From: Candidatus Thalassarchaeaceae archaeon
GTDB taxonomy: Archaea > Thermoplasmatota > Poseidoniia > Poseidoniales > Thalassarchaeaceae
DNA: 42,061 nucleotides
Direction: 5' to 3'
Assembly (NCBI GenBank): GCA_030747675.1
Contig: JASLKH010000077.1
Span: forward strand, 1 to 42,061
Shown: in pieces, positions 1-42,061 of the stretch
Numbering within the stretch: the first letter of the stretch is position 1
Layout: every line of letters begins with the position of its first letter
Made by a program: the position numbers and the translations under genes
Notes under the pieces: model-generated
What the model saw: the letters and a program-made list of their open reading frames with translations, nothing else
Database searches by the model: none
Told to the model about the DNA's origin: nothing

Positions 1-105
1 TTTTCTTGGGGGACAAAAGAGGAATATCCAAAGATATTCCTAATGAACATCATTGGTGGCACCATAGGTGGGATTCTTCTGATTACAATTCCCTTCATTT
101 GGTGA
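1..105 (+). CDS. C-terminal end of an unidentified membrane protein (cut by window edge)
   Basis: Frame 1 is open from the first base to a TGA at 103-105 and encodes about 34 residues. The last 20 or so are strongly hydrophobic (IIGGTIGGILLITIPFIW), like a final transmembrane helix, preceded by a charged stretch (GTKEEYPKIF). The frame ends four bases before the convergent phosphate permease stop, a spacing typical of this window. The body of the gene lies outside, so family and function cannot be told. A chance open frame of this length is possible, but the helix-like composition and tight convergent packing argue for a real gene end. Confidence 0.55.
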   Translation, partial: FSWGTKEEYPKIFLMNIIGGTIGGILLITIPFIW

Positions 106-108
106 GGC

Positions 109-2202
109 TTAATTGTAAACAAGTGGTAAGAAAGCATTCGCAGCCTTTTCACAAGCGTTGGCTACATCATCTAACCTTTGTAAAACTCGATACATGTGCA
201 TAGCTGCAAGAGGATGGTCATCTCCTTCACTAAACACATGGGTGGCAGCAAGAACTTCATCTTCATCCGCCTTGTGTTCAAGTAAATTGACTTCGCGAAT
301 AAGTTGGCGTAAGGCACCACCTTCCTTCTTTCCGAATCCTGATAGGGCCAAATTTTGTAGCATTTCAACTGTGTCTTCATATTTCGAAACTGTTGAAGAT
401 ACTGTCTCAGCCATTACAAGCAAAAGTTTGCGTGCTTCTTCGTTCTCATACAATGGACGGAAAGATAGTTGCTCGGCAACATTTTGAGCATAATCTGCAA
501 TTCGATCCTGTCGAGTGACCATGTGAAGGAATGTAGTTTTGTTAACAGCTAAGCGTACACCTGTGCCAAGCATATCTCGAATTTCAGCTTTGATTTCATC
601 TGCCACAAGTTCGGCATCTTGAGTGGCTTTTATTGATTCAGTAGCATCATTACCAGATACTGTATCATTGACTGCTTGAAGCATGTGATTTACTGTCTTT
701 TCAACTGCAACTGCATGCTCATGGAATACTTTGAAGACTGACCTAGGTGTTCCAGATGTTGTATCTCCGTCCGGCATTTCAGACACTACAATAGGAACTG
801 TTTCCTTCTCTTTCAACTCTGCTCTAGTCATGACATAAATGACTAATACAACAGATATCACTGATACAATGAGGACGTTAATCGGATTCTGAGCAAATAG
901 GACAAAGAAAACAACTGCCCCTAAGCCCGCCACTGGGAGGCTAGCCACCCATGAAGCCGCACTCTTAGCGAATACACGGAAGTCAACTGCAGATGCTCCA
1001 CCCGCTAGGCCTACACCTACGACGGCACCTACCAATGTATGAGTCGTTGAGATTGGTACTGCGAGGAAGGGCATGGAAAATATGAGAACTGTTGTGGCTG
1101 CTCCGAATTCTGCTGCAAAACCACGAGAAGGAGTGATATGGGTGATTTTCTTACCAATCGTATCCATTACCTTGTAGCCCCATGTCGCAACACCGACTGT
1201 GATTCCTGCACCACCAAGCAGCAAGAGTCCTATGGGGACTTCGGCACTGGCGGCCAAGGTCCCATCTTGGGCGATTTGGTAAATTGCAGCCATCGGTCCG
1301 ATTGCGTTGGCGACATCATTGGCACCGTGAGCGAATGCAACATAGCAAGCGGTGATAATCTGTAACCAAACGAATACGCGCTCAACACCAGCATATCCAT
1401 CTTCTTTGAATTCATAGCGTCTCAATACCAAATACATAGCAATGCTAGCAAAAGCTCCGATTGCCATTGCGACAAGGAAAGAATTCAATGGAATCCAAGC
1501 GCCATCAGACATTGGATTGAAAGTAGTACCTGCATCAGCAGGTAACCAATTTGCTTTGTTGATGACACCTTGGGAATCTAGATTCTTGTAGAAGCCCTTC
1601 AACGCTTTGAACTGTAATGCCAAGCCAAGAACGAAAAATGTAGGAAAAGCAAGTATTGGTGCCACCACCCTAGTACGATCAACTGGATTATCATGTTCCA
1701 TTATCACTTTCTTAATGACCCAAAATGAAAGGAATGCGAGAATACCACCTAGAAGTGGCGAAGCCACCCAAGATAGAACAATCTCAAGCACCTTACCCCA
1801 GTTGACTGCAGATGGTTGGATCCACAATCCCATACCAATGACACCTCCTACGATTGAGTGAGTTGTCGAAACTGGTAAACCCCACTTGGTGGCCACGGTT
1901 AGCCAGATTGCAGCAGCAAGCAATGCGGCCATGAATCCAAACATCAGTTTGTCCGACAACTCCGCAGAGATTTCCTCATCACCAAAATCAAGGACACCTT
2001 TTCGAATCGTATCTGTGACGTGACTACCAAAGAGTACTGCACCAAGAAACTCAAAGACTGCTGCGACAATGATTGCGCGACGAAGAGTGAGAGCACCTGA
2101 ACCAACACTAGTGCCCATTGCATTAGCAACGTCATTCGCGCCAATATTCCATGCCATGTAAGCAGCAATTAGAATCGCAAGGACAACAATCAGTGTAAAC
2201 AT
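109..2202 (-). CDS. pit: PiT-family inorganic phosphate permease with C-terminal PhoU-like (DUF47) domain
   Basis: Imports inorganic phosphate across the cytoplasmic membrane by ion symport. The two PiT half-repeats are visible: GANDVANAMGTSVG near residues 22-35 and AHGANDVANAIGP near 290, each followed by a PiT signature loop (VSTTHSIVGGVIG and ISTTHTLVGAVVG). About ten hydrophobic segments fill residues 1-460. Residues about 485-697 are soluble and helical and resemble DUF47/PhoU, so the protein is longer (697 aa) than a plain PiT of about 400-500 aa. In many organisms that regulatory domain is a separate neighbouring gene. The start ATG at 2202 puts the first helix at the N-terminus. A TATA-like AATATAC lies about 25-30 bases upstream, so the mRNA may be nearly leaderless. 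It is divergent from an AbrB-PhoU regulator, which points to shared phosphate control. Confidence 0.93.
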   Translation of the reverse strand: MFTLIVVLAILIAAYMAWNIGANDVANAMGTSVGSGALTLRRAIIVAAVFEFLGAVLFGSHVTDTIRKGVLDFGDEEISAELSDKLMFGFMAALLAAAIWLTVATKWGLPVSTTHSIVGGVIGMGLWIQPSAVNWGKVLEIVLSWVASPLLGGILAFLSFWVIKKVIMEHDNPVDRTRVVAPILAFPTFFVLGLALQFKALKGFYKNLDSQGVINKANWLPADAGTTFNPMSDGAWIPLNSFLVAMAIGAFASIAMYLVLRRYEFKEDGYAGVERVFVWLQIITACYVAFAHGANDVANAIGPMAAIYQIAQDGTLAASAEVPIGLLLLGGAGITVGVATWGYKVMDTIGKKITHITPSRGFAAEFGAATTVLIFSMPFLAVPISTTHTLVGAVVGVGLAGGASAVDFRVFAKSAASWVASLPVAGLGAVVFFVLFAQNPINVLIVSVISVVLVIYVMTRAELKEKETVPIVVSEMPDGDTTSGTPRSVFKVFHEHAVAVEKTVNHMLQAVNDTVSGNDATESIKATQDAELVADEIKAEIRDMLGTGVRLAVNKTTFLHMVTRQDRIADYAQNVAEQLSFRPLYENEEARKLLLVMAETVSSTVSKYEDTVEMLQNLALSGFGKKEGGALRQLIREVNLLEHKADEDEVLAATHVFSEGDDHPLAAMHMYRVLQRLDDVANACEKAANAFLPLVYN

Positions 2203-2244
2203 GCCCTTCTCGCGCCGTTCACAGTATATTACAAGGAACCAATG

Positions 2245-2270
2245 TAATCTATATAGTTATATTTAGATTA
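2245..2270. promoter_or_regulatory. A+T-rich inverted repeat between phosphate permease and PhoU-type regulator (candidate operator/TATA region)
   Basis: TAATCTA at 2245-2251 and TAGATTA at 2264-2270 are perfect inverted arms around a 12-base A+T spacer that itself looks like a TATA element. It lies 14 bases before the regulator ATG at 2285 and about 43 bases before the permease ATG at 2202. A dimeric regulator such as the neighbouring AbrB-PhoU protein could bind here, but that is inference. Archaeal promoter DNA is A+T-rich, so some symmetry is expected by chance. Confidence 0.45.
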
Positions 2271-2284
2271 TATCAGCACCACCT

Positions 2285-3331
2285 ATGGTCAAAGGCCCTG
2301 GTGAACTAGATGTCCGGAAATTACAGGTCACAGGGGGAGCCACCTATACACTCAGCCTGCCAAAGGAATGGGTGAAAATTAACGGCCTTGGGGCTAGAGA
2401 TCCTATTCAAGTCGATTGGCGGCCTTCTGGAGCTCTTCGAATTACTGCATTAGAATCAGTTAGAGAAGTTCGGCGAATAGCAATTAGCACAAATCGAATC
2501 CCTGTCGATGCGATTCTAGATCATCTCATGGGAGCATATCTTGCAGGGACCGATCGTATCAATATTCATCACGAAGCAAATGAAGTTAGAGAAATTAAAA
2601 AAATTATTCGGGATTTTCAACGTTTCACACGTGGCTTTGAAGTTGAAGATGAATCTGATTCACAACATACTCTCATCTGTTTATTGAATGCTAGTGAGAT
2701 GCCACTTCGAAGCAGTTTGAACCAAATGTTCCTGCGACTAAATTCAATCGTCCGTGACGTACTAGATGTTCTATGTGGTGGTGACATTCAACTTATTTCT
2801 GACTACGAGGAACGTGAACGTGAAATCGATAGTCAACATTTCCTAATTGAGCGCCAAGCAGGGATTATCCTTGACTCATACAAAGTTGCTGAATCACTAG
2901 GAATGACACGGCGGCAAGCTGTTGAACATGCGAATCTTGCGCGATGTCTTGAAAGAATGGCAGATCATGCATTCCAATTGGCAGATATGGCGACAAAATT
3001 TGGTGGTGTTCTTTCATTTAATTCGGAAAATTTACCACTCAATCAAATTCCGATTTGGCAAGAAGCAATCAGGGGTTTGATGATTAATATGCGAACTAAA
3101 GATGCGAGAGAAATTGAAACTGCCCGAAATGCACTAAAATCTGCCCAATTATCTCTCAAAGGACATGAGGAGGGTCTTTGGTCCGGCAAACGTGAAGCGA
3201 AAAAGGTGCTACTAGAAGACCATATTTCTGAATCCATACGCCGCATGTGTGCATACGCAAGAGACTTTGGAGAGACATTGCTCAACATGATTGCGCACGA
3301 AGAAACAATCACAACTCGAGAACAAGATTAG
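2285..3331 (+). CDS. phoU: AbrB-PhoU phosphate-uptake regulator
   Basis: Residues about 10-55 (DVRKLQVTGGATYTLSLPKE onward) form an AbrB/SpoVT-like swapped-hairpin DNA-binding domain. The rest is two PhoU-type three-helix units with the usual acidic, helical character (for example ERMADHAFQLADMATKFG near residue 222). This architecture is common in archaea, where such proteins are thought to sense phosphate status and regulate phosphate transport. The 348-aa length fits the family. The ATG at 2285 has no clear Shine-Dalgarno site, but a TATA-like stretch lies about 25 bases upstream, so a leaderless transcript is likely. It is divergent from the phosphate permease. Its 3' end overlaps the convergent CcdA-type gene by four bases. 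Confidence 0.9.
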   Translation: MVKGPGELDVRKLQVTGGATYTLSLPKEWVKINGLGARDPIQVDWRPSGALRITALESVREVRRIAISTNRIPVDAILDHLMGAYLAGTDRINIHHEANEVREIKKIIRDFQRFTRGFEVEDESDSQHTLICLLNASEMPLRSSLNQMFLRLNSIVRDVLDVLCGGDIQLISDYEEREREIDSQHFLIERQAGIILDSYKVAESLGMTRRQAVEHANLARCLERMADHAFQLADMATKFGGVLSFNSENLPLNQIPIWQEAIRGLMINMRTKDAREIETARNALKSAQLSLKGHEEGLWSGKREAKKVLLEDHISESIRRMCAYARDFGETLLNMIAHEETITTREQD

Positions 3332-4947
3332 ATGATTTTCGCCATCAAATCTGGTTGTGTGAGATATATTGTGAGCATGAAGCCTGCAAACATCATCATC
3401 CATGAACCAATTAATTTGATTGTTCCTGTGGCTCGTCGCAAGAAATCAATGGCAACTTGTCGACCTAGTCCTACAATGCCAGTCACTAGAATCATCAATA
3501 CCAGAAGCCCAACCATTAAGGAACCCAACCCGTAGGTCACAGCCCCTGTACCAATTGTTGAAAGATATACTACGAATGGTAAAACGGCGGCTGCTGTGCA
3601 ATCGACAGAAGCTGCAGCGTACCCAATCCCATACAAGTACATATTTCGCCGAGGTGTGAATCTCTCATCTGCTTCAGTAGTGGACCAACGATCTATCCAT
3701 TTCTGAATGAAGCCCATCAAATGTGCTGTCCCACCCATTAGCATGAATGATCCTAAAACAAAGAGTAAGATTGCAATTCCTAGTGCCAAATAATGGACCA
3801 AACCACTACTTGCAAACGCTTTACCCATTGCCATTGCAATCAATCCAATGAATATGAAAAATGTCCACATCCCTAAGCCTGAAAGGGAACCAATTACAAA
3901 TGAATTTGGCATCCTACCGCTTAATTTACCTGATTCAATTAACTCGTCCTCACGTGCACCAAGTGAAAGGTAGTAAGAAATGAAGCCTGGTAACACTGGG
4001 AAAGCACAGGGGGAGAAATAAACTAGAATTGAAAGCATGAGGCCGAGGAAAATAATTCCCATCATGCTAGTATCCTCTTCCGCTAGACCGAATTCCCTCA
4101 ACTCTTCAATTTCATCTTGAGTACCATTGAGAGCAGTTTCTACTGCGGAATCAAATGATTTCCAATTATCCGTCGGCGTACCTGTACTCTCTTTAGCTAC
4201 TATCCAACCCTCGTGGTCGATGACCATTACAACTGGTATTTGCCCAGTACCTTTTGGTGTAAAAAGACGCACTGGGTCTGCACGTTCATCTGTTGTTACA
4301 TTGACAATAGCTGCAGTATCACTACCAAATCCTGTAGGATAGTGTGGAACATGATAAACACCATCACTTTCATTCAGATAAGATATACTCTCATAATACC
4401 AAGCACCGTAAGCGATGATAACTAATTCTCTCCCAGATTCATTGGCCTTTTCGTCCCAATATCCCATTTCATCCTCAAGATGCCCTTGTACATAGTGACA
4501 ACTACCACAATCACGAGCCATCATGTCGAATATGACCACCTTTCCTCGATGCTCACTCAACTGAAACCAACCGGTTTCATTTGTGATATCTGATTCAACA
4601 CCCGTTCGATTCAATGTTTCAAAAACTACATCGGGAACCTGTTCAGGTTCGCCGGCTTCGTTCAGTAGTGCTGTTGAAAAACCGAATACTGAAAGACCAG
4701 CCCAGGCAATAAAAGTGAACATTACGACTGAAATGCAAAAAGCAATCCAAGTTTGTTTTTCAGAGAATACTCCCACATCACAACCAGTACGCTGCTGAAT
4801 GCGATATCGTAGGGAAGGTTTCCATTCTTCGACTACCGGTGCCCCTTCTTTATTCTCAACTATTGTTTCAACTAAATCTGGCTCTCCAGGATCTCCAACT
4901 GCGGTGAACATCCCTTCTTCAACGTCCTCAGAAATTTGGCTCACCAT
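3328..4947 (-). CDS. Thioredoxin-like / CcdA-DsbD transmembrane thiol-disulfide protein fusion
   Basis: Likely carries reducing equivalents across the membrane and acts on extracytoplasmic disulfides. Order of parts: a cytosolic acidic N-terminus (1-65), a membrane anchor (about 67-92), an extracytoplasmic thioredoxin/TlpA-like domain with CGSC at 147-150 and a cis-proline loop (GTGQIPVV, about 234-240), then a CcdA-like bundle of six helices from about 297. The two CcdA cysteines are visible in SPCAFPVLP (C314) and in ASVDCTAAAVLP (C450). In bacteria DsbD has the reverse order, with the thioredoxin domain after the membrane bundle. Start ATG 4947 has no obvious ribosome site. A role in cytochrome maturation or cell-surface disulfide exchange is possible; the neighbours do not decide. 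Confidence 0.88.
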   Translation of the reverse strand: MVSQISEDVEEGMFTAVGDPGEPDLVETIVENKEGAPVVEEWKPSLRYRIQQRTGCDVGVFSEKQTWIAFCISVVMFTFIAWAGLSVFGFSTALLNEAGEPEQVPDVVFETLNRTGVESDITNETGWFQLSEHRGKVVIFDMMARDCGSCHYVQGHLEDEMGYWDEKANESGRELVIIAYGAWYYESISYLNESDGVYHVPHYPTGFGSDTAAIVNVTTDERADPVRLFTPKGTGQIPVVMVIDHEGWIVAKESTGTPTDNWKSFDSAVETALNGTQDEIEELREFGLAEEDTSMMGIIFLGLMLSILVYFSPCAFPVLPGFISYYLSLGAREDELIESGKLSGRMPNSFVIGSLSGLGMWTFFIFIGLIAMAMGKAFASSGLVHYLALGIAILLFVLGSFMLMGGTAHLMGFIQKWIDRWSTTEADERFTPRRNMYLYGIGYAAASVDCTAAAVLPFVVYLSTIGTGAVTYGLGSLMVGLLVLMILVTGIVGLGRQVAIDFLRRATGTIKLIGSWMMMFAGFMLTIYLTQPDLMAKII

Positions 4948-5004
4948 CTATTGGGGGGCAAAGGATACACTTCAACGTCGTGCTGATACACCCAGTGACA
5001 CAAT

Positions 5005-5688
5005 TCATTCATTTTCCAAAATAGAAGAGGTCCCAAAACGAAACATTTCTGGATGAATGAAACCTTCACCCAAAGCAATTCGGACTATGTCGAGATAGCC
5101 TTCGGCTTGACCTGATTCACGAATCCCACCTGAGAGTTTTAGCCCTCGTATCTTTCCACTGTTTTCATGACTCCATTCAGAAATTAATTCTGCAAGAGAT
5201 CGTGCCACTAAAGGCGTACACCCTCCACGCCTACCTGTACATGTTTTGACGAAATCTGCACCGAACTCTATAGCCAACTTTGCCCCCAATTCAATGTAAT
5301 ATAAATCCAATTCTGGTGTTTCTAAAATGACTTTCAATATCTTACCTTCAGAAGCACGCCGTATTTGCGACAAATCAGTAGCAACCTTGTCACGATCACC
5401 TTCCATCAATGCATTGAAATCAATGACAATATCAATTTCATCTGCACCATCTTCAATCGCTTGTTTTACTTCATCAATTCTCTCATACAAGGGGCCATCA
5501 CCATTAGGGAAACCACCAGCAGCACATGCAATGACTCCATCATAGAATTCTTTAGCTATCAATACGTGCTCAGGTAGGACACAAATAGCTGCGAAGTTGT
5601 GCGCATTCGCCTCTTCCAAAAAAGATTCAATGTCACCTTTTGGATCCAACATAGTGTAATCACACAACTCAACCAGACTTCGTGACAC
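5005..5688 (-). CDS. deoC: Deoxyribose-phosphate aldolase
   Basis: Cleaves 2-deoxyribose 5-phosphate to glyceraldehyde 3-phosphate and acetaldehyde, a cytosolic step in deoxynucleoside breakdown. The class I aldolase features are present: the N-terminal CDYTMLDP (family DHTLL), the Schiff-base lysine in DFVKTCTGRRGG and the second lysine in LKLSGGIR. The 227-aa length is normal. The start is a GTG at 5688. About 100 bases separate it from the divergent serC, enough for two promoters. No other nucleoside-salvage gene is adjacent, so which pathway it serves here is not visible. Confidence 0.93.
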   Translation of the reverse strand: MSRSLVELCDYTMLDPKGDIESFLEEANAHNFAAICVLPEHVLIAKEFYDGVIACAAGGFPNGDGPLYERIDEVKQAIEDGADEIDIVIDFNALMEGDRDKVATDLSQIRRASEGKILKVILETPELDLYYIELGAKLAIEFGADFVKTCTGRRGGCTPLVARSLAELISEWSHENSGKIRGLKLSGGIRESGQAEGYLDIVRIALGEGFIHPEMFRFGTSSILENE

Positions 5689-5792
5689 AATATCGGTGCA
5701 GCAGCACTGTAAGATAGTCCCTTTGGAAAGATGTTGACAATTTTGTCTGACGTCTTCGAGCCACAGCCATCAAAGACCGACGCGAGTCTCCT

Positions 5793-6887
5793 GTGGGCGT
5801 GAAAGCAGGTCGTGTTCACAATTTCGGGGCTGGCCCTGCTGTGTTACCAATAGAAGTTGTAGAAGAGGTTCAAATGGCTCTCCCAAACCTCATGGATTCA
5901 GGATTTGGATTATGTGAAATTAGTCATCGGAGTGCAATATTTCAGGATGTTGTAGATAGTGCCATGGGCCGTGTTAGAAGAGTACTATCTGTACCTGATG
6001 ATTACACCGTCCTTTTTCTCCAAGGAGGGGCATCACTGCAATTTTACATGACGGCATTGAATATTCTCAGAACCGGTGAAATGGCAGACTACATCATTAC
6101 TGGAGGGTGGTCGAAAAAAGCACTTGCAGAAGCCAACCGTGTCGGCGATGCTCAAGCCTGCTGGGACGGGTCAAATAGTGGATTTAAATCAGTACCAAAT
6201 AAAGGAGAATACGAATTACGTGAACAATCAATTTATCTCCACTATACATCGAATAATACACTCTATGGGACACAATTCCACGAACCTCCCTCATCAGGAG
6301 GGAAACCCCTAATTCTTGATGCAAGTTCAGATATTGCTGGTGTCCCAATCAATGTTTCTTCACATGATATTATCTACGCAGGTGCACAGAAAAACTTGGG
6401 ACCAAGTGGGGTGACCCTGGTTATTCTTTCACCGTGGGCGATGTCTAGAGTGCAAGAGGGCATTCCTACGATGCTAGATTATTCTGTACATGCTTCCAAG
6501 GGATCACTATTCAATACACCAAACACATTTGGCATCTTTGTACTGGATTGTGTATTCAAATGGCTGGAAAAAAATGGTGGCCTAGATGGGGCTATATCCA
6601 GAAATCGTGCTAAATCTAATCTACTTTACAAGGAATTAGATCGATGTCAATTTTGGAAACCACATGCTGACATCGATTCCAGATCCGTGATGAATGTCAC
6701 ATGGAGACTCTCTAATCCAAAACTTGAACCTCTATTTTTGGAAGAAGCAAAAGTTGCAGGGTTGGGTGGACTGAAAGGACACCGTAGTGTTGGTGGAATC
6801 AGGGCAAGTTTGTACAATGGCTGTTCAATGGAAAGTGTACAGATACTCGTCAATTTCATGCAAGATTTCGAATCGCGCTATAATTGA
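5793..6887 (+). CDS. serC: Phosphoserine aminotransferase
   Basis: PLP-dependent class V aminotransferase that converts 3-phosphohydroxypyruvate and glutamate to phosphoserine. The N-terminal signature HNFGAGPAVLP and the PLP lysine in YAGAQKNLGPSG are both present, and 364 aa matches the SerC family. The start is one of two in-frame GTG codons (5793 or 5799); neither has a clear ribosome site. The stop codon overlaps the region upstream of pdxT, and the genes that follow are packed on the same strand, so serC probably heads an operon. In bacteria SerC can also take part in DXP-dependent PLP synthesis, but the next gene belongs to the other (PdxS/PdxT) route, so the link to serC may be no more than shared transcription. 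Confidence 0.94.
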   Translation: MGVKAGRVHNFGAGPAVLPIEVVEEVQMALPNLMDSGFGLCEISHRSAIFQDVVDSAMGRVRRVLSVPDDYTVLFLQGGASLQFYMTALNILRTGEMADYIITGGWSKKALAEANRVGDAQACWDGSNSGFKSVPNKGEYELREQSIYLHYTSNNTLYGTQFHEPPSSGGKPLILDASSDIAGVPINVSSHDIIYAGAQKNLGPSGVTLVILSPWAMSRVQEGIPTMLDYSVHASKGSLFNTPNTFGIFVLDCVFKWLEKNGGLDGAISRNRAKSNLLYKELDRCQFWKPHADIDSRSVMNVTWRLSNPKLEPLFLEEAKVAGLGGLKGHRSVGGIRASLYNGCSMESVQILVNFMQDFESRYN

Positions 6888-6925
6888 GTGCGAGGGATGA
6901 AAGCAGAAAGACTGTTCGCGAGTTC

Positions 6926-7495
6926 ATGGTGGTCGTCGGTATCGCAATGTTGCAAGGCGCCCGCCATGCTCATGTCAATGCGTTGGAAAATGCCGCAAAT
7001 GAACTAGGGATCAATATACAAATTGTCCAATTAAGAACAAAACTAGACTTTGATTCGAACCAAATAGATGCATTGATGCTACCAGGGGGGGAAAGTACTG
7101 TGATGCGATTAACTGGTAATAATGAGGCAAGTGAACTATTGCCTTCCATGTTTAACTGGTTGCGAGAAGACCCTGTAAGACCTGTACTCGCAACATGCGC
7201 AGGTGCAATTTTATTAGTAGACCCTCAAGATGGAGGTGAGGCCTTAATTGATGCTGAAATTGACCGTAATGCCTACGGTGGGCAAATTGATTCATTTGAA
7301 GCGTCGCTCGATTGTGGATTTCCTGGGATTTTCATTCGTGCACCGCGCTTTGGTGAAGTTCGTGATTCCATTGAATGTACACTCAATGGTGAAGTTGTTG
7401 GAGTTCGTAGGATAAATCGCATCGCCTTGACATTTCATCCTGAATTAAGTGATAACTCAAAATATCATCGGATGCTACTGGAGGCTTGTATATGA
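6926..7495 (+). CDS. pdxT: Pyridoxal 5'-phosphate synthase glutaminase subunit
   Basis: Hydrolyses glutamine to supply ammonia to PdxS, which makes PLP from ribose 5-phosphate and glyceraldehyde 3-phosphate. The N-terminus VGIAMLQGARHAHV matches the family (GVLALQG), PGGESTVMR is the oxyanion region, ATCAGAIL carries the nucleophile cysteine, and TFHPEL carries the catalytic histidine. I chose ATG 6926 because the family starts right before this strand; a TTG at 6884 would add 14 residues. The 3' end overlaps the next gene as ATGA (7492-7495), so the two are translationally coupled. The synthase partner pdxS is not in the window. Confidence 0.93.
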   Translation: MVVVGIAMLQGARHAHVNALENAANELGINIQIVQLRTKLDFDSNQIDALMLPGGESTVMRLTGNNEASELLPSMFNWLREDPVRPVLATCAGAILLVDPQDGGEALIDAEIDRNAYGGQIDSFEASLDCGFPGIFIRAPRFGEVRDSIECTLNGEVVGVRRINRIALTFHPELSDNSKYHRMLLEACI

Positions 7496-8562
7496 TTGAA
7501 TTACCATCTATCGACGAGGCTGAGGGTTGTATTCAATGTCAGATGGGGAGCAAACTGGTTCTGTTTATCACAGGTCACTGTCATTGGATGTGCGATTATT
7601 GTCCATTGTCAGAGAATCGACGTGAAATCGATTTCATGTATGCCAACGAACGACGAGTCGACATAGGTGATTGGGAAGCAGTTCTTGAAGAAGGGCGGGC
7701 AATGAATGCAACGGGGACCGGTATAACAGGAGGAGATCCCATGATGGCTGCTGAACGTAGTATCGAAGCTTGTCATGTTCTCAAAGAAGAGTTTGGGCCA
7801 AGTCATCATATCCACTTGTACACAAGTATCCCTTTCAAACCTGAAGTAGCTCAGCAATTGGCAGATGCTGGTCTAGACGAAATACGCTTTCATCTCTTAA
7901 ATTTAGAATATGGACGATATGTGCAAACTATGCAAGCCTGCCGTGATGCAGGATTATTTGTAGGGATTGAAATTCCATGTGAGCCTGACCATGCAGAAAG
8001 GTTACATGAATTAATTGAGGAAATGCGAGGAGGACCTGCATTGTTCATGAACCTAAATGAATTGGAGATTACTGTAGGTAATTTTGAGAATATGGAAATT
8101 CGGGGATTCAATCTTTCAAGCGAGATTACCGCAGGAGCAGAAGGGTCTTCGGAACTTGCCAAAGAATTGCATTCTAAGATAACTCCAGAGCATGGCTTTA
8201 TGATCAAATATTGCACTGCATCGTACAAAGACTCTGGTCAATTACGTAGAAGATTTCTACGCAGAGGGGAACATACAATTTCTCCACATGAACAACTTAC
8301 TGAAGATGGTACAATCATATTTGGTAGTATCTGGTGTGAGCCAGAAGATTCAGATAATTGGATTGCGGAAATACAAGAACAAACGGCAATTCCAAAGCAA
8401 TTCTTGTTCTACGATGCTTCAACAAATCGCTTGGAAATACCACTCCTATTGGCTGAAGAAATTGCCGGATTTATTGAAGCACCTGTTGCAATGGTAGAGA
8501 TACACCCCACTCATGAACGCTTGGAAGTAGGCTTAGTGTGGTTGAATGATATTCGACCATGA
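7492..8562 (+). CDS. Radical SAM protein (COG2108-like), function unknown
   Basis: Contains the radical SAM cluster motif CHWMCDYC (CxxxCxxC, near residue 32), a GGDP motif after TGTGIT, and an N-terminal CIQC pair. The arrangement, with YTSIPFKPEV and NLNELEIT later in the chain, matches an archaeal family I recognise as COG2108, of unknown substrate. C-terminal cysteines (KYCTASYKDSG and IWCEPED) could hold an auxiliary cluster or contact substrate. ATG 7492 is preceded by GGAGGC at 7480-7485 and overlaps the pdxT stop, so the start is well supported. The coupling to pdxT suggests co-expression but not a proven role in PLP metabolism. Confidence 0.85.
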   Translation: MIELPSIDEAEGCIQCQMGSKLVLFITGHCHWMCDYCPLSENRREIDFMYANERRVDIGDWEAVLEEGRAMNATGTGITGGDPMMAAERSIEACHVLKEEFGPSHHIHLYTSIPFKPEVAQQLADAGLDEIRFHLLNLEYGRYVQTMQACRDAGLFVGIEIPCEPDHAERLHELIEEMRGGPALFMNLNELEITVGNFENMEIRGFNLSSEITAGAEGSSELAKELHSKITPEHGFMIKYCTASYKDSGQLRRRFLRRGEHTISPHEQLTEDGTIIFGSIWCEPEDSDNWIAEIQEQTAIPKQFLFYDASTNRLEIPLLLAEEIAGFIEAPVAMVEIHPTHERLEVGLVWLNDIRP

Positions 8563-8608
8563 TAGATATTCGTCGGATTCAAGAACGGTAGCCCCCCCGC
8601 ATGGACCA

Positions 8609-9124
8609 ATGTCCAAGGAGGATGGCCCTGAAGAGGTCGCTGAAGAAATACCCACTGAGGATGAAGTGGTTGAACCTACAATTGAGGAAAAACTTGCTGA
8701 AGCGATAGAAAGGGCGGAAAAGGCGGAAGCAGAAATTGGATACAGGGACGCCGATTTGATTAATCTTCGAAAACGTCACTCCATGGAGCGAAGTGAGGCA
8801 ATGAAATTCGCAGGCTTTAACTTATCATCACGTATTCTTCCAGTTTTGGATGGTCTAGACCGTGCACTTTTGGGAGCTGAAGATGGAGCATTCAAAGAGG
8901 GAATTCAGATGATTAGAGAGAATATGGTCGAGGCCCTTTCTGCTGAAGGAATTTCTTGCATTGAAGTAGAAGGTCTTTTTGACCCGAAAATTATGGAAGC
9001 AATCACAACAATGCCCGCTTCAGAAAATCATCCTGAAGGGACTGTAATTGACATTCTTGAAACCGGTTGGATGTACAAAGATCGTGTCCTTAGGCCTGCT
9101 CGAGTTGTAGTTGCCAAGGAGTGA
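8609..9124 (+). CDS. grpE: GrpE nucleotide-exchange factor
   Basis: Co-chaperone that drives ADP release from DnaK (Hsp70). The acidic disordered N-terminus, long helix (YRDADLINLRKRHSMERSEA) and C-terminal beta domain (GTVIDILETGWMYKDRVLRP) are typical; about 171 aa is normal. ATG 8609 starts MSKEDGPEE and fits the family; the frame stays open upstream to 8546, inside the radical SAM gene's end. No dnaK or dnaJ is adjacent. Hsp70 systems in archaea are generally thought to come from bacteria by transfer. Confidence 0.93.
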   Translation: MSKEDGPEEVAEEIPTEDEVVEPTIEEKLAEAIERAEKAEAEIGYRDADLINLRKRHSMERSEAMKFAGFNLSSRILPVLDGLDRALLGAEDGAFKEGIQMIRENMVEALSAEGISCIEVEGLFDPKIMEAITTMPASENHPEGTVIDILETGWMYKDRVLRPARVVVAKE

Positions 9125-9128
9125 TTTT

Positions 9129-9581
9129 TTGCGAAGAGAATATTTTCTCATACCTGTCGCTATATGGCTAGTATCAATATTTCTAATACAGATTCTGGGG
9201 GCTATTTATGCACCAGATTCATCTGTAATTCCTGATGAATGCCCCAAAAATTCGGGTAATTGCGAGCGAGAATTATTATTTTACAGTGGGTCTCCGGAAT
9301 CGGTTCACTCAGCAGCATTGGAATGGGTAGATGCACAAACGATGGCAAGTATAATTGATTCAAATAATACAGAATCACACACCGTTTTCAGAACAAGTTG
9401 GCTAATGTTTCCAGATGATTTCTACCTTACGTCTAAATGCACACAAAGTGGGACTTCATTACAAATTCATTCAGAATCTAGGCTGGGTCTATCTGATCTT
9501 GGAGTAAATAGCAATCGAATTGATGAATTAGTAGAATATCTAGATAATATCGAATTTGAACCACACATCTGCTCTAGTTAA
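9129..9581 (+). CDS. DUF1499 family membrane-anchored protein
   Basis: About 150 aa with an N-terminal RRE followed by a hydrophobic helix (FLIPVAIWLVSIFLIQILG), so it is membrane-anchored or secreted. The C-terminal half reads SESRLGLSDLGVNSNRIDEL, which resembles the DUF1499 hallmark (RSASRxGxSDxGxNRxRI), and a DDF motif (MFPDDFYL) precedes it as in that family. Cysteine pairs early in the chain may be bridged. TTG 9129 is chosen because GGAGTGA (9118-9124) lies four bases upstream, the same geometry as other starts in the window; a TTG at 9111 is possible. The function of DUF1499 is unknown. It is the last gene of the serC operon. Confidence 0.72.
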   Translation: MRREYFLIPVAIWLVSIFLIQILGAIYAPDSSVIPDECPKNSGNCERELLFYSGSPESVHSAALEWVDAQTMASIIDSNNTESHTVFRTSWLMFPDDFYLTSKCTQSGTSLQIHSESRLGLSDLGVNSNRIDELVEYLDNIEFEPHICSS

Positions 9582-10141
9582 CCAACAGGTTCTCCGCCTG
9601 TACCCATATGGAACAAACGACGCTGCCAACCATTTTCGATGATTAGACGAGCAACTGGTTCTGGCATGTTCACTCCAAGAGCCGCAATAGCTGCTTCTTC
9701 TTCTACAACTGTAGATAGCATTTGCATGGTTGTCCTAATGCGCCATCCCTGCCAATCTTCCCTATTTACTAAATTACTCTCGATTACAAACCAGCCTGCT
9801 TCTCTATAGAGTGAAGATGTGGCCTCGTCGGTAGTCAATATTACACCCGCAGGGCCATGGAATTTCTCAGCATGACGAACATAATTAGGAGGATCTCCCA
9901 AATCGGGGACGTGGACTATTTCTGCATTTATTCCATCTAACCAAGTCGTAATCATTTGCTCTCGTTCTTCTGCACTCCAAGGGTTTTCCAAGGATTCCTC
10001 GGCTTGTGATGAACCAATGCAGATGCGCAAAGGCAGTTCAGTATCACCAACTCCCAAATAAGAAATTGCGGCATTGACCATTGCTGCGTGTCCATTATGA
10101 AATGGCTGAAAGCGACCCAATACAATCATTGCTTCTTCCAA
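9578..10141 (-). CDS. nadM: Archaeal nicotinamide-nucleotide adenylyltransferase
   Basis: Joins NMN and ATP to NAD. The nucleotidyltransferase signature GRFQPFHNGH is at the N-terminus, with ISSAxxx-like GSSQAEESLENPWSAEER and the C-terminal RTTMQM region of the archaeal family; about 187 aa is normal. GGAGG at 10149-10153 sits seven bases before TTG 10141, which I prefer; TTG 10147 and ATG 10129 are alternatives. It overlaps or abuts the stop of the upstream unknown gene, so the two are translationally coupled. Its 3' end overlaps the convergent DUF1499 gene by four bases. Confidence 0.92.
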   Translation of the reverse strand: MEEAMIVLGRFQPFHNGHAAMVNAAISYLGVGDTELPLRICIGSSQAEESLENPWSAEEREQMITTWLDGINAEIVHVPDLGDPPNYVRHAEKFHGPAGVILTTDEATSSLYREAGWFVIESNLVNREDWQGWRIRTTMQMLSTVVEEEAAIAALGVNMPEPVARLIIENGWQRRLFHMGTGGEPVG

Positions 10142-10143
10142 AT

Positions 10144-10959
10144 TCAAGCCTCCGGTAGCCCATTTTCAAGTATATATCCAAGATTCCATTTCCCTTGACC
10201 CCAACTTGTTGCTTCGGTCCAATCTCGCCCCACCATGAGATGTAATTCAGGTAAATTAGCACTTTGTAAAGTGCGATGTAGACGGTCTGATGACGTCTGG
10301 TGAGCTTCCATTGTTGGTAAAATCCTAGGGTCTTGTTTCGGATCCATAGTTTCACCCAAGTCCTCTCTTGTTCTAATCCATTGCATCACAACTGATTCGG
10401 TATATGTTTCAATATCAACACATTCTACCAAATTTGATGCTTCCAGCCATGTTTTATCCGAATATAAATCATCAATGTCTTCGATTTTTCGATTTAATAA
10501 AACATCGAGATAGAGCATCATTCGACCCTCCCAGCAACGAAATGATCCAGGACTTGCAAATTCAGACAATAACCTCAACCCTTCAGACGCATCTGCGAGA
10601 GTAATATTTGATTTGCAAAGGTCATTCAAAAACCCTGAATTAGTCCAAACAATCGATTGTTTTTCAAACCAATCGAGAAAATCGCCTTCGGCGTCGATAT
10701 CAAATACACGCTCTAAAGTTTGTATTTCTTCAGGCCTCTTGACTCTCAATTCACCATTGGAAAGTGCCTCAGTTAATCGATTAGAAGGTATCGAACATAG
10801 ACCACGAAAAATAGCCGTGTCGATGAGTCGAGCCACTAAATCAACAGAAGCCACGATACGTTGTAGTGACGACCATCCATCAATGCTCGCACCATCCAAT
10901 ATCAACTTAGGAGGCGTTGTAAAGCTGTGTAGCAAGCCGTCAATAGTCCGTATTAGCAC
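10144..10959 (-). CDS. Unknown protein coupled to nadM
   Basis: 271 aa, not recognised. It appears soluble and largely helical, with no signal peptide, membrane helix or clear metal motif. Tryptophans are frequent (for example ASIDGWSSLQRIV and GRDWTEATSWGQGKWNLGYI). The start is a GTG at 10959; no better codon is seen. It is codirectional with nadM and its stop lies in the nadM translation-start region, so co-expression is near certain. A role in NAD metabolism is only a guess from position. It is divergent from the DRG GTPase across 61 bases. Confidence 0.7.
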   Translation of the reverse strand: MLIRTIDGLLHSFTTPPKLILDGASIDGWSSLQRIVASVDLVARLIDTAIFRGLCSIPSNRLTEALSNGELRVKRPEEIQTLERVFDIDAEGDFLDWFEKQSIVWTNSGFLNDLCKSNITLADASEGLRLLSEFASPGSFRCWEGRMMLYLDVLLNRKIEDIDDLYSDKTWLEASNLVECVDIETYTESVVMQWIRTREDLGETMDPKQDPRILPTMEAHQTSSDRLHRTLQSANLPELHLMVGRDWTEATSWGQGKWNLGYILENGLPEA

Positions 10960-10982
10960 ATCGAATTGAAGAACCTAAGTCT

Positions 10983-10995
10983 GGCCCATAGGGCC
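10983..10995. promoter_or_regulatory. Short GC-rich inverted repeat upstream of DRG GTPase
   Basis: GGCCC-ATA-GGGCC is a perfect 5-bp inverted repeat in the divergent gap, 25 bases before the DRG start. The same CCCATAGGG core occurs in the hairpin at 22931-22950. It may be a small hairpin in the 5' leader or a protein site. It is short enough to be chance. Confidence 0.3.
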
Positions 10996-11020
10996 GGGCG
11001 AGCCGTGAGGAGGTGGAATT

Positions 11021-12136
11021 ATGGCGACAATCAAAGAGCAAATTGCTGAAATTCAAGCGGAAATCGATAAGACTCAAAAAAATAAAGCCACGATGCACCA
11101 TATTGGTAAATTGAAGGCCAAGATTGCGGCTCTAAAAAGAAAAATTGAGGCGAGTCAGGCGCATGCAAGAAGTAGCGGGCCCGCATCTGGTTTCGAAGTG
11201 AAGAAATCTGGTGATGCAAGTGTTGCGCTTGTCGGTTTTCCATCTGTAGGTAAATCCACTTTAATTGCGCGATTGACGGGGCAAGATTCTGAAACCGGTG
11301 CTTATGCATTCACAACACTAACCTGTATCCCAGGGTTAATGGAACACCGGGGGGCGAAAATCCAGATTCTAGATTTGCCAGGGCTCATACCTGGAGCTGC
11401 TGAAGGAAAAGGTAGAGGCAAGGAGATTCTAGGAGTCATAAGATCTTGCGACATGGTTCTGTATGTTGTTGATCCATTCCAAGAATCTCATTTCAATGTC
11501 CTCCATCGTGAACTAGAAATTAGTGGGATGAGATTGAACGAGGAAAAACCACCCGTGTTTGTCAAAAGAACCGACAGAGGAGGAATTATCGTTCGCAGTA
11601 CTTGTGAACAAACTCACCTCAATGAAGAAGAAGTTCAAGATATTGTTCGCTCATATGGAATTGTGAGTGGGCACGTAACTATGCGAATTGATACGACCGC
11701 TGATCACATTGTTGATGCGATGGCGGCGAACCGTATTTATTCGAAAGCAGTTGTAGTTGTGAACAAGATGGATATTGCAAGTAAGGAAGACCTTACTAGA
11801 ACGACTGATATGCTTCCGGAAGGTTGGCCAGTGATGCCAATCTCCGCTTACACGGGCATGGGAGTGGAGAAAATGAAGGATTTCATTTATGACAATTTAG
11901 GATTCATGTCAATATATCTGAAACCCCAAGGTCAAGAAGCGGATTTGGTTGAGCCTTTGATTGTAAAAGATACTTCAACCGTCGAAGACGTGTGCAATAC
12001 TCTCCACAGGGATTTTGTTCGGAATTTTAGATATGCTAGAGTGCTTGGACCCTCCGCTAAATTCGACTGGCAGCGAATAGGATTGGGTCATCGATTGAAA
12101 GATGGGGATTTGATTTCAATCATCATCAAACGCTGA
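11021..12136 (+). CDS. drg: DRG-type GTPase with TGS domain
   Basis: Obg-HflX superfamily GTPase of the DRG/Rbg branch, shared by archaea and eukaryotes and associated with ribosomes. Seen in order: a coiled N-terminal helical region (1-50), G1 VGFPSVGKST (71-80), G2 around the FTTLTCIPG stretch (97-105), G3 DLPGLI (118-123), G4 NKMD (about 249) and a C-terminal TGS domain from about 296 (IYLKPQGQEADL onward) ending in DLISIIIKR. The 371-aa length matches DRG. GGAGGTGG at 11009-11016, four bases before ATG 11021, is one of the best ribosome sites in the window. The gene is divergent from the nadM operon. Confidence 0.95.
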   Translation: MATIKEQIAEIQAEIDKTQKNKATMHHIGKLKAKIAALKRKIEASQAHARSSGPASGFEVKKSGDASVALVGFPSVGKSTLIARLTGQDSETGAYAFTTLTCIPGLMEHRGAKIQILDLPGLIPGAAEGKGRGKEILGVIRSCDMVLYVVDPFQESHFNVLHRELEISGMRLNEEKPPVFVKRTDRGGIIVRSTCEQTHLNEEEVQDIVRSYGIVSGHVTMRIDTTADHIVDAMAANRIYSKAVVVVNKMDIASKEDLTRTTDMLPEGWPVMPISAYTGMGVEKMKDFIYDNLGFMSIYLKPQGQEADLVEPLIVKDTSTVEDVCNTLHRDFVRNFRYARVLGPSAKFDWQRIGLGHRLKDGDLISIIIKR

Positions 12137-12205
12137 TGTTACTTAACATCTCTAAAGGAGATGTTGATAGGTACGAGTGCTATCCCAGTGCCCCGGGTGT
12201 GCAAC

Positions 12206-13432
12206 ATGGAGCGATATTATCCACGTGCTGGTTTGGCATGCGCCCTCTTTGCATTGGCCTTATGGTGTGTGTTCCTCTTCAATGGAGTATTGGGATTTTT
12301 CCCATCGATAATATTTGCAGATGGAGGTATTGGTTCAAAATTTCATTTTTGGTTTTTCATTGAAGATCGGTTGCTAGGAGGGTCTGCAAACTCAGTTTGG
12401 TCGGAAGCGGGTGTTATGACTGGGCAGGAGTGGTTTATGCTCAGCCTAGCAATACCATTGAGTGGGGGGGCATTATTCTGTCTTCGGCACCGACCTGAGT
12501 TTGGGAATATCGATTCTGGTGACCTAATGAATGAACGTGAGCAATTGGAAATGTCGACCTCGTCATCAAACACTTCAGGCACTGGAAATGCAAACACTGC
12601 AGCTATTATCGATTCCGTGATTTCAAAAGAAGGCGCGGTTGATGAAAGCACTGTTGCCGCAGCACTTGGTGAGATGGGAGAAATGGCCGCTGCTTATGCT
12701 GCAGAGATGAAAGTGGATGAACTCGATGAATCGGAGGATCCTATCTTAGATAGTCGATTTACCACAGTTGTTGATGATGGAAATTCAATGGAAATTGCAT
12801 CTGCGGCTGCCAGCGAAAAAACACCAATAATTCCAATTGTTGAAAATAACGTTCAATCAAAAATCATCTCTGAAGAAGAAATTGCAGATGATCCATTCGA
12901 TGATTGGCCAGTAATTGAAACCGTTATCACAAGTAAGTCCAAAGATAAAGACGAGGGTGAGAAGGAGGTAGAAGATGCTGCGAAGAAAAGTGTATTACCT
13001 TCTTTATCTGAAATCACTGATAAAATCTCAGCAGGGTCAGTGAAAGCAGTAGAGGTGTCAACATCTGCTGTGCATAGTATGGCATCAATGGCAGCGAAGG
13101 TCAAAAACAAGATTGTCGGGTCATCGAGAAAGCCAAAGTCAACTGTGATGCCTGTACGACCTGAGAACCTTCCTCCAATGGCTGAATGGGATGAAAATGA
13201 GGGAGAATGGGTCCTTTTTGGGCGCCCAATTAGAATTGCTCCTAAAATCGAACCTGTGCAATCAAAGCCAGATTGGGTCACTGAATCTGAAGATTTTGAA
13301 TCAGATATTATTCAAGAACAGTTGCCATTACTTCAGGCTAAACCAATATCTAATCAAACAAATAAGGGAACACCTGCGCCCGAAGAAAATTTGCAAAAGA
13401 GGAACGTTCCCAAAATTCCAAAATTGTTCTGA
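12206..13432 (+). CDS. Membrane protein with long acidic disordered tail, unknown
   Basis: About 408 aa. Two hydrophobic segments lie in the first 100 residues (LACALFALALWCVFLFNGVL and WFMLSLAIPLSGGALFCL), followed by a low-complexity, Ser/Asp/Glu-rich region of some 200 residues, and then a short ordered motif (WDENEGEWVLFGRPIRI). An amphipathic stretch (SAVHSMASMAAKVKNKI) breaks the tail. No family is recognised. I chose ATG 12206 because it starts just before the first helix; the frame is open upstream to 12161. It lies 19 bases before tatC on the same strand, probably the same operon, so a role at the translocon or envelope is possible but unproven. Confidence 0.72.
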   Translation: MERYYPRAGLACALFALALWCVFLFNGVLGFFPSIIFADGGIGSKFHFWFFIEDRLLGGSANSVWSEAGVMTGQEWFMLSLAIPLSGGALFCLRHRPEFGNIDSGDLMNEREQLEMSTSSSNTSGTGNANTAAIIDSVISKEGAVDESTVAAALGEMGEMAAAYAAEMKVDELDESEDPILDSRFTTVVDDGNSMEIASAAASEKTPIIPIVENNVQSKIISEEEIADDPFDDWPVIETVITSKSKDKDEGEKEVEDAAKKSVLPSLSEITDKISAGSVKAVEVSTSAVHSMASMAAKVKNKIVGSSRKPKSTVMPVRPENLPPMAEWDENEGEWVLFGRPIRIAPKIEPVQSKPDWVTESEDFESDIIQEQLPLLQAKPISNQTNKGTPAPEENLQKRNVPKIPKLF

Positions 13433-13451
13433 GACACGCTGAGGCGTTCCA

Positions 13452-14246
13452 ATGGTAGATTCAATTGATTTCGAAGACTTGCTTGATGCACCAAGAATGC
13501 GTGTTTTCCGAGTATTTGGAGCTCATTTACGGATGCGTGCAAGGTTGCTTGCATCTCTATTTGTGTTCGGTTTGATTGTGGGTTATCCTCTTGCTGGAGA
13601 ATTGATTGATTGGTTATTGGTTCAACCTAAACTAATTCCAGATGATGCATCAATAGTAACACTTCAACCACTTGAATTAGTACTATTGCGATTGCAACTT
13701 GCTGGGTACCTCTCAATTGGATTGGTAGTCGTCGCGTTAATTTTTGATGCTGCAAGATATGCAGGTAAAAATGAACATGTCTCTGAATTTCTATCTGAAG
13801 CCGAATTGCCAGAAATTCCCTCAGGGGCATTTTTCCGTGGTTTTATTGCAGTAATTAGTGCGATCACTTTGGCCATATTTGGATTAATTTATGCCTGGGA
13901 AATTCTAATTCCATTTTTACTTGAGTACTTGCAAGAAGATGCTTCTTCAGCCGGATTAGAAACTACTTGGCACCTCCAAGCCTGGATTGGATTTATCGCA
14001 TCACTAGCACTTGGTAGTGCTTTAGCATTCCAAGTTCCATTAGCCGTCCTCGTTGTCCTTAGAGGGGGTTTAGTTGAGCGTCAACTGATGACAAAATACA
14101 GGAGGCATCTATGGTTTGCAAGTATAGTCATTGGAGCGATGTTGTCTCCCCCTGATCCTCTCTCATTAGCACTCATTGCAGCACCTATGATTGTGCTATT
14201 TGAAATCGCACTAATCATTGATTCGATTATTCCTCAGAAAGAGTAA
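13452..14246 (+). CDS. tatC: Sec-independent protein translocase TatC
   Basis: Core receptor of the twin-arginine pathway, which exports folded proteins. The chain is highly hydrophobic with about six helices, and carries the TatC C-terminal motif SPPDPLSLALIAAPMIVLFE and the middle motif LGSALAFQVPLAVLVVL. The family's first-loop glutamate environment (EFLSEAELPEI) is less canonical than in bacteria. 264 aa is normal. ATG 13452 follows the upstream gene by 19 bases. No TatA-like protein is adjacent. The 3' end overlaps the convergent UMF1-type gene by 20 bases. Confidence 0.9.
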   Translation: MVDSIDFEDLLDAPRMRVFRVFGAHLRMRARLLASLFVFGLIVGYPLAGELIDWLLVQPKLIPDDASIVTLQPLELVLLRLQLAGYLSIGLVVVALIFDAARYAGKNEHVSEFLSEAELPEIPSGAFFRGFIAVISAITLAIFGLIYAWEILIPFLLEYLQEDASSAGLETTWHLQAWIGFIASLALGSALAFQVPLAVLVVLRGGLVERQLMTKYRRHLWFASIVIGAMLSPPDPLSLALIAAPMIVLFEIALIIDSIIPQKE

Positions 14247-15978
14247 TTCCTCGGTTCCTTTCATCTTCTGCAGTTGCTACAGCGATCCCATCTTCAACAT
14301 CAACCCAGCGCATCATCACAGTTCCTGCAATGATAAACATCGCCAAACTTGCGATGGCAACTCTACTATCGAATGTGACGGAAAGGATTGTGTAAACTGC
14401 TGGCCCAAAAAATGCCGAGACTTTGCCAAAGAATCCAAAGAATCCAAAGAATTCAGTGCTCCTTGTTTCAGGAACCATCTGTCCAAATAGGCTTCTTGCT
14501 AGACCCTGGCTACCACCCATCAAAACGCCTGCAAGGCAACCTAGAATCAGCCATTGCCAAAACACAGTCATACCCAACGGGGACCAGACATGCTCTCTAA
14601 CAGTAACAGGGATGAAATCCAATTTCCCATCTCCAAGGTTGGTCGGATGATCGATGCCAACCATCGTTGAATTACTGAGGGTTCCACCAATCACCGAGAC
14701 GCTATATCGTGTATCTTCATTGGCTGTAAGGAATGCAGTCATGTTTTCCAAATCAGCGGACCCATTAGTATCCTCTTCAAAGTGGTTGTTCTTACAATCA
14801 TCACAAAATGGGAGTATGTGCTCCCAATCATCCTTGAAGTCTTGATCTTCATCCCCCATGCCAACCAATTCTAGATTCCGAACCGTGATGACATACGATT
14901 CATCGTCCCATTCAGCTTGGTAATCATATTCTTCGTGCTCTTCAAGTGAAAGCGGGGCGAAAGACATGGCTCCAACAATCATCACGCACCACATAACCAA
15001 AGAGAATGTGAGGGCCTTCTTTGTAGACCAACGTTCTGCAAGCCAAGTGAAGAAAAATGCAGCAGGGAAGGCTACGAACTGAATCACTACGATTGTCATT
15101 ATCAAATCCGTCATCGTTAGTCCCAATACTGCGATACCAAAGGCTCCTGCAAGCGCTGTGACACTGTTGATCCCATCTATGAATAGGAAATATGCAAGCA
15201 TATAGATGAATAATGTACGGAAATTTTTCCATTCTTTCAACGTATTCCAAACCTCACTAACCCCCAATTTTGTGGCATCCTTCAAGGTCAAATCTTCAAC
15301 CTCATTCTCAATCTCTGGTTCAGCAACATAGGCAAAGGTGTACCAAGAGAATCCAAACCACCATACTCCTGAACTGGCAATACAGAATGGAACTACCCAG
15401 TCTCCTGTAACACCTAAAATAAGTCCCAGGTGGAATACCAAAAGCAAACCCCCACCCAAATAGCCATAGGCATAGGCCTTATTGGAAATTGAATCCATTT
15501 CATAATGTTCGCCTTGGTAAGGAAGTAATGCATTGTAGAATACGCCTGCTGCATTCAACCCAATATTCGCCATTAAGAACATGATAAAAATCCACATCCA
15601 ACTGTAAGTTGTGCCAAATAATGGTGCGAAGGACAGTAAAAATACTGAACCTGCACCAAGCCAAGTCATCCATTTTAAAGCCTTCATTTTGATTTTCTTT
15701 CGGTCAGCGATCACACCAATCGATGGGCTAACTATAGCAACCGCCATCGTACCGAGTGCAACTGCAAGAGACCAAGCAGCATCGCTAGTCATCTCAACTC
15801 CAATGACTGTTCCCGTGAGTCCATTGGCTTCCAAGAAAAGATATGCAAACCAAGCGGGAAGTATTGCAACGGTCACACTGGTCTCAAAAGCTGATTTACC
15901 CCAATCATACATACAATACCCATGAATCGATTTTTTCTTGTTCATAGCAACATCGTGTGCCGAAAGATTTTCTTCCAT
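14227..15978 (-). CDS. UMF1/Atg22-like MFS transporter with large loop insertion
   Basis: Major facilitator protein of the UMF1 (YxiO/Atg22-like) group. The family's N-terminal motif YDWGKSAFETSV lies at 24-35 and the C-terminal GSQGLARSLFGQMVPE at 489-504. About twelve helices are expected. Residues about 343-466, between two C-terminal-half helices, are a soluble acidic insertion containing a CDDC pair (392-395) and NGS/NMT/NST sequons, predicted to lie outside the cell. That makes the protein 583 aa against about 430 for plain members. The substrate is unknown; fungal Atg22 exports amino acids from the vacuole. Start is ATG 15978 or the internal ATG 15945. It is divergent from the glycerophosphodiesterase with only 22 bases between the outer starts. 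Confidence 0.86.
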   Translation of the reverse strand: MEENLSAHDVAMNKKKSIHGYCMYDWGKSAFETSVTVAILPAWFAYLFLEANGLTGTVIGVEMTSDAAWSLAVALGTMAVAIVSPSIGVIADRKKIKMKALKWMTWLGAGSVFLLSFAPLFGTTYSWMWIFIMFLMANIGLNAAGVFYNALLPYQGEHYEMDSISNKAYAYGYLGGGLLLVFHLGLILGVTGDWVVPFCIASSGVWWFGFSWYTFAYVAEPEIENEVEDLTLKDATKLGVSEVWNTLKEWKNFRTLFIYMLAYFLFIDGINSVTALAGAFGIAVLGLTMTDLIMTIVVIQFVAFPAAFFFTWLAERWSTKKALTFSLVMWCVMIVGAMSFAPLSLEEHEEYDYQAEWDDESYVITVRNLELVGMGDEDQDFKDDWEHILPFCDDCKNNHFEEDTNGSADLENMTAFLTANEDTRYSVSVIGGTLSNSTMVGIDHPTNLGDGKLDFIPVTVREHVWSPLGMTVFWQWLILGCLAGVLMGGSQGLARSLFGQMVPETRSTEFFGFFGFFGKVSAFFGPAVYTILSVTFDSRVAIASLAMFIIAGTVMMRWVDVEDGIAVATAEDERNRGITLSEE

Positions 15979-16000
15979 TACTGTGGGCTAAAACTGGCAC

Positions 16001-17206
16001 ATGATTAGTCTTGGTGAAGGTGACGATTCAAAAACCGTATACTCCACCCATAGCATAATGGCGGAAGAATGGTCGAAGCCACCGGAGAATTCTCTGGCGG
16101 GGTTACGACACGCAATGAACCATATGGATGGAGTAGAATTTGATCTTAGATTGACCAAAGATGACGAATTAATTATTTTCCATGACAATCATATTTCAAA
16201 ATCTCAACGTGAAGATATAGGAGGGAGAAAATGGGTAGAAGACCATGAAGCTGAGAGTTTACAGGCTCTAGGAGCACCACTCTTTTCAGAACTAATCGCT
16301 GATAATGAATTCAAAACAGCATGGTTGGAGAAGGGGAAAATTGCTTGCATTGAACTCAAAATGCCTCACCCTAATGCGAAGCATGCAGGTTCTGTCAACC
16401 CACGCAAAAGAGAGAGGCATGCTCGAAAAATGGCGAAAATGGTTGACTCTATGGTTGGTGAATTAAATCCCCCTCATAATTCAGTTGTATTGTATTCTTT
16501 CAAACGCCGATTCCGACACACTTGTGCACGCGCAGGAGTAAGGTGGCCTGTTGCTCAATTGCAACCAGCAATTCCAGAAATTGGTAATGATACAGTCAAA
16601 CGAATTCTTACATTACCTTCTTTCATGTGGCTATCATTACCATTCCACCTCAAACATCAACAGAACGTTGGAGCACCGATGCTTCCTTGCGCATTAGAAT
16701 ATCTGGAAGGTTTCACTAGACATCTGACATTAGGTCGTACTGTAGGATTGAAAGGGTACACTGCAAGAAGACTTACGAGATTACGGCAAGGCTACCAAGC
16801 CTATGTATGGCCTGCTCCTTTAGAAGTTGAGCAATCTCTTCGTGATTTGGGATTAACTGGGTTATCTGATTACACATCACCTGAACTCTATACTCTACCA
16901 ACAGGGGAGGCCCGGTGGACTCGATGGGCTAGCCAACCATTAGATGAGGAACAACAAAATCTGTTCAAAGTAGCAGAACCTGAGCACCATGAAGCACTAA
17001 TTTCTGAAGCTGCTAGAGAAGTTTCTCCTTGGCGTGAACTAAGTGATTTAGAAAGGAGGAGTTTTCTTGCTAATTGGAGGAAAAAATGGCAATGGGATCG
17101 AGAAATCGATGAATTAGTTGAAGATTCAGGCGCCAATCGGATGCCTTGGGAAATAAGTCGATTACTAGGTCACCGAGGATCTGGAAAGAATAGCGACTCA
17201 TTCTAA
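16001..17206 (+). CDS. Glycerophosphodiester phosphodiesterase-family protein
   Basis: Members hydrolyse glycerophosphodiesters to an alcohol and glycerol phosphate. The GDPD N-terminal region is clear: PPENSLAGLRHAM, the metal ligands in VEFDLRLTKDDEL, IFHD, and a later CIELKMP. The usual HRG at the first strand reads HSI (near residue 17), so the histidine is kept but the arginine is missing. The protein is also longer (401 aa) than the usual 250, with a helical, Trp-rich C-terminal part of unknown role. Start ATG 16001 is just upstream of the catalytic histidine. In an archaeon the substrate could be an archaeal lipid head group or dietary phospholipid; this cannot be decided here. Confidence 0.82.
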   Translation: MISLGEGDDSKTVYSTHSIMAEEWSKPPENSLAGLRHAMNHMDGVEFDLRLTKDDELIIFHDNHISKSQREDIGGRKWVEDHEAESLQALGAPLFSELIADNEFKTAWLEKGKIACIELKMPHPNAKHAGSVNPRKRERHARKMAKMVDSMVGELNPPHNSVVLYSFKRRFRHTCARAGVRWPVAQLQPAIPEIGNDTVKRILTLPSFMWLSLPFHLKHQQNVGAPMLPCALEYLEGFTRHLTLGRTVGLKGYTARRLTRLRQGYQAYVWPAPLEVEQSLRDLGLTGLSDYTSPELYTLPTGEARWTRWASQPLDEEQQNLFKVAEPEHHEALISEAAREVSPWRELSDLERRSFLANWRKKWQWDREIDELVEDSGANRMPWEISRLLGHRGSGKNSDSF

Positions 17207-18373
17207 GCGGCGGACTGTAGGGTCTGCCGCGATGTATTTCGGCCGATAAATTGGTGTTCCGCGGCCACCCCGAGCATTTCTTTCGTCAAGAATTTGTGCT
17301 GAAATTCCTGCAACTCGAGCCCATCCAAAGAATGTAGTGTAATATTCGGGCTTATGGAATCCAACTGCATTTAGCAAAGTCCCGCTAGCAATGTCTACAT
17401 TCGCATTTGGATTCGAGATTTTCGGATTTTCACCAAGAACACGGGGGGCAACTTCACGTAGTGTTTTGATAACTTTGAAATTATTATCATCAGGACATAT
17501 TTCTTCACCCAATTTGAATTGAGCTGCAGCACGTGGATCCTCAGCTCGTAATACTGCATGGCCAAAACCATAGATTGGACGACGGGCTGCTAACTCCTGA
17601 CGGACGAATGCCTCGACCTCTTTCTCATTGTCTGTTCCAATTCTTTGAACGAATTCAAGGCATGATTGATTTGCCCGTCCATGGAGTGGCCCTGAGAGGG
17701 CGTTCATTGCACTTGCCATGGAAGCATATAGACTGGCCCAGCCACTAGCAACAGCCTTCCCTGTGAATGTAGAAAGGTTTCCCCCTCCATGGTCCATATG
17801 GAGTACTAAGAAAACTCGTAATGCACGAATCATTTGATCTGCTTCAACTTCAGCCCCTAACAAATGCACAAAATTTTCAACCATACCTCGCTCAGGTTCA
17901 CTAGCAACATCAGGGGCACCTCTACCACCACGTAGTCTGAAGATTGTAGCCATTAATTCAGGGGTTCGAGCAATCAGATTCAATCCATCTGCCCTAACAT
18001 CACCTGTTGTCTCAGCAACCCCCAGAGCTTGAATACCAATAGATAGCCAATCCATTGGATGACCTGAACCCGGAGTTAAAGACTCTAGCACACGAAGAGC
18101 ACCGGTAGGTAATCGCTCTGCACGCTGAGTTAATTCATGCCTGAAATCTTGGGATTCCTGGCGGTTTGGTAACCTCTTTTCATAAAGTAAAAAGATGATG
18201 TCTTCAGGATCCATGTCTGCCAAGTCTCCAACCGGGTATCCACAATAATGAACCCCTTTCTTTGGGTCAACGAAGGATGTGCGACAAGTACCAACAGGAA
18301 TTCCTCTCATGCCAGTATTGAGGTGATCTTCGGTAACTTCAAAGATTACGTCCTTGCCATTTTCGTCACTCAA
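17198..18373 (-). CDS. gltA: Citrate synthase
   Basis: Condenses oxaloacetate and acetyl-CoA to citrate. The active-site residues are visible: the histidine in LSGPLHGRANQ, the histidine in YGFGHAVLRAEDPR and the aspartate in NANVDIASG. The C-terminus has the RGGRGTPIYRP CoA/substrate-binding region. At 391 aa it is the short form shared by archaea and Gram-positive bacteria and could in principle be a 2-methylcitrate synthase, though no prp genes are nearby. ATG 18373 begins a short N-terminal extension before MRGIPVGTCRTSF. It overlaps the convergent phosphodiesterase gene by nine bases. Confidence 0.94.
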   Translation of the reverse strand: MSDENGKDVIFEVTEDHLNTGMRGIPVGTCRTSFVDPKKGVHYCGYPVGDLADMDPEDIIFLLYEKRLPNRQESQDFRHELTQRAERLPTGALRVLESLTPGSGHPMDWLSIGIQALGVAETTGDVRADGLNLIARTPELMATIFRLRGGRGAPDVASEPERGMVENFVHLLGAEVEADQMIRALRVFLVLHMDHGGGNLSTFTGKAVASGWASLYASMASAMNALSGPLHGRANQSCLEFVQRIGTDNEKEVEAFVRQELAARRPIYGFGHAVLRAEDPRAAAQFKLGEEICPDDNNFKVIKTLREVAPRVLGENPKISNPNANVDIASGTLLNAVGFHKPEYYTTFFGWARVAGISAQILDERNARGGRGTPIYRPKYIAADPTVRRLE

Positions 18374-18511
18374 ACTGAAGCCTCAAATATTCCGAATATG
18401 AGGGTTGGTATAAGTGCAAGGGTTATCCGCATTGTAGAGACAAGGTCAAAAATACCTGATTTTATTCATTGCTCAGGAAAATGACTTGGTTAAAACCCCC
18501 CTCACAGGTCC

Positions 18512-18985
18512 ATGCGGAGGAGGGGGGACAAGGTGTGGTACCAACAAGGTGTACCATTCCTATGTCTGCCAGATTGTGGCAAATGCTGTAATCAACCTGG
18601 TGGCGTGGTATTTCTTGCCAGGCATGATGCGGCCAAACTTGCAACACATTTTTCGATGGAAGTAGAATCGTGGCTGGAACAAGATTGTAGAAGAAGTGCC
18701 GATGGTCGTTGGGTATTAAAATCAAAAGGTGAGGATGGAAGTTGTATTTATCTCAATGATGACAACCAATGCACAGTATATGACAGTAAACCAGATCAAT
18801 GTTCTGCATTTCCATGGTGGAATGAAAATATGCGTTCTACTAGAGATTGGCACAAAACAATCCAATTATGCCCAGGATTGAGACATCCTGATGCCAAAAA
18901 AATCCCTTTGCCAGTAATCCAATCACATTTGGATGCTGATGCTGTGGCCGAGAAGGGTTTTCGTGTTTGGAAAAACAAAATCTAA
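18512..18985 (+). CDS. YkgJ/FliB-like CxxCxxCC-type metal-binding protein
   Basis: Small cysteine-rich protein of the YkgJ family, thought to bind an Fe-S cluster or zinc. The key cluster is CLPDCGKCC near residues 18-26; later CIYL, CTVYDSKPDQCSAFPWW and LCPGL supply further cysteines in the family spacing. Function is unknown; related proteins include putative protein N-methylases. Start ATG 18512 contains its own purine-rich stretch, and a GTG at 18533 sits eight bases after GGAGGAGG (18517-18524), so translation may begin seven codons later. It is divergent from citrate synthase across 138 bases and abuts the convergent DnaA-like gene. Confidence 0.86.
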   Translation: MRRRGDKVWYQQGVPFLCLPDCGKCCNQPGGVVFLARHDAAKLATHFSMEVESWLEQDCRRSADGRWVLKSKGEDGSCIYLNDDNQCTVYDSKPDQCSAFPWWNENMRSTRDWHKTIQLCPGLRHPDAKKIPLPVIQSHLDADAVAEKGFRVWKNKI

Positions 18986-20860
18986 CTACTCTACAGAAAT
19001 CGGCAATAAAACTCTCCTTTTAAGTGGGCGTAGTATTGCTTTCATTTCTCTTTGAGGCTTCTTTGGAACCAATACTTTTCGGGATACTGGTTGCAATAAT
19101 TCACTAGGGTTGAAGTCTTCAACTTCAAGCCCCCTAACTCCAGTTGTTAAATCTCTTAATTTATCCAAATGCAATTCAATTGCTAGCATTCTATCAGCGA
19201 AGGATACCAATTCTGATTCACTAGCAGAACCAATCTGATCTGAAATCTCTGAAATTTCACTGGTCAATTCACGCAATTCAAATCGGTGCTCGTGAATTAC
19301 ATTTTCTAAACGACCAAGGGCATTATCAGTCAATGCCTCTAGATTTGAGCCTGCAAATAATTCCGGCTTTGAAGTCGCTGCTCTACTTCTAGCCTCAATC
19401 TCCTGTAAGTGGCCTCTTAATTGATCACCTGCAATTTTTTGTGCAGAATCATAAGAATTGGGTAACGATATTTGCGGGGGCTCGTAATCATCATTCCAAT
19501 CTAAACCCTTACTAATAATCTCGGCTCGATAATCTGCCGGCTCCGGTAAAACAGTATCTAACACATCAGAGACAATTTTAGCCCCAATAGAATCAGAATC
19601 TAATACCGTTTCGATTTCATTATCACGCATCAATGGTTCATTTCCCGATAGCAATGAAATTATCTCAGCTGTACCTATCAATTCAGCACCAGATTCTATA
19701 GAAAGACAAACTGTTTCGAACTCTGCCTTGGCCCTACTCCATTCACCTCTACACCTTGATGCAATTATTTTCAACTGCGGATCTGTGAGAGATACGCCCC
19801 TTGAAAGGGAATTTTTCCTGAGAAAAAGAAGTACTGTTTCCTCGGATGGTTGTTTGAGTTCTACGTGTACACCTGCCAAAATAGCCTGTCGAAGTCGCCC
19901 CACGGGAAGGCTATCTGAGGATAGTTTTCGAGAAGATGTCAGAACTACTTGAGCACCAATATCAATTGCCCAACCCACCAAATTTGCAAGTAAATCAGCA
20001 CCTTTTGGTCTTCTGATGATTCTATCTGTATCATCGATAAGTAGAGTGCTTGCTCTCATCAATAAGTCATCCCAACCATCAGGTAACTCTTCGGCAGGAA
20101 ATGTTTCTGATGTTATCAATCGAACATCTCGGTCAGGAATATTTGCTGCAAGAGAGTCCCCTATAGCCCAGAGCAAGTGACTTTTCCCCGAACTAGAAGG
20201 ACCGGAAATGAGGAGAGGGTTCAACCTTTTACCTGGGTAATCAATAACTTCGTTAGCAGCTTGAGTGGCCACTCTATTCGATGGGCCACGCTGCCATTTA
20301 CTGAAATTGGAATTCGGCCTTGGGGACAAAATTGGTGGCCAATAACCGGCATAATGTACTGAAGGTGACATCGGTTCAGTAATCTGAGGGCTGCCTAATT
20401 CTGCTTCAGTAAGTGGTTCTGGAGGCGAAATATGTCGTTGTTGATCAAGAACTTCTCTCCAAACTGGTCGGACACCGTCTCGATCTGTTGGAGAATCCTC
20501 GCCGACGACCCAGCGAGGTGTCCCCGGTGGTAATTCTGAAGGATCAACTTCCAATTCCAAAGGACTACTCTGGAGTATTCGAGATCGCATAGCTTCCATC
20601 CGAGAATGAACTGTTTCAGCATAATTTGTCTCATCGCCACTCAATATCGAAAGGCGGTCGAGAGGACCGGGGGCATCACTTGGTAAATCGTGACGTTCAA
20701 TGAAGCGCTGTTCGGAACGCTTCTTTTCTCTAATTGAAATATGGTCAAACAACGTACTCTTTTGTTCATTTTTCCGATCATCATCGCCTCCAGAATGACC
20801 AAGGAATCTTCGACTCCTTTCCATTGCTTCACGGAAATTGGAGCGGTTATGGATACTCAT
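18986..20860 (-). CDS. DnaA-type AAA+ ATPase lacking the DnaA DNA-binding domain
   Basis: 624 aa in three parts. Residues 1-180 are charged and probably disordered. Residues about 183-395 match DnaA domain III closely: FSKWQRGPSNRVATQAA then PGKRLNPLLISG leading to Walker A GPSSSGKSHLL (220-230), Walker B LLIDD (273-277), sensor 1 VVLTSSRK (306-312) and a sensor 2 arginine (R376). Where DnaA has its arginine finger (SRF of RLKSRFGWG), this protein reads RLRQAILAG, with alanine at 326. Residues 400-624 are long helices, probably coiled coil, with a basic end; there is no domain IV helix-turn-helix or DnaA signature. Start ATG 20860 overlaps the upstream gene stop as ATGA. It is probably not the replication initiator, since archaea use Orc1/Cdc6. 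Its role is unknown. Confidence 0.85.
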   Translation of the reverse strand: MSIHNRSNFREAMERSRRFLGHSGGDDDRKNEQKSTLFDHISIREKKRSEQRFIERHDLPSDAPGPLDRLSILSGDETNYAETVHSRMEAMRSRILQSSPLELEVDPSELPPGTPRWVVGEDSPTDRDGVRPVWREVLDQQRHISPPEPLTEAELGSPQITEPMSPSVHYAGYWPPILSPRPNSNFSKWQRGPSNRVATQAANEVIDYPGKRLNPLLISGPSSSGKSHLLWAIGDSLAANIPDRDVRLITSETFPAEELPDGWDDLLMRASTLLIDDTDRIIRRPKGADLLANLVGWAIDIGAQVVLTSSRKLSSDSLPVGRLRQAILAGVHVELKQPSEETVLLFLRKNSLSRGVSLTDPQLKIIASRCRGEWSRAKAEFETVCLSIESGAELIGTAEIISLLSGNEPLMRDNEIETVLDSDSIGAKIVSDVLDTVLPEPADYRAEIISKGLDWNDDYEPPQISLPNSYDSAQKIAGDQLRGHLQEIEARSRAATSKPELFAGSNLEALTDNALGRLENVIHEHRFELRELTSEISEISDQIGSASESELVSFADRMLAIELHLDKLRDLTTGVRGLEVEDFNPSELLQPVSRKVLVPKKPQREMKAILRPLKRRVLLPISVE

Positions 20861-22884
20861 TTTTCGGCCTCCTCTAAGGACATTAGTGCGTTCTCAGGAT
20901 TAATCTCAAACATATCAATGATGTGTTTAGTTTCAATTCCTTTTTCGTCTAATAATTTAATCCTCTGCCAAATCGTTGATTCCTTATTGCCTCTTGCAGA
21001 AAAAGCATTCTCCATTGTGTGAATTCCAGATTTTTCTAAATCTGCTAACCTACCCGTCAAATGTAGTGTACGCTGAGCCTTACTACTTGCTTCCCTTACA
21101 GCATCGTTTGATGTTAAAGGTGGGGCTTGAATTTCTTGTTCAGAACCTGATGCCGCTCTAATTGCTGCATTCATACCAATTAATCGCATGTCAGGTTCAT
21201 CTTCAACACCAAAATCATTGCTGATTAGGCGTACTCGATTTGAGGCTGAATCAAGTACATCGCGACGACTTATTGCATCACCTGGAATGTTAACAGCGGC
21301 TTCGACATCTGTGGCTTTTGAAGCAGCCAATGCTAGACCATCTCGGGACAATTTTGTTGAGTCTTCAAAGAGTAATTCTCCAACTTCTTGTTTTACTTTC
21401 CCTGAATCTGGGAGGGCTTTCCTAATTCGCTTAACACGGCGGACTCTGCGGGGAGAATTACCTCTGTGGTTCACCGTAGGTTTCCTTGGGCCTTTGACTT
21501 CAATTTCTATTGGCTTAATCTGTTCGGTTTCGACTGGCTCTTTTTCAATTAATTCTGGAATTTCATCAACGATTTCAACAGAATCATCTGTACTGGTTTC
21601 AACGCCTCTATTTGCTGAAGGGGCTAATGCCCATTCAGGTAAATTGTCATCGTCTTCTTCAACGGTTCCACCATCCTCGAACGATGATGTAGCCTTTGTT
21701 GCAACATCTCCAAGTTCACTGTGCCTCTCTTCCCGCCAAGCCTCAACCAAACCACTAATGGAATATCGATTGACATCTTGGGATGGTAGCGGATCCGTAG
21801 ATTCAGGTTGAATTAATTCGGATTCAATCGGGTCTGGTATTTCAATTGCAATCCAATCGTCTGAGCAAAACGGATGCCCCTCCAAGCGTGCAGGTCTCTC
21901 AGCCCAATGAATCACTCTCTCATTGTTTAGCACATCGATTTCACGCGACAGAATTGATCGCTGGCGAGAATCCCAAACATCTAGATCCGCTGGCATTAAA
22001 AGCAAATTTTCCGATGTGGTAAATGTATCAACCAATGAGCGAATGAAATCGAGAGTTCGGTTGAAACCGTGATACCCTGAAAGAAATTCAAGACCATCTA
22101 AAACGATACATGCTCGAGTATTTCCGAATAAGAAATCATTAATCTTACGACGTATTTCTTCGAGAGCAACGCTGAGAGTATTTTCCCCACTACCCTTTTC
22201 AGTTAACCATGCAGTCAAATCTACTGGAATCCCCATTTCCGATTCCAACCGATTGGTAGGTATTCTTGAAATCACCAAAAGTGGATGCCCTATAGACCCT
22301 AGGTGGGATGCAATCTGAATTGTTTCTGTTGGAGAAGGAGAGTCAATTAACGCCACCATGCCCGGCAATATTTCTGAACCTGGGTGGAATGGCAGAGGTG
22401 GTAAATTCGAATCTAGAATTTCCTCTACTTGTTCGTCTTGATCGGTCCAATCATCGAGTTTTTTCCATTGCCTCTTCTTGCGTTGTCTTTCTCGCCACCA
22501 CAATTCAGACTCATCTGAATCAGCCCATTGAATGGATTCCCCTGCATCTAAATGGAGGCGTGCCAAGGGATGTAAATCTTCTATGATATCTAAATTAATA
22601 TCTAAGTGACATGACAATTGGCTACCTTCCAACCTTGATGCTTCTTGAAATGCACCTAGCGCCGTATGCCCAATCATCAAAGTTCCATCTGATGTTTCAA
22701 ACAGCACCATTGAAGGTGTCCCTTCACGAATGGTGATTTGCCCCACTGCACCTCCTAGTGCTCCTGCTTCACAACGAATGTAGCCCGTTTCGGAACGTTT
22801 CTGCATATCGACCAAAAGAAGTTCGAGAACACCAGCGCCACCACGCCGAGATTCCGTCAAATTGCCCCTAGGTAGTTCGACCAT
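20857..22884 (-). CDS. DUF835 protein with DUF4388/PATAN-like N-terminus
   Basis: 675 aa. Residues about 15-112 look like a DUF4388 (PATAN) domain: hydrophobic helix VLELLLVDM, then RSETGYIRCEAG, GQITIREGTPSMVLFET and a helical end. Residues about 165-320 look like DUF835, a RecA-fold relative without a P-loop: RACIVLDGLEFLSGYHGF (258-273), LDFIRSLVDTF, and LLLMPADLDVWDSRQRSILS. The rest is acidic linker, a basic patch (RRVRRVKRIRK) and C-terminal helices. DUF835 is frequent in euryarchaea and linked to signalling by context only. It is the first gene of an operon with the DnaA-like ATPase (four-base overlap), so the two products likely act together. Confidence 0.75.
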   Translation of the reverse strand: MVELPRGNLTESRRGGAGVLELLLVDMQKRSETGYIRCEAGALGGAVGQITIREGTPSMVLFETSDGTLMIGHTALGAFQEASRLEGSQLSCHLDINLDIIEDLHPLARLHLDAGESIQWADSDESELWWRERQRKKRQWKKLDDWTDQDEQVEEILDSNLPPLPFHPGSEILPGMVALIDSPSPTETIQIASHLGSIGHPLLVISRIPTNRLESEMGIPVDLTAWLTEKGSGENTLSVALEEIRRKINDFLFGNTRACIVLDGLEFLSGYHGFNRTLDFIRSLVDTFTTSENLLLMPADLDVWDSRQRSILSREIDVLNNERVIHWAERPARLEGHPFCSDDWIAIEIPDPIESELIQPESTDPLPSQDVNRYSISGLVEAWREERHSELGDVATKATSSFEDGGTVEEDDDNLPEWALAPSANRGVETSTDDSVEIVDEIPELIEKEPVETEQIKPIEIEVKGPRKPTVNHRGNSPRRVRRVKRIRKALPDSGKVKQEVGELLFEDSTKLSRDGLALAASKATDVEAAVNIPGDAISRRDVLDSASNRVRLISNDFGVEDEPDMRLIGMNAAIRAASGSEQEIQAPPLTSNDAVREASSKAQRTLHLTGRLADLEKSGIHTMENAFSARGNKESTIWQRIKLLDEKGIETKHIIDMFEINPENALMSLEEAEK

Positions 22885-22892
22885 GCAGTCAC

Positions 22893-22907
22893 CGACGCTA
22901 CGCGTCG
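22893..22907. repeat. Perfect 6-bp inverted repeat upstream of DUF835 gene
   Basis: CGACGC-TAC-GCGTCG lies 8 to 23 bases upstream of the DUF835 start codon on the minus strand. It could be a hairpin in the 5' leader or an operator for the two-gene operon. Its GC content stands out against the A+T-rich surroundings. Confidence 0.4.
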
Positions 22908-22930
22908 TCTACACACACCTCTTGAATCAA

Positions 22931-22963
22931 CCGCCCCCCATAGGGGGCGGGGTGCTGTTTTTT
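22931..22963 (+). terminator. GC hairpin followed by T-run in a divergent gap
   Basis: CCGCCCCC (22931-22938), loop CATA, GGGGGCGG (22943-22950) form a perfect 8-bp stem, followed by TGTTTTTTGG with a six-T run at 22958-22963. It has the form of an intrinsic terminator on the + strand, yet both flanking genes point away from it. It could end a short transcript read from inside the DUF835 gene, insulate the + strand gene, or act as a leader structure. Confidence 0.45.
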
Positions 22964-23016
22964 GGAGAAGATGTTAGAAGCGGTATGATTGAGACGTAGA
23001 GGTGTTTCGGAGGTTC

Positions 23017-23682
23017 ATGGCTGAAACCCCAAAGGGCACCCGGAAAATGTCCGACACTGAAGTGGGGGATTCATGGGTCGATTCTGCCCTGGTGTGGAAA
23101 AAAACATTTTATCAACTCTTAATTTTAGGTGTCGCATCGACAGCAACAAATTGGCTGACTCAAAGCACTACAATCTGGATATTCTATCTAGTCGTAACCA
23201 TACTACTAATTTGGAAAACTACATCCCAAATATCAGAAAAAAAAGAGGTTTTAGAGATAATTTCCCTTAGTGAAGGGCATCCATGGCATGATTCAGAAGG
23301 AACAGGAAAAGCATCAGTATTTGTTTCAGACTCCAATTTGGAATGGGTCAAATTAAAGACAAATGTTAGAGTAATCGTAACAAAGGATCCCTTACTTCCA
23401 AGATGGATTCTAAGAGAAGAGGACATTGAGGGGGCAATTATTGCTCGGTGGGATCAAAAGCCGCATGAAAATTTCATACCATTACTAAATATGGCTCAAG
23501 CACTAGCAGATGCCCAAAACAGGAGTTTGGATTCAGAGGACCCTATTGAAGAAGCCAGAGCAAGAGAAGATGTCGGAGAAAGCTTACTTGAGCGCGAATG
23601 GGAAGATACCGAACCAGGTAGTACTAATTACAAACCGGGAGCGCTTTTACGTTCCTTCAAAAACAAAGATGAGGGCGAATGA
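23017..23682 (+). CDS. Small membrane protein, unknown
   Basis: About 221 aa with two adjacent hydrophobic segments (FYQLLILGVASTATNWL and WIFYLVVTILLIW) followed by a soluble mixed domain (residues about 75-165) and an acidic tail. No family is recognised. ATG 23017 follows GGAGG (23009-23013) by three bases; a GTG at 23002 would add five residues. The gene is divergent from the DUF835 gene and 74 bases upstream of another small membrane protein. Low-complexity acidic tails also appear on several other proteins in this window. Confidence 0.68.
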   Translation: MAETPKGTRKMSDTEVGDSWVDSALVWKKTFYQLLILGVASTATNWLTQSTTIWIFYLVVTILLIWKTTSQISEKKEVLEIISLSEGHPWHDSEGTGKASVFVSDSNLEWVKLKTNVRVIVTKDPLLPRWILREEDIEGAIIARWDQKPHENFIPLLNMAQALADAQNRSLDSEDPIEEARAREDVGESLLEREWEDTEPGSTNYKPGALLRSFKNKDEGE

Positions 23683-23756
23683 AAATCAGTTGAATCGGTT
23701 TAAACTGACTTTTACCGACCCACAATATCATTAGAGGCCCGTTTTGGCTCACTTCA

Positions 23757-24407
23757 ATGACATGGCGCGACCGACTTGGTGAGTTGCCTATCGAACAACG
23801 CAACCTCATAGAGGGTGGGGGGTTGTCTCAAAGATTTTCCAAAATGCCACTTGGAATCACTCATCCCGCTTTAATTGGTGCATTTTATGGTATTCTAATC
23901 ACATTGACACTACTATTGCCATTAGGTGAGAATAGTAATTGGCAGAAAAATTGGGTTAGAGATTGGGCATGGATTGGAGTTTGGATTATTCTTCTCAATG
24001 CAATCGTAAGTCACATTTCGCTCCTCGTTGCAGGTATTCTGCGTAGGCCCCCGGTTTCATTACCTCGATCAATTGTTTATCCTATGCCATTTTTGGGATT
24101 AATTTTATTCACAATTATTTTGATTACAGACCTGGAAAATAATTTGCCTGACCCACTAATTTTACCAGCACAATACTTTTCTTTGATGTTATTACTTATC
24201 CCTGGCCCAATTTACGTTCATATGACATGGGCTCCACGATGGAGATTATTGTGTAAACTTGAAGATAATCTTGATCCTTTCGAAGGTGAGATTTATACTC
24301 CAAAAAAGACTGAATTAGAAGATTTACAAAGTGATGCTGATTTTGATAGTGCAATAGAAAGCATAGAAAAAGAGCCCCCATTAATCAATCAAAATGAAGA
24401 AGAATGA
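23757..24407 (+). CDS. Four-helix membrane protein, unknown
   Basis: 216 aa with about four hydrophobic helices (IGAFYGILITLTLLLPL, WAWIGVWIILLNAIV, MPFLGLILFTIILIT, YFSLMLLLIPGPIYV) and an acidic, soluble C-terminus. No recognised family and no obvious transporter motif. ATG 23757 has no clear ribosome site; A+T-rich TATA-like sequence lies about 25-30 bases upstream, so it may have its own leaderless promoter. It is codirectional with the preceding small membrane protein and stops one base before the convergent PLP enzyme. Confidence 0.68.
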   Translation: MTWRDRLGELPIEQRNLIEGGGLSQRFSKMPLGITHPALIGAFYGILITLTLLLPLGENSNWQKNWVRDWAWIGVWIILLNAIVSHISLLVAGILRRPPVSLPRSIVYPMPFLGLILFTIILITDLENNLPDPLILPAQYFSLMLLLIPGPIYVHMTWAPRWRLLCKLEDNLDPFEGEIYTPKKTELEDLQSDADFDSAIESIEKEPPLINQNEEE

Positions 24408-25634
24408 TTAGATTAGGCCGACCTTTCTACCTGCCAATTCATAACCGGATAAAATTGCATCTAATTGTGCTATTGATAATCCTGCAGACAATTGATTTCG
24501 AACTCTTGCTGCATCTCTAGCCACCATTGGGAACACAATCGCTCCAGCAACAATTCCTTCTGAACGAAGAGCTGATACCAATTCCTTCGCTGTTCGGCTT
24601 TCTCCACACATCACTGGTATGATTGGAGTTGTAGAATGACCCAAATCAAACCCTAGGCTTTCCATTTCAGCACGGAATCGATTAGTATTATCCCAAAGGC
24701 GCGCATGGTGCTCAGGTTCAGTCATTAGTACCTCTACCGCTGCCTTCTGAGCTGCTGCAACTCCTGGTGGCTGGCTGCCAGATAAAAGCCAAGATCTAGA
24801 ATGATTCAACGCATGAGTCCTCATTTGTTCACTTCCAGCAACAATGCCTCCTTGGACGCCAAGGGCCTTCGAAAATGAACCGATTTCAAAATCAACTCGT
24901 CCTTGGAGTCCAAAATGATCTACGATCCCAGCACCTCCTTGCCCAAGCACGCCCTCTCCATGACAATCATCAACGAATATCATGGCGTTATGCTGTTCCG
25001 CTAATTCTGTGATTTCATCCAATGGGCAGATGTCTCCGTCCATAGAAAATACTCCATCTGTAATAATCAACTTTCTTTCAGCATCAGAATGTGATTTCAA
25101 AGCAATCTCGAGACCTGACATGTCATTATGAGGATATACTGCCCTCTGGGCCTTTGTCAGACGCACGCCATCAATGATTGAACCGTGATTTAATTCATCT
25201 GAAATTATGACGTCTTGTTTCCCCTGGACAAGCGTAGGTATCAAACCAACATTTGCGGTGTAACCTGCACTATAGATTAAACTCGCTTCAACACCTTTGA
25301 ATTTGGCCACGGCTTTCTCAGCTGCAAGATGGATGTCCATTGTTCCCGAAATGGCCCTTACAGATCCACTTCCAGCGCCATACTTCTTAGTTGCTTTAAC
25401 CATTGCATCCTTGACTTTAGGGTGGGTGGTTAAATTTAGATAATTATTTGCTGAAAGCATAATCATACGTTCCCCGTCAACAGTACATTCGGGTTCACTT
25501 GCACTTTCAAGGGTGGGCGGTTCCCAATTCAAACCACCTGCAACCAACTCTTTGTAGCGCTCAGCCATCCACTGATGTTCGCGTGCCATGCTACGCGACT
25601 GTTCAATTGGCTGTTGATGCTTACGCCAAGACAT
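24408..25634 (-). CDS. kbl: Alpha-oxoamine synthase, probably glycine C-acetyltransferase
   Basis: PLP-dependent enzyme that joins an acyl-CoA and an amino acid. Features: SANNYLNLTTHP (family SNNYLGL), SGTMDIHLAAEKAVAKF, the aldimine region FVDDCHGEGVLG and the PLP lysine in GSFSKALGVQGG. 408 aa fits Kbl, BioF and serine palmitoyltransferase. The AISGTMDIH stretch is closest to Kbl (2-amino-3-ketobutyrate CoA ligase), so that is my first choice; BioF is the alternative. No threonine dehydrogenase or biotin gene is adjacent to settle it. Divergent from the PqqB-like gene across 28 bases. Confidence 0.87.
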   Translation of the reverse strand: MSWRKHQQPIEQSRSMAREHQWMAERYKELVAGGLNWEPPTLESASEPECTVDGERMIMLSANNYLNLTTHPKVKDAMVKATKKYGAGSGSVRAISGTMDIHLAAEKAVAKFKGVEASLIYSAGYTANVGLIPTLVQGKQDVIISDELNHGSIIDGVRLTKAQRAVYPHNDMSGLEIALKSHSDAERKLIITDGVFSMDGDICPLDEITELAEQHNAMIFVDDCHGEGVLGQGGAGIVDHFGLQGRVDFEIGSFSKALGVQGGIVAGSEQMRTHALNHSRSWLLSGSQPPGVAAAQKAAVEVLMTEPEHHARLWDNTNRFRAEMESLGFDLGHSTTPIIPVMCGESRTAKELVSALRSEGIVAGAIVFPMVARDAARVRNQLSAGLSIAQLDAILSGYELAGRKVGLI

Positions 25635-25662
25635 TCATGGCGGAAGGTGTCTAGGGCCACCT

Positions 25663-26547
25663 ATGCGGAGTGTGCGAGTAACCGTTCTTGGTTCCGCCCA
25701 AGATGGTGGTTTTCCACAACCCGGATGTCAAAAAAAATGCTGTAATGTTGAGCCAAGTATGGAACTTCAAAGATTCCCCGTAGCCCTTGGAATCATGGGT
25801 TTAGATGGCACATTCCATTTAATTGAAGCGAGTCGAATGATGGAGAGGCAATTTAGGATATTGCAAGAAATTCTTGGAAAGTATCCCCCTGTACCGACTT
25901 CAATTAGCCTCACGCACACTCATTTGGGGCATATCGACGGATTAGGTTTACTTGGCAAAGAAGTGATGGGTGCAGAAGGGGTGATTGTTCATTGTAGCGA
26001 ATCTGTCGCTAGATTAATCAGAATTACACCTGCGTATCAAGAATTGATTAATCAAGATGCAATCGTCGTTCAAGTGTGGAATCAGTCTGAATCCTTTGAA
26101 CCATCTCCCAATTGTGGTTTTTCCATCAGGCCGATTCCTGTACCGCATCGCTCCGAATTAAGTGATAACCACGCGCTTATTATCGAGAGCCCTGGTTGCA
26201 ACTTACTGTTTATGCCCGACCACGACAGTTGGTTAGACACCTTGAAATCCCGAACTATTAGGGAATGGCTGTCGGAATTAAATATCGATATTGCCTTAAT
26301 CGATGGTACATTTTGGGACTCCAATGAACTCCCTAACCGCGATATGAAGAATATTCCACACCCCACTATACTAGATTCATTAGAACGACTGGGGCAAAGA
26401 CAAAATTCTGATCCTGAAATTCTCTTTTTCCACTTAAATCACACAAATCCTCTTTGCAACCCAAATTCAAGGGAGAGCAAAGAATTACAATTATTAGGAT
26501 GGGGTATTGCAAAAGAAGGGGATTCGTTCACCCTTGAACAGTTATGA
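25663..26547 (+). CDS. PqqB-like metallo-beta-lactamase-fold hydrolase
   Basis: Metallo-beta-lactamase fold with the PqqB-like opening VTVLGSAQDGGFPQPGC followed by KKCC, and the metal motif THTHLGHIDG (HxHxxHxD shape). Further ligand candidates are PVPHRSE, FMPDHDSW and LIDGTFWD. 294 aa matches PqqB. PqqB hydroxylates the PQQ precursor peptide in bacteria, but no pqqA, C, D or E is visible here, so a different substrate is more likely. It overlaps ribK as ATGA at 26544-26547, so the two are co-translated. ATG 25663 is close to a divergent start and may be leaderless. Confidence 0.85.
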   Translation: MRSVRVTVLGSAQDGGFPQPGCQKKCCNVEPSMELQRFPVALGIMGLDGTFHLIEASRMMERQFRILQEILGKYPPVPTSISLTHTHLGHIDGLGLLGKEVMGAEGVIVHCSESVARLIRITPAYQELINQDAIVVQVWNQSESFEPSPNCGFSIRPIPVPHRSELSDNHALIIESPGCNLLFMPDHDSWLDTLKSRTIREWLSELNIDIALIDGTFWDSNELPNRDMKNIPHPTILDSLERLGQRQNSDPEILFFHLNHTNPLCNPNSRESKELQLLGWGIAKEGDSFTLEQL

Positions 26548-27044
26548 GGTTTGACGTTCGCGGCCACGATATGCGCCTTTCCGGACACGTCAGCAGCGGA
26601 CTAGGGAGAGCCCATATTTTCATGGCACAACCTCACTATCAAGACCAATTTCGCGCTGTTTTGGGCAATACTGCATGGCCTGGAACTTTGAATATCAAAG
26701 TCTCTGGCGATGATTTAGTCAAATATGTCGCTTTGAGGAGGCATTCTGGAATCGACACACCCGATCTAGAAGTTACAATTCATGACGGTGTTGAAAATGT
26801 GAATCTTGACAACATTGAATCTATCCGGATTCGGGGGTTTCTTCGTGAAGGGAGATCATTTGGTGGGGCTACTTCTTTCACTTCCACAATTTCTAACAAA
26901 GGAGAAAATGAACGGTTACCTTGCTCTATTTTAATCCCAGATTTAACACGACATGTCGATGTTGTTGAAGTCATTGCTATCGAATTTCTTCGAGAGCATT
27001 TGAACCTAAAAGATGGTGACTTAGTGAATTTAGAAATTAATTGA
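26544..27044 (+). CDS. ribK: CTP-dependent riboflavin kinase (archaeal type)
   Basis: Phosphorylates riboflavin to FMN with CTP as donor, an archaeal enzyme unrelated to bacterial RibF. The family motifs are visible: GHVSSGLGRAHIFM (nucleotide/flavin loop), WPGTLNIKVSG and a C-terminal LREHLNLKDGDLVNLEI. 166 aa is longer than the minimal 130-140-aa form because of the N-terminal strand. It is coupled to the PqqB-like gene and overlaps the convergent truA by eight bases. Confidence 0.92.
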   Translation: MRFDVRGHDMRLSGHVSSGLGRAHIFMAQPHYQDQFRAVLGNTAWPGTLNIKVSGDDLVKYVALRRHSGIDTPDLEVTIHDGVENVNLDNIESIRIRGFLREGRSFGGATSFTSTISNKGENERLPCSILIPDLTRHVDVVEVIAIEFLREHLNLKDGDLVNLEIN

Positions 27045-27927
27045 GATACCCCAACCAAGATGCCTGGTGCAAAGAGTCCTGTTCTCCACGAGCCTTCTTC
27101 GCCCAAAGACGATATTGGCGGCCTGATGGGATTTCTCCAGCTCCAATTGATTCTGGAATTGGACATTTTCCTGCTAAAGTTAGCTTTGGTGATTCTGGAT
27201 GATTGAGCGCCCATAATGAAAGCCAATTTGAATCAGCCAATCCGAAATCAGCAGGATTATTTGGATTATCTATTGCTTTCTTGACTTTATTCTCATCAAT
27301 TCTTCCCGTCGCAATTCGGTGAAGAGAGGAAGCAATTCTGCGAACTTGATTCCAAACAAACCCTGATCCTGTAATTTGAAAACCTAGAATATTACTCTTA
27401 GAATCCAACCATGGTTTACAAATGAATACTTCCTTTATTGTGCTACGACCCTCTTCAGGGCGGCAAAAGTTTCTGAAGTTTTGTTTACCAATGAAAATAG
27501 AGCACCAGCGATCAAGGTCTTCCAAGGAGACATCATTGGGCCAACCTTCCATGGCCTGCAATCGATAAAGGTAAGTTCTGCTAAACGCATCTCTTGGACG
27601 GAAATCGGAAGGAACTAATTCAACAGCCCAAACTCTAATTGAAAGAGGGATTCTGTCATTTATTGCACTTATTATCCCTGATTCACCAGCACTAAGCCAT
27701 ATTTTATTATCAATATCAAATGAACAAATATTCATTCTTGCATCTACTCCAGCGTCTGTTCTGCTTGACATAGTGATTGGGTTTGCTATACCATTTGCCC
27801 ACTTTAACGAAGAAAGGGCAATTTGTAATTCACCTTGTACTGTCGAAACATTAGGTTGTATCTGACTACCCGAATAAGGCGCCCCCAAATACCCAACAGC
27901 GACGGCGATACGTACCGTCCCAGACAT
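27037..27927 (-). CDS. truA: tRNA pseudouridine synthase TruA
   Basis: Makes pseudouridine at positions 38-40 of the tRNA anticodon arm. The N-terminal VAVGYLGAPYSGSQIQPN, the catalytic aspartate in SSRTDAGVDAR and the C-terminal WNQVRRIASSLHRIATGRI are the family hallmarks; 296 aa is normal. ATG 27927 follows the TPR gene by nine bases on the same strand, so they probably share an mRNA. Confidence 0.94.
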   Translation of the reverse strand: MSGTVRIAVAVGYLGAPYSGSQIQPNVSTVQGELQIALSSLKWANGIANPITMSSRTDAGVDARMNICSFDIDNKIWLSAGESGIISAINDRIPLSIRVWAVELVPSDFRPRDAFSRTYLYRLQAMEGWPNDVSLEDLDRWCSIFIGKQNFRNFCRPEEGRSTIKEVFICKPWLDSKSNILGFQITGSGFVWNQVRRIASSLHRIATGRIDENKVKKAIDNPNNPADFGLADSNWLSLWALNHPESPKLTLAGKCPIPESIGAGEIPSGRQYRLWAKKARGEQDSLHQASWLGYLN

Positions 27928-27936
27928 AGGTCAACA

Positions 27937-28452
27937 TCACTCGCTGGACAATGTAGAAATGGCGTCTTCTGCTGAGTAACCCAAGCCTCCAACTGCCCAA
28001 ATTAGAGCTTGTTTGAGCCAAGGTTGAATCATAGGTTGATCTCTACCTTGACCCACTCTTTCAATTGCATCAACAATTAATCTGCTGGCATCAAACAAGG
28101 TATCTTCAACAGGAATTTCCGCCAAATCTGCCATTTTCTCAAGACGTTGGTATTCTTTGATAGCCATAGGAATTCGGCCGCAATCAAGGCAGAAGTTTGC
28201 AAAACTAGCCACATACTCGATATTATCTTCATCTAATCGCATGGCTTTTTTGTACACCTGCATGATTTTCCCTGCTGGGACATCTTCTTCCATATCAATT
28301 GAAAGGCGCATGAATGCGGCTTCAGCCCAACCGTAATGCCCAATTGGGTTTTCTGGTTCTGCATCAATGAGAGTTTGGAAAACATCCATTGCACCCTTAA
28401 AGTCTCCACCTGACATTGCTTGAGCAGCCTTTAGCATAATCTCGTCTGACAT
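27937..28452 (-). CDS. TPR-repeat protein
   Basis: 171 aa, helical throughout, with TPR-like units: AAQAMSGGDFKGAMDVFQTL followed by DAEPENPIGHYGWAEAAFMR, and later KAMRLDEDNIEYVASFANF. Such repeats form a scaffold for protein contacts. No signal peptide or catalytic motif is seen. It sits directly upstream of truA and about 50 bases downstream of the PH-domain gene. The partner is unknown. Confidence 0.8.
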   Translation of the reverse strand: MSDEIMLKAAQAMSGGDFKGAMDVFQTLIDAEPENPIGHYGWAEAAFMRLSIDMEEDVPAGKIMQVYKKAMRLDEDNIEYVASFANFCLDCGRIPMAIKEYQRLEKMADLAEIPVEDTLFDASRLIVDAIERVGQGRDQPMIQPWLKQALIWAVGGLGYSAEDAISTLSSE

Positions 28453-28503
28453 AACCCAACGGGGTCGAATCGCCTCTATGAATGAAGCGGCGTAGATATA
28501 TCT

Positions 28504-29607
28504 TCAAATCTCAGAGAGTAAATCATCTAAATCATTCAAATCTTCATCAGTCTCCTCAGAATTAGATCCGAGCATTTCTTGGATATTTTGCAACGCTTCT
28601 AACTGTGCATCGGCCTTAGAAACTGATGAGTTTTTCCTCTGTAACTTGTTAATCAAATCGTATACTTCTTCCCATTGCCGGATGCCATAGAATGAGATAT
28701 CAGGGGTGAATCGCTCAGTTTTTACTGTACGTTGATATGTGACAATAAAGAACAACTTCCGGAGGAATCCAAAGAACCCTTTACCTCCTGTAGAGCCGGG
28801 GACTCCAACTGCAATGCCAGTAGTCTCCGATGCAATATGGGATTGATCTCCAATGTTACAGTAAACCGTTGCATAACCGAAAATTGCACCAATGGGGGAA
28901 CGGAGTTTGTGGACTGCAATAATGTCTTCATGCAAAATTCGGTGTCCATCGCGTTCGTATATGAAATTCTGAGTGTGAATTATTCTTTCACTTGTAACGG
29001 CATAAAGGAAACTCTTCTGATACCAGAATGTAATTGCCCACATCAAAACAGCCCATAAAATCCCAAAGAATGTGAAATTAAAATCGAATGGTATGTACTC
29101 TTTTTCTGTATCAAATGCCCAATGAATAAAATCATCGAGATGTAAGATGAATGGTGTAATTGAAACAATCAACAAATAGATTGTGACCCATTTTCCACTA
29201 GCTGAGTGGTTAATTGCACGGTTTATCCATGTGAAAAATAGCATGACAAAGGCAAATCCTGTGCCTCCTGCCCAACCACTAGCATGAACCAAGAAATAGA
29301 ATATTTCCTGATACCATTCAGCATCATCGGGTGCTTCCGCCCACCCAAAAAATAGATGAATGCCCAAAATCAGTAAACCGATAAAATATATTGGTACAAA
29401 CGCAAAGAAAGATGGTCTCCTTGTCAAAAGAATTTCTTCATCATCTTCAACACGCAATTTATTCCTCAACTTTTGGCTAGAATCATCAGAACCTGATTTT
29501 GTATTCTCATTTTCAACTTCGATTTCAGTGGATTTTTCACTCGATTCTAATACTTCAGATTGGAGATTTTCGGGTTCGCTGACTTCGTGTGATTCATCTT
29601 CATCCAT
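28504..29607 (-). CDS. PH-domain (DUF304-like) membrane protein
   Basis: 367 aa: an acidic, disordered N-terminus (1-50), about four hydrophobic helices (FAFVPIYFIGLLILGIHLFF, FAFVMLFFTWINRAI, TIYLLIVSITPFILHL, FFGILWAVLMWAITFW), then a bacterial PH-like domain (FLYAVTSERIIHTQNF then RILHEDIIAVHKLRSPIGAI) and an acidic helical tail. Start ATG 29607. This DUF304 layout with membrane helices before the PH-like fold is seen in many bacterial and archaeal proteins of unknown role, probably in the envelope. An A+T-rich TATA-like stretch (AATATAATT on the minus strand) lies about 65-75 bases upstream. Confidence 0.8.
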   Translation of the reverse strand: MDEDESHEVSEPENLQSEVLESSEKSTEIEVENENTKSGSDDSSQKLRNKLRVEDDEEILLTRRPSFFAFVPIYFIGLLILGIHLFFGWAEAPDDAEWYQEIFYFLVHASGWAGGTGFAFVMLFFTWINRAINHSASGKWVTIYLLIVSITPFILHLDDFIHWAFDTEKEYIPFDFNFTFFGILWAVLMWAITFWYQKSFLYAVTSERIIHTQNFIYERDGHRILHEDIIAVHKLRSPIGAIFGYATVYCNIGDQSHIASETTGIAVGVPGSTGGKGFFGFLRKLFFIVTYQRTVKTERFTPDISFYGIRQWEEVYDLINKLQRKNSSVSKADAQLEALQNIQEMLGSNSEETDEDLNDLDDLLSEI

Positions 29608-29686
29608 GGGACTACCTCAAACCGCACTGGTGATGGGACGATGATGAATCTTTGTACGATATGTTTTGAGAATTACAAATTATATT

Positions 29687-30877
29687 CTAATGCAATAGAC
29701 CCCAAGCATGTTCTGCATTACCGTGAATCCATTCAAAGTCATCATGCGTCCTTATTCCCTTTTCATCAAGAATGGTAATTTCTTCAACGTTAAGGGGATA
29801 TTCATTGTAAGTTAAGTGACTGACTAATCCTGCCCTAGTCGGTTGATCGAAGGTCCAATGAGCCCTACTAACGGCTCGAACCTGGATGCCAATTTGAGTT
29901 CGACCATTCCAGAGCCTTATTTTGAAACGCGGGAGGTGGGTGCCGTGAGAGTCGAATTCACCATCCTCAGGCAATAGTAATTCAACTTCACATCTCTCAA
30001 ATTTTTCACTACGTCCACGCTTTTCATCGTGTAATAATCCGGCCGTCCTAAGTGGTGCTCGAATGACATCTCGTAATTTCCATGCACGTTCATCTCTTGC
30101 AGTCATGGAAAATGAAGCATGAGGAATGAACCAATCAAGATATGTGCCGTCGCTGAAATGTAAAAATCCCCAAAACCAAGGTACACTCGGGGCCTGTACT
30201 GTGACTTTTTGGAAGTAAGCAGTTCCTTGCACTGCCTCCTCGTCGACCAGTCCCTCGGCGGAACAAGCATGGAGGCGGATGATGTCATAGCCCATTCCTT
30301 TACCAAATACATTGTTTGAATAGGCTGCAGATGAGGCTGCTTCAGTCAACGGAGTAATTCTAAATTCAAACTTCTTTGGCGCCCCGTCTGCAATTGCATC
30401 ACTTCCACCTTTACAATGAATCCAAAAATGGCTTCCATCATCTGAAAGACCCATTGAAAGGTCATCCTCAGTTACAGGAACTACTGCACCTGCCCCTGGA
30501 AATTCACCACTACCGGGCCACATTGGATGTTCTGAATCCAAAGCTGCAATTCGGGCCTCTCTAATCAGATAGGGTTCATACATTTCCTCGCCATCATACC
30601 ACCATGCACAAACCATCCCCGGAAGAGTATGCCCTCCATCTTGATCTATGTGGAATCGACCTTCGGGCATCCAATCATAATCATTTACTCTGACTTTAGG
30701 GGCATCTTTAGTCGACCATAGCACCATTAATTGGCGACACTTATTGGGGTCATTCGGATCTGGAATGACAACAAGCCACCACCACCACCACCAGGATAGT
30801 CTTCGAAGAGGGGGGAGGACATTAAGCCTCCATAGTGATGATAAATCACCGCCGAATTTTTCAGGTGGTTTATGCAT
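29687..30877 (-). CDS. Lipocalin-like (CrtC/AttH/tocopherol-cyclase-type) protein, last gene of ABC operon
   Basis: 396 aa, soluble, beta-rich. The N-terminus has a run of six tryptophans (residues 29-34) encoded by six consecutive TGG codons; related lipocalin-fold enzymes have a WWYF or WWW motif at this place. The middle stretch (AYFQKVTVQAPSVPWFWGFL, then HFSDG) resembles the GYAYxE...WxW...F.DG pattern of CrtC and tocopherol-cyclase-like proteins. No signal peptide is clear. GAGGGG lies before ATG 30877. It is nine bases from the upstream ABC permease, so it is the last cistron. A role on lipids or terpenoids is a guess from fold; the family call itself is tentative. Confidence 0.5.
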   Translation of the reverse strand: MHKPPEKFGGDLSSLWRLNVLPPLRRLSWWWWWWLVVIPDPNDPNKCRQLMVLWSTKDAPKVRVNDYDWMPEGRFHIDQDGGHTLPGMVCAWWYDGEEMYEPYLIREARIAALDSEHPMWPGSGEFPGAGAVVPVTEDDLSMGLSDDGSHFWIHCKGGSDAIADGAPKKFEFRITPLTEAASSAAYSNNVFGKGMGYDIIRLHACSAEGLVDEEAVQGTAYFQKVTVQAPSVPWFWGFLHFSDGTYLDWFIPHASFSMTARDERAWKLRDVIRAPLRTAGLLHDEKRGRSEKFERCEVELLLPEDGEFDSHGTHLPRFKIRLWNGRTQIGIQVRAVSRAHWTFDQPTRAGLVSHLTYNEYPLNVEEITILDEKGIRTHDDFEWIHGNAEHAWGLLH

Positions 30878-30886
30878 TTTGACCCC

Positions 30887-32596
30887 TCAATTCAATTCAC
30901 GTCTCTTGAAAGAACGCTGTCCAATAAGAACGAAAACTGCGGTCAACAAAATCAATACAATAATAGAAAGTGCGAAATTTACTAATGGGTAAATAGTTGG
31001 AAATGGTGATAACCAAATTAACCAAAGTGGGCCTTCTGCAGCCCATCCAAAAGCTTCCGCTTGTTGCTGTAAAAGTAATTGATCAGACCACACCAACCAA
31101 CTTGTAGAATTGATAATCTCACACCCCCAAAATGACACTGACATAGTAGCCAAACCCATGTTTCTTGTGACTTCCATCATTGACAAAAATATCATCACGA
31201 ATTCATAGAAAGCAAATAACAAGGAAACTATTACACCATATTTGGGCGTAATAATTCCAAAAGTAGCGAATATGGCAGCATAGGCAAGTACTGTAAGGCA
31301 AACTGCGATGAATACTCCAAACCAAATTCCGAGGTCTGAAAATCGATAGAATGATTCACCGGGCCCGAAAAATCCAGTCACCAAAGCCGTACAGAAAACA
31401 AGTACAAACAAGTAAGGCCATGCTAGGCCAATAAAGCCTAACAAACGATACATCAGAACTTCTGCCCTGGCTATTGGCTTGCCAACCAAATAATGTAGAG
31501 TCCCTTCTTCTTGTTCATCTCGAATCAAACCTGTTGCCAAAAATAATGGTATGAAAATAGCCATTATGAAAAGATACCCGAACTTTCCAAACCCAAGTAA
31601 AAATGCTCGATGAACTCCTTCCTTTAGGAATTCACTATCATCCGGATCTTCATCTACGTTAGTATCTCTCTTTATGTCAACTAATTCACCATTTTCCCAC
31701 ACATAAAGTACGTTGCATTCGATTCCATCCCCATTTTTATCTCGTTCCCATGGATCATCTAGGCTCAAACAATCCCCATCGTCATCAAAACCTTGGTTAG
31801 GTTCTTCTGAACCATCCCAGTCAATTTTATCTTCATCAATCCAATCTGATTCTAAATCTGGTTCAACATAGAACCCTGAATCATATTCACCAAAACTAAA
31901 TCCATTCCATTGGGATTCAGGAGTAAAAGTTCCATTACCACTAATATATCTTCCAATTGTTCTAATTGTATTATTATCAACCCAGCAGCCACCAGCCCAA
32001 TATTCATTGTTTCCAAGCTGAGGTTCATTACCTATGCAATCGGGTAAATCGTTGACATATATGTGGTGCCACCATATACCCCATCGATTGCGCTGTTGGT
32101 CTGATTGATTCTGGCCCTCGGGAATTGAATTATTCAACCAATCGAAAGTGAATTCTCCCCTTCCACTAAAGGTTCCATTCCCGGAAAAAGAATCAGTATA
32201 CCAATTACCATCATCAATGAATTCAGGGCTGCCTGGGTAATCCATATACCAATTAGGGTCTGTTCCAAATGCTTTTTCCTGCCCTGTCGGATACCCATCG
32301 CCATCATAGTCTTCTGAATCTTCGTCCTGATCTATACCCTCGAACCCCTGGGCCATTGCTTCAATGTAGAATAAAAGTACCAAGGTTATCAAAAGAAAGC
32401 CAACAAATCCTACAACCCAAGTTGAGCGCTTTTTCCGGTATTGCCGCATGGTGAATTCTGCAATTGCAGTGGCTTTGCGGTCTAATTTTGTCCAGACTGT
32501 TTCAGCTAAACTCTTCACTCTATCACTTGGGGGTGATTTATTTTGTGTGGTAGGTAGAAGTGGGGGGTCGTTTGGAGGTAATTGGGAATCAATCAT
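30887..32596 (-). CDS. ABC-2 type permease with large acidic, Ca-binding-like extracellular loop
   Basis: 569 aa. The first helix (about 59-80) is followed by an external loop of some 260 residues, and then about six helices at the C-terminus. The loop starts with Asp-rich EF-like/thrombospondin-3-like repeats (DYDGDGYPTGQEKAFGTDP, about 97-114) and has a second such site (DKNGDGIEC near 290), pointing to calcium binding. ABC-2 permease hallmark EQEEGTLHYLVGKPIAR follows the loop. GGAGG lies seven bases before ATG 32596, which overlaps the stop of the ATPase gene as ATGA. Partner ATPase is the product of 32593-33585. The substrate is unknown. Confidence 0.85.
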   Translation of the reverse strand: MIDSQLPPNDPPLLPTTQNKSPPSDRVKSLAETVWTKLDRKATAIAEFTMRQYRKKRSTWVVGFVGFLLITLVLLFYIEAMAQGFEGIDQDEDSEDYDGDGYPTGQEKAFGTDPNWYMDYPGSPEFIDDGNWYTDSFSGNGTFSGRGEFTFDWLNNSIPEGQNQSDQQRNRWGIWWHHIYVNDLPDCIGNEPQLGNNEYWAGGCWVDNNTIRTIGRYISGNGTFTPESQWNGFSFGEYDSGFYVEPDLESDWIDEDKIDWDGSEEPNQGFDDDGDCLSLDDPWERDKNGDGIECNVLYVWENGELVDIKRDTNVDEDPDDSEFLKEGVHRAFLLGFGKFGYLFIMAIFIPLFLATGLIRDEQEEGTLHYLVGKPIARAEVLMYRLLGFIGLAWPYLFVLVFCTALVTGFFGPGESFYRFSDLGIWFGVFIAVCLTVLAYAAIFATFGIITPKYGVIVSLLFAFYEFVMIFLSMMEVTRNMGLATMSVSFWGCEIINSTSWLVWSDQLLLQQQAEAFGWAAEGPLWLIWLSPFPTIYPLVNFALSIIVLILLTAVFVLIGQRSFKRRELN

Positions 32597-33585
32597 GCTC
32601 GACCCTCCATCAAATATCCAAGTAAAGACTCAAGGTTGTCATCAGGGTTCTCAATCGATGTAACCACTGCACCAGATTGAACGATAATAGATGGTAAATC
32701 CTCATGAACTCCTGACAGATTATTTGTTTCAATAATCAATTCTTCAGGATTAGGGAAGCGCACACCGTAGACGTGAGGGTGGGGCAAGAATTCTTGACCG
32801 AGTTCACGAGGGCTGGGGGTGCGTAGAAGAATTCGATGTGGAACGTGATCAAGTAATTCCCGAATAGCGTGAAGATTACCCAACGCCAATAATCTACCAT
32901 TATGCAAAATCACAATTTGTTCAGTGATGCGCTCAATTTCTGATAAAATATGTGATGTTACAAGAACCGTTTTCCCCATCGCCCCAAGTTCTCGGATGAC
33001 ATTCATTATTGTGGTCCGGGCTAGAGGATCACAACCCTGCAATGGTTCATCTAAGATGATTAAATCAGGGTCATTCACCAATGCATGAGCGATTTTAACT
33101 CGCTGGCGCATTCCCTTGCTGTATTTTCCAATCTCCTTATTAGAAACGTCAGTTAATCCGACGAAATCCAATACGTGTTTTGCCCTTTCTTTAGCTTCGC
33201 CTCTAGTCATCCCATACAGACGTGCTAAAGTAGTTACAAAATCAAGACCTGTCATCCAATCATACATTTTCTCAGATTCAGAAACATAGCCTAACCGATG
33301 ATATGGCGCCGGATTCTTGAATGGATCTGTCCCAAATAACCGAATTTGTCCTTGACTTGGTCGAAGCCTACCGACAATTATCTTGAGCAATGTTGACTTG
33401 CCTGCACCATTCATGCCCAAAACCCCTGTCACTCCACCACTAATGGCCAAACTGACATCATTCAATCCAATTACCTGACCGTACCATTTGGACACATGAT
33501 CAAGCATCACTGCTGGAGCATCCGGAATTGCATTCCAATTTTGAGTTTCGCCTTGCTCACCAATTTGATTCAAATCAGGCATCAT
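32593..33585 (-). CDS. ABC transporter ATP-binding protein (second pair)
   Basis: ATPase of an ABC-2 exporter-type system. Walker A GMNGAGKSTLL, Q-loop LGYVSESEKMYDW, signature YSKGMRQRVKIAHALVND, Walker B LIILDEPLQGCD and switch histidine VLVTSH are present, followed by a C-terminal extension of about 90 aa. The D-loop reads LQGCD rather than the common LNGLD. I set the start at ATG 33585 because GGAGGTGA (33593-33600) is seven bases upstream and ATGA overlaps the preceding stop; the frame is open further upstream inside the permease gene. Confidence 0.93.
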   Translation of the reverse strand: MMPDLNQIGEQGETQNWNAIPDAPAVMLDHVSKWYGQVIGLNDVSLAISGGVTGVLGMNGAGKSTLLKIIVGRLRPSQGQIRLFGTDPFKNPAPYHRLGYVSESEKMYDWMTGLDFVTTLARLYGMTRGEAKERAKHVLDFVGLTDVSNKEIGKYSKGMRQRVKIAHALVNDPDLIILDEPLQGCDPLARTTIMNVIRELGAMGKTVLVTSHILSEIERITEQIVILHNGRLLALGNLHAIRELLDHVPHRILLRTPSPRELGQEFLPHPHVYGVRFPNPEELIIETNNLSGVHEDLPSIIVQSGAVVTSIENPDDNLESLLGYLMEGRA

Positions 33586-34655
33586 TCGCGAGTCACCTCC
33601 AAAGAATTCACTCGGCTGATTAGAATGTATAGGGAAATTACATTCATGACTAATAGGGCAACAAATGACCAAGCGACTGGGAATTTGTAGGTCGTATTTA
33701 ATTCCATCATCCATTGACCAACATGGGCCAAATTATCGTGAGGTGATAGTAAATAGAGCGTGTCTCTTTCAAACAATAAATTGATGAAAAACGCTAATAT
33801 TTTAGTTCCAAAAACTATTCCAATAAATGCAACAGCAGGGAAAAATTTACCCTTACTAATACTGGATAATGCTAACCCTATACTCGTGTAAGTTAATACT
33901 AACATTAAGGCAGCAACTAGTCCTCCAAAGAAATATGGGAAAGTGTCGAGAAGGTAACCCCAACCCTCGTTGTTCAGAATAATTGCAGCCGCATAATACG
34001 CACAATATGAGAATACAATAATCATAGAAAGCACTAGAGCCGCTGAAATATATTTCATCAAGGTATAATCAGTTCTAGTCACAGGTCTTGAGAAATATAT
34101 CGCTGAAGTTCCATGTTGACGATCTTCAGAAATTAAACCTCCTACTATCAACGCAGTAACAAGAGGCCAACAACATATGTTGTGGAAGGTACCAAGGACA
34201 TGACCCCAAAGAGTTGCTCTGGTAATACCGAATATTCTCATCAAATCATCAGAACCAGACATCACCCCTAAGAATGTAGTGAAAATGGGGATTAAGGAGC
34301 CCATCACAACAGCAACAATGACTAGTTTTGTGTAAGTTGGCCATGGCCTATGTCCTTTGGTAAAAATACCGTAAATATGGTGCCTTAAAATTGTCCAATT
34401 ACGTACCCAGCGTGAATTTAATTTACCTCTCCATGGGCGGTAAACTTGGTGAAATATTGTCCCTGAATCAATAGTTCCGGTTTTCGCGACAATCGCAGCA
34501 CTATCTCCGTCGCCATCTCCCGAACCATATGCTGCTTCCATGCGAGATTTACCAGTAACTTGGAGGCCTGATTGCCCAAGAAATTCCGCTTCTTTTTGCA
34601 AAGAATTAGGAGTGGAAGGAGCTGGCATTTGCGGTAAATCAGCTTCATCGCTCAT
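33582..34655 (-). CDS. ABC-2 type permease (first pair)
   Basis: 357 aa, about six hydrophobic helices after a soluble N-terminus of some 90 residues. The ABC-2 motif ISEDRQHGTSAIYFSRPVTR marks the region after the second helix. It lacks the acidic loop of the other permease in this operon. GGAGG lies eight bases before ATG 34655, and both ends overlap neighbouring cistrons as ATGA. Partner ATPase is the product of 34652-35656. Confidence 0.88.
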   Translation of the reverse strand: MSDEADLPQMPAPSTPNSLQKEAEFLGQSGLQVTGKSRMEAAYGSGDGDGDSAAIVAKTGTIDSGTIFHQVYRPWRGKLNSRWVRNWTILRHHIYGIFTKGHRPWPTYTKLVIVAVVMGSLIPIFTTFLGVMSGSDDLMRIFGITRATLWGHVLGTFHNICCWPLVTALIVGGLISEDRQHGTSAIYFSRPVTRTDYTLMKYISAALVLSMIIVFSYCAYYAAAIILNNEGWGYLLDTFPYFFGGLVAALMLVLTYTSIGLALSSISKGKFFPAVAFIGIVFGTKILAFFINLLFERDTLYLLSPHDNLAHVGQWMMELNTTYKFPVAWSFVALLVMNVISLYILISRVNSLEVTRE

Positions 34656-35656
34656 GCAACACGCCTCCCCTGCAATGCGGCAGCATCCATTGCTGGTGTC
34701 TTCGATGCCAATAAATCAGAACTGGATTTTACTGAGTATCCAAGTCTATCCATAATTACCAAAAATAAATCTTCCAAACTTGGTTCGTAATCTTCCATCT
34801 TACGGACTTGTACATTAGTAGCAGCAGCAGCCTCCAATATTCCTCCATAAGTGGATTCGTCTTCTCTTGTAATGCGCATCACTCGACCTGTGCGACGCAC
34901 ATTGAGGCCATTATCTACTAGTTTTTGCTCCATCTTAGAAGCGCCCCCCCACACAGATATTTCGATCTCTCGATCAATGGCCTTGAGGTCCTCAATTCTT
35001 CCTTGTGCAATCACCTGACCTTTGTGTATCATTACTATTCTATCACAGATTCTTTCGACATCATCCATCAAGTGACTACTCATTAAGATTGAGCGCCCAC
35101 CTTGCTTTACAACTTGGAACAATGTATCGAGCATGAATCCGCGGGCTGTTGCATCCAAACCATTTGTTGGTTCATCACAGATAAGCAAATCAGGATCGTG
35201 GACTAATGAACACGCTAATTTTGTAGCCTGTTCCATTCCTGTGCTAAAGGTGCCTACAGTTCTATATCGTTGATCTTTTAATCCAACATATTCCATAGTC
35301 TCATGAGCACGTTGCAATGCTGCTTCAGGATGCATTCCAATTAGTTCCCCTGCATATCGAACCTGATGAATAGCTTCCATTTCAGGGATTAAACAATCAT
35401 ATTCAGGCATGTAACCAATTCTTTGACGGATTAATTGACCTTCTGTGGCAATATCATGACCTAGGACCTTACCACCTCCGCTAGTAAGCGAAATTAGACC
35501 TAGAATCGTTTTGATTAGAGTGGATTTCCCAGCGCCATTCGGTCCTAACAATCCAGTTGCACCTTCCTTAATTGAGAGGTTTACTTCATCCAGTGCAACA
35601 TGTTCTCCATACTTTTTGATTAGATTATTAGTTTCAATAATCCATTCATTGCTCAA
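34652..35656 (-). CDS. ABC transporter ATP-binding protein (first pair)
   Basis: ATPase with Walker A GPNGAGKSTLIK, Q-loop IGYMPEYDCLIPEM, signature FSTGMEQATKLACSLVHD, Walker B LLICDEPTNGLD and switch SILMSSHLMDD, then a C-terminal extension of about 100 aa. GGAGGTGA (35661-35668) is four bases before TTG 35656, so I prefer this start to the TTG at 35689 that would extend the frame by 11 codons. First gene of the five-cistron ABC operon, 87 bases after the archaeosine TGT gene. Confidence 0.93.
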   Translation of the reverse strand: MSNEWIIETNNLIKKYGEHVALDEVNLSIKEGATGLLGPNGAGKSTLIKTILGLISLTSGGGKVLGHDIATEGQLIRQRIGYMPEYDCLIPEMEAIHQVRYAGELIGMHPEAALQRAHETMEYVGLKDQRYRTVGTFSTGMEQATKLACSLVHDPDLLICDEPTNGLDATARGFMLDTLFQVVKQGGRSILMSSHLMDDVERICDRIVMIHKGQVIAQGRIEDLKAIDREIEISVWGGASKMEQKLVDNGLNVRRTGRVMRITREDESTYGGILEAAAATNVQVRKMEDYEPSLEDLFLVIMDRLGYSVKSSSDLLASKTPAMDAAALQGRRVA

Positions 35657-35743
35657 TGATTCACCTCCTCGATTCTTTGAACCTAACAATTACCTAATTC
35701 ATGATGAACTCTATCAACAATCCGATTGAGGGTTTGGAAACTA

Positions 35744-37810
35744 TTACTCTCCAATTCCGTCGCGAATCTTTATTGCTATACCTTTACGGAATCGCTTAGT
35801 TTCTTCTGCTGTGCATTGGGCAACCCCGTGTCCAATGAATTCGCCCTCACCGTTTTCTACCAAACAAGGTAATCCTGGTGTTAATTGTCCTTTTACTTCA
35901 TCGATAAATCCATGCATCACATTACGGCCTTGGCGGGTAAATGGAACTGAATCATCGATTACAACAACAGTTGGAATTTGGGTGCCATGAAGTAAGCGTG
36001 CTCCTGCGAGAGTCAAACTCAAACCACCATCTGTCAAGCGTGGTGAAAGAATATGGATCCCATCCTTCGTGATGATATTCTTGACCCTCTTAGTTTTGCT
36101 ATAAACAAACTTACAGCCAGACATAATATCTCTTGCCACTTCACAATTTAAATCTAAAAAGTATTTCATTTTCACAACTGCTGTTTCACGATCAATTGAT
36201 GTACGAACAATTGTTGAGTCGCCTTTTACTCCATCTCCAAATATCGACTCGATTTTGCTTATTTGAAGCGGTTTTTCATCTCCGATTTTTAATCGGACAA
36301 TATTCTTTTTTTCTCCACATAATGCTTCCAAATCAAATTCTAAATCTTCATTGTTCATTCTTTCCCAAATTGATTTAGGGCCATTAATGTGAGCCCATGG
36401 GCTAACATCTTCCATTGAATATGGAATTAAACCAAGAGGGGTTTCGATTAAGATAGCAACATTCGGCCAACGCCGATGAATTGTTTGTACAATACCACCA
36501 ATTCGTTCTCGCCAAGGGCCCGGGGATCCACCAAAAATAATTGCTCCTTCGCATTCAATTTGACAATTATTCAAAAGGCGTCCGAGAGAAGCAATTGATG
36601 GTGGTTGAGACCCTATATCTTGACTCATCAAGACCCCTCGTTGACGAAGGGGATTTGTTGTATCAATCAACCCCAAGGGCAGATTTTGGTACAAATATTC
36701 GGTTGCTTCCCTCAAAGAAGGATTTGTGTGGCTGCGCTCCTCAACCAATCTCCATATTGTTCCATCTCTAATTGCCTGCCTACATCTTGCAAGTTCACTA
36801 GCAGTAATCTCAAGATTATGTCTCGCAATTAATTCACAACGAGCTTGGTCCCCCAATGCCCTTACAGAATTAGGTGTGTATCCAGAAAGCGCCTCAGTTG
36901 AGGCTGGAAATTCATTCAAATCATCCAACTTCACAGTACCCCATGGCATTAGTAAACGGTCATCACGCGCAAAGAGCGCATATGCCGCTGAATCAAATAA
37001 ATCAGCACCTAATGCCACACAAATAGGGAATAGGTGGGGGTGTCCACAGCCAAACATGTGAACTGGTCTTTCCCAAGGGATATGTTTCCTACAAGCCAGT
37101 AGAATTTCTACCAATTCACGATACCTTTGACGTTCCATCAAAGGCACAATACCTCCAATAGGGTGTACTGAAAAATCCATTTCACCCATTTCTTCGGCAC
37201 TCTTTATTCTCAAATCTGCAAATACTCCGCCTTGAATTGGGCCATTCAATAATGTTTTTTTTGCCGCATCCAAAGACTGAGGCCCCCTGGATACAGTTTC
37301 CATTACTGCTGCTTCAATTTCTTCACGAGACATGCTTGGTGTTCCAAATACATCGAGCATGGTTGCGATGTCAACTCCGATTTCACGTTGAAATTCAACA
37401 ATTTCTTCTACCCCAACTTCAACGTCGCCATACACATAGTTCTGAAATGTACCAGAATCTGTCATGATTACCCCCGGATAATCAAGAAGTTTGTGAACTC
37501 CATCATTAAGAGCCGTTGATTTTAATGATTCATGTTTCCAAATGACATAAGAATTTGTAATAATAGCCTCAAAACCATATTTTTCCCACATTTCACGTGG
37601 TTCAACTGTTCTGATATTTGGATTAATGACCGGCAATAATGCTGGAGTATTCATCACATGTGTCGAAGTATGTAATCGACCTAAGCGTGCCCATCCATCC
37701 CGAGTGGTCACCTCAAATTTCCCACTATCGCCTTCTCGACAAGGATTCACAGCCCGGGCCATACTATCTGCCCTGAATAGGATGGCTTTCATTTCATCGG
37801 CAGACCACAT
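35744..37810 (-). CDS. tgtA: Archaeosine tRNA-guanine transglycosylase (ArcTGT) with altered zinc site
   Basis: Replaces guanine-15 in the tRNA D-loop with preQ0, the first step of archaeosine formation. The catalytic domain is well conserved: MTDSGTFQNYVYG with the general-base aspartate (D118), GGIVPLMERQRY, and LFDSAAYALF with the nucleophile aspartate (D273). The C-terminus has C1/C2-like domains and a PUA domain (LTDGGLSLTLAGARLLH onward). The zinc site, normally FPCSCPVCSKYTP, reads FPASTEALSGYTP (301-313): all three cysteines are replaced, though the fourth ligand H331 is kept at the right distance. At 688 aa it is longer than the roughly 580-aa norm. The start is ATG 37810, with M7 and M17 as alternatives. 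Confidence 0.92.
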   Translation of the reverse strand: MWSADEMKAILFRADSMARAVNPCREGDSGKFEVTTRDGWARLGRLHTSTHVMNTPALLPVINPNIRTVEPREMWEKYGFEAIITNSYVIWKHESLKSTALNDGVHKLLDYPGVIMTDSGTFQNYVYGDVEVGVEEIVEFQREIGVDIATMLDVFGTPSMSREEIEAAVMETVSRGPQSLDAAKKTLLNGPIQGGVFADLRIKSAEEMGEMDFSVHPIGGIVPLMERQRYRELVEILLACRKHIPWERPVHMFGCGHPHLFPICVALGADLFDSAAYALFARDDRLLMPWGTVKLDDLNEFPASTEALSGYTPNSVRALGDQARCELIARHNLEITASELARCRQAIRDGTIWRLVEERSHTNPSLREATEYLYQNLPLGLIDTTNPLRQRGVLMSQDIGSQPPSIASLGRLLNNCQIECEGAIIFGGSPGPWRERIGGIVQTIHRRWPNVAILIETPLGLIPYSMEDVSPWAHINGPKSIWERMNNEDLEFDLEALCGEKKNIVRLKIGDEKPLQISKIESIFGDGVKGDSTIVRTSIDRETAVVKMKYFLDLNCEVARDIMSGCKFVYSKTKRVKNIITKDGIHILSPRLTDGGLSLTLAGARLLHGTQIPTVVVIDDSVPFTRQGRNVMHGFIDEVKGQLTPGLPCLVENGEGEFIGHGVAQCTAEETKRFRKGIAIKIRDGIGE

Positions 37811-37849
37811 TGGTCAACAACTAAACAATTTATCTTATGTGCGACAATT

Positions 37850-40501
37850 GTGCGAAACAAAAAAATGGTTTTTTTATTGACGCTTTTCTTATTATCGCCT
37901 GCACTTTTCGGTGGTCTGAAATGGGATCGAGACACCATTCCTGCAACACTTTCGAATCCTGCAAGTTCATCAATAATAGCAGCATGCAATGATGGAGAAA
38001 TACCTGTAAAAGAGGTTTTTCACTCCAATGACGCTTGGATTCCGAGCACATCGGTTGGCTGTGCACCCAAATCTAATGGTACTGTTGTTTTGACTTTAGA
38101 TGACCAATCGCACCTTCCAACATGGTGGACATATCGAAGCCAAATTATTGATTCAGGAATGAAATTAACAATGTTTTTGGACAGGTCATATCACCTAAAT
38201 GAAACAGAATGGTATTGGTTGGAAACGTTCTATGCTGATGGACACGAAATTGGTATCCATGGCAAGGATCACCTTGACATAACAAAATTCATCGAAGAAG
38301 ATGGTACCATACAAGAATATATTGATACCCAAATAATACCCGAAATAGAGACTTTCAATTCTCATGGAATTTACCCCACTGCTTTTTCCTACCCGCATGG
38401 ATTGAGAAATTCAAAAACTGATTCAGCGCTACTTGGATACTTCAACATATTACGTGCTACAAATCAGCAAATTACTAACGATCATTTGCCCATGATTATA
38501 CCCGAATATTCGAATAAAGTTATCACTGCTGCTTCAATGGATAGAGAATTTGACTCTCGTAATTATATTGAAGGGCTGATTCAAGATGCTGCCAATTCAG
38601 GAATGGCTGTGGCCACTTATGGGCACCGCTTAGATCCAAACGAAAATAAATACCATACGACTGAACCAGAAGATTTGTTTGCTTTTGCAAATCTTGCAAA
38701 GTCACTTGGAATGCGATTCGGAACCATCAGTGATTTAGCTAGACCTGCACATAAAAATGGCCTAGAAAACATGTATCAATATATGCGTAATGGAGATTTA
38801 CAAATCGCCAATAGAATGCTTGAAAATTGCTGGACTTTGCCACGATTTGACGAAGTCTGCCTGGATGGAGAATACCCCTCATGGCATGAGGACCCCTTCA
38901 ATGAAAATTACTGGCGCTTTGTATTTTACAGCCTACGGCCATTATCCCATTTACTGTATGCATGGGAAACAACTGGGAATTTGTCTTACAAAAATCACAT
39001 GTTGGAAATAATACGTACATTTTCCGATGCTGATGAAGAAAGCCCATGGATTTATGACCATCATGCGGATAAACATGGAGCCGCTTTTAGGGCGATGATT
39101 CTCACTCAAATACGATGGGTGCTTGATCATGATTCAGCACTTAATTTGGAAGAAATTGCGCTTATCGAATCCTTGATGGTAAAAACTGGGACCTATCTGA
39201 TGCATCCAAGTAATTTTGAATCGGGATATAATCATGGTTTTAATCAGGCCGCTGGACTATTAGTATTATCAACAAACCACCCATGGCTTCAAGATAGTTT
39301 AATCTGGGATCAAACTGCTAGAATACGGCTTAAAATGATGATGGAAGATGCTATCGATTCAGATGGCGTCATGATTGAAAGTAGCCCATATTATCACAAC
39401 TATATCCTAATCAAAATAGGAGATATAATTCGCTGGAGTGATGAAAATGATATTGTTATGCCAGATGTTGTTTCTGAAATGTTTCCTCTAATGCTTGATT
39501 ATGCAACTGATGTTGCCTATCCAGATATGGGTTTGCCTTTGATTGGAGCAAGCATACCAAGCCTAGGAATAAATTCAAACTCATTTGGCTCATTCGAAAA
39601 TTTACATGATAGATTGGCTTGGATTAGAACAAATGGGGTTAATGGAACACCTGGTGTTGAAGAATTTCTGTTCCACACAGCGTTCTATCCAGAATCTGGG
39701 CATGGGATTTTGAGATCTTCTTGGTCTACTGAAATAAATGATGTGAGTCACGTAGTCATTGATGCTGGTCCGTATCGAACTAGCCATTCCGATTATGATC
39801 ACTTTGGAATGACTTGGTTCTATGGCCAAGAAATACTTGTTGACCCTGGTCTTTATAGTTATGAAATTAGTGAAAAAAGGGATTATTTCCATGGCACATC
39901 TGCTCACAACGTCATACTTGTAGATGGAGATGATCAGCCTGAAGAATATGAAATTGGTCAAACTTCTATCTTTGAAGAAAACGGATGGGGAGGAATTGTT
40001 TCAACAATACATATCGATGATTGGTATTGGACCCGATCGGTGATAAGTATAGGCAACAATACAGTTCTAGTTTACGATGAAGTCGAGTCTACTTCAAATC
40101 ATGAATTCGATATCCTTTGGCACATGGCACCAGATCTTATAGCGACAAAATACAATTCAGGGTTTTCCATTCAGAATGAGCAAGAGCAAATTGCACAACT
40201 TCAAACTATTTCTTCTAGAGTATTAGAGGAAGAAATTATACAAGGTCAAACCGAACCTTTGCAAGGATGGGTTGCAGATGGTTACGAATCAATGATACCC
40301 GCCCCTGTAATCCGCCAATCTACATCAGGAAACAGTATCATATCTGCATCGTTGTGGAGTTCTTCTAATTCACTGTCCTCAATTGATGGTATGTTGTCTC
40401 CTGGAAATTCAAACCTGGAAATAAATGTATCAGGGTTAGAATCTACAATTCATATCTCACAAAATATTGATGGTGAATGGAATATCATTATCCAAAGTTG
40501 A
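37850..40501 (+). CDS. Secreted polysaccharide deacetylase - heparinase II/III lyase fusion
   Basis: 883 aa with a signal peptide (MRNKKMVFLLTLFLLSPALF); the basic n-region supports GTG 37850 over ATG 37865. Residues about 78-300 are a NodB-like polysaccharide deacetylase: LTLDD (81-85), GIHGKDH with H137 and H141 as metal ligands, and SYPHG as the motif-3 equivalent. Residues about 310-860 resemble heparinase II/III or alginate-lyase proteins: an alpha/alpha toroid with YNHGFNQAAGL and MIESSPYYHNYIL, then a beta domain with DHFGMTWFYGQEILVDPGLY and GTSAHNVILVDG. So one secreted chain may remove acyl groups from, and cleave, a uronic-acid-containing polysaccharide. Divergent from tgtA with about 40 bases between. 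Confidence 0.85.
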   Translation: MRNKKMVFLLTLFLLSPALFGGLKWDRDTIPATLSNPASSSIIAACNDGEIPVKEVFHSNDAWIPSTSVGCAPKSNGTVVLTLDDQSHLPTWWTYRSQIIDSGMKLTMFLDRSYHLNETEWYWLETFYADGHEIGIHGKDHLDITKFIEEDGTIQEYIDTQIIPEIETFNSHGIYPTAFSYPHGLRNSKTDSALLGYFNILRATNQQITNDHLPMIIPEYSNKVITAASMDREFDSRNYIEGLIQDAANSGMAVATYGHRLDPNENKYHTTEPEDLFAFANLAKSLGMRFGTISDLARPAHKNGLENMYQYMRNGDLQIANRMLENCWTLPRFDEVCLDGEYPSWHEDPFNENYWRFVFYSLRPLSHLLYAWETTGNLSYKNHMLEIIRTFSDADEESPWIYDHHADKHGAAFRAMILTQIRWVLDHDSALNLEEIALIESLMVKTGTYLMHPSNFESGYNHGFNQAAGLLVLSTNHPWLQDSLIWDQTARIRLKMMMEDAIDSDGVMIESSPYYHNYILIKIGDIIRWSDENDIVMPDVVSEMFPLMLDYATDVAYPDMGLPLIGASIPSLGINSNSFGSFENLHDRLAWIRTNGVNGTPGVEEFLFHTAFYPESGHGILRSSWSTEINDVSHVVIDAGPYRTSHSDYDHFGMTWFYGQEILVDPGLYSYEISEKRDYFHGTSAHNVILVDGDDQPEEYEIGQTSIFEENGWGGIVSTIHIDDWYWTRSVISIGNNTVLVYDEVESTSNHEFDILWHMAPDLIATKYNSGFSIQNEQEQIAQLQTISSRVLEEEIIQGQTEPLQGWVADGYESMIPAPVIRQSTSGNSIISASLWSSSNSLSSIDGMLSPGNSNLEINVSGLESTIHISQNIDGEWNIIIQS

Positions 40502-40502
40502 T

Positions 40503-40892
40503 TCATTCTTTGGGTTTATTCCACATTTCTGCCCGAATTGGGGGCTCTGCATCCCAATTTGGAAATTTACATGGAATCAATCTGACATCGAGTGCTTGTA
40601 AGAAAGAGAGGCGACTAGGAGATATTACTAAATCATCAGGTACTGCAATCCAAGTAGGGTACCCCTCGATAATTTCTTCTTCAAGAATCATGAACAACAT
40701 CTCAGTAATTGGCGTATATAGCTGTGTCAGCATTAACCCTTTTTTGTGCCCCATTGAGTCAGAAATAATGACCATCCAATCTTTTGATGGAGGCATTGGA
40801 AACCATTTCGTTTGTAGAGATTGAACTTCTCCTAACTCGTGTTGGAGGACAATCTCCAACGGTTCATGCCAGTCCTCGGGTATTGATGGCAT
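40503..40892 (-). CDS. Small protein, unknown
   Basis: 129 aa, no membrane helix and no recognised family. It has a mixed alpha/beta look, with aromatic-rich stretches (KTKWFPMPPSKDWMVII is similar in style; the actual text here is QTKWFPMPPSKDWMVII). The ATG at 40892 is in a divergent gap shared with the phosphatase gene. It stops one base after the convergent lyase gene. Tight packing and a sensible composition support it as a real gene. Confidence 0.6.
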   Translation of the reverse strand: MPSIPEDWHEPLEIVLQHELGEVQSLQTKWFPMPPSKDWMVIISDSMGHKKGLMLTQLYTPITEMLFMILEEEIIEGYPTWIAVPDDLVISPSRLSFLQALDVRLIPCKFPNWDAEPPIRAEMWNKPKE

Positions 40893-40960
40893 AGGTTCTC
40901 AATTAGCGGTAAAATAGTAGGGTTAAAATAGCCTTGCTAATATATGTAGAAGGGGATAAA

Positions 40961-41764
40961 ATGACTGAACCTATTAGAAACTATGAGACAGAATTTGAAT
41001 TGGAAAAAGCAATTGAAAGGGGAGACAAAGTATGGGTTATAGGGGATGTACATGGACACTCTGATGCCCTTGAAAATCTGATTTCAGAAATTGATCCAAA
41101 TCCAGGGGATAGAATTGTATTTTTAGGCGATTTAATAGATAGAGGGCCTGACTCAAGAATGGTTATTCGAATCGCAAGAAAACGTGCTGATTCATTTGTT
41201 CTCCGTGGAAATCATGAACAAATGACGATGGCGGGTTTTGGTGAAAGAAAAAATACCAGTTGGGCGCCACCTCTAGATTGGCTATTCAATGGTGGCAAGC
41301 AATGTCTAGATAGTTATAGAAATGCAGACGGTGAACTCAATACTGAGGATTGGATTGAAGATGTACTTTGGATGGCCCAATTACCTCACCTCTTTGTCCT
41401 AGAAAAATGGATACTTGTCCATGCAGGTCTTGACCCGAAATTCTCATTGGAAGAACAAAAGGCACATTCATGTTTATGGATTCGAAAAGAATTTCATGAC
41501 TCAAAAAAACCAATTGAATCAGAGAAAACTGTTGTTTTTGGCCATAGTATTACACATAGAGAATTAGGTCAAAGACCTGGGGAATTGGGTCTTAGTGAAG
41601 CGAGATTAAGTGATGGGAGACCACTTTGGGTCGGAATAGATACGGGGGCATGTGACCCTGTTTCAGGCTGGTTAACTGGACTTGACTTGACCTCAGGAGA
41701 CATAATTCAGGCTAATGACCAAGGTGATACTCGAAGGCAAGAGTCATTATTCAAACGAAACTAA
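40961..41764 (+). CDS. PPP-family metallophosphatase (ApaH/PrpE-like)
   Basis: Two-metal phosphatase of the PPP superfamily. The motifs are in order: GDVHG (family GDxHG), GDLIDRGPDS (GDxxDRG), RGNHEQM (GNHE), VHAGL and FGHSITHRE. About 267 aa. It could dephosphorylate proteins or hydrolyse diadenosine tetraphosphate; sequence alone does not decide. ATG 40961 is chosen because AGAAGGGG lies a few bases upstream; a TTG at 40934 would add nine residues. It overlaps the convergent NifU-domain gene by 14 bases. Confidence 0.9.
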   Translation: MTEPIRNYETEFELEKAIERGDKVWVIGDVHGHSDALENLISEIDPNPGDRIVFLGDLIDRGPDSRMVIRIARKRADSFVLRGNHEQMTMAGFGERKNTSWAPPLDWLFNGGKQCLDSYRNADGELNTEDWIEDVLWMAQLPHLFVLEKWILVHAGLDPKFSLEEQKAHSCLWIRKEFHDSKKPIESEKTVVFGHSITHRELGQRPGELGLSEARLSDGRPLWVGIDTGACDPVSGWLTGLDLTSGDIIQANDQGDTRRQESLFKRN

Positions 41765-42061
41765 CGCCGCCATGCTTCAAGACAAATTCCCGACCTAGGT
41801 CGTCAAAAGTATCCAATAATGATGATGAAAATTGAACTTGAGAAACCTCGCCTGTCGCAAAAAGGTCTTTTTGTATCCCTTGCAATGTGCCTGGTGCAGC
41901 CCCACAAGCTATGCAAGCCCCATCTAAATTCAGAACTAATCGAACGGATTCTCCATCCAATTCCGCTGACTCAACTTTGATACCTCCTCCATGCCCCATT
42001 AAAGCAGCCCGGACAGCCCCCAGTCGTGAAAGAATTGCTGGAACTAAATCTGGTGATTCAA
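41751..42061 (-). CDS. NifU-like Fe-S scaffold domain protein (cut by window edge)
   Basis: The minus-strand frame stays open to the last base of the window, so the gene continues outside; an ATG at 41999 is internal. The visible part begins ESPDLVPAILSRLGAVRAAL and continues MGHGGGIKVESAELDG and LDGACIACG. The GHGGGIK (family HGGdv) and the CxxC of CIACG are the NifU C-terminal domain hallmarks; this domain carries a transient Fe-S cluster for delivery to apo-proteins. The end of the protein is longer than a minimal NifU domain, with a helical tail. Confidence 0.85.
   Translation of the reverse strand, partial: ESPDLVPAILSRLGAVRAALMGHGGGIKVESAELDGESVRLVLNLDGACIACGAAPGTLQGIQKDLFATGEVSQVQFSSSLLDTFDDLGREFVLKHGGVSFV

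Follow-up and report, generated by a model that had tools for sequence, protein, structure and literature searches.

The window (the whole stretch of 42,061 nucleotides that was analysed) contains a gene, gene 2, encoding a protein of an archaeon with a AAA+ domain of the DnaA clade, which corresponds to DnaA domain III and is not followed by a domain IV. Comparison of sequences suggests that gene 2 and the adjacent gene 1 are a split, rearranged and ATPase-degenerate version of a protein in which DnaA-type AAA+ and DUF835 domains are fused in one chain. The gene 2 protein is probably a non-hydrolysing pseudo-AAA+ scaffold or assembly subunit in a signalling complex of the KaiC/DUF835 type. 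The features of gene 2 are listed below, with their basis in brackets.

18986..20860, minus strand: gene 2, degenerate DnaA-type AAA+ protein, 624 aa (ORF list, profiles, orthologs)
19640..20323, minus strand: AAA+ core and lid, equal to DnaA domain III, residues ~180-407 (profiles, PDB and fold matches, hhalign)
20180..20203, minus strand: residues 220-227, Walker A motif (GPSSSGKS), unaltered in the window copy (ortholog alignment)
20054..20113, minus strand: shortened stretch at the site of the DnaA initiator-specific helix, residues 250-269 (alignment spacing, model)
20030..20044, minus strand: Walker B LLIDD, residues 273-277, conserved (ortholog alignment)
19883..19885, minus strand: A326, which occupies the place of the arginine finger, E. 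coli R285 (alignments)
19733..19735, minus strand: R376 at the sensor 2 position, E. coli R334, present in the window copy (alignment)
19145..19597, minus strand: C-terminal helices, residues 422-572, replacing domain IV (predicted structure)

In the Pfam profile search, PF00308 (Bac_DnaA) matched residues 185-315 of gene 2 with 57.6 bits (cut-off 23). The NCBIfam profile TIGR00362 (DnaA) matched residues 182-371 only, leaving domain IV unmatched, and the 79.9 bits obtained for the whole protein miss its equivalog cut-off of 343.9 bits. Hda (TIGR03420) scored 39.1 bits, below its cut-off of 194.8, the IstB profile scored 12.5 bits, and no match to the ORC/Cdc6 and RuvB families was found in the Pfam and NCBIfam searches. 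None of the AAA+ clades that the initial annotation had named as refuting alternatives scored better than DnaA. All PDB sequence matches were DnaA proteins, with 2z4r, 8bv3 and 8btg as the best. The predicted structure is confident at residues ~171-410 (mean pLDDT 85-96 in blocks of ten), and its closest fold in Foldseek was domain III of B. subtilis DnaA (8bv3, TM 0.86 on target); Hda and RuvB structures ranked behind DnaA. The initial annotation, made from the sequence letters, had recognized DnaA domain III and had named a profile search and a structure prediction as checks, and both agree with it.

The C-terminal ~217 residues are predicted to form helices at 422-437, 469-495, 506-543 and 548-572, followed by a low-confidence tail from residue 573 on. 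The earlier description of this part as about 220 residues of helix therefore holds in part. No Pfam match to domain IV was found in gene 2, and the domain IV signature GGRDHTT was present in none of 63 Poseidoniales sequences, while the E. coli control was positive. Together with the end of the TIGR00362 match at residue 371, this confirms the absence of domain IV noted at the outset.

Judging by its named relatives, the genome of this marine archaeon is an assembly from Candidatus Poseidoniales (Marine Group II), of the Thalassarchaeaceae kind. Of 59 relatives, 43 have an ortholog of gene 2, and so do 178 of the 293 genomes that were sampled from the class. Most of these genomes are incomplete assemblies, so that lone absences mean little and agreement at the level of genera counts. 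In 14 close ortholog pairs, one of which has an Arg in place of the Walker A Lys, dN/dS was 0.04-0.10, which indicates that the degenerate DnaA-type gene is maintained by purifying selection. It is extremely improbable that the gene reflects a chance resemblance, bacterial contamination or a decaying pseudogene. One related assembly (L119) does contain a genuine dnaA of bacterial origin as a contaminant, but gene order and open reading frames are conserved across the order, dN/dS is low and the copies come from independent assemblies of several projects. One ortholog (L014:1498-3360, G003) is broken by an in-frame TGA, due to either a sequencing error or a recent loss.

Motif columns were read on an alignment of 60 unique Poseidoniales sequences with E. 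coli DnaA; only unique sequences were counted, 62 at first and 60 after removal of L119 and the E. coli control. L119 was considered as a Poseidoniales copy with an arginine finger and rejected: its gene (L119:1594-2967, G135:C23) encodes a bacterial DnaA of full length with domain IV, and the assembly, which is filed under the window's own family, is contaminated. The reference residues of DnaA, whose numbering was verified against the E. coli protein, were taken to be R285 for the arginine finger, D269 for sensor 1, R334 for sensor 2 and V211 as part of the initiator-specific motif.

The arginine finger column contained A in 21 orthologs, L in 18, V in 18, I in 2 and S in 1, and R in none of the 60. 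The initial annotation had described A326 as a replaced box VII arginine. The residue is indeed altered, at the finger of the SRF motif (R285), whereas the box VII arginine (E. coli R281) is retained in gene 2. Likewise, the proposed alignment of orthologs confirmed that finger and domain IV are missing throughout the order, but the alanine itself is not conserved and varies between A, L, V, I and S. Two further losses had not been noted before. In the window copy the sensor 1 Asp is replaced by Ser, and this Asp is present in only 4 of 60 orthologs. The distance from the Walker A Lys to the Walker B Asp is 50 residues compared to 57 in DnaA, and residues 250-269 form a single short helix in the predicted structure. 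Since this spacing is 48-53 in all 60 orthologs and the V211 column is a gap in all of them, it is concluded that the initiator-specific helix is deleted. Walker B is well kept (D235 column: D 56, E 4; D236 column: D 58), the Walker A Lys is found in 42 orthologs and replaced in 18 (R 11, C 5, G 2), and the sensor 2 Arg is found in 30. The Poseidoniales copies thus form a natural series of ATPase decay, in which every copy has lost finger and initiator helix, many have lost sensors and some the Walker A Lys.

These counts also bear on whether the protein could be an ATP-dependent switch, which would bind ATP and change its partner binding upon ATP/ADP exchange in the absence of neighbour-stimulated hydrolysis. 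In the window copy and across its whole genus, both Walker motifs and the sensor 2 Arg are intact, and the Walker A Lys is retained by most orthologs; therefore the window copy may bind ATP, and these same observations speak against a pure scaffold. The loss of the Lys in 18 of 60 orthologs and of the sensor 2 Arg in half of them, together with purifying selection on a close pair carrying a Walker A Arg, makes a switch rather unlikely. ATP binding without neighbour-stimulated hydrolysis, as initially suggested, fits the window copy and does not extend to the family, which can dispense with Walker A itself and in which the losses of the Walker A Lys and of the sensors imply that nucleotide binding is perhaps not conserved. 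It is very improbable that a relocated finger restores hydrolysis, or that the gene 1 partner does so by supplying an arginine in trans. Many Poseidoniaceae copies do have R or K two residues past the lost finger (SRLWELTRH, SRLWDLVKN), but this residue is missing in the window's genus (RLRQAISSG) and several lineages that have the R have no Walker A Lys.

DnaA is regarded as the hallmark replication initiator of bacteria, and Orc1/Cdc6 as that of archaea. Two Orc1/Cdc6 genes were identified in the genome to which the window belongs, and no DnaA domain other than gene 2 was found in this assembly. PF00308 also gave raw profile matches in the controls M. jannaschii, Haloferax and Methanosarcina. 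Both genes of the pair are missing from 7 of 18 sampled genera. The presence of two Orc1/Cdc6 genes and the existence of whole genera without the pair make a function in replication initiation unlikely. It is well supported that the gene 2 protein is not a replication initiator, and a repurposed DnaA core, which had been proposed on the grounds that archaea use Orc1/Cdc6, is far likelier.

For a replication accessory, i.e., an Hda- or DnaC-like loader or regulator acting on the Orc1/Cdc6-MCM system, the order of the nearest families would be fitting, with DnaA followed by Hda (TIGR03420, 39 bits). Such a role is nevertheless improbable, as initiator-specific motif, arginine finger and domain IV are all lost, the genera without both genes must still replicate, Orc1/Cdc6 is present, and the partner is a DUF835 protein and no replication protein.

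This partner is encoded by gene 1, which is located upstream of gene 2 and has the following features.

20857..22884, minus strand: gene 1, N-domain, DUF835 and a mostly disordered tail, 675 aa (Pfam, gene order)
22549..22884, minus strand: N-domain of gene 1, residues 1-112, uncharacterised (hhalign, HMM hits to fused proteins)
21937..22329, minus strand: DUF835, residues 186-316, with a degenerate fold of the KaiC/RecA type (PF05763, hhalign)
21406..21492, minus strand: conserved basic motif of the PRxxQRx-RRKK type, located within the disordered gene 1 tail (alignment A2, R467 invariant)
20857..20860, minus strand: ATGA, shared by the stop of gene 1 and the start of gene 2, translational coupling (locus comparisons)

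PF05763 (DUF835) matched gene 1 with 69.8 bits (cut-off 33.1), and the domain showed weak matches to KaiC/RecA folds. DUF835 counts as one of the inactivated KaiC-type domains that occur in archaeal response regulators (PMC5847659). The two genes are adjacent throughout Poseidoniales, and the 4-base overlap was observed in 31 of 40 listed locus comparisons, in which one genome is counted twice. Separate searches for gene 1 and gene 2 in the 59 relatives identified the same 11 of 18 genera for both. The genes around the pair, which include citrate synthase, GDPD, an aminotransferase and a CxxCxxCC protein, are also conserved; this looks like plain synteny without a functional hint.

The N-domain resembles DUF4388/PATAN by eye only, and as no Pfam family matches it, this assignment is not claimed. 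A link to the archaellum was likewise rejected: PF01917 is out of step with the pair by genus, with the pair occurring without archaellin in g2 and g4 and archaellin without the pair in g5 and g6. PF04659 had no match in the 59 relatives and is uninformative for this link. The basic motif in the tail (21406-21492) is strongly conserved and may serve to bind nucleic acid or the partner.

From Thermoplasmatota outside Poseidoniales, 40 homologous proteins (L079-L118) were gathered. In 25 of these, AAA+ and DUF835 are present in one chain. The N-domain is also found in 21 of the fused proteins, in the order N-domain, coil, DnaA AAA+ and DUF835, where the coil part often includes a zinc ribbon, and four have AAA+ and DUF835 without it; in L082, DUF835 is encoded by the next gene and not in the same chain. 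All three domains of the window pair could be aligned with those of the fused proteins by profile comparison, namely the N-domain of gene 1 (hhalign probability 99.5, E 3.5e-22), its DUF835 (hhalign E 3.7e-27) and the AAA+ domain of gene 2 (profile-profile E 3.2e-25). The window pair thus carries the homologous domains on two genes that are adjacent and co-occur. Neither the coupled DUF835 gene nor these ATPase-intact relatives, which show the kinship of the gene 2 protein, were part of the initial annotation.

Unlike the Poseidoniales copies, the 40 homologs all have the Walker A Lys, and the finger position is occupied by R in 32 and K in 5. Sensor 1 Asp and sensor 2 Arg are each found in 32 of 40, near-normal initiator-helix spacing (53-58) in 36, and the domain IV signature, as in the Poseidoniales copies, in none. 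The AAA+ domain of L098 is 57% identical to Priestia megaterium DnaA. L098 and L082 even pass the TIGR00362 equivalog cut-off (351.8 and 344.4 vs 343.9 bits) though they lack domain IV; scores of this kind can lead to erroneous 'replication initiator DnaA' annotations, of which annotators should be aware.

In a tree that includes two bacterial DnaA only and has a midpoint root, the Poseidoniales copies form one group on a long stem with a support of 100/100. The simplest history is a fused ancestor, followed by fission with rearrangement and then by loss of the ATPase function; owing to the two bacterial sequences and the midpoint root, the order of events may also have been the opposite.

With respect to function, the DnaA half would have become a pseudo-AAA+ protein in Poseidoniales, in which the fold, Walker B and the DnaA-specific N-linker persist. 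Arginine finger, initiator-specific motif and sensor 1 are lost, and many species also lack sensor 2 or the Walker A Lys. Given these losses it would not hydrolyse ATP. It would bind the N-domain/DUF835 protein, which would be made adjacently by coupled translation, and act as a non-hydrolysing scaffold or assembly subunit of a KaiC-type signal transduction complex. The signalling role of the pair is inferred from the inactivated-KaiC nature of DUF835 (PMC5847659) and from the neighbourhood of the homolog L085. The fused proteins elsewhere in Thermoplasmatota would act in KaiC/DUF835-type signalling as well, in which ATP-driven assembly may be used. The occurrence of a genuine DnaA domain III without domain IV, often tailed by DUF835, in many Thermoplasmatota families suggests that a DnaA core can become wholly detached from replication. 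A wider scenario, in which Thermoplasmatota adopted a bacterial DnaA core as a signalling motor and Poseidoniales split it and turned the motor into an ATP-independent scaffold, which would make the pair part of an undescribed non-replicative DnaA lineage, is given slightly less than even credence.

Among known systems, gene 2 shares its fold, N-linker segment, Walker A and B and lid with bacterial DnaA (TIGR00362; PF00308), but lacks domain IV, the arginine finger, the initiator-specific helix and the sensor 1 Asp, and its split-operon partner is a DUF835 protein. Hda (TIGR03420), the regulatory inactivator of DnaA, is also a DnaA-type AAA+ protein without domain IV; unlike Hda, gene 2 has long N- and C-terminal helical parts, no arginine finger and an archaeal host. 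Gene 1 shares DUF835 with archaeal KaiC-like or inactivated-KaiC (DUF835) signal transduction proteins, in which degenerate ATPase domains also serve as signalling modules, whereas the coupled second subunit here is a degenerate ATPase of the DnaA and not of the KaiC type. No description of fused N-domain, DnaA AAA+ and DUF835 proteins was found in the open-licence literature that was searched, and neither was a paper that treats DnaA of Marine Group II, Poseidoniales or Thermoplasmatota together with KaiC.

Several of the homologs outside Poseidoniales have additional peculiarities. In L085 (1007-6454) and L100, the DnaA AAA+ domain occurs with an N-terminal signal/fn3-like part and a membrane segment, and it adjoins KaiC, a 7TM-DUF835 gene and a second fn3-like gene; such a protein may be a membrane receptor equipped with a DnaA motor. 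The fused AAA+-DUF835 proteins L086, L089, L099 and L106 (family f24) have lost the initiator helix independently (spacing 42) and have a Lys at the finger position. A helical protein with multiple zinc ribbons (cluster c10) adjoins the fused gene in 7 of 20 non-Poseidoniales loci (L079:6628-8298 and six others) and is a candidate third component. Giant proteins of >1200 aa were observed in L080, L083 and L110, with long coiled-coil repeats before the DnaA AAA+ domain and zinc ribbons after it.
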